DNA from: Calditrichota bacterium
GTDB taxonomy: Bacteria; Zhuqueibacterota; Zhuqueibacteria; Thermofontimicrobiales; Thermofontimicrobiaceae
Length of the DNA stretch: 34,418 bases
Assembly: GCA_013152715.1 (NCBI GenBank)
Contig: JAADFU010000023.1
Span: forward strand, 1 to 34,418
Direction of reading: 5' to 3'
Positions 1-34,418 of the stretch are shown here, piece by piece (the stretch's first letter is position 1; the number at the start of each line of letters is the position of its first letter). The notes beneath the pieces are model-generated. The model saw only the letters and a list, made by a program, of their open reading frames with translations. It did not search any database and was not told the origin of the DNA. Made by a program: the position numbers and the translations under genes.

Positions 1-2
1 AA

Positions 3-842
3 TACGATGAAAAATTAGCCGAAAAAATCACCTTTTTGCAATTTGTGCGTTGGGGATACCAGGAATATGTGGATATTTTCCGCGCAGCCTGGCAATTAAA
101 TCATCGTTTGCCGGCAGACAGCAGAAAGTTCAGGATACTCGGGTTGAATGACTCTCCCGATTGGAGCGTGATCAAAACGCAAGAAGATCGTGACAAAGAC
201 GAAATTAAGAAAAAAGTGTGGCGCGGAGGCGGAGAACATTTATGGGCGCAGCAAATTTTGCAAGAAGTGATTGCAAAAGGGGAAAAAGCGCTTGTGTACA
301 GCGGCATTCACCATGCGTTCACGGAATACTACCAGCCTATTTACGATGTCAAAAATCAAAAATTTATTCGGTTCGAAACCAGGCGCATGGGCAATTTCGT
401 TTACGACAAAATTGGCAAAAGGGCGATCACAATCTTTCTCCACTCTCCCTGGGTATCCCAAGACGGGTATGACAAAAAAGCAGTTTATCCGGTCGATGGG
501 ATTATTGATGTTGTGATGCGCGAAATTCCTCCTGCCCACCGGCGAGTGGGATTTGACGTAACAAACTCTCCGTTTGGCGAACTTCCATCGGCAACAAGTT
601 TCTATAAATACGGGTATGACAATTTTAAACTGAAGATGTTTTGCGACGGCTATATTTACCAGAAACCGTTTTCCGAATACGAAGGAGTGACGCCGATTAA
701 AAATTTTGTGAACCAGGAAAATTTAGCATACGCCAGACTGCAATCCCCCAATCCGGCTTTTCGCGACGCGACGGTAAAGGATTTTTACGACGCTGCGGTT
801 AGCGAGACGAATATGAAAAAAATACTGAACCATTTGTATTAG
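3..842 (+). CDS. 5'-truncated protein of unknown function
   Basis: The frame is open to the left edge of the window (it reads YDEKLAEKITFLQ before the first possible TTG at 36), so the N-terminus lies outside and only about 280 residues are seen. There is no signal peptide in the visible part and no membrane segment. A stretch around 'ALVYSGIHHAF', about 90 residues in, resembles the hydrophobic strand plus His segment seen in TraB/Tiki/ChaN-type folds, but the rest does not confirm this and I do not assign a family. The protein is rich in aromatic residues in its C-terminal half. It ends in a TAG at 840-842, and no clear terminator follows. That it is a real gene is supported by length and by codon use like its neighbours; its function is unknown. 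Confidence 0.7.
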   Translation, partial: YDEKLAEKITFLQFVRWGYQEYVDIFRAAWQLNHRLPADSRKFRILGLNDSPDWSVIKTQEDRDKDEIKKKVWRGGGEHLWAQQILQEVIAKGEKALVYSGIHHAFTEYYQPIYDVKNQKFIRFETRRMGNFVYDKIGKRAITIFLHSPWVSQDGYDKKAVYPVDGIIDVVMREIPPAHRRVGFDVTNSPFGELPSATSFYKYGYDNFKLKMFCDGYIYQKPFSEYEGVTPIKNFVNQENLAYARLQSPNPAFRDATVKDFYDAAVSETNMKKILNHLY

Positions 843-1009
843 CTCGACTGTGTCTGGCTGTGTCTTCGACAGAAATTCCGCCGCATCCTGGGATTTCAGT
901 GTCTCGCTGGTCACAAAATCAGACATGATCTGGCAGGAGCCCAGACGCGTTTATTCTGATTCTCGAATAGCATGTAAGTCAGGCAATTTCCTCTTTTTAT
1001 ATTTTTTAC

Positions 1010-1038
1010 TTGACAATTTCTATTTTTTTTAATATACT
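1010..1038 (+). promoter_or_regulatory. sigma-70 promoter for the repeat-containing secreted protein
   Basis: TTGACA (1010-1015) and TATACT (1033-1038) are separated by exactly 17 nt, and a T-rich tract precedes the -35. The start codon of the next gene is about 350 nt downstream, so the transcript would carry a long leader. Confidence 0.7.
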
Positions 1039-1045
1039 ATTATGG

Positions 1046-1398
1046 TTTTACTAACGATTTGCAAGAGCGCTCACTGACGCTCTGTTATCCTCTCGCACCC
1101 TTCTTATTTGACCTGATTCGCGCAATTGTGCGCGCTAAACGCAATCGTTGCTGAACTGATCAAATCATGCAGATGACCCCCTCCTAAAAAACACTTCGGT
1201 CGTTTTGCCCAAAAAAAGAGGTTGATGTACTAATAAATCAAGCGACGAGTTCGCTCTAAAAAACGCTAAATGACTTTGCACTGATTTTCATGGGCATATC
1301 TGTGGATTGGCTGACAGACATTACCCTATTTATTTTTAATAATGTCTATTTCATTTGATTCACATAAAAATCAAATTACTAAAAGAAAGGAACACAAA
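1046..1398 (+). other. long 5' leader without a gene
   Basis: This is about 350 nt between the predicted transcription start and the ATG at 1399. No convincing reading frame is present. Small hairpins can be drawn: AGAGCG (1064-1069) with CGCTCT (1078-1083), and GCGCA (1120-1124) with TGCGC (1129-1133). No riboswitch family was recognised. The leader ends in a good ribosome binding site (AAAGGA) before 1399. Confidence 0.4.
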
Positions 1399-4300
1399 AT
1401 GAGGAAGCAAAAACATTTTTCCTGGTTCTCCTTGGTGGTGATTTTGATAATGATTCACATGCTGGGATTTGCTTCATCCGGACGATGCCAACTTTCAGTT
1501 GTTTCTATGTCCCCCGCTGATGGCGAAACAAAAGTCGATAGCGTCGTGACTTTTGAAATTAGCTTTAGCGCCGCTCTCGATACCTCCGCCCGTTTCCCCA
1601 TGCCCGGAGATTTCTTTCTCGATCTATTAATTCCCGAAGACAGCCTGCTGTCTCCGCCGGATAGCGTCAGTCTCAGCGCCGACTTGAAAACTGTCCGGCT
1701 CCATAATATTAGATTATTTCCTGATACGAGATATTTTTTTGGCGTATTAGCGGCAAAAAGTCAGGCTGGCGATTCGCTGGATCAGCCGGCGGTGGTCACC
1801 TTTACTACCGGCGCAACACTTCCCACCGGCTCTGTTTCCGGCACGGTAACTTTTCCTAACGGCAAGTTACAAGGCGCGTTGGTCGCGCTGTTTCCGGATT
1901 TATTTGAAGGCGCGCCGCTGTCGGGCGCAGTTGTCGATCCGTCCACCGGCGCGTACACGATTTCTTACGTGGAGCCGGGAACGTATTTCCCGATCACCGT
2001 CAAGGATGTCTCCGGCGACGGCGAAGCCGACATGTTCAATCAAGGCGATCCGATGGGAATTTACGATCCGAATGGTGACACAATCCCGGACAGTATTTCC
2101 GTTGCGGAAGGCCAGCTAATATCCGGAATTGATATGGAGCTGCGCCTCCCAGAAACTACGACCGCTCGACAAAATATTGAACTGGCTGAAACCTTTGCGA
2201 CCACAATGTTTCCCGATGCGTTTTTAGCCGCAGTTGGCGCCCAGGGCTTTCAGACCGATGGCAGTGCGATTCTCTGGATGTATTTTTATATGTCGCCTTC
2301 CGAGCAAAAAGGAATTAGTTTCATTGCCACAAGCGTTATCTCTGTCTGGGGAGTCGAGGAAGACTTGCCTCCGGATGCGGTTGCTTTACCCGATGGCTGG
2401 ATTGACAGCGATGTTGCGGCAGATACAGCAAACGCTCATGGCGGACTTGATTTTGTTAATAGTCATGCTGTAACTGAAATTATGGCGCAATTATTCTGGA
2501 TCGATTTGGGCAAAACCGGTGCTTTGAGTGAAGATGCGCCAATCCGGACAAAAAAAATATTCGGACAAAAACTTACATTTCCCAGACAGAATTCGATTAG
2601 CGCTGAGGCAAGGGCAGTCTGGCTGATCGATTATTGGGATCAAGGCACAGACGACGACCTTGTCATTTTGATCGACGCGCTTTCGGGCGAGTTTATTCCC
2701 ATAAATCCTCCGACAGGTCCCCCGACTACGGCGAGATTCAATTTGGACGCTGCCAAGCAAGCAGCGCAAAACTGGGCTTCGGATGCGCAATTAGGAATGG
2801 TCGGTCAACATCAGGGTGATTTAACGCCTGACGGAAAAACGGAAACGTGGTTCTTTTATTACTTCTCAACCAGTTTAGATTCGGGGAAATTATTTTTCCT
2901 TTCAAATGGGCAGTTAATCGCAGAACGCGATCCTGACTGGCCACTACCGACAAGTAAGGCTCTCCCGAAAAATTGGATCGACAGTGATGCGGCAACGGCA
3001 GTTGCGGAAACAAATGGCGGGAGCGATTACAGAAATTCCAATAGCGACGTCTGGGTGACAGCAGGCGTGTCGAGAGGCTTTTATCCCCAGTTGCCCGATT
3101 CCGCCGCGTGGTGGATAGATTATTCTTCTTCCACTTCGGATCCCCTGTCGATTCTCATCGACGCAGTGACAGGCGAATTGATTAAACCTGATACTACAAC
3201 TACTGAATTTACAGCACGTTACAGATTACAAGATGCGAATCAGGAAGCGCAAAACTGGGCTTCTGACGCTGTTTTAATTCATGTCGGTCCCGGGTCGCCA
3301 TTGCCACCGGATGGCAAAAGCTCGATTTGGGCATATTCATATTATTCTCCGTCCCAAAACACAGGCCGAATTTTTTATGCCATGGTTGCCGGACCCATTT
3401 CAAGTGAAAATTTAAGCGCCCGACTGCCATCGAATGAAGCGCTGCCGGAAAACTGGATCGACAGCGACGTCGCCACGGCGGCAGCAGAAGCCAATGGCGG
3501 CAGTGCTTATCGCTCCCGAAATCCTAACGCAATAATGGTGGGAAATACTTCAAAAAATATGCTGGAATATTACGGCAGACCCTCAAAAGCGGTTTGGAGA
3601 TTTGTTTACGGTTCTTACAGCGAAACAACCATGTTCATTTTTATCGATGCTGTTTCAGGCGCCCATCTCTCCACTAAAACAGACGTAGCAACTGATGCTC
3701 GCTTTAATCTTGAAGCGGCAAATTTCTGTGCTCAGGGATTTGCGCCAGACGCAGAATTAACATTCGTGATGAACAATACTGGCTCGTTAGATGAACAAGG
3801 CAGATCGTCGGATAGCTGGCTGTTTAGCTATTACTCTTCCAACAAAGATGATTTTATCAGCTATCAGATTATTGCGGGTCAGGTAGTTTTTGTTTATCCG
3901 TTCAACGGTAGCCCGTTTGCCTCCCAAGATGCTTTACCAACTAATTGGATGAACAGCAGTCAGGCCGTGTCTATTGCCGATGCTCATGGAGGCAGCGCTT
4001 ATCGTGGCGAAAATGTACCTGTGCAAGGATTTTTGACAAAGAATTTTCAAAGCGAAAGTTACGACGTCCCTGCAGGGACCGCAGTCTGGCTAATTCAGTA
4101 TCTTGATACGGATTTTTCCGTGTTGATAGATGCCGTCACCGGAGAAGTAATTTTACCTAGCGCCGTTACTTCAAAAAATGAACAAAAGATCGTTCCCGAA
4201 GATTATTCATTGAGTCAAAATTATCCCAATCCCTTCAATCCGGAAACAACCATCGAATACGGAATTCCCCGGGCTTCGAATGTTGAAATTACTATCTTTA

Positions 4301-4476
4301 ATGTGCAGGGAGAAAAAATTGCCAATGTAATGCGAAACTTTCAGCAGCCGGGTTATCACAAAATTCGTTGGGACGGCAGAAACGAAAGTGGGAAACCAGT
4401 TGCCAGCGGCATTTATCTGTTTCAATTGAAAGCGAATGATTTCACAGCGGTGAAGAAAATGCTGCTTTTGCGATGA
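1399..4476 (+). CDS. Secreted T9SS-sorted protein with Ig-like domain and four PepSY-like repeats
   Basis: I chose the ATG at 1399 because AAAGGA lies just upstream and a classic signal peptide follows (basic start, then a hydrophobic run ending near residue 31); an earlier ATG at 1342 lacks both. The 1025-residue product has an SbsA/Big_5-type Ig-like domain (about 32-138), a carboxypeptidase-regulatory-like beta domain (about 143-250), then four repeats of 150-178 residues (about 256-433, 445-594, 606-756, 766-918). Each repeat has a 'NWIDSD'-like segment, an 'A..NGGS.Y' segment and an ending near 'W.IDY...LIDAVTGE', which resembles PepSY units. Residues about 933-1025 form a T9SS type A sorting domain ('QNYPNPFNP', then 'SGIYLFQLKA' and a basic end). 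It should be exported and anchored or released by T9SS. The ligand or role of the repeats is unknown; PepSY units often inhibit proteases, but that is only family knowledge. Confidence 0.85.
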   Translation: MRKQKHFSWFSLVVILIMIHMLGFASSGRCQLSVVSMSPADGETKVDSVVTFEISFSAALDTSARFPMPGDFFLDLLIPEDSLLSPPDSVSLSADLKTVRLHNIRLFPDTRYFFGVLAAKSQAGDSLDQPAVVTFTTGATLPTGSVSGTVTFPNGKLQGALVALFPDLFEGAPLSGAVVDPSTGAYTISYVEPGTYFPITVKDVSGDGEADMFNQGDPMGIYDPNGDTIPDSISVAEGQLISGIDMELRLPETTTARQNIELAETFATTMFPDAFLAAVGAQGFQTDGSAILWMYFYMSPSEQKGISFIATSVISVWGVEEDLPPDAVALPDGWIDSDVAADTANAHGGLDFVNSHAVTEIMAQLFWIDLGKTGALSEDAPIRTKKIFGQKLTFPRQNSISAEARAVWLIDYWDQGTDDDLVILIDALSGEFIPINPPTGPPTTARFNLDAAKQAAQNWASDAQLGMVGQHQGDLTPDGKTETWFFYYFSTSLDSGKLFFLSNGQLIAERDPDWPLPTSKALPKNWIDSDAATAVAETNGGSDYRNSNSDVWVTAGVSRGFYPQLPDSAAWWIDYSSSTSDPLSILIDAVTGELIKPDTTTTEFTARYRLQDANQEAQNWASDAVLIHVGPGSPLPPDGKSSIWAYSYYSPSQNTGRIFYAMVAGPISSENLSARLPSNEALPENWIDSDVATAAAEANGGSAYRSRNPNAIMVGNTSKNMLEYYGRPSKAVWRFVYGSYSETTMFIFIDAVSGAHLSTKTDVATDARFNLEAANFCAQGFAPDAELTFVMNNTGSLDEQGRSSDSWLFSYYSSNKDDFISYQIIAGQVVFVYPFNGSPFASQDALPTNWMNSSQAVSIADAHGGSAYRGENVPVQGFLTKNFQSESYDVPAGTAVWLIQYLDTDFSVLIDAVTGEVILPSAVTSKNEQKIVPEDYSLSQNYPNPFNPETTIEYGIPRASNVEITIFNVQGEKIANVMRNFQQPGYHKIRWDGRNESGKPVASGIYLFQLKANDFTAVKKMLLLR

Positions 4477-4550
4477 AGCTATTTTTCAAATGATTTTTTT
4501 GCAAGCGTTTGTTTGCCAGGCGATTAGTAGCTTTTAAATCAGAAATTTAT

Positions 4551-4752
4551 AGTTTCGAGTTTCGGGTTTGTAGTTTCGAGAATCAATTTTTAAAAGAATG
4601 TTTTCGGGAAATACAAATATAAATTAACTAATTTAAGTTTAATTTTAAAATAACTGAACTATCTTGTATTATTTTGCACTAAAACGTAATTTTATTTAAA
4701 CGATCGCACTTCCATTCAACAGTTCGTAACTCGAAACGCAAAACTCGAAACT
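4551..4752. repeat. Inverted repeat of TTTCGAG-type motifs around an AT-rich core
   Basis: AGTTTCGAGTTT (4551-4562) is perfectly complementary to AAACTCGAAACT (4741-4752). Each arm carries further TTTCGAG or CTCGAAA copies (to 4580 on the left, from 4721 on the right). About 140 bp of very AT-rich DNA lies between the arms. The stretch 4477-4854 holds no gene. It may be a small non-coding mobile repeat; this is inference. Confidence 0.5.
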
Positions 4753-4854
4753 CTTGTCAGAAATATTCAGTTGCGATAATGTCAATACGGTAAGCTCGGA
4801 ATCGAAAGTGCCAAAAAATCTCGAGCGTAATTTTCTAATTTTCCGTATTTTTGC

Positions 4855-4883
4855 TTGACAATGGCGGTTTTTTTTGATATAAT
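4855..4883 (+). promoter_or_regulatory. sigma-70 promoter for the UroD-like gene
   Basis: TTGACA (4855-4860), a 17-nt spacer and a perfect TATAAT (4878-4883). The predicted transcript starts near 4890, about 85 nt before the ATG at 4976. Confidence 0.75.
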
Positions 4884-4975
4884 ATTCTATCTTAATTTTT
4901 ACGCCACAAAACGCGCGGAAGAAGAGATAAATATTGCCAGATTGGCTTTAAAAACTTTTTAGTTAGAAAGTTTAC

Positions 4976-5956
4976 ATGACAAGTCGTCAACGATTCCATG
5001 AAACAATGCACTTTGGCACACCTGATCGCGTACCTTACCTTGAAGAAGGTATTCGCAAAGATGTTATTGAATCCTGGTATCGGCAAGGCTTGTCCCGAAA
5101 AACAGATATTTCTGATTTATTTAAAATTGACCATTCGCATGAAGTTGAATTGGATTGTGATCTGCTTTCAACTTTACCTAACCGGCCTACTTCGCTTGAA
5201 GAACTATCCCAATTAAGAAATCACCTTAATTCGGAAAAATTATCTCGATTTTGGAGAAAACAGCAAAAAAAGATACGCCTGTGGCAAAAGAAAGATCATA
5301 TCATATTTATTAGAGTGCATCGGGGCTTTTTCTTGTCAATGGGAGTACATAACTGGGGAGGATTCACAGAAATCATATCATTGCTGCTTGATGATCCGGG
5401 ATTCGTGCGGGAAGCGATGCTAATTCAAGGTGAGTTTACAGCGAAATTATTGGATGAAGTTTTACAGGATATTGAGATTGATGCAGTTATATTTAGTGAA
5501 CCAATCGCCGGAAACGAAGGTCCGCTAATTTCACCAACGATGTATGAGGAGTTTATTCTAAAAAGTTACCACCCAATATTAGATATTGCCAATAAACATG
5601 GGATCGACACTATAATATTAAGGACTTATGCAAATATTCGAAAATTAATCCCCAATATTTTGAAAAATGGATTCAATTGTTTATGGGCTTGTGAGACAAA
5701 TAGCATCGCCATGGATTATCGAGATTTACGCAAAGAATTCGGTCATGATTTGCGCCTTATTGGTGGTATCGATGTCGACGCATTACGATATGATAAAGCC
5801 ACTATCCGTCAAGAAATAGAAGAAAAAGTACCTGAACTCATTGCCAGTGGCGGTTTTGTTCCGATAGCAAATGGTCGTATTCGCAAAGATATCTCTTTCG
5901 AGAATTACGTTTATTATCGAAGTTTATTAGAACAGATAACAAGTAATAAAAATTAA
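4976..5956 (+). CDS. Uroporphyrinogen decarboxylase (UroD)-family protein, methyltransferase-like
   Basis: The N-terminus 'RQRFHETMHFGTPDRVPY' is the typical opening of the UroD/MtaA-type TIM-barrel family, and the C-terminal part ('LIGGIDVDAL', 'GGFVPIANGRI') matches the end of such barrels. The middle has 'EPIAGNEGPLISP' and 'YHPILDIANKHG', as in corrinoid methyltransferase relatives. At 326 residues it is near the family norm. The arginine-rich 'RQAGRYLPEY' loop of true heme-pathway HemE is absent, so I do not call it hemE; a corrinoid- or cobalamin-linked methyl transfer role is more likely by family, with unknown substrate. It stands alone, with its own promoter and no corrinoid protein or heme gene nearby. 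The ribosome site (AGAAAG) is weak, but the ATG follows it directly and the sequence is conserved-looking from residue 2. Confidence 0.8.
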   Translation: MTSRQRFHETMHFGTPDRVPYLEEGIRKDVIESWYRQGLSRKTDISDLFKIDHSHEVELDCDLLSTLPNRPTSLEELSQLRNHLNSEKLSRFWRKQQKKIRLWQKKDHIIFIRVHRGFFLSMGVHNWGGFTEIISLLLDDPGFVREAMLIQGEFTAKLLDEVLQDIEIDAVIFSEPIAGNEGPLISPTMYEEFILKSYHPILDIANKHGIDTIILRTYANIRKLIPNILKNGFNCLWACETNSIAMDYRDLRKEFGHDLRLIGGIDVDALRYDKATIRQEIEEKVPELIASGGFVPIANGRIRKDISFENYVYYRSLLEQITSNKN

Positions 5957-6020
5957 AAAACCGGCGAACTCCTGCAAAGCTGCAAACCCTGGGAGATAGG
6001 AATTCGCCGATTTCATATTT
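5955..6020. terminator. Bidirectional rho-independent terminator
   Basis: CGGCGAA (5962-5968) pairs with TTCGCCG (6003-6009), and the stem extends inward through TCCT/AGGA after one mismatch. An A tract precedes it and a T-rich stretch follows, so on the minus strand the stem is followed by TTTTTTAATTTT. It lies between convergent genes (stops at 5956 and 6050) and can serve both. Confidence 0.75.
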
Positions 6021-6049
6021 TGAAAATAGCAACTACGCAAATTAGTGAA

Positions 6050-9000
6050 TCATCTCAACAGTGACATCTTCCTCACTTGCCTGAAATTACCCGCGCGAAT
6101 CTCGTAGAAATAAATACCGGAAGAAACCTTCTCCCCGATCTCGTTTTTTCCGTCCCAGGAAATTTGATGACTTCCGGCAGGACTTTCTTTATCCAAAAGC
6201 GTGCGAATTTTCTGCCCCAGCGCATTGTAAATGACCAGTTTTACTTTTGCTTGCTGCGGCAAATCAAAAGCAATCGTCGTTGTCGGATTGAAAGGATTGG
6301 GATAGTTCTGCTTCAAAGCAAAAACTGTCGGCAGTGGTTTCTTTTTGGCGATAATGCGAATATTTGCCTCGGCACTCATTTCGATAGAATTGTTGAGGCG
6401 AAAACTTTCCACGGAAATATTTCCCGATGCGCCCGGTTGTTCCGCTGCTTGAAAAACGAGCTCGATGGCTTGGTCTTCCCCATTCAGTTCGACCGGTGAA
6501 AAACCCGTGAGGCGCAATACCCCTTTTCCGTTGTCATTTTTGAAAAGCTGTAATTGATCCGATTGAATTTTGGAATTGACTGCTTTGAGCTGAAATAATT
6601 TGTTGTCAAAATGAATCACTGCGTCAAATGAGAATACTTCCTCGATTCCGGCCAATTTCAACGGCACAATAAATTCTTCTCCCGCTGCAACTTTCATGTC
6701 TTCCAGATAGGGATAAATTTCTTTTGAGTTGTTCACTTTTGCCATGAAATAGCCAGGCTCCCAATTTCCGTCCACGTCGCCGATGAGAACGGCAGTGAAA
6801 TTTTGATCGGCAAAATTGCCACTGAGCTGCTGGAAATTTCTGCTCGAGGGCTTGAAAACCCAGTCACTCACATGAGAGCCTCCCCCAATAGGAATGCCTA
6901 CGGCAAACTGCGCAATCAGAGAAGCGTCGTAGAGCTGCACTTGGCCGTTTTCGTCCACATCGGCTGCCAGCAGTTCTTCTTCAGTGGGATTGGCGTAAAT
7001 CCCCATGGCAATGCGAGCCGCGAGCGAAGCGTCAAATCCTAAAATCGCTGTTTCGTCAAGCTGACCCGATTTGGAAACGGTTACTGTGTAATCAAGGCCG
7101 CCGGGGAGCGAAGAAAATGCAAACGTGCCCGCGCCCGTTGTCTTTTGTGACAAAGTCGTCCCGCCGGATAATGCAACCTGAGCGTCTGCAATGGGCAAAC
7201 TGCCATTTTGGTAGTAAACGCCACCGGAAATTGAGTAAAATTGCTGCTGATTTTGCACTCCCTGCCAAATTAGCGCCGGGTCGCCGTAAAGATTGAAATC
7301 GAATAAATTTTGCCAGCAAACCCAGCCCCATGACTGGAACATAAAATGATTGGCGTAATAAACTTTTGAATCGAAAAGAGCATCGCCGACTTTGTCATTT
7401 TGATCAATCAAATAGTGGAAAAAGAAGTAATCAATCGACGCATTCCCGCCATGATTTTGATGCTGCCAGCCAACGGTGTACCACGACAAGCGACTGGAAG
7501 CAACAATTCCGGCAGAGCCGCGTCTGATCATTGTTCTGCCGAGACTGGTTCTTTCCGGATATCCGTTGTCGCACGAATTAGCAAAAATGATCGCCGGATA
7601 CGAATCATTCAAAGAATTGCAATCCGAAGTCGTGATTATCGCGCTCCAGTTAAACTCGCCGGCGCTGGATTCGGGAACATTGTCTCCGTCGTCAGACGCC
7701 CAATATTTGCGATAAGCGCCACCGGAACTGCCATGAGCCCACCAGTTAACAATGCCGTAGTGCCCGGAACTCCATTCATTGATCGCGTGATTGTGCGTCA
7801 GACCCTGATCTGAGGGAAAACTGCTGGAATCTATTCCGGCGCGCTCGTACATTGTTGTGGCGTTTCCGCCTGCGTTCTCCAGCAAAGTTTTGTGGATTTC
7901 CATCAGTGCTGCCCCATCGGTTTTGGACCAGCCTTTGCCGTCTTCATTGGCGTAATTGCTCATCGCGCCCAACAAAAGTCCGTTCTTTTTCCAGACACCT
8001 TGCTCGCCTTCAAAGGCGATTAATTTTTCACAAATATTTTCTACTGTGCCGGCATCGCTCCAGGGAATGCGCCCGACAATCACTTCCGGCACCCAGTCCG
8101 GATTGTCTTCTCCGTACTCGCCAAATTTGCCGTCATTATCCGCATCCCAGTCACCGGTTAAATCAGCGTAGTAGTAGTCAGTCGGCGTATTTTCGCTCGT
8201 GGAATTTGCTTTCGGCGAGCAGATACGCATGGGGACGTCGTTGACATCCCCAACCAAAAGCACGTATTCAAGGCCCCAGTCACTATATTTTTCAATTAAA
8301 AAATTTCTGATTTTCTCTGCCAGGTCACTGCCGTTGTAATTGTCAAAAATCCATTCTATTGAAACAATAGCCACAGAATAGCCCAGACTCTGCTTCCAAT
8401 TGACAAAAGAAGCCAAAGTATTCTCCAGTGCCGCCGTTGTTATTATTACATAATTCGCTGAACTACCGTCGGGGAGAGGATACTTTTTGGACGCAAACTG
8501 GCGACGCAATTTTTCGAATGACAGAATTTTGCCACCTTGCTTATTTGGGATCTCTTTTGCAAGGGTCGGCGCCGAGGTCGTTGATTTTCTGTAATTGACG
8601 ATGATTTGTGCACGAGGAAAATATTTTAACTTTTTTTGAATCGGATTGAAAGCGAATGGCACAAATATCACTCGCACAAACCTCACATTTCGATAACTAC
8701 CTTCTCCGACCATCCAGGCGGGTTTTTCAGGAAAAAAAGAATCTATTTCAAAAATGGATTTATTTTTTTTATAAATTGATTTTGCTTCGTCAATCAAGGC
8801 TTGTCTTTCTACCATGGGCAAAGTCAATGGCGCTGACCGAATTTGAAACTCACCATTGATTTCAAACTCTCCCTCCGGAACGACTTCCACCGACAAAATG
8901 TCGGCATTTTCAGGCAACTCGATCATAAAAGTCTTCGCAGGAAGCATCGGCTCGCCCGGTGTGAGTAGATTGCCAAAAGCTTCCATTCTGATTTCATGAA

Positions 9001-9139
9001 AGCCATCACCTAATTTAATTATGTGAAACGAATTTGACTTAATCTCTGTAATAAATTGCTCACTCTTCGCATTTGTTGTCAAACACGCAAGCCAAATTAT
9101 CAATAAAAATACCCACCGACTACGCTTCCCGCCACGCAT
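6050..9139 (-). CDS. Gingipain-type C25 cysteine protease with dockerin-like, cohesin-like and T9SS sorting domains
   Basis: This 1029-residue secreted protease begins with a signal peptide (about 1-25) and a gingipain-type propeptide region. The C25 catalytic domain spans about 228-620, with the His in 'NWWAHGSSGG' (His469) and the Cys in 'ANSCDNGYPE' (Cys523). A carboxypeptidase-regulatory-like beta domain follows (about 635-692), then a dockerin-like segment (about 695-792) with paired 'ASLAARIAMGI' and 'ASLIAQFAVGI' helices and calcium-loop-like 'ADVDENGQV' and 'GDVDGN'. A cohesin-like beta domain (about 800-930) comes next, and the end is a T9SS type A sorting domain (about 937-1029, 'QNYPNPFNP'). 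The ATG at 9139 has AAAGGA upstream. The protein should be exported through the Sec and T9SS routes and act outside the cell on proteins. A cohesin-like and a dockerin-like module in one chain is unusual and may allow self-assembly; that is inference. Confidence 0.92.
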   Translation of the reverse strand: MRGGKRSRWVFLLIIWLACLTTNAKSEQFITEIKSNSFHIIKLGDGFHEIRMEAFGNLLTPGEPMLPAKTFMIELPENADILSVEVVPEGEFEINGEFQIRSAPLTLPMVERQALIDEAKSIYKKNKSIFEIDSFFPEKPAWMVGEGSYRNVRFVRVIFVPFAFNPIQKKLKYFPRAQIIVNYRKSTTSAPTLAKEIPNKQGGKILSFEKLRRQFASKKYPLPDGSSANYVIITTAALENTLASFVNWKQSLGYSVAIVSIEWIFDNYNGSDLAEKIRNFLIEKYSDWGLEYVLLVGDVNDVPMRICSPKANSTSENTPTDYYYADLTGDWDADNDGKFGEYGEDNPDWVPEVIVGRIPWSDAGTVENICEKLIAFEGEQGVWKKNGLLLGAMSNYANEDGKGWSKTDGAALMEIHKTLLENAGGNATTMYERAGIDSSSFPSDQGLTHNHAINEWSSGHYGIVNWWAHGSSGGAYRKYWASDDGDNVPESSAGEFNWSAIITTSDCNSLNDSYPAIIFANSCDNGYPERTSLGRTMIRRGSAGIVASSRLSWYTVGWQHQNHGGNASIDYFFFHYLIDQNDKVGDALFDSKVYYANHFMFQSWGWVCWQNLFDFNLYGDPALIWQGVQNQQQFYSISGGVYYQNGSLPIADAQVALSGGTTLSQKTTGAGTFAFSSLPGGLDYTVTVSKSGQLDETAILGFDASLAARIAMGIYANPTEEELLAADVDENGQVQLYDASLIAQFAVGIPIGGGSHVSDWVFKPSSRNFQQLSGNFADQNFTAVLIGDVDGNWEPGYFMAKVNNSKEIYPYLEDMKVAAGEEFIVPLKLAGIEEVFSFDAVIHFDNKLFQLKAVNSKIQSDQLQLFKNDNGKGVLRLTGFSPVELNGEDQAIELVFQAAEQPGASGNISVESFRLNNSIEMSAEANIRIIAKKKPLPTVFALKQNYPNPFNPTTTIAFDLPQQAKVKLVIYNALGQKIRTLLDKESPAGSHQISWDGKNEIGEKVSSGIYFYEIRAGNFRQVRKMSLLR

Positions 9140-9486
9140 GGCACCCGTCCTTTCTATTCATCCTTGTTGTGCACAATTTCAAAATGCAATTGCCATTTTC
9201 GCTAAACAGAATTCAATTTACAATCCTTCATATCGCTTTATTGGCAATTCGACAGAAAAACAAAGATTTAGACTCAATTTTGTTAACATTTTGTTATGGC
9301 TTAATTTTCGATTTTCATTAAAGTTTTACAATTTGACAATGGAAATATTTTTTGTAGAAATGACAGATTGCGAAATTGAGGAATAAAGTTGCAAAAGCCA
9401 TTCGCTATTATTTAGTCAAATACTATACCAGAATTAAAAAATATTTTTTTTGAAGAAAATTTGAGGTAAAAACACTTGGCAAGAAG
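9140..9486. other. Intergenic region without a recognised gene
   Basis: This AT-rich stretch lies upstream of the C25 protease (minus strand) and downstream of the ABC ATPase gene. Apart from the protease ribosome site (AAAGGA on the minus strand, just after 9139) I see no convincing promoter pair, RNA gene or repeat. Two short plus-strand frames overlap here but show no family features. Confidence 0.5.
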
Positions 9487-10485
9487 TTACTGATTCAACC
9501 AGCAACGGGAAAAGTGATTTGGCGAGATTTCCACTAATCGGGGTTCTTTTTCCTGACAAATGGGTCGGGCTTGTGAGCAGCGAGGGTGAAATTTGCAGCC
9601 TTGCGGCAAATCGATCAAATTGGGAACTGTGCCGGGAATTGCAGATAATTTGGATTTTCGCTCTTTTGCAGCGTTTAATTTCGGAACCGAATTGAGCAAT
9701 CCGCGCGTGTACGGATGAGCCGGATTTTGAAATAGTTCTTTCACTCCGGCGCGCTCCACGATCCTGCCGGCGTACATCACAATCACGCGTTCCGCAGTCT
9801 CTGCGATCACGCCCAAATCGTGAGTGATCAAAATCATAGCTGTTCCGAATCTCTTCCTCATGTCCAGCATCAACTCCAAAATCTGCGCCTGAATGGTCAC
9901 GTCCAGCGCCGTAGTGGGCTCGTCAGCGATAAGCAGACTCGGGTGACAGGAAAGTGCCATGGCGATCATCACGCGCTGTTTCATGCCGCCGCTCATTTCG
10001 TGGGGATATTCCCGAACACGTTTTTCTGCGTTGGGAATGCCAACTAAACGCAGCATTTCGATACTTTTTTTGAGGGACTCTTTTGGGGAAAGATGCTGAT
10101 GCAGACTAATCGCTTCAGCGATTTGGTCGCCGACGGTAAACACGGGATTTAAGGAAGTCATTGGCTCCTGAAACACCATGGAAATTTCATTGCCGCGAAT
10201 TTTACGCATTTCTTTTTGCGGCAATTTGAGCAGATCGACTCCGCGGAAGAAAATTTCTCCGCAGACGATTCTGCCCGGCGGGCTTGGAATTAATCGCAGC
10301 AACGACAAAGCCATCACGCTCTTGCCGCAGCCGGATTCGCCGACAACGCCGACGATTTCTTTTTCTGCCACACAATAACTGATGTCGTCAACGGCTTTAA
10401 CTGTTCCTTCGTAACTGTCAAAAAACGCGCGCAAATGACGTATTTCAAGCAGGCGGCTTTTCTCGATTTTATTCATCGCGCACAT
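9487..10485 (-). CDS. Dpp/Opp-type peptide ABC transporter ATP-binding protein (DppD/OppD-like)
   Basis: This is an ABC ATPase of the peptide/nickel class that powers import of oligopeptides across the inner membrane. Walker A is 'GESGCGKS', the signature is 'SGGMKQR', Walker B is 'LLIADEP', and the switch His is in 'LITHDLG'. The C-terminus has the oligopeptide-class extension with Cys residues ('GCKFHPRCS', 'PIC', 'RCW') that often bind a metal cluster in this subfamily. Its 332 residues are normal for DppD/OppD. It starts inside the end of the upstream M14 peptidase gene (17-nt overlap; 8 nt if the second ATG at 10476 is used), so the two are translationally linked. No permease or second ATPase gene is adjacent. 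The only binding protein of the same system in the window is at 22796. Degradation of protein followed by peptide uptake is the likely theme. Confidence 0.93.
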
Positions 10486-13006
10486 GCATAATTTTGTTGG
10501 AAAACACCTGCTGGCCGACTTTTAGCTGGATGAGATAGACACCCGTGCTCACGGCATGATTTCTGTCATCCGTGCCGTTCCAGGGAAAAAGGTAATTTCC
10601 CGCCGGCAATTTGCTCGACACAATAGTTTTCACACTCTGTCCCAAAACATTAAATACCGCGAGATCAACCAACACCGGCTTTGAGAGCGAAAAATGAATT
10701 TGCGTCACATCGTGAAATGGATTCGGGTAATTTGGCAAAAGTTGATACTTTTCAGGCGCAACCGCTACCTGGTTTGGTTTCACTAAAAGCAGAATTTGCT
10801 CGTCAACCATGACGTCGTCAATCGTCCAGCCGCCGCTGGCGCCGGAATTGTTAGATTGCAGGCAAAATTGAATCACAACGCTGTCCAAATCCGCAGCGAC
10901 AGAGGAAATATCAACGAGCTGAAAATTCCAATTCCGATCTTTGATTTCATTGCGATAATTTGTCCAGACAATTTGACCATTTACAGTAATGTAAGCTTCG
11001 TCACCGCTATTGATTCTGAGCCAACGATAAAATTGCAAATAAACATTTTGCCAGCCACGGCAATTGAGCGGTCGCATTTGCAAATAGTTGTGCTGATTAT
11101 TCTGGTAAGCGCCGTTCCAACTCCCGGAGCCCAAATCGTTTCCCCAGACAAATTGCGGCGAATGAGCAAATCCGGGATCGCCGCTTTCGCCGCCGGGAAT
11201 TCCGTACTGCCAGTCGTCGTGTGAATTCGGCGAGTCGCCAAAAGTGTGGTGCGTCCACTGATCGCGGCCTTCTTTTTCCATATCGTCAAAAAAGCCCTGT
11301 ACACGTAGGGCAAAAGAAAGCGTCCACTGATTTCCTGCCAGATCGCGAAGTTGCAGCTCAAGCGGAATTTTCTGCCCGGGTAAAGCCTGGTCAGAGACCG
11401 ATACCGTTATCGGCGATGTAGCGAATTTTTCTTCCCCGGCGGCTACTGTACCAAACGAAAGATCATTTTCGATCAACGTCAAATCCTGGGACTCACTCGT
11501 CAAAGTCCCCAGAACTTGTTCTGAAGCAAGGGATCCAATATTTTCTATTTTCAAATTCAATTGAGCTATTTCTCCGCGGTTGAGAATGCCGTTGGGAAAA
11601 ATAGAACCTTCCCCGCTGTCGTAAGTCATGCTATTTTTCAATGCCAAATCAGCGCCTTTTTCAAGAAATACCTCGAGAACGCGTATGGTATCATTGGCGG
11701 CAATAGTAATTGGTTTCACAAATTTTGTGTAACCAGGAACGTGCGTCTCGAAAGTAAAATTTCCTTGAGGCAAAAAACGAATGAATCTACCAGTGAGCGA
11801 ATCGCTGACGCGAGGAACTAACTGTTCCGCGTCGAATATTTCGTCTATTTTGAACGTCGCCGAGAGCGGCAAGCCCGTCGCAGCAGCGACGATTTTTCCG
11901 GTAATGCCTGCTCGCTCGGGCCGGCGAAGCATGACGCGGAACGCCGGCAAAACAACCTCATTTTCATGCTCCGAAGGCGGCGCGGATTGGCTGGTCATGA
12001 GTTCGATGGTAAAAGAGAGCATGCCGTACTGCGAATACATCCAATCGTTGTGTTCGCCGCCATGCCAGTACCACGTCCCTGACCGGCGAAAATCGTACTG
12101 AATACTGGGATCAACAACATTGATGGAATCAACTAATTCCCTGGCAGTTTCCTGAAACAAAGCATCGTCCGGCGCAACAGGAGTTGATCTGTAAGCCCAG
12201 GGATACAAAATTACTCTGCCGGAAGTGTGAAACGCCAGCGAGCCGTAAGGTTTGATGCGCAGGGCAAGGTCTCGAATGGCCTGAGTTTCCGGCTCGGAAA
12301 AAGGCGCCGACCCGTAACGCGAAGCAGTAAATCCCCACCAATAGCCGAAATTGCGATTCAAATCCACGTTATTGGCATTATAGCGGCGCTGCGCTTCGTG
12401 ACCGTCCGGATTTACCAGCGGAACGACCCAGATTTCTCTGTTTTCCACCCAATGGGTGACTTCAGGATTGACGCCGTAATTTTCTACCATGTATTGAATA
12501 AAATAAAGACAAACTTCCAGCGCATGATTTTCGTTTCCGTGGATGCAGCCTTCGATGAGCAAACAGGGTTCGTCTTCATCTGCGTCGGGATTGTCGGAGA
12601 TTTTCAGCGCCCACAGGCCGCGATTTTGCACGGAAGCACCCAATGAATCCAGTCGCGTAATGGCAGGATAGTCGCGCGCGATTTGGTGAAGAAATTCTCT
12701 GGTTTCAGCGTAATTGTGAAATCCATCCAACGCTGCGCCTTCTGATTCCTGTGGTTGCAGCGAGCTGATTTTTTCAACGGACAATCCTTTTTCTTGCATC
12801 AGTTTTGCTTCAGCGTCCGAACAGATCAAATCCACCCAGCGGCCGAAATTTGTACCTGCCACTGCAAAATTGAACTGACGCAATGTCTCGATTTGTTGCA
12901 CATCCGTAACGCAAACACGGTAAATTTGTAACTCGCGGGATTGACCGAACAAAGAAAAAGCAGCACAAAAGTGAATGACAACGAAGACAAGTAACCGGAA
13001 CCTCAT
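10469..13006 (-). CDS. Secreted M14-family zinc carboxypeptidase with T9SS sorting domain
   Basis: The 845-residue protein has a signal peptide (about 1-21) and an M14 domain (about 95-355). The zinc ligands are in 'IHGNE' (His156, Glu159) and 'AFHTSG' (His260). Substrate-binding motifs 'NPDG' and 'NVDLNRNFG' are present, and the catalytic Glu is in 'FTIELMTS' (Glu335). C-terminal to this lie a carboxypeptidase-regulatory-like domain (about 370-445), a CARDB-like Ig segment, a jelly-roll domain with 'GGWTIDDV' (similar to immune-inhibitor-type peptidases), and a T9SS type A sorting domain ('PNYPNPF' to the end). It would remove residues from peptide C-termini outside the cell. The start ATG at 13006 follows AAAGGAGA; an out-of-frame ATG sits 4 nt before it. 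The ABC ATPase gene overlaps its stop. Confidence 0.92.
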   Translation of the reverse strand: MRFRLLVFVVIHFCAAFSLFGQSRELQIYRVCVTDVQQIETLRQFNFAVAGTNFGRWVDLICSDAEAKLMQEKGLSVEKISSLQPQESEGAALDGFHNYAETREFLHQIARDYPAITRLDSLGASVQNRGLWALKISDNPDADEDEPCLLIEGCIHGNENHALEVCLYFIQYMVENYGVNPEVTHWVENREIWVVPLVNPDGHEAQRRYNANNVDLNRNFGYWWGFTASRYGSAPFSEPETQAIRDLALRIKPYGSLAFHTSGRVILYPWAYRSTPVAPDDALFQETARELVDSINVVDPSIQYDFRRSGTWYWHGGEHNDWMYSQYGMLSFTIELMTSQSAPPSEHENEVVLPAFRVMLRRPERAGITGKIVAAATGLPLSATFKIDEIFDAEQLVPRVSDSLTGRFIRFLPQGNFTFETHVPGYTKFVKPITIAANDTIRVLEVFLEKGADLALKNSMTYDSGEGSIFPNGILNRGEIAQLNLKIENIGSLASEQVLGTLTSESQDLTLIENDLSFGTVAAGEEKFATSPITVSVSDQALPGQKIPLELQLRDLAGNQWTLSFALRVQGFFDDMEKEGRDQWTHHTFGDSPNSHDDWQYGIPGGESGDPGFAHSPQFVWGNDLGSGSWNGAYQNNQHNYLQMRPLNCRGWQNVYLQFYRWLRINSGDEAYITVNGQIVWTNYRNEIKDRNWNFQLVDISSVAADLDSVVIQFCLQSNNSGASGGWTIDDVMVDEQILLLVKPNQVAVAPEKYQLLPNYPNPFHDVTQIHFSLSKPVLVDLAVFNVLGQSVKTIVSSKLPAGNYLFPWNGTDDRNHAVSTGVYLIQLKVGQQVFSNKIMHVRDE

Positions 13007-13459
13007 TCATTTTCTCCTTTTGGTGATAGACTAATAATAACATGAAAAATCCAAAAAATCAAATGTTTTTTTGCCAATTTGAAAATTTTTTCCTCACGAA
13101 AGCAAGCATTTCACCTTTCTGAAAAATTAGCGGAAAAAAAATAAGTGTGCGGGGGTAGAAATCATTCAAAACTGCATTCCTTTCTTTTCAAATTGAAATT
13201 CATAATTGAGAGATTTCTCTGCATTTCCGCTAATTTTAACGGATAAAAATTCATTTTGGGTCATTTTTTTAAAAGAAATTAATAATTTAATCTCTTGATT
13301 ATTATCAGGTTAAACGTTACGCGTGAAAATTTTGAAAAATATTCAATTTTGAAATTGCTTCGGGCATAAAAATTGTAAAGTAACAATCGGCACTGATACA
13401 TTCGAAAAAAACTAACGCACACCAACGGGACACAAGCGCTCATCAAATGTAGGAAAAAT
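13007..13459. promoter_or_regulatory. Divergent intergenic region with a perfect 14-bp inverted repeat
   Basis: This region separates the minus-strand carboxypeptidase from the plus-strand NtrC-type regulator. AAAATTAGCGGAAA (13123-13136) is an exact reverse complement of TTTCCGCTAATTTT (13224-13237), with 87 bp between. A smaller palindrome, TTTCAAATTGAAA, lies near 13188. The region is otherwise AT-rich with no gene. The arms could be binding sites for a dimeric regulator that controls one or both flanking genes; I see no clear sigma-54 -24/-12 pair here. Confidence 0.5.
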
Positions 13460-14821
13460 ATGTCGACGAAAAAACCGATTTTAGTGATCGACGACGATGA
13501 AATGATATTGGAATTGATGCAAGATGTACTCAGGCATCAAAATTTAGAGGCTATTGTTGCGGACAATGGACTGGAAGGAATCAGAAAATTCAGTGAGTAC
13601 GAGCCTGATATCGTTTTTCTTGATTTCAAAATGCCACACATGGACGGCATTGAAACAATGGAAAACATTATTAAAATTGACCCGGCCGCTTATGTGATCA
13701 TTTTTACCAGCCATGCTGATGTGGACACAGCAGTCGAAGCGATGAAAAAAGGCGCGTATGACTACATTATTAAGCCAGTTGACCTGAAAAAAATTTCTTT
13801 AATCGTCGACCGCATAAAAAGATCAAAAACGCTGCATGAAGAAAAGACCGTCTTGCAGAATCGATTGGATCAGCTTTTCGGCAAAAGCAATTTCATCGGC
13901 GTCAGCACGCAAATTCAACAAATCGCAGAGCAAATCGACCAGGTCTCCGGAACAGACTCCACCGTGCTGATCACCGGAGAGAGCGGAACAGGGAAAGAGC
14001 TTGTCGCCAATGCTTTGCACTATTCGAGCAAAAGAAAGACCAAAAAATTCGTAAAAGTAAATTGCGCGGCGCTGGCGGAAACTGTGATTGAAAGCGAACT
14101 TTTTGGTCATGAAAAGGGCGCGTTCACTTCTGCCATCACCAGACGTATCGGCAGGTTTGAACTGGCAAACGAAGGCACGATTTTTCTCGATGAGATTGGC
14201 GAAATTCCCCTGTCCACACAAGTAAAACTACTACGCGTGCTGGAGAACCACGAGTTCGAGCGCCTGGGCGGAAACGATACGATCAAGGTAGACATTCGCG
14301 TTATCGCCGCGACCAATAGAAATCTGGAAAAACTAGTTGACCAGGGGAAATTTCGCGAAGATCTATTTTATCGCCTCAACGTGATCAACATTCATCTGCC
14401 GCCGCTGCGCGAACGCAAAAAAGACATCCCGGTTCTCGCCGATCATTTCCTGAAGAAATTTGCCACGGAAATGAACAAACCGCTGCAAAAATTTTCCCGC
14501 CGCGCACTGCAAATTCTGGAATCGTACGCCTGGCCAGGAAACGTGCGCGAATTGGTGAATACCATCGAGCGTTCTGTGGTTTTCTGCAAAGGTAAAATTC
14601 TCACCGAAAAAGACCTGCCCTACAATTTCGGCAGCAACGGGAAAAGCGGCAAAATCTCGCTGCAACTTTCTTCCTATTCCCTGACCGATGCGGAAAAAAT
14701 TCTTATCCAAAAAACGCTGCAAGAAACAAAAGGAAACTTGAAACGCGCCGCGGAATTGCTAAAAATCAGCCGCGGAACGTTGTACAGTAAATTGGAAAAA
14801 CTCAATATTCCCAGACCGTGA
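13460..14821 (+). CDS. NtrC-family response regulator (receiver, AAA+, Fis-type HTH), orphan
   Basis: A 453-residue bacterial enhancer-binding-type regulator. The receiver domain (about 5-120) has the acidic pair Asp11/Asp12, phospho-acceptor Asp55 in 'FLDFKMP' and Lys105 in 'IIKP'. The AAA+ domain (about 142-375) has Walker A 'GESGTGKE' (173-180), Walker B 'IFLDE', and 'WPGNVREL'. The sigma-54 contact loop reads GAFTSA (220-225), not the canonical GAFTGA. The C-terminal helix-turn-helix (about 411-453) is of the Fis type. The ATG follows AGGA. No kinase is adjacent, so its partner is unknown. It probably activates sigma-54 promoters, but the loop change leaves some doubt. Confidence 0.92.
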   Translation: MSTKKPILVIDDDEMILELMQDVLRHQNLEAIVADNGLEGIRKFSEYEPDIVFLDFKMPHMDGIETMENIIKIDPAAYVIIFTSHADVDTAVEAMKKGAYDYIIKPVDLKKISLIVDRIKRSKTLHEEKTVLQNRLDQLFGKSNFIGVSTQIQQIAEQIDQVSGTDSTVLITGESGTGKELVANALHYSSKRKTKKFVKVNCAALAETVIESELFGHEKGAFTSAITRRIGRFELANEGTIFLDEIGEIPLSTQVKLLRVLENHEFERLGGNDTIKVDIRVIAATNRNLEKLVDQGKFREDLFYRLNVINIHLPPLRERKKDIPVLADHFLKKFATEMNKPLQKFSRRALQILESYAWPGNVRELVNTIERSVVFCKGKILTEKDLPYNFGSNGKSGKISLQLSSYSLTDAEKILIQKTLQETKGNLKRAAELLKISRGTLYSKLEKLNIPRP

Positions 14822-15013
14822 TTAATTCCCTTTCATCAATTTCTGATTTGTTTTTTATAAAGCAAGGCGACGCCGTAGGAATTTTTCCCTGAATAATTGT
14901 TATGCCGTTGCTCAAACGTAATTTTCTCAGCGAAGCAGGAGATGGCAGATAAAAAATATTGCTTTCTTATTTGCCGTTTCATGCCTCATTTTTTACCTGT
15001 ACCTATTTCTTGC

Positions 15014-15041
15014 TTGACTTTTTGAAAAATTTGATTATATT
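15014..15041 (+). promoter_or_regulatory. Probable promoter for the DUF3795 gene
   Basis: TTGACT (15014-15019), a 16-nt spacer and TATATT (15036-15041), behind a T-rich stretch. The start codon at 15122 is about 75 nt downstream of the predicted transcript start. The rest of 14822-15121 holds no gene. Confidence 0.6.
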
Positions 15042-15121
15042 AAATAAGGTACTTCTACCCGGAAGCTGTTTTCAGAAAAATTAAACAAAATTGATATTCA
15101 GGACAAAAGTGAGGAAAACTC

Positions 15122-15457
15122 ATGGCTGAAAAAGCAAACGATGTCATTGTCGCCTATTGCGGTCTTGTCTGCAGCAACTGCGGAATGTACCTGAAGGGAA
15201 AATGCGAAGGTTGCCACAGTGCCAAACCAATGAATCACAATTGCAAAATGAAAGCGTGCGCCATGGAACGGGAATACGGGACCTGCGCCGAATGCACAGA
15301 ATTTGAAAATTTGAAGGATTGTCGGAAACTGAATAATCTTGTTTCTAAATTCTTTGGTTTCATTTTTCGCACTGACCGCATTGGAAATCTGAATCGGATT
15401 CGGGAAATCGGACTCGATACATTTAAAGAAGAAAAACGGATCGCCGGGAGCGCCTGA
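15122..15457 (+). CDS. Small cysteine-rich DUF3795-type protein
   Basis: A 111-residue protein with eleven Cys in the N-terminal two thirds. The pattern 'YCGLVCSNCGMYLKGKCEGC' near the start, then 'NCKMKACAMERE' and 'CAECTEF', is typical of the DUF3795 family. The Cys pairs suggest zinc or iron-sulfur binding. No signal peptide or membrane segment is visible, so it is probably cytoplasmic. GAGGA lies eight nt before the ATG. Its function is not known; it has its own promoter and no operon partner. Confidence 0.8.
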   Translation: MAEKANDVIVAYCGLVCSNCGMYLKGKCEGCHSAKPMNHNCKMKACAMEREYGTCAECTEFENLKDCRKLNNLVSKFFGFIFRTDRIGNLNRIREIGLDTFKEEKRIAGSA

Positions 15458-15798
15458 TTCTGATTGGGACGTGTTCTGCGAAGGAACGAAAAGCCAAAGA
15501 AATTTCCCGACAGACAGCGCAAGAATCAAACGGCTCAAAAAGCACCCTTTCTTCAGACTGATCATTGGAAATTACAGGGTTCTATTTGATGTCAGTCGGA
15601 ACAAGAAAGATATGGCTTCAGAAAAAGTCGGGAAGCGTCATGCACAGTAAAACTTTTCTGGACATTCCTGATTTGCTGTAAGCTGACCGAGAAAAAGCTT
15701 TTTCAGGCGATGTTGGCGGTGGGTTTGCTCTTTGGCGTTGTTCGCCGACGCTCTCTTATTCCATTCAGAAACAATTTTTACTTTTCTATATTTTTTTC
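15458..15798. other. Intergenic region without a recognised gene
   Basis: About 340 bp between the DUF3795 gene and the next promoter. I found only very short frames with no family features and no clear RNA gene. It is somewhat less AT-rich than the surrounding spacers, so a decayed gene is possible but cannot be shown. Confidence 0.4.
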
Positions 15799-15827
15799 TT
15801 GACAATATCCATATTATTTGGTATAAT
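15799..15827 (+). promoter_or_regulatory. sigma-70 promoter for the SnoaL-like operon
   Basis: TTGACA (15799-15804), 17-nt spacer, perfect TATAAT (15822-15827). The upstream TATATTTTTT tract closely resembles the one before the promoter at 1010. About 245 nt of leader with no convincing gene separate it from the ATG at 16078. Confidence 0.75.
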
Positions 15828-16077
15828 ACTCTAACTCAACTTTCGGATCGCAAACGCCACATACGACTACCCAAACAACTCGCACTAAACCTAAATTCCT
15901 CTCACACATCAGCCCTTCCGTGCGAGCGAAATACTATAGCAAGCGGAACAGGCAGGCGCTTATTTTTCGTTGAGTTGCGTAAAAAGAATTCTTTTTTGGG
16001 GCGCAATGTAGAGCAAAGAGACTCCCTGTGTTTAAAGTATAAAACAGTTCACAATCCCAAAAAATGAGAGGTGTGCT

Positions 16078-16599
16078 ATGAAAGTTAAGGCGACTGTTTT
16101 TTCGCTACTGGCATTATTTATGATGCTGGCATCTTTTCACTGTCAAAAGAAAGAGGATACTTCTAATTCAACAGAAGAAAATAAAGCCGCGGTCCGCCGC
16201 CTTATCGACGAGGCGTGGAACAAAGGAAATTTAGCTGTAATTGATGAGATTCTATCGCCGAATTACATTCTCCACATCGACGCTCCTGGCGCAAATGATC
16301 GCGAGGGTTACAAACAGGCAATTAGCATGTACCGTACAGCTATGCCTGATTTTCAATTTACGATTGACGACATGATTGCTGAAGGAAACAAAGTTGTCAT
16401 TCGCTGCACGATGACTGGCACGCAAAAAGGCGAACTCATGGGGTCTTCTCCTACCGGCAAAAAATTAACGATGACAGCGATCTCCATTCGCTATTTTGAA
16501 AACGGAAAAGTTATTGAAGAATGGGTTGAAACGAACATGCTGGGTTTTATGCAACAAATGGGCATCATACCCCCTCCGGAACAGCCGCAACATCAATGA
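16078..16599 (+). CDS. SnoaL-like (ester cyclase / NTF2-fold) lipoprotein
   Basis: The first residues form a lipoprotein signal (hydrophobic run ending 'ASFHC', lipid Cys at 22). The remainder is a SnoaL-type NTF2-like domain: 'VRRLIDEAWNKGN', 'LSPNYILHI', 'MYRTAMPDFQFTIDDMIAEG', and 'GKVIEEWVETN' are typical. Most such proteins bind or convert small molecules; the substrate is unknown. GAGAGGTG precedes the ATG. It overlaps the possible upstream start of the next gene and likely forms an operon with it and with the reductase at 17124. Confidence 0.82.
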   Translation: MKVKATVFSLLALFMMLASFHCQKKEDTSNSTEENKAAVRRLIDEAWNKGNLAVIDEILSPNYILHIDAPGANDREGYKQAISMYRTAMPDFQFTIDDMIAEGNKVVIRCTMTGTQKGELMGSSPTGKKLTMTAISIRYFENGKVIEEWVETNMLGFMQQMGIIPPPEQPQHQ

Positions 16600-16643
16600 G
16601 CGCAATAAAAATATTTAGCAATTTTACAGAAAGGAACGGAGAA

Positions 16644-17054
16644 ATGGCGAGCGAAATTTTGATTGGCTTTTCTTTTATTTGGTTAATTATTTGGTCAATA
16701 TTTGGCTTAAAAGCAGGTATGGCGCATCCAGAGTGGGTGGAAAAAATGAAAAGCCTTTCGGAAAAAGGAGGACTCGACGAATTCTGGTCAACGTATGATG
16801 GTTTTAGAATCCAGATTCCTGCCCATGCCCACGCAAACAATTTTGCGTGTATCACTTTCTTAATCGGTATTGCACTAAAAACCGAAATCATTGGTTATTC
16901 ATCTCAATTCCAGATGGGGCTGGCTATCGGCTTTATTATAGCTATGATTTTGGCCGCCATTGGTGAACGATTTAGAATTGTTCCGGTTGCCGCCATCGGC
17001 AGTATGCTTTTCCTAGCAGGATTAATAGTTAGTTTTGTTGGCATGTTTGTGTAA
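16644..17054 (+). CDS. Small integral membrane protein of unknown function
   Basis: I chose the ATG at 16644 because AAGGAACGGAG sits just upstream; an in-frame ATG at 16596 overlaps the previous stop (ATGA) and is possible. The product is about 136 residues with four hydrophobic segments (near its start, then about 66-82, 90-108 and 113-135). A 'PAHAHANNFA' motif lies just before the second segment, and the repeated His-Ala could bind a metal or heme. No family was recognised with confidence. It sits between a SnoaL-like lipoprotein and an NmrA-like reductase, so a shared small-molecule role is possible. Confidence 0.72.
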   Translation: MASEILIGFSFIWLIIWSIFGLKAGMAHPEWVEKMKSLSEKGGLDEFWSTYDGFRIQIPAHAHANNFACITFLIGIALKTEIIGYSSQFQMGLAIGFIIAMILAAIGERFRIVPVAAIGSMLFLAGLIVSFVGMFV

Positions 17055-17123
17055 AATTAAGAATTTATCGGAAATTTACCTGACTGCGGGAATTTATTGT
17101 TAATTCTTAAGGAGGATCTCATC

Positions 17124-17987
17124 ATGGAAAAAAGGATATTGGTCTTGGGTGGCACGGGTATGCTGGGGGCGCCTGTTGCAAGAAATTTAAAACAACAAGG
17201 ATTTCAAGTCCGCATCATGACGCGAAATAAAGAGAAAGCCCAAAAACTCTTTGACGACTCATTTGAAATAGTGACCGGCGATGTGACCGACGCTAACGAT
17301 ACGGAGAAGGCTCTTAATGGCTGTTACGGCGTTCATATAAATTTGCAGCCTTCTATTGAACTATCAGTCGCTGAAAATATTCTAAATGTTGCTTCCCGCT
17401 TGGGCTTACAGCGGATCACTTACCTTTCCGGAGCAACTACTTTTATTAAAAATCCAAAAATTCCTCTCGCCAAACAAAAACTAAAAGTGGAAAAATTGAT
17501 AAAAGAGAGCGGAATCCCTTATACTTTCTTTTGCCCAACTGGTGCAATGGAAAATATTCTCTCGATGATTCGGGGAAATCGAGCAAATGTCATAGGCAAA
17601 AAACCAGTATATGTGCATTGGTTTGCTGCTGAAGATTTGGGGCGCATGGTAGCTAAATCATATACCACCGAAAAGGCTGCAAATAAAAAACTATGTATCC
17701 ATGGCCCGGAAAAATTGTCTTCACGTGAAGCACTGCAGCGGTATTGTTCCGAAATACATCCTGAAATTAAAAATCTCGGTTCAATTCCTTTCTGGCTCGC
17801 TAAAATTATCGGCGTGATGGCTAAAAACGAGAGTTTAAAAAACGATGTTCCTGTAATGGTTCATTTTGCAAAAAAGGGTGAACCTGGGGATCCGACAGAA
17901 GCCAATAATATCCTCGGTGCGCCAGCAATCACATTAGACGAATGGATCAAACAAAGAAAAGCGAAACTCAGTACCGCGACTGCATAG
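17124..17987 (+). CDS. NmrA-like NAD(P)-binding (atypical SDR) protein
   Basis: The start is set by an ideal ribosome site AAGGAGG nine nt before the ATG at 17124. The 287-residue protein opens with 'RILVLGGTGMLGAPVARNL', a Rossmann GxxGxxG nucleotide-binding motif, followed by 'VRIMTRNKEKA' and 'VTGDVTD', as in NmrA and related atypical SDRs. 'YLSGATTF' occupies the usual position of the active-site strand; the classical YxxxK is not obvious. It could be a reductase, an epimerase-like enzyme or a redox sensor. It is probably last in the operon that begins at 16078. Confidence 0.85.
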   Translation: MEKRILVLGGTGMLGAPVARNLKQQGFQVRIMTRNKEKAQKLFDDSFEIVTGDVTDANDTEKALNGCYGVHINLQPSIELSVAENILNVASRLGLQRITYLSGATTFIKNPKIPLAKQKLKVEKLIKESGIPYTFFCPTGAMENILSMIRGNRANVIGKKPVYVHWFAAEDLGRMVAKSYTTEKAANKKLCIHGPEKLSSREALQRYCSEIHPEIKNLGSIPFWLAKIIGVMAKNESLKNDVPVMVHFAKKGEPGDPTEANNILGAPAITLDEWIKQRKAKLSTATA

Positions 17988-18325
17988 TTAGCTACTGAAA
18001 ATGTTGACATATTTACAGCGCCATTCTACCCATATTTAAATGAAAGCGCATTTACACAATGAACAGTATCAGCGACTTGATTAGAAGCACGCAGTAAGCG
18101 CGGGCGCACAAGTGCAAATCCTTGAGACTGCGCTTTGACGCGCGAATTTTGGATTAAGAGCGGAAAGAAAAGACCACAGCGGACAAAATGTTAGGGAGGG
18201 AACATCTGCCGGAAACGAGCCTTTTGCTAAATCGTTACTATGAATTGTAACAATTTTCGGAGACATGCAAATTTATTTGAAAAGAATTGAAACCAACTGC
18301 AAAAAGACCATTCTTGGGAATGACG
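17988..18325. other. Intergenic region with a GC-richer island
   Basis: No intact gene is seen between the reductase and xdhC (convergent). Positions about 18085-18230 are less AT-rich than the flanks and can be read as short broken frames on both strands, so a decayed inserted sequence is possible. No family was recognised, and no clear terminator is visible. Confidence 0.4.
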
Positions 18326-19147
18326 CTATTTGTTTTTGAAATCAGCAGCAAACTCTTTCTGCGAGCACGATCGAATCATCGGAACGTCATGCAACACGGC
18401 TAACATTTCCGCCACGATTGCTACGGCAATTTCCCCGGGAGTTTCTGTGCCGATGTTTAACCCGATCGGCGCGTGCACTTTTTCAATCAATTTTTCTGAA
18501 ATCCCCTTTTTGATTAAATTTTGCCTCATTTCCCTGATTTTTTTGGGCGATCCCATGGCACCAATGTAGCGCGCTGGCGAGGAAATGACTTTTTCCAACA
18601 CTAACTCATCTTTTGAGTGCCGGGGCGTGACAATCACGAGCCAATCATTGGCTGAAATTTCGACTTTTTCCAGATAATTTTGAAACTGGGCACAGATCAA
18701 TTCACAATTTTCCGGGAAAAAATCTTTGTCGACAATTTCTTCTCGCTCATCAACGACGCGAATTTTCCACCCAGCTTCGTTAGCCACGTTGGCAATGGCG
18801 CGTCCGACGTGGCCGCCGCCAAATATTGTCAATCGTTTTTCCGGCAGCACTGGCTCGTAAAAAATCGTCATCTTTCCGCCGCAAATCATCTTTCCAGTTT
18901 CCAGTTGGTCAAGCAGATACTCTTTCAGAACAGGTTTCCCTGACCGTAAAACTTGCACTGCTTCGCGAAACGCCTGCACTTCAATAGCGCCGCCGCCGAC
19001 GGTTCCTTCTGAAGCTCCGTCGGCAAAAACGATCGCTTTGGCGCCTGATTTTCGCGGCGTTGCCCCTTTGGAGTCAACAACAGTAACTATGCAAAAAGGA
19101 ATATTCTTCTTTTTCCAGTCTGCTATTCTCTCATGATTAATTTCCAT
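18326..19147 (-). CDS. xdhC: XdhC/CoxI-family molybdenum-enzyme maturation protein
   Basis: XdhC proteins bind the molybdenum cofactor, help sulfurate it and deliver it to xanthine-dehydrogenase-type enzymes. Here the N-terminal XdhC domain has 'VDSKGATPRKSGAK', 'GTVGGGAIE' and 'MICGGKMTIFYEP', and the C-terminal Rossmann domain has 'IFGGGHVGRAIA', 'PRHSKDELVLEK' and 'YIGAMGSPKK'. I prefer the ATG at 19147 because GGGA lies just upstream; a TTG at 19159 is in frame. It is the last gene of a minus-strand cluster with a MocA-like nucleotidyltransferase and a lipoprotein. The molybdenum dehydrogenase it should serve is not in this window. Confidence 0.9.
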   Translation of the reverse strand: MEINHERIADWKKKNIPFCIVTVVDSKGATPRKSGAKAIVFADGASEGTVGGGAIEVQAFREAVQVLRSGKPVLKEYLLDQLETGKMICGGKMTIFYEPVLPEKRLTIFGGGHVGRAIANVANEAGWKIRVVDEREEIVDKDFFPENCELICAQFQNYLEKVEISANDWLVIVTPRHSKDELVLEKVISSPARYIGAMGSPKKIREMRQNLIKKGISEKLIEKVHAPIGLNIGTETPGEIAVAIVAEMLAVLHDVPMIRSCSQKEFAADFKNK

Positions 19148-19251
19148 TTCTATTCCCAAGCTTTGACAGAAATAAACAAAAATGCACTCGCAGCAAAAAA
19201 CGAAAGCTTCACAAAGACAAGTTAATATTTTTCAGATAAAAATCAACAAAA

Positions 19252-19869
19252 TTATTGACAATATTTGCGGTAAGCAGTTTCTGTGTTGATGTTAATTAAT
19301 ATTCCCGGATCGGAAACCGCGACGTAGCGAATGAGTTGTCTGTTTTCAGCAAACACATCGCGCAAAGTGGCGGAAAGGGCTTTTTGTAAAATTTTTGAGA
19401 AAAGGATTGCGGGAATAATTACCGGATGGCCCGATTTTTTTCCCAAACTGGGGATGATGACGGAATTTTGATGACTTCGAAAGTCACTCGCGAGAACTTC
19501 GTACGTAGTCTTTTTTACCAAAGGGTAATCCACCGGAATGATTAAAATTCCCGAAGAAAACTTTGCAAGGTGCTCAACGCCAATGCGAACGGAAGAAAAC
19601 ATGCCGTTTTCAGGGGCTTCATTAATTAAAATTTTCATTGGTAGCTTTAATTTTTCAATTACAGAACGATTTGAATGATTGACGACAGAAACGACGGGCG
19701 AGAAATTGGCTTGCAGGCTATTTTCAACAATGGTTCGCAGGAAACTTTTCCCGCGACAGGACAATAATGGCTTCACACCAATATTTTTTAATCTGCTTCC
19801 AAAACCAGCAGCTAAGATCAAACATGAAAGCGAGTTGCTTTTTTCCTTTTGATGAGTGGCAAAATTCAT
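19252..19869 (-). CDS. MobA/MocA-like nucleotidyltransferase (molybdenum cofactor cytidylyltransferase family)
   Basis: The N-terminal 'CLILAAGFGSRL' followed by 'KPLL' is the nucleotide-binding signature of this family, and 'GILIIPVDYPLV' supplies the metal-binding Asp region, with 'GHPVIIP' further on. These enzymes attach CMP (MocA) or GMP (MobA) to molybdopterin. Pairing with xdhC favours the MocA type, which serves xanthine-dehydrogenase-like enzymes, but the sequence alone does not settle CTP versus GTP. At 205 residues it has a normal length. I took the ATG at 19869; a GTG at 19881 is in frame. The lipoprotein gene ends only a few nt upstream, so the two are cotranscribed. Confidence 0.82.
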   Translation of the reverse strand: MNFATHQKEKSNSLSCLILAAGFGSRLKNIGVKPLLSCRGKSFLRTIVENSLQANFSPVVSVVNHSNRSVIEKLKLPMKILINEAPENGMFSSVRIGVEHLAKFSSGILIIPVDYPLVKKTTYEVLASDFRSHQNSVIIPSLGKKSGHPVIIPAILFSKILQKALSATLRDVFAENRQLIRYVAVSDPGILININTETAYRKYCQ

Positions 19870-19885
19870 AAAACCGAGCACCGCA

Positions 19886-20389
19886 TTATTTCTGCTCGTA
19901 GCGGATTTTGAAAAACGATGGATTTTCTTCTAACCCGCCCCAGGAGTTTTTCGTCAAATCAACCGTCAAAAATGTTTTTTTGTCCGGGAAAACCATTACC
20001 TTTTCTCTTGCCTTGATGAGAAATTTCTCAATTTTCCAGCCCGTTGAAGCATAATATTTTGCTTCAATTTCATAAATGCCCGGTTGAAGCAACATGTGAT
20101 AGCTATAATTCCTGGTCATATTTGTTACTTCATGGTCCGGTTTGATCAAATAGCCATTGATGAAAAGCTCCGCATAATTTTTGTAATTTTTGCTCTCATC
20201 GGCCACATTTTCGATGGCAATGATTAAATTTTTCTCCTGACTCTTGCGAAAATATTCTGGCAAGGGCTGCGCCGGCGGGATGGCTGTGTAAACCTCATCG
20301 ACACTCAACTTTTTGGGGCCGGCACAACTCGTTAAAACTGCAGCAATGGCAAGAAGTAAAATGGCATAAATTTTGATTTTTTCTTGCAT
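19886..20389 (-). CDS. Predicted lipoprotein of unknown function
   Basis: A 167-residue protein with a lipoprotein signal ending 'LTSC' (lipid Cys at 22). The rest looks like a beta-rich periplasmic or outer-membrane domain ('AELFINGYLIK', 'LLQPGIYEIEAKYY', 'FLTVDLTKNSW') similar in style to PEGA-like or carboxypeptidase-regulatory modules, but I do not assign a family. A strong AAGGAG precedes the ATG. It is the first gene of the minus-strand cluster that includes the MocA-like and XdhC genes, although a link with molybdenum metabolism is not evident from its sequence. Confidence 0.75.
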   Translation of the reverse strand: MQEKIKIYAILLLAIAAVLTSCAGPKKLSVDEVYTAIPPAQPLPEYFRKSQEKNLIIAIENVADESKNYKNYAELFINGYLIKPDHEVTNMTRNYSYHMLLQPGIYEIEAKYYASTGWKIEKFLIKAREKVMVFPDKKTFLTVDLTKNSWGGLEENPSFFKIRYEQK

Positions 20390-20545
20390 TGATCCACTCC
20401 TTCTGACATTTTCAAAATTCCTGTCATAACTTTAGACGAAGCGGGATGCAGAAAGTTTACAGAAATTACGTCAATTTTTCCAGGCTCATGATAATTTCAA
20501 GGAGTCAGGTCTAAATAAACTGGCTTTTTTAGCGACCGTCTTTCG

Positions 20546-22552
20546 TCAGCTCGTTTCATCAGGTTTTTTTACCAATTCAAACAATTTCGCCTCGATGAAG
20601 ATCTTAAACAATTCCGCGTCGACTTTGCCATCTTTGACTTCGTAGCCAATGATGTCCAGGGCTTTTTGTTCAGGAACTGCTTTTTTGTACGGTCTGTCCC
20701 ATGCGGTAAGCGCATCGTAAATATCAGCGATAACCATCATTCTCGACTGGATGGGAATTTCCGGCGCCGACAGACGGCGCGGATACCCGCTTCCATCCAA
20801 TTTTTCATGATGCGCATAGGCAATTTCCGGGACGGATCTCAATTCGCGCGTCCAGGGAATTTTTTCCAGAAAATTATAAGTGTGCGTCACGTGGGATTCG
20901 ATTTCCAGCCGCTCTTCATTGCTCAAACTGCCTTTTGGAATGGACAGCCGGGCTATTTCTTCTTCTGTGAGAAGATGCGTGGATTTTCCGTTGGCATCGA
21001 TCTCCAGCGTCGCGATTTGCTGCAATTTTTCCAATTTGGAATCATTGAGCACGGTGGGTTCGTTGACTTCACAAACGATTTGTAAAAATTCATCCAGTTT
21101 TCTAATTTTCTCCTGGGTTTCCCAGTCCAATCTTTCAAACAGTTCCATCGCCTTTTGTTTTTCATAATCCAGCAGAAATTTTATCTTTCTGTCCGCGGAT
21201 TTCAATTTTGTCGCTTGCGTCAAAATTTTAAAACGATTTTTAACGGTATCCAATTCGTAAGGAAACAGCTTTTTTGCTTTCACCAGAATGTTTTCTCGCA
21301 CGCCAATTTTGCCGAAATCGTGCAGCAATGCGGCGTACTGAATTTGCTGAAACTCTTCTCGTGAAAAATGCACATCTTTGAATTTTCCTGTTCCGATCCG
21401 ATCCACTTGTTTTGCCAATGCGCTGGTCAACGTCGCGACGCGCTCGGAATGTCCAAAGGTTGTCGGATCTCTTTGTTCAATGGCGTGCACCGACGCTTTA
21501 ATGAAACCCTCGAACAGATTCTTGATATCTTCGTACAAACGATTGTTTTCAATGGAAACCGCCGCCTGACTCGCCAGAGAACTCGCTAAATCCACGCATT
21601 TTTCATCGAATTCAATGATTTCTTCCTCGATCACGGCCGGTGAACTGAGCAGCACGTCCCAGTGTTTTTTGCGATTGATCAGTTGCAAAACTCCGATCAT
21701 TTCATCCTTGTGGTTGAGCATGGGAATGACCAACATGGATTTCGTCCGATAGCCCACAGCTTCGTCAAAAGAGCGGTTGTGCGTAAGGCCTGATTCTTTC
21801 GAAAGTTCGTAAACGTCCGAAATATTCAAAACTTTCCCTGTCAGTGCGACGTTTCCGGCGATGCTTTTTTTCTCAATGGGCATCACCGATTCGGTGAAAT
21901 CAATGGGAATCGTGTCGCAGTGCGCCAATTTAAAGCGGAGCTGTTTGTCCGCCAGATAATTTTTCGAGTCTTCTTCCCTATCCGGTATTTTTTCCACCAG
22001 ATACAGACTGCCGGCGTCGGCGCCGGTGATCTCTCTGCTTTTGCTCAAAATGGTTTCCAAAAGCTTGTCCGGGTCCCGCTCCGCAGAAAGAGCCACGCCG
22101 ATGTCGTTCAACTCGTGCAATTCTTTCGCTTGAATATTGAGCCGATACGCTAATTCGAATAATTGCCTCTTGTGTTTGAGATAATTGCTCGCATTCATCA
22201 GAGCCAGCAAAGATTTGTGATAATCCGGCGGCAAGGTGATTGTTTGCACTGATTCGAATAAAACATCGCCGTGAGCAGACAGCAGTTCCGCTATCGCATC
22301 TTCGCCCAATCCGATCAGCGCGACGCGTTCGGCAAGCTCGGGAAATTTTTTGTGCAAACCGCGGATTTCTGCCATACCTGAGGCATCCGAGATGAAAATA
22401 AAATATTTGTGCTCGCCGATGAAATCGATGATTTCTGATTTCTCAGTGCTTTTTTTGACCAAAAAATTAAAATGTTTGTAAACGAACGCTTTTTTGAATT
22501 GGGGATCAATTTCCGGATAGAAAAACAGAATAGGTAGATAAGTGTCACTCAT
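20546..22552 (-). CDS. GAF plus HD-GYP cyclic-di-GMP phosphodiesterase-type protein
   Basis: HD-GYP domains hydrolyse cyclic di-GMP. The 668-residue protein has an N-terminal receiver-like region (about 1-120) without a clear phospho-Asp motif, a GAF domain (about 150-335) that would sense a small ligand, and an HD-GYP domain from about 350. In the latter, 'GHSERV' (367-372), 'LLHDFGKIG' (HD at 411-412), 'HHEKLDGSGYP' (581-591) and 'IADIYDALTAWDRPYK' are all present, so it should be active. About 170 residues separate the HD and HHE motifs, against roughly 60 in common members, because a Lys/Glu-rich helical insertion fills about 430-540. AGGAG lies upstream of the ATG. It is divergent from the peptide-binding lipoprotein gene. 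Confidence 0.9.
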   Translation of the reverse strand: MSDTYLPILFFYPEIDPQFKKAFVYKHFNFLVKKSTEKSEIIDFIGEHKYFIFISDASGMAEIRGLHKKFPELAERVALIGLGEDAIAELLSAHGDVLFESVQTITLPPDYHKSLLALMNASNYLKHKRQLFELAYRLNIQAKELHELNDIGVALSAERDPDKLLETILSKSREITGADAGSLYLVEKIPDREEDSKNYLADKQLRFKLAHCDTIPIDFTESVMPIEKKSIAGNVALTGKVLNISDVYELSKESGLTHNRSFDEAVGYRTKSMLVIPMLNHKDEMIGVLQLINRKKHWDVLLSSPAVIEEEIIEFDEKCVDLASSLASQAAVSIENNRLYEDIKNLFEGFIKASVHAIEQRDPTTFGHSERVATLTSALAKQVDRIGTGKFKDVHFSREEFQQIQYAALLHDFGKIGVRENILVKAKKLFPYELDTVKNRFKILTQATKLKSADRKIKFLLDYEKQKAMELFERLDWETQEKIRKLDEFLQIVCEVNEPTVLNDSKLEKLQQIATLEIDANGKSTHLLTEEEIARLSIPKGSLSNEERLEIESHVTHTYNFLEKIPWTRELRSVPEIAYAHHEKLDGSGYPRRLSAPEIPIQSRMMVIADIYDALTAWDRPYKKAVPEQKALDIIGYEVKDGKVDAELFKIFIEAKLFELVKKPDETS

Positions 22553-22601
22553 GATGCCGCTCCTGGCTGTTGTTTGAAATTAGTCACAACTTGAATAAAC
22601 A

Positions 22602-22630
22602 AATATATGAAAGAAGTCTCATTTTGGCAA
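22602..22630 (-). promoter_or_regulatory. Probable promoter for the HD-GYP gene
   Basis: On the minus strand TTGCCA (22630-22625) and TATATT (22607-22602) are separated by 17 nt, about 50 bp upstream of the HD-GYP start codon. It is arranged back to back with the promoter at 22716. Confidence 0.5.
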
Positions 22631-22715
22631 GTCATTTTTCAAATGTCACAATTTTGTAAAAGTTAGCGCCAGGAAAATTATCAGCAAAATTCAGCAAATT
22701 TTCTGCTTTTTGTGC

Positions 22716-22744
22716 TTGACAAACGTTGTGAATTTCAATATATT
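22716..22744 (+). promoter_or_regulatory. sigma-70 promoter for the peptide-binding lipoprotein
   Basis: TTGACA (22716-22721), 17-nt spacer, TATATT (22739-22744), preceded by a T-rich stretch. It overlaps the 5' end of the longest possible frame of the next gene, which shows that the true start codon is further downstream. Confidence 0.65.
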
Positions 22745-22795
22745 GCATTGGGACTTATGTCAATTATGGTAATTTCCGAAGGAGGAAATTTGCTC

Positions 22796-24460
22796 ATGCG
22801 CAGAATAGTTCAAATTACAATTTTGTTGTTGACGCTCGTTTTTTTCTTTTCTTGCGGTAAAAATGACCGAAATTCGGACCGACAAACGGCTGTGCAAAAT
22901 TTTGATCCCAATCAGCCCGAATACGGCGGTTCACTGGTTCGCGCGCTCAGCGGCGAGCCGGTTTCTTTGCAGCCGCTTTACGGCTACAGCGACGGCGCTT
23001 CATGCGAAGTGATTATTCATCTCTTTCCCCCGCTGGTGCGAAAATTGGAAGACCCGGGAAATCCTGGTCACGCCAAATTAACGCCGGTACTGGCGGAAAA
23101 ATGGCATTTTGAGCAAGACGGCAAAGTTTTGATTTTCAAATTGCGCGAAGGCGTGCACTGGCACGACGGTCCTGAAGTGACCACAGACGACGTGATTTTT
23201 ACCTACAAAAGAGCTATCGATCCGCACACGAAAACCATCGTCCACTATGCCTTCAGTCGCATCGATACTGTCCTTGCGCTGGACAAATATCGTTTTAAAG
23301 TGATTTACAAAGAACCGTTCGTTTACGCCGTGTACCGCTGGGACATCGGCGTTTTGCCTAAACATATTTTACAAGGCAAAGACATCAACACCGATCCTTT
23401 CAACCGCCATCCGATTGGCTACGGCATGTTCAAATTTGTCAGTTGGACGCCCAACGAACAAATTGTTTTAGCCGCGAACGAGAATTCCTTCTGGGGCAGA
23501 CCTCGTCTCGATCGCATGATTTTTCGCTTTATTCCCGAAGCTGCCGTGCAAATTCTCGAGCTCAAAGCCGGGAATCTGGATCTGGTAACGCGGTTGCACA
23601 CCACGCAATTTCTGCGCGATCTGTCGGGCCCCGAAGTAAAACAAAATGTGAAAAAGTTTGAATACAACGACACTTTCATGTACGGACTGGTTTTCAATTT
23701 AAAAATGCCGCTTTTTCAGGACAAACGCGTGCGTCAAGCCATTTATTATGCCATCAACAAAAAAAGCATCATCGACGGCGTTCAATTTGGCAAAGGAAGA
23801 TTCTGCTGGGGACCCATTCCGCCGGAGTCCTGGGCATACAATCCCGACATCAAAAAATATCCTTTTTCTCCGAAAAAAGCAAAACAACTCTTTGCGCAAG
23901 CGGGCTGGACTGACTCTGACAGCGACGGCATTCTTGACAAGGACGGAGAACCGTTCAAATTTACCATGCTTTCCTTTCAAAATGAGTCTGTGCAGCAAAT
24001 CTTGACAATTGTCCAGCAACAATTGAAAAAAAGCGGCGTTGCCATGAAAATTAAAGTTGTGGAATGGAGCGTCTATTTGAATACTTTTGTTGCCAAAAGA
24101 AATTTCGACATGTGCGTTACCCGCGGCGGATTGGGCGTACTTGCTCCGGATTTGTCTTTTGAATTTCATTCCAGCCAGATTCACGACACCGAATACAACT
24201 GGGCAACGTACATCAATCCCGAACTGGATGAGCTCATCGAAAATTCCCTGCGCACTTTTGACCGGGAACAGCAGAAAAAATATTTTTACCGCGCCCAGGA
24301 GATTATTTCTGAAGATGTTCCGGTGATCTATTTGTACATGCGCAACAGCATGATCGCCACCAGCAAACGCATCCAGGGAGTGAAACCCTATCCTGCGCCG
24401 TTGGGATTTGATTATAATTTGGATTATTGGTGGATACCCAAGGTTTTTCAGAGACAATAA
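22796..24460 (+). CDS. Peptide/nickel ABC transporter substrate-binding lipoprotein (SBP family 5)
   Basis: The ATG at 22796 is chosen because it follows AAGGAGG and starts a lipoprotein signal ('FFFSC', lipid Cys about 20); the longer frame from 22712 begins inside the promoter. The product (554 residues) has family-5 hallmarks: 'YGGSLVRALSGEP', 'LAEKWHFEQDGKVLIFKLREG' split over the domain I region, 'WHDGPEVTTDDVIFTYKRAID', 'NPIGYGMFK'-like 'HPIGYGMFKFVSW', 'DKRVRQAIYYAINK' and 'AGWTDSDSDGILDKDG'. It would capture peptides in the periplasm for a Dpp/Opp permease. No permease genes adjoin it; a matching ATPase lies at 9487 but in another operon. Confidence 0.92.
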   Translation: MRRIVQITILLLTLVFFFSCGKNDRNSDRQTAVQNFDPNQPEYGGSLVRALSGEPVSLQPLYGYSDGASCEVIIHLFPPLVRKLEDPGNPGHAKLTPVLAEKWHFEQDGKVLIFKLREGVHWHDGPEVTTDDVIFTYKRAIDPHTKTIVHYAFSRIDTVLALDKYRFKVIYKEPFVYAVYRWDIGVLPKHILQGKDINTDPFNRHPIGYGMFKFVSWTPNEQIVLAANENSFWGRPRLDRMIFRFIPEAAVQILELKAGNLDLVTRLHTTQFLRDLSGPEVKQNVKKFEYNDTFMYGLVFNLKMPLFQDKRVRQAIYYAINKKSIIDGVQFGKGRFCWGPIPPESWAYNPDIKKYPFSPKKAKQLFAQAGWTDSDSDGILDKDGEPFKFTMLSFQNESVQQILTIVQQQLKKSGVAMKIKVVEWSVYLNTFVAKRNFDMCVTRGGLGVLAPDLSFEFHSSQIHDTEYNWATYINPELDELIENSLRTFDREQQKKYFYRAQEIISEDVPVIYLYMRNSMIATSKRIQGVKPYPAPLGFDYNLDYWWIPKVFQRQ

Positions 24461-24476
24461 AGTACACACTATAGAA

Positions 24477-25030
24477 AATAGCCCACGGATGACACGGATT
24501 ACGCGGATAGGCACGGATAGAATTCCTTAAAATTATTGTCATAAGTATAATGTGTGTGCTTTCGAATAAAATGGGTGTTTATTTGCTTAAAAAGATAAAA
24601 GGGCAGCCAAATGTTACATTCAGATATAACAGACAAAATAATAAGAGCTTTCTATAATGTGAACAATACGTTAGGTTTTGGCTTTCTGGAAAAAGTTTAT
24701 GAAAATGCTATGATTATTGAGCTGCGCAAAATGGGTTGCAAGGTATTACAGCAACAAAACATTAAAGTATTTTACGACAACAAAATCGTTGGGGATTATT
24801 TTGCCGATTTGTTAGTTGACGACTTAGTTATTGTTGAATTAAAAGCTATGGATAGCCTTTGTGAAGAGCATGAGGCTCAATTGATTAATTATTTGAAAGC
24901 TACTGAAATAGAAGTCGGTCTTCTCTTAAATTTTGGAAAGAAGGCAGAATTCAGGAGAAAGATATTTACAAATGACCGGAAATAAAAAATCAGCGAAAAT
25001 CTGTGTAATCCGTGTCATCCGCGTGCTATT
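24477..25030. mobile_element. 554-bp element with 32-bp terminal inverted repeats carrying a GxxExxY gene
   Basis: Positions 24477-24508 and the reverse complement of 24999-25030 match at 28 of 32 bases without gaps, and the match stops abruptly at both outer ends. Each arm is built of heptads related to CACGGAT at a 9-bp pitch: 24484, 24493, 24502 (and a looser one at 24512) on the left; ATCTGTG, ATCCGTG and ATCCGCG at 24999, 25008 and 25017 on the right. The only gene inside is the GxxExxY gene at 24611. No clear target duplication is seen because the flanks are A-rich. It lies between the peptide-binding lipoprotein and an outer-membrane-like gene. Confidence 0.7.
24611..24985 (+). CDS. 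GxxExxY protein (PD-(D/E)XK nuclease-like fold)
   Basis: A 124-residue protein with the family signature 'GFLEKVY' (Gly24, Glu27, Tyr30) and the nuclease-like core 'GDYFADLLVDDLVIVELKA' in which Asp66 and the Glu76-x-Lys78 pair match a PD-(D/E)XK active site. 'EHEAQLINYLKAT' and 'VGLLLNFG' complete the fold. The biochemical role of this family is not established; the core predicts metal-dependent DNA or RNA cleavage. AAAGGG lies upstream of the ATG, and a possible TATAAT at 24546-24551 could start its transcript. It is enclosed by inverted repeats, which suggests the gene moves with, or acts on, those repeats. Confidence 0.88.
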   Translation: MLHSDITDKIIRAFYNVNNTLGFGFLEKVYENAMIIELRKMGCKVLQQQNIKVFYDNKIVGDYFADLLVDDLVIVELKAMDSLCEEHEAQLINYLKATEIEVGLLLNFGKKAEFRRKIFTNDRK

Positions 25031-25048
25031 AAAAAAAAGTGAACGACC

Positions 25049-26035
25049 ATGACATCAAAAACAATAAAATTCGCCTTGCTTTTTTCAGCAGTTTTAATTT
25101 CAGAGATATTTTGCCAGACTATCGCTTTCAACAAGTCAATTTCCGGATATTTCACCGGCGGCCAGATGACTTTTGATATTTACAAAAGTTACAGCTCTTT
25201 GTACATTGATTTTCGCCGTTACGACCGTTCTTATGCCATTCACAGCGGACAGGAAAAATTAATCTATTCTAAACTCATCAGAGAATTGACGTTGCCGAAA
25301 TTTTTGCTCCTTCAGTACACATTTTATCCCCTGACTTCTCTCAGCAGCTATCTGGAAACGGAAAAACCGGCAACTTTCAACCGCTTCAACACAATTTATG
25401 ACATCAACTTATTGCGCTCCGTCAGCGGGGGCTATGAGGAGCCTTTTGCCTGGAGTATTTTTGCCGGAAATATTCTGTTCATGCGCTACCAGTTTCTGGA
25501 TCAGCGCGACAAACAACGCCGGAAACAGGCGGGTTCCGCTTTGGCGGGTTTTGCCTACAGTTTTGGCTATCACCAGATTTTGGACAATATTTACATTCAC
25601 GATTTCTGGCAGCAACTTGAATTTGTATTGATTGGCAATATCAACGAAAAAAGTCACCGAAAATTATCCTGGAATTTTCGCGTTGGCGTGAAATTTCATC
25701 GCTCAAATTTGCTGAACAACGTGCTGACTTTGCAATTTGAGCGTAGCCAGAGTTACTATGGATCGGACAAGCTCTCTTTCCTCAAAAATTCACTCATCAA
25801 ATACAAAGCCTATTTCCCCATCACTGGCGAGAATCACCCACCCCATTCGGTGTATCAATATTTCAGCTACGGCAAAAAATTTCCCGTGAAGATTTTTGGC
25901 AGGATGGTTTTCTTAGTTGCTGCTGCCGGTGTGCGCTGGGAGTGGGTTTATCGCTATGACAGAGAAAAAAACCGATTTCCCGACAAGCCCGAAGGGTATT
26001 TGACATGGCTCTTTTCGCCGAATGTGGAATTTTGA
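25049..26035 (+). CDS. Exported, probable outer-membrane beta-barrel protein of unknown function
   Basis: A 328-residue protein with a signal peptide (about 1-22, 'SEIFCQ'). The rest alternates aromatic and polar residues with many Tyr, Phe and Arg ('SLYIDFRRYDRSYAIHSG', 'LTLQFERSQSYYG', 'GVRWEWVYRYD') and ends in Phe, as outer-membrane beta barrels commonly do. No family was recognised. The ribosome site is weak. The right arm of the GxxExxY element ends only 18 bp before the start codon, so the insertion may have replaced its original upstream region; it may once have been cotranscribed with the peptide-binding lipoprotein. Confidence 0.72.
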   Translation: MTSKTIKFALLFSAVLISEIFCQTIAFNKSISGYFTGGQMTFDIYKSYSSLYIDFRRYDRSYAIHSGQEKLIYSKLIRELTLPKFLLLQYTFYPLTSLSSYLETEKPATFNRFNTIYDINLLRSVSGGYEEPFAWSIFAGNILFMRYQFLDQRDKQRRKQAGSALAGFAYSFGYHQILDNIYIHDFWQQLEFVLIGNINEKSHRKLSWNFRVGVKFHRSNLLNNVLTLQFERSQSYYGSDKLSFLKNSLIKYKAYFPITGENHPPHSVYQYFSYGKKFPVKIFGRMVFLVAAAGVRWEWVYRYDREKNRFPDKPEGYLTWLFSPNVEF

Positions 26036-26109
26036 AAGAAATAGCTAAAAATGAGGCCGCTGAAAGGCAAACTAATTTGCAAAAGCTACAATTTCTAAAA
26101 AAATGTTGT

Positions 26110-27474
26110 TTATTCTTCCCGTTCATTTTTAATGCCCAATTTCTGCATCTTCTTATAGAGATTCGTCCGGTCAATTTTCAGGGATTTCGCCGTCTCTGAT
26201 ACATTCCAATTATGGGCATGAAGGGCTTGACTGAAAAAATCTCTCTGGAATGCGTGTTCCGCCTCCTGGTAAGTTTCAAAATATCTCATGTTCATAACGC
26301 TTTGGGTCTTTAAAACCAAAGAAATTTCGTCAACGGCGATTTCCTCATTATTGCTTAGAATAACTAATCGTTCGATAATGGATTTCAATTGTCGCACATT
26401 ACCGGGCCATTCTTGCTGCATGAGCAAATGAATGGCTCCGGCGGTGAAGCCCTTAATGTATTTGTTGTTTTCCGCACAAAAACGCTTTAGAAAATGTTGG
26501 GCGAGCTCAGGGATATCCTCTTTTTTTTCTGCCAAAGCAGGCAGAGAAATTTCAATAGTTTGTAGCCGATAATACAAATCCGGCCGAAAAAGTCCCTTTT
26601 CAATGAGTTCGGATAATTTCTTATTTGTCGCCGCAAATATTCTCACATCAATTTCCAGATCATCAACGCCGCCAACCGGGGTAATTACATGATCCTCCAG
26701 AGTTCGCAATATTTTTGCTTGCGATGACGTACTCAAATCTCCAATTTCATCAAGAAAAAGCGATCCCTGATTTGCCATTTCAATTTTACCTTTTTTATCT
26801 TGGAAAGCATTAGTGAAAGCTCCTTTCTTGTAACCGAACAATTCGCTTTCCAGTAAATTGTCCGGAATGGCAGCACAATTTAATTGAACAAAAGGGCCAT
26901 CTGCCCTTCTACTGCGAGTGTGCAAAGCCCTGGCTACAAGCTCTTTTCCTGTTCCGGTTTCGCCGGTAATAAGCACAGTGCTGTTTGTCGGTGCAATTTT
27001 ATCGATCAAGGCATAAATTTGTTGCATGGCTTCGCTGGTGCCGACCATTTCATACCGCATCAGTATTTCTTCAGCCATCCAGTGATTTTTTAATTGCAGT
27101 TTTCGTTTTTCCAGAGCATGTTTTGCCGTAAGAAGCAACCTGTCCAGGCTGACAGGCTTTTCAATAAAATCATAAGCGCCCAATCGTGTGGCTTGCACTG
27201 CTTTCTCGATCGAAGCGTAGCCGGTAATCATGATCAACGGCACATCCGGAGCTGTCATCTGGGCTTCTTGCAGAACTTGCATGCCGTCAATTCCGGGCAT
27301 GGATAAATCAATAAAGCCAAGATCAACTTTGTCATTTTTCAATATTTTCAACGCTCCGCTGCCATCGTGGACGACTATGACATTGTAATTTTCACTTTTC
27401 AATGTTTCCGATAATTGCTCTGCAAACGCCTCGTCATCCTCTGCAATCAAGACTTTCGGTTTGAAATGAACCAT
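26110..27474 (-). CDS. NtrC-family response regulator partner of the propeller kinase
   Basis: A 454-residue regulator: receiver (about 6-120; acidic Glu12/Asp13, phospho-acceptor Asp56 in 'GFIDLSMP', Lys106), AAA+ (about 142-375; Walker A 'GETGTGKE' at 171-178, Walker B 'LFLDE', 'WPGNVRQL') and a Fis-type HTH at the end (about 413-447). The sigma-54 contact loop is GAFTNA (218-223) in place of GAFTGA. GGGGAAA precedes the ATG. The kinase gene ends 38 bp upstream on the same strand, so they form a two-component operon, and the kinase presumably phosphorylates Asp56. Targets are unknown. Confidence 0.93.
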   Translation of the reverse strand: MVHFKPKVLIAEDDEAFAEQLSETLKSENYNVIVVHDGSGALKILKNDKVDLGFIDLSMPGIDGMQVLQEAQMTAPDVPLIMITGYASIEKAVQATRLGAYDFIEKPVSLDRLLLTAKHALEKRKLQLKNHWMAEEILMRYEMVGTSEAMQQIYALIDKIAPTNSTVLITGETGTGKELVARALHTRSRRADGPFVQLNCAAIPDNLLESELFGYKKGAFTNAFQDKKGKIEMANQGSLFLDEIGDLSTSSQAKILRTLEDHVITPVGGVDDLEIDVRIFAATNKKLSELIEKGLFRPDLYYRLQTIEISLPALAEKKEDIPELAQHFLKRFCAENNKYIKGFTAGAIHLLMQQEWPGNVRQLKSIIERLVILSNNEEIAVDEISLVLKTQSVMNMRYFETYQEAEHAFQRDFFSQALHAHNWNVSETAKSLKIDRTNLYKKMQKLGIKNEREE

Positions 27475-27512
27475 TTGTTTCCCCGATTTTTCAGTTACAA
27501 AAAGAATTCGAA

Positions 27513-30089
27513 TTATTTATCCAACAAAGGCAGATTGATAGTCACTGTAGTTCCCACACCTTTCCTGCTATGAATATCAATTTTCCCGTTATGATTTTGA
27601 ATAATATTTTTCGAGATGACCAATCCCATGCCTGAGCCATGCTCGGAAGTAGTAAATCCGGGAGTGAATAAGTTTTGCAATTCTTCCTCCGACATTCCTT
27701 TGCCATCGTCAGCAATTTCCAGCGTAACGGAATTTTGACCGCCGTAATCTTGCAGAGGATGTGTCTCCAGATTAGTGGAAATCTTAAGTTGTCCGTGACT
27801 TCCCATTGCCGTGACGGCATTGTCGAAAATATTAAAAATAGCTTCTTTGAAATGCTTATCGTCGATTTTGACGTTCAGAGCATTTTCATCATAATTGACT
27901 TCAATGCGAACTCCTTCGGGCAGTCTCCTCCTGTATTCCTGCAATGTGTCTTTAAGAATATTATTCAGTTCTCCTTTCTGAAAATTGGGTGAATCAAGAC
28001 GGGCGATTTTCATGAACACATTAATAGTTTCCCGTACACGCTCTATTTCGGAAATGGCGGTATTGGCCAATTTATTATATTCGCTGCTGAATTCAGATGC
28101 ATTCTTCTGATATTTTCTTTGCAGCCGTTGGATAGCGAGCAAAATCGTGCCCAAGGGCGTCTTTATTTTGTGGGCGACGCGCTGAGCCATAGATGCCCAA
28201 ATTCGGGCTTGCTCAGATGCCTTTGTCTCTGACAGATCGATAACCAAAAACAGCATTGGTGATTTGCTTCGGTTATATTTCATACGAAATAGCTCCAAAC
28301 CGAAAATTTTTCTTTTTCCGGAAAATCCAATATTGATTTCTTTATAGAAATGAGTGTAATAACTTTGAACAAACTCAGCATAAACGGCATCAAAGCTCCG
28401 AAAATAGCTATTCTGTTTTGTTAATTCATGAATTGATTTGTGCAAATCATTGGGATGCAAATGCGTCAGTTTCAGAAATGTGTGGTTGTATTTCTTTATT
28501 TTACCGGATTGATTCATGATAGCGCAGCCAACTCGATTCGATTCCGGTATGCCGATAGCATTTTTTTGGCGAAAAAAATACAGCCCTGGCAGCAAAATTA
28601 CCGCTAATATAAAAAGAATTAGTCCGAGAAATTTTCCAATCCCCCAATTCAGTTTTAGCCCCAACCAGTTGAATCTAAACGGCAGCGGAGGGAAAATTTC
28701 TTCAACTGGTATTGATGCTTTAAATAATTTATGATTTGACAGGAAAATGTATTGCGCTTCTTCATTGGTAGAGCTATTTAAGCGAAAAATGTCTTTCTTG
28801 GATTTATCAAAGGTTTCCGTGGGAAAAAAGCATAGCGGACGAAGCTTATTGTCAGTAATCACAATCGAAGGTGGATTGGAGCAGGTGAAAAATAATTCGT
28901 CAAAGCCATCGCCATTCAAATCATCGTTTAAAACCAAAAACTTTTCACCGTAATAATCAGAAAAATTGATTAATTCTATTGAATGAGAAAATTTATTATA
29001 ATGAAACAAACCAGTATTTCCTTCCTCGTCTAACACAACAATCTTGGGATCGCCATCGTATTCCAGATCAAGAATTTTAATGATGGCGGGTTTGAGCGCG
29101 ATATTTTCCAACTCATATTCGCACAGTACTTTCAACGATTTTCCGTCGATTATTCGCAAAAACGAAGGAATCTGGCCATTGTCCCGACGAGAATAGCAAC
29201 CGGAAATTATGTCAAGCACATGATCTCCGTTAATATCAAACATATCAAAACATACATAACTCGACTCACCGAGATAAGCCCATTTTTTTAGTACTGATCC
29301 ATCGTTATTTAAAATTGTTAGATAGCTGCTGTCGCGACGAAATTCGCCAAAAAAACGTCCGTCCGATGCTCCGGCAAGGGCAACGACTATTTGAGGGGTT
29401 GGGTTGTCATCAACGTTGATAGTTTGAAAAAAGTGGAGCATGGGAGCAAAATATTTCGCAAAAATGTTTTCTTTTGTAAACAGATCATAGCCCAACAAAG
29501 CCCGTGGGTATCCGTCAGCACCGGTATTAAACCCCACTAACAAATCTTTCCTGCCGTCAGAATTTAAATCCGTAAGTTCTGCCTCGTCAAGATTACCATC
29601 CCAATTTCCATTTCCGTTTCTGTCTTTTCCGCAAATAGTCTGAATTGATTGGGTGGGCTTTAATCTGGAATTATAAATGTCGACATATCCCCTATCCTTG
29701 TCAATTCGGTAAGTAAGACATCGATAGTTCTTACTCCCATGCAATTCAATTAAATTATTTGAATCTAAATGATTTCTCAAAGAAATACCTGTATCAAAAG
29801 TTAAGGAATAGGTATCAATCTCGCGTACAAAAAGAAAAAAAGGGTTATTGTCATCTGATCTTAAAATCCCAATTTCCTGCTGAAAATCATTATCAAAATC
29901 ATCAAGAATAAAATCCCACACCTTGTCGTAGCTGTTGATAATAGGTGTTATTGTTCCGACTTGCTTGATTTTTGAGATGTCCCAGTGGATTGTTTCGGGT
30001 GTATTTTTTTCTTCAGCGGAAGATTTTGTTAGTCCTAGAATTAATTGGGAACTGAAGAAGATCAGTAATATGAAATTGCGTTTGGTCAT
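27513..30089 (-). CDS. Sensor histidine kinase with a periplasmic FG-GAP/VCBS-type propeller sensor
   Basis: An 858-residue membrane kinase. After a signal peptide (about 1-25) come about 430 periplasmic residues with repeated calcium-loop motifs: 'DDFDNDFQQEIG' (63-74), 'DRNGNGNWDG' and 'DLNSDGRKDLL' (156-184), 'DINGDHVLDII' (285-295), 'DLEYDGDPKIV' and 'DLNGDGFDELF' (390-400). These match the FG-GAP/VCBS beta-propeller fold. One membrane helix follows (about 484-506), then a PAS-like domain (about 515-620) and HisKA with 'RVAHKIKTPLG' (His640). The ATPase domain shows 'NIFDNA', 'DDGKGMS' and 'GSGMGL'. AAGGGA precedes the ATG. The propeller could sense calcium, a polysaccharide or a partner protein; which one is unknown. 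It is cotranscribed with the NtrC-type regulator downstream. Confidence 0.92.
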   Translation of the reverse strand: MTKRNFILLIFFSSQLILGLTKSSAEEKNTPETIHWDISKIKQVGTITPIINSYDKVWDFILDDFDNDFQQEIGILRSDDNNPFFLFVREIDTYSLTFDTGISLRNHLDSNNLIELHGSKNYRCLTYRIDKDRGYVDIYNSRLKPTQSIQTICGKDRNGNGNWDGNLDEAELTDLNSDGRKDLLVGFNTGADGYPRALLGYDLFTKENIFAKYFAPMLHFFQTINVDDNPTPQIVVALAGASDGRFFGEFRRDSSYLTILNNDGSVLKKWAYLGESSYVCFDMFDINGDHVLDIISGCYSRRDNGQIPSFLRIIDGKSLKVLCEYELENIALKPAIIKILDLEYDGDPKIVVLDEEGNTGLFHYNKFSHSIELINFSDYYGEKFLVLNDDLNGDGFDELFFTCSNPPSIVITDNKLRPLCFFPTETFDKSKKDIFRLNSSTNEEAQYIFLSNHKLFKASIPVEEIFPPLPFRFNWLGLKLNWGIGKFLGLILFILAVILLPGLYFFRQKNAIGIPESNRVGCAIMNQSGKIKKYNHTFLKLTHLHPNDLHKSIHELTKQNSYFRSFDAVYAEFVQSYYTHFYKEINIGFSGKRKIFGLELFRMKYNRSKSPMLFLVIDLSETKASEQARIWASMAQRVAHKIKTPLGTILLAIQRLQRKYQKNASEFSSEYNKLANTAISEIERVRETINVFMKIARLDSPNFQKGELNNILKDTLQEYRRRLPEGVRIEVNYDENALNVKIDDKHFKEAIFNIFDNAVTAMGSHGQLKISTNLETHPLQDYGGQNSVTLEIADDGKGMSEEELQNLFTPGFTTSEHGSGMGLVISKNIIQNHNGKIDIHSRKGVGTTVTINLPLLDK

Positions 30090-30128
30090 GTTTTATTCCC
30101 TTGCATTTAAAATTATTCGATCGATTTA

Positions 30129-30157
30129 ATAATAGCGAAATTATGGTAGAAATGCAA
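30129..30157 (-). promoter_or_regulatory. Probable promoter of the kinase/regulator operon
   Basis: On the minus strand TTGCAT (30157-30152) and TATTAT (30134-30129) are separated by 17 nt, about 40 bp upstream of the kinase start codon at 30089. Confidence 0.5.
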
Positions 30158-30185
30158 GGGGAAAGTGATTCCTTTAAAAAAGCTT

Positions 30186-30317
30186 TCAGCGGGCTAAAAT
30201 TATCTTTTTTACATACTGATATTCACCCGCCTGAAAGATAACTAAATAAATACCGCTTGTTACTTTTTCTCCGCTATAATTTTTACCATCCCATAGAACA
30301 TTGTATCGTCCGGCATT
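30186..30317 (-). pseudogene. Remnant of a T9SS type A sorting domain
   Basis: Read on the minus strand this short piece gives 'AGRYNVLWDGKNYSGEK', then 'TSGIYLVIFQAGEY' and a basic end 'KKIILAR' before TGA. This is the last 40 or so residues of a T9SS type A sorting domain, much like the C-termini of the three secreted proteins in this window. In the same frame a TAA stop directly precedes it, so no gene body is attached. It marks a secreted-protein gene lost by deletion or decay. Confidence 0.75.
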
Positions 30318-30374
30318 TTATTTACTTTCAAGAAACTTAAATTTTGACTCTCTACATTTTAAGGGTTGGATGTC

Positions 30375-30399
30375 ATTCTCGAAAGCTCTTGTCGGGAAT
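30375..30399. repeat. Small palindromic repeat-like hairpin
   Basis: ATTCTCGA (30375-30382) and TCGGGAAT (30392-30399) can pair (one G-T pair) around a 9-nt loop. It lies in the gene-free stretch 30318-30464 next to the T9SS remnant. Hairpins of this style are often dispersed repeats, but only one copy is seen here. Confidence 0.35.
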
Positions 30400-30464
30400 C
30401 CAGAGCGGGAAGCAACAGTTTCTCGTATAAAATTAGGTCGTTGATTTTTGACAAATCTCTGGCA

Positions 30465-32273
30465 CTATTCAGTAGTTATTTGAACCAATTTTTTCATTCT
30501 TTTCAAAAATTTTTCTGTTTCAATTTCTCCAACAATTCTCAATTCCTTAATTTCATTGCCACTACAATCAAGAAAAATATAAGTCGGCATTCCAACAACA
30601 TCATATTTGCTCTTTAATTTTTTAATTTGGTCACTCTCCACTGAGCAATTAACCTTAATCATTGAAAACTGTTTTGCTAATTCAGTTACTCGTCTATCCA
30701 TAAAAGTAGTTTTATCCATTTTTTTGCAGGCTAAACAATAATCTGTATAAAAATCAAGAATGGCGGGTTTATCAGTCTCTTGTATTTCAAACAAGTTCCT
30801 TCCTTCATAATGAACCCATTTAATCGCTGATGTTTCGACCTTTTTTGCGTTATTAATAAAAAGAATACCTGATAAAATGAGAACAATTCCTAATACATAT
30901 TTAATGAATTTGAATCCTTTTGAATAACCTGGTGTATGATCTAAAAATCCTAACATTAGCCCAGAAAATATTATCAGCAATCCGAAAAAAAAGCCCTGTT
31001 GGTTAGTAACATGTTTTGCTTGTGGCAGAAAGAAATACAGCGCAACACCTATTAAAAGGTAGCCAAACATTTTTCGCACCCAGACCATCCAGATACCCGA
31101 TTGTGGTAACTTATTTAGAAGCCCTGAAAAAGTTCCTAAAATTAAATAGGGTAAGCCAAGACCAAGTCCCATAATGAAAAATAGAAATGTCCCTTTTGCT
31201 ACGATGCCCAATTTTGCGACAAGCCCAACCAATCCAATGATTATCCCTGCCGCACATGGGGCGATAACGACGCCAACAGTGAGTCCCATAACAAAAGCGC
31301 CAACGTTTCCATCCCGGGATTTACCGAGACGGGATGATAACCACGCAGGTATTGTTATCTCAAATGCGCCAAACATGCTGGCAGCCATTGCTAAAATAAT
31401 GATGGTAATAATTACAACAAACCATGAATTTTGGAATAAAAATCCCCATTGTTTTCCGGCAAGACTGGAGATCAGTCCCAATAATGCAAAAATAATTGCA
31501 ATACCGAAAACATAAAATAATGCCATCAGGAAGCTCGAACTTTTTCTGCGATCACTTTGACCACCGAAAAATCCAACCGTCAGAGGAATGACAGGATATA
31601 CACAGGGAGTAAGGTTTAAAGCTAATCCAAAAACAAAAAATGAAATAATTGAAAAAAACAAACCTTTTTCTAATATGTTTTTAGCTCTAATCTCATCGGA
31701 AGTCAGTTGGATGGCTTCTGAAACTTTGGCTACCTTGTAATCCACAAGTTCTTTACTATTGTTTTTTATCGAAGATATTTTATTTTTAAATATCTTTACC
31801 GGAATTTTAAAATTTTCCTCCGCCGGATTTTTGCAGCTCACTTCATTACAAGCTTGGTATTTTATAACTCCCTTAAGTACAGAATTGTTTTCTGAAAAAT
31901 TTGGACTTATAATTGCTTTAACATTAAAAACAACGTCTCCTTCGTAAACAGCTATTTTTTCATCAATATAAGGCAGGGAAATTAATTTTGGCTTTGGATA
32001 GTTTATTTCACCTAATTTGATTCCTTTTTTAGGAAATAATTCAATTATAGTTGGTTTAAGATAATCTAAAGTCGGTTTATGTGAATAGATATGAAAACCT
32101 TCTTTTATCTTGATTCCAATTTGAATACTGACAGTGTCACCAGCGAAAATTTTTTGCGGGGACATTTTCGTTGAAACGGTTACTATACTATCTTTTGGAA
32201 CAGCTTGGCAAAATAGCTGTTGTAAAGTAATTAATAATATCAGACAGGCTATTGTTGTAACTTTTTTAGTCAT
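30465..32273 (-). CDS. dsbD: Thiol:disulfide interchange protein DsbD
   Basis: DsbD carries electrons from cytoplasmic thioredoxin across the inner membrane to keep periplasmic thiols reduced. All three parts are present. I use the ATG at 32273, which begins a clean signal peptide; an ATG at 32306 overlaps the upstream stop. In numbering from 32273, the periplasmic N-terminal domain has the Cys pair in 'ACNEVSC' (142 and 147). The eight-helix membrane domain has Cys in 'LTPCVYP' (224) and 'IAPCAAG' (340). The C-terminal thioredoxin-like domain has 'CLAC' (513-516) and the cis-Pro in 'VGMPTY'. At about 602 residues it is full length. It follows, with possible ATGA coupling, a gene cut off at the sequence junction. 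Confidence 0.95.
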   Translation of the reverse strand: MTKKVTTIACLILLITLQQLFCQAVPKDSIVTVSTKMSPQKIFAGDTVSIQIGIKIKEGFHIYSHKPTLDYLKPTIIELFPKKGIKLGEINYPKPKLISLPYIDEKIAVYEGDVVFNVKAIISPNFSENNSVLKGVIKYQACNEVSCKNPAEENFKIPVKIFKNKISSIKNNSKELVDYKVAKVSEAIQLTSDEIRAKNILEKGLFFSIISFFVFGLALNLTPCVYPVIPLTVGFFGGQSDRRKSSSFLMALFYVFGIAIIFALLGLISSLAGKQWGFLFQNSWFVVIITIIILAMAASMFGAFEITIPAWLSSRLGKSRDGNVGAFVMGLTVGVVIAPCAAGIIIGLVGLVAKLGIVAKGTFLFFIMGLGLGLPYLILGTFSGLLNKLPQSGIWMVWVRKMFGYLLIGVALYFFLPQAKHVTNQQGFFFGLLIIFSGLMLGFLDHTPGYSKGFKFIKYVLGIVLILSGILFINNAKKVETSAIKWVHYEGRNLFEIQETDKPAILDFYTDYCLACKKMDKTTFMDRRVTELAKQFSMIKVNCSVESDQIKKLKSKYDVVGMPTYIFLDCSGNEIKELRIVGEIETEKFLKRMKKLVQITTE

Positions 32274-32302
32274 GCTTTTGCCTTGTTTTTTGTGATCAAT
32301 TA

Positions 32303-32432
32303 TCATCTTTTCAATGTGGTAATGGTTATCCTTTTTTCAGCAAAAAGAATTTCTTTTGACTTTACCCGTTTCATCCCTCGCGTGAGTCTGATTATCTTTT
32401 CCAGATCTTCAGTTAGATAAGGAATGCCATCT
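32303..32432 (-). CDS. C-terminal fragment of an unknown gene, cut at the junction
   Basis: Upstream of dsbD on the minus strand a frame reads 'DGIPYLTEDLEKI' and continues through 'RLTRGMKRVKSKEILFAEK' to a TGA at 32305-32303, which overlaps the upper dsbD start (ATGA). It is AT-rich like the left part of the window. Going further upstream the frame meets a TGA at once (about 32435) and the DNA turns GC-rich. The N-terminal part of the gene is therefore missing, and I do not recognise the family from 43 residues. Confidence 0.6.
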
Positions 32433-33159
32433 CAATCGTCACATCCGCCAGGTGCGGTCAGCCTTACAGCAGCAAGACCCGCAGGCCATCTCTCGCAGCA
32501 TCCGGGAATTGCACCAGCAGGTTCTTCGTTGGCGCGATCTCACCACCAATTGGTCAGCTCTGCGCGAGATCGCTCTGGCCAGCATCAGCACCGCGGTACA
32601 CGAGGGGGACTACGTGGAGTTGCGTCATGCCAGCCAGGTGCGACTACACGCGCCAGAGGCTCCGCCTGACCTTACCTGGAATGCCTGGGCCGCGGTTTGT
32701 ACCGATCCAGCCATTCTCGAGCCGCTGGCCGACTGGCTGGTGAACGCTCTACCGGCGCGTGGCTGGCAATTCGACGTCATCTGTACCCTTTCTACTACCG
32801 GCATTCCCCTGGCTACCCTGCTGAGCGTAGGACTGAAGCGTACGCTCGTGGCCAGGGATAGCGAAACCGGCCACTTCATGCCGCGCCGGCCACAGCCCGG
32901 TGAACGCCTGCTCTTGGTGGATGCCACGGTGCAAACGGGCGGTCATATACAGGCGGCCGAGACCGAAGCTGCACGTGCTGGCGCCAGCGTAACCGCTGCT
33001 GTGGTGATAGCCATCAACGACATGGTGTCCGCCGATACGCGTGCGGGCATCGTTGCCCCCTGGCTGGCGGAGGGCCGTCTGCTCTATTTCTACCGCCTTT
33101 CCGACCTCTACCGTCATTGGCGGGCTGCGAAAAGTAGCCAGGACGAGGCCACAACATGA
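32410..33159 (+). CDS. 5'-truncated phosphoribosyltransferase-domain protein
   Basis: The frame is open upstream of the first GTG (32452) and reads 'DKECHLNRHIRQVRSALQQ' from about 32416, so the native start is probably lost at the junction. Residues after 'TTNWSALREIA' have 'LSTTGIPLATLLSVGLKR' and then 'RLLLVDATVQTGGHI', the PRPP-binding loop of type I phosphoribosyltransferases such as orotate phosphoribosyltransferase. Enzymes of this fold transfer ribose-5-phosphate from PRPP to a base, although some members are regulators. Codon use is GC-rich, unlike the left 32 kb. A second gene of the same fold begins at 33156 with an ATGA overlap. Confidence 0.75.
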   Translation, partial: QLDKECHLNRHIRQVRSALQQQDPQAISRSIRELHQQVLRWRDLTTNWSALREIALASISTAVHEGDYVELRHASQVRLHAPEAPPDLTWNAWAAVCTDPAILEPLADWLVNALPARGWQFDVICTLSTTGIPLATLLSVGLKRTLVARDSETGHFMPRRPQPGERLLLVDATVQTGGHIQAAETEAARAGASVTAAVVIAINDMVSADTRAGIVAPWLAEGRLLYFYRLSDLYRHWRAAKSSQDEATT

Positions 33160-33446
33160 CGCAAGTGGATGCAGCCTGGCCCGTAGAGCAGGATAGTATT
33201 CGTGCCCGCTTGCTGGCGCTCTTGCTTGAGGCTGGCGCTTACAGGCCCGAAAGCCAGTTCGTCAACGTTGACCACCTCTGGGCTACACCCTCTATCCTGG
33301 AGCCGTTTTGTCATTACCTGGCCGAGTTCTTGCGCGCGACACTTCCAGTGCCCCAGGTAGCAGGGCTAATCAGCTTGGAATTTGGGCGATTAGAAATCAC
33401 CGCTACCCTTGCCAAGCCCACCTTCGTGGGCTGGTTTCGATTCTGA
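33156..33446 (+). pseudogene. Phosphoribosyltransferase-like gene truncated by a repeat
   Basis: This gene starts at an ATG overlapping the previous stop. 'SILEPFCHYLAEFL' followed by 'VAGLISLE' aligns with 'AILEPLADWLVNAL' and 'VICTLSTTGIPLA' of the preceding gene. Directly after 'LISLE' (about 33380) the reading runs into the palindromic repeat at 33384 and ends at TGA 33446 inside it. The catalytic loop with its PRPP motif is therefore missing and the product should be inactive. It was probably a two-gene operon before the repeat entered. Confidence 0.75.
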
Positions 33447-33504
33447 TTCAGTCGGCGCAGGCCGACTTCGCGATGGTAGGTGCGGTTTCGAACCGCCCCC
33501 TGTC
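33384..33504 (+). repeat. Compound REP-like unit, copy A
   Basis: A 121-bp unit with three potential hairpins: GCCCAC/GTGGGC, GTCGGC/GCCGAC and GCGGTT/AACCGC. It is followed head to tail by copy B, and only a few bases differ. It interrupts the phosphoribosyltransferase gene. Confidence 0.85.
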
Positions 33505-33624
33505 GGGCGATTAGAAATCACCGCTACTCTTGCCAAGCCCACCTTCGTGGGCTGGTTTCGATTCTGATTCAGTCGGCGCAGGCCGACTTCGCGACGGTAG
33601 GTGCGGTTTCGAACCGCCCTCTAG
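33505..33624 (+). repeat. Compound REP-like unit, copy B
   Basis: Nearly identical to copy A in tandem, with the same three hairpins. It ends just upstream of the transposase gene. Confidence 0.85.
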
Positions 33625-33652
33625 AAACCGCCGTGCATCCGGAGCAGATTCC

Positions 33653-34096
33653 ATGCGAGCGCCCTACACGCAACTCTATCTGCACCTGGTGTGGGCAACG
33701 TGGGATCGGTTGCCCCTGATCACCGATGAGGTCGAGCCTCACCTCTATGCTGCGATTGCCGACAAATGCCGGGAGCTGAAGTGCGTCACGCTGGCGATTG
33801 GTGGTGTTGCTGATCACGTGCATCTTCTGGTGCGGCTGCACACAACTGTCTCGGCGGCCAAGTTGGCGAAACGAGTGAAAGGCTCCTCCTCCCATCTGGT
33901 GACCCACGAGATTAGGCCGGGAGAATTCTTCAAGTGGCAGGGCGCTTACAGTGCCTTCACCTTGCGGAAGGGTGACGTCCCGACCGTGCAGGCGTACATT
34001 GAGCGCCAGAAAGAACACCATGCCGTCGGACACTTGCGGGACGACTGGGAACAGATCATGATTCCAGATGAGGGACAAGAAGTATCGGTTGATTAG
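33653..34096 (+). CDS. REP-associated tyrosine transposase (IS200-like Y1 family)
   Basis: The 147-residue protein has the HUH motif 'DHVHLLV' (His55, His57) and the catalytic Tyr in 'VQAYIERQKEHH' (Tyr115), the hallmarks of Y1 single-strand transposases; 'LHLVWATWDRLPLI' and 'WQGAYSAFTL' also fit. I start at the ATG at 33653 because GGAG precedes it and the family similarity begins there. Such enzymes recognise hairpin repeats and are usually found next to REP elements, as here (copies on both sides). Its TAG stop lies within the next repeat copy. It seems intact, so it may be active. Confidence 0.93.
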   Translation: MRAPYTQLYLHLVWATWDRLPLITDEVEPHLYAAIADKCRELKCVTLAIGGVADHVHLLVRLHTTVSAAKLAKRVKGSSSHLVTHEIRPGEFFKWQGAYSAFTLRKGDVPTVQAYIERQKEHHAVGHLRDDWEQIMIPDEGQEVSVD

Positions 34097-34212
34097 TCGC
34101 CGCAGGCCGACTTCGTGAGGGTAGGTGCGGTTTCGAACCGCCGTTTGTCGGGCGATTAGAAATCACCGCCACCTTTCCCAAGCCCACCTTCGTGGGCTGG
34201 TTCCCGATTCTC
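34095..34212 (+). repeat. Compound REP-like unit, copy C (permuted)
   Basis: Immediately downstream of the transposase. The right half (GCCGCAGGCCGAC, GCGGTTTCGAACCGC) comes first, 34095-34148, and the left half (GGGCGATTAG to the GCCCAC hairpin) second, 34149-34212. This is the same unit as A and B, shifted in phase. Confidence 0.8.
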
Positions 34213-34216
34213 AAGA

Positions 34217-34306
34217 TCTGCGTCCGAAGCCTGCGCAAATCTGCGTCCCATTTTCCAACCGCCCTCTCTCTATCTGCGTGTATCAGCGTTCATCAGCGTC
34301 CCATTC
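34217..34306 (+). repeat. Array of ATCTGCG/ATCAGCG heptads
   Basis: ATCTGCG occurs at 34217 and 34239 (approximate), and a regular run ATCTGCG (34272), ATCAGCG (34282), ATCAGCG (34292) has a 10-bp pitch. It resembles in style the heptad arrays at the ends of the GxxExxY element, but no such gene is in view. Confidence 0.5.
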
Positions 34307-34312
34307 TCTAGT

Positions 34313-34363
34313 TCAGTCGGCGCAGGCGGACTTCGCGATGGTGGGCGTGGTCCCCAACCGCAC
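34313..34363 (+). repeat. Degenerate REP-like copy D
   Basis: CAGTCGGCGCAGG and CTTCGCGATGGT match the second half of copies A and B, with substitutions that spoil the GCGGTT hairpin. Confidence 0.65.
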
Positions 34364-34373
34364 TGCATTTGCG

Positions 34374-34402
34374 TAGACTACTGCGGGCGCTTGTGTTATA
34401 CT
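34374..34402 (+). promoter_or_regulatory. Possible promoter for a gene beyond the window
   Basis: TAGACT (34374-34379), a 17-nt spacer and TATACT (34397-34402). An ATG at 34414 could be the start of the next gene, almost without a leader. Confidence 0.35.
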
Positions 34403-34418
34403 TCAGTGACCCTATGAG

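Follow-up and report, generated by a model that had tools for sequence, protein, structure and literature searches.

What kind of unit is formed by a single small gene enclosed between inverted repeats at positions 24477 to 25030 of a 34,418-nt contig from a Calditrichota bacterium (this whole stretch is here called the window)? The initial annotation described a 32-bp inverted repeat composed of heptads recurring every 9 bp around a PD-(D/E)XK-like GxxExxY gene. The repeat was confirmed (24477-24508 and 24999-25030, 28/32 positions matched), and so were the heptads, but the arms turned out to be longer than described. Each contains a fourth heptad, with spacings of 9, 9, and 10 bp on both sides (24477-24520 and 24987-25030, read from the sequence). 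The left arm (24477 to 24520, plus strand; defined by sequence, inverted repeat, and a chance test) consists of a terminal AATAGC followed by the heptads CACGGAT (24484-24490), CACGGAT (24493-24499), CGCGGAT (24502-24508), and CACGGAT (24512-24518), all on the plus strand. The right arm (24987 to 25030, minus strand) has the outer end GTGCTATT on the plus strand, and its four minus-strand heptads read inwards as CGCGGAT (25023-25017), CACGGAT (25014-25008), CACAGAT (25005-24999), and CGCTGAT (24995-24989), the fourth beginning 4 bp past the GxxExxY stop codon. Between the arms, on the plus strand, are a leader extending from the left arm to the start codon (24521 to 24610), which is kept along with the gene in KSB1 4484_87, and the gene itself (24611 to 24985, 124 aa). 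The heptad-pair pattern with at most one mismatch has four matches in the window, all at this unit, and no shuffle reached that total. The unit is not inside 23S rRNA; its neighbors are a family-5 solute-binding protein gene and an unannotated open reading frame. Elsewhere in the window, 8.5 kb from the unit, a Y1 (RAYT-like) transposase gene (33530 to 34096) is flanked by several copies of a different, GC-rich REP. The G+C content rises from ∼0.30-0.42 to 0.60 in the segment from 32200 to 34418, possibly a recent insertion or a mis-binned contig end.

The assignment of the gene to the PD-(D/E)XK nucleases is based on profiles, residues, and predicted fold. The protein matches TIGR04256 (GxxExxY; E value 1.9e-40, 137.8 bits against a cut-off of 35) and PF13366 (PDDEXK_3; E value 1.2e-41, 142.1 bits against a cut-off of 22), and the gene is intact. 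Its PD-(D/E)XK residues are in place (E27, D66, E76-x-K78, Q90, and Y94). Across 197 proteins, G24, Y30, and N107 are each conserved in 196, D66 and K78 each in 195, and E27 in 194, and position 76 is E or D in all 197. The dN/dS between orthologues is 0.04 to 0.08, indicating strong purifying selection on the nuclease. In the PDB, the structures nearest to the AlphaFold2 model (pLDDT 92) are those of Cas4 SSO0001 (E value 2.8e-4), LHK-Exo, lambda exonuclease, and MGME1. The GxxExxY protein shares with these enzymes the predicted fold and the active-site pattern E, D, E-x-K, Q, but it is a single 124-aa domain with 15% identity, so that the similarity is one of fold only, and, unlike the genes of this group, the gene here adjoins no cas or recombination genes. 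Because the residues are conserved, the dN/dS is low, and the predicted fold is Cas4-like, it is very likely that the protein is an active RecB/Cas4-type nuclease. Tandem double-GxxExxY frames of ∼270 to 330 aa occur in several relatives (L065, G030:C37, G039:C266, and others).

Whether arms are absent around other GxxExxY genes, a question posed with the initial annotation, was addressed with 209 loci taken mostly from draft metagenome-assembled genomes. The 206 testable ones comprised 129 from the same phylum and 77 from named genomes (Ignavibacteria, Bacteroidota, KSB1, Cloacimonadota, Nitrospinota, Chloroflexota, and others). At each locus the left flank was aligned to the reverse complement of the right flank. 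At a score of ≥15, inverted repeats flanked 63% of the 206 loci, compared to 2.4% of 125 intervals drawn at random within these loci and 5.9% of mismatched GxxExxY flank pairs; at ≥18, the frequencies were 51% and 0 for genes and random intervals, respectively. The two sets agreed, at 60% and 65%. The value of 63% is probably a floor, since arms were visible by eye at several low-scoring loci. The 9-bp pitch is also general: identity within arms was 0.418 at lag 9 and 0.33 at lag 10 compared to 0.23 to 0.29 at the remaining lags, and the best lag among 130 arms was 9 in 72 and 10 in 22. Thus, the gene-plus-arms unit is widespread over many bacterial phyla. A tblastn search of 50,697 phage records gave no GxxExxY match, and a plasmid search gave only five distant ones. 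In the open-access literature, with subscription journals and preprints outside the search, GxxExxY was named only in passing and a description of the arms was not found; the architecture is apparently undescribed so far.

Further analysis of the arms showed that the spelling of the heptads follows the protein. In a maximum-likelihood tree of 117 GxxExxY proteins, a clade of 30 (clade B; 100/99 support) is marked by a two-residue insertion near the C-terminus (..LKDGIKR). Its arms have heptads ending in ..AG in 30 of 30 cases, whereas those outside the clade end in ..AT or ..AA in 70 of the 71 that were machine-readable; 18 further arms outside clade B could not be parsed by pattern, and many of these are CAGGAT or TATGAT by eye. 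Single genomes carry both kinds (in G004, L149 has ..AT and L040, L123, and L130 have ..AG; in G041, L127 occurs with L073), which rules out host composition as the cause of the spelling. At the level of sequence comparison, this agreement shows the GxxExxY gene and its arms to be one inherited unit, and it is suggestive of a nuclease that recognizes the heptads of its own clade. The initial annotation had raised the idea of an array-recognizing nuclease; the agreement between clade and heptad favors it, but co-inheritance alone could give the same agreement.

A parallel system was found around genes of an unrelated family, S23/IVP (PF05635), which has a four-helix-bundle fold. Inverted repeats flanked 62.5% of 64 such loci compared to 2.3% of mismatched flanks. 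The S23 arms (L066 and L326 to L394) peak at a different pitch, with identities of 0.587 at lag 7 and 0.555 at lag 14, and lag 7 was the best in 28 of 40 arms. The heptads differ from locus to locus, for instance TCAGTTA, GTGAAAC, and AAGGTTG. The first of these (L326) is the reverse complement of TAACTGA, a heptamer published as intergenic direct repeats in Beggiatoaceae without an associated gene (PMC4679880). Those repeats resemble the arrays described here in being tandem intergenic heptamers, and S23 elements may have been their source.

Does the unit move? Several comparisons bear on this. First, copies within one genome share only the unit. L227 and L229, from one metagenome-assembled genome, are 91% identical over 428 bp with unrelated flanks, and the homology stops at the arms. 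L191 and L192, also from one genome, are 96.5% identical over 512 bp with unrelated flanks, the homology reaching ∼36 nt beyond one arm into an outer box. Second, in 127 ordered locus comparisons with blocks of 330 to 700 bp over the gene, a set that is over-counted and selected owing to the length limit and shared members, homology went >40 nt beyond the left arm in 0.8% and beyond the right arm in 0%. Third, related genomes differ in occupancy, in comparisons made between species so that gain and loss look alike and exact junctions are unreadable. At a site between efflux-pump genes, G078 and G033 carry the element, G020, G030, G079, and G081 lack it, and G080 has a shrunken palindrome with a remnant of the 5′ part of the gene. 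A second site carries the element in G039 and is empty in both G078 and G020. At a third, between genes that are clpV-like and vgrG-like (named by eye), G078 has a GxxExxY unit (L268), G039 an S23/IVP gene with its own inverted repeats (L311), and G079 a gene-less array of different spelling (L309). As judged from these comparisons, gene and arms are shown to be one evolutionary unit that occurs at unrelated sites and is absent in some relatives, and the deletion derivatives show that gene-less hairpins, some of them at least, arise from gene-bearing units by internal deletion. The compact mobile unit first proposed from the window is therefore supported, both by copies at unrelated sites that share only the arm-to-arm block and by the sites in relatives that lack the unit or hold a deletion derivative of it. 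For the G015 loci, G027 and G075 were considered as carrying a clean empty site, a reading that was rejected because the upstream flank alone is conserved. The same data make it very improbable that the arms are immobile operators or terminators serving the enclosed and neighboring genes. Their intergenic position and hairpin-forming capacity would suit such a regulatory role, which is at odds with the polymorphic sites, with duplicates in one genome whose flanks are unrelated, and with the gene-less copies throughout genomes.

Target-site duplication was sought and none was convincing. Direct repeats of ≥5 bp occurred at 20% of loci compared to 11% of mismatched ones, a small excess that neighboring arrays could cause. 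For most orthologous pairs, the pattern is one of ordinary vertical inheritance, and units are also passed on vertically across large divergence; for example, L177 and L179 are orthologous (dS 0.94) with the arms retained. Homing-like co-conversion, which would leave the element more conserved than its flanks, does not appear to be general: such an excess was seen in the window and L172 (97% identity in the gene versus 86% in the upstream flank) and in L209 and L214 (core only), and most pairs showed no such excess. Two other loci are recorded here. A GxxExxY locus (L005, genome G000) is truncated by unrelated sequence in this genome, the one to which the window belongs, and intact in a sister species (L059, G001). 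The ∼1.1 kb around the GxxExxY gene is 83% identical between L073 (G041) and L086 (G043), from different families, a similarity suggesting transfer.

Most arrays contain no gene. In the 4.15-Mb genome to which the window belongs, the heptad-pair pattern with at most two mismatches has 51 matches compared to one for a reversed control. Most are intergenic palindromes without a gene, the fuller ones reading like AATAGCACGCGGATGACACGGATTAAACGGATTTTCGCGGAT, a loop, and the inverse; they are found between genes and on both strands. At the end of one contig, a GxxExxY gene of this genome (L002) lies within a tandem run of CACGGAGTCACGGAGCCACAAAG-type palindromes. Among 82 genomes, three-heptad arrays numbered 562 + 748 compared to 22 + 2 for reversed patterns. 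Arrays were commoner in GxxExxY-positive genomes (median, 10) than in negative ones (49, 10, 3, 2, 1, and four zeros; P = 0.005), a moderate association only, and clade-by-clade gene presence showed no significant relation to per-genome array number, with gene lists that are incomplete. These arrays bear on the idea that the palindromes are moved by another enzyme, such as a RAYT/Y1 transposase, with the GxxExxY and S23 genes as cargo. Gene-less palindromes far outnumber gene-bearing ones, and the genome encodes three Y1 transposases, one of them inside the window. G007 has 49 arrays, and neither a GxxExxY nor an S23 gene was found in its assembly, which is 85% complete; in G011, which has 10 arrays, a GxxExxY gene was likewise not found, and both genomes are incomplete (82 to 85%). 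No gene remnants were seen at 30 G007 array loci that were read. A second mobilizer, gene loss, or assembly gaps could each possibly explain the geneless arrays of G007. However, the RAYT of the window possesses its own unrelated REPs, cargo would not be expected to show a pitch that differs by gene family (9 with GxxExxY, 7 with S23) or a spelling that tracks the protein clade, and some gene-less hairpins at least derive from gene-bearing units. We therefore regard the cargo explanation as unlikely.

An idealized palindrome built from the right arm of the window is predicted to form a single DNA hairpin (−40.5 kcal/mol), and two natural gene-less copies fold more weakly (z scores of −5.3 and −2.6), yet still more stably than almost every one of 200 shuffled sequences. 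A role in RNA rather than DNA recognition, in which the arms would pair in the transcript and be processed (e.g., by RNase III) so that the insertion is tolerated, would fit the likeness to 23S intervening sequences (IVSs), whose terminal stem is cleaved by RNase III (PMC4990558), and the similar boxing of S23/IVP genes. We consider this distinctly unlikely. Mismatches between the arms show no clear sense-strand G-U wobble bias (155 versus 129, with 379 transversions; not significant), gene-less copies occur between genes on both strands, an Rfam search gave no match, and the pitch and clade-specific spelling of the heptads would be left unexplained.

Three known kinds of element invite comparison. 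Like REP/RAYT systems, the unit has a gene for a small protein between palindromes, and these are also dispersed between other genes in many copies without it. Unlike them, its sole gene is PDDEXK_3 rather than a Y1 HUH transposase, its palindromes are heptads at a 9-bp pitch, and its arm ends read AATAG/ATGG or AACC(A/G)C (by eye, in the arms listed) without the GTAG/CGTC tag that REPs carry (PMC3733652). IVSs, viewed as selfish elements, have a short open reading frame between terminal inverted repeats (PMC4990558), as here, and chromosomal S23 genes are also heptad-boxed; the unit differs in having no S23 (PF05635) frame, an unrelated protein, a position between protein genes, and a pitch of 9 rather than 7. 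It is similar to MITEs in its gene-less hairpins from internal deletion of gene-bearing elements, but target-site duplication was not found and a DDE transposase was not seen. By analogy, the element may work like REP/RAYT or IVS, yet it lacks the features that define either.

With moderate confidence, we favor a self-contained miniature element made of palindromic heptad arrays and the gene of its own PD-(D/E)XK nuclease, which would spread by way of the cognate palindrome. The GxxExxY protein would bind the heptads of its own clade, which are spaced about one helical turn apart, and would cut or trim the palindrome once it is extruded or single-stranded. The broken end would then be repaired by copying the unit. 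In this manner, the unit or a gene-less hairpin could spread, or refill another palindrome, without target-site duplication. The S23/IVP system would be its parallel, with a four-helix-bundle protein and arrays of 7-bp pitch. More tentatively, and short of calling it probable, we propose an undescribed class of elements in which unrelated small proteins (GxxExxY and S23/IVP) each read or generate their own heptad palindromes at a protein-specific pitch (9 versus 7), the intergenic heptad repeats of environmental genomes being their debris.

Genes for GxxExxY and for S23/IVP occur in multiple copies in many environmental genomes, and each family is now tied to an array architecture of its own. 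This link gives each a candidate function, that of an array-specific nuclease or binder, and offers a probable origin for the abundant intergenic heptad repeats. The two-clade ..AG/..AT code is testable by protein and arm swaps in vitro. Perhaps there is here another mode by which small elements spread, beside transposases and homing endonucleases.
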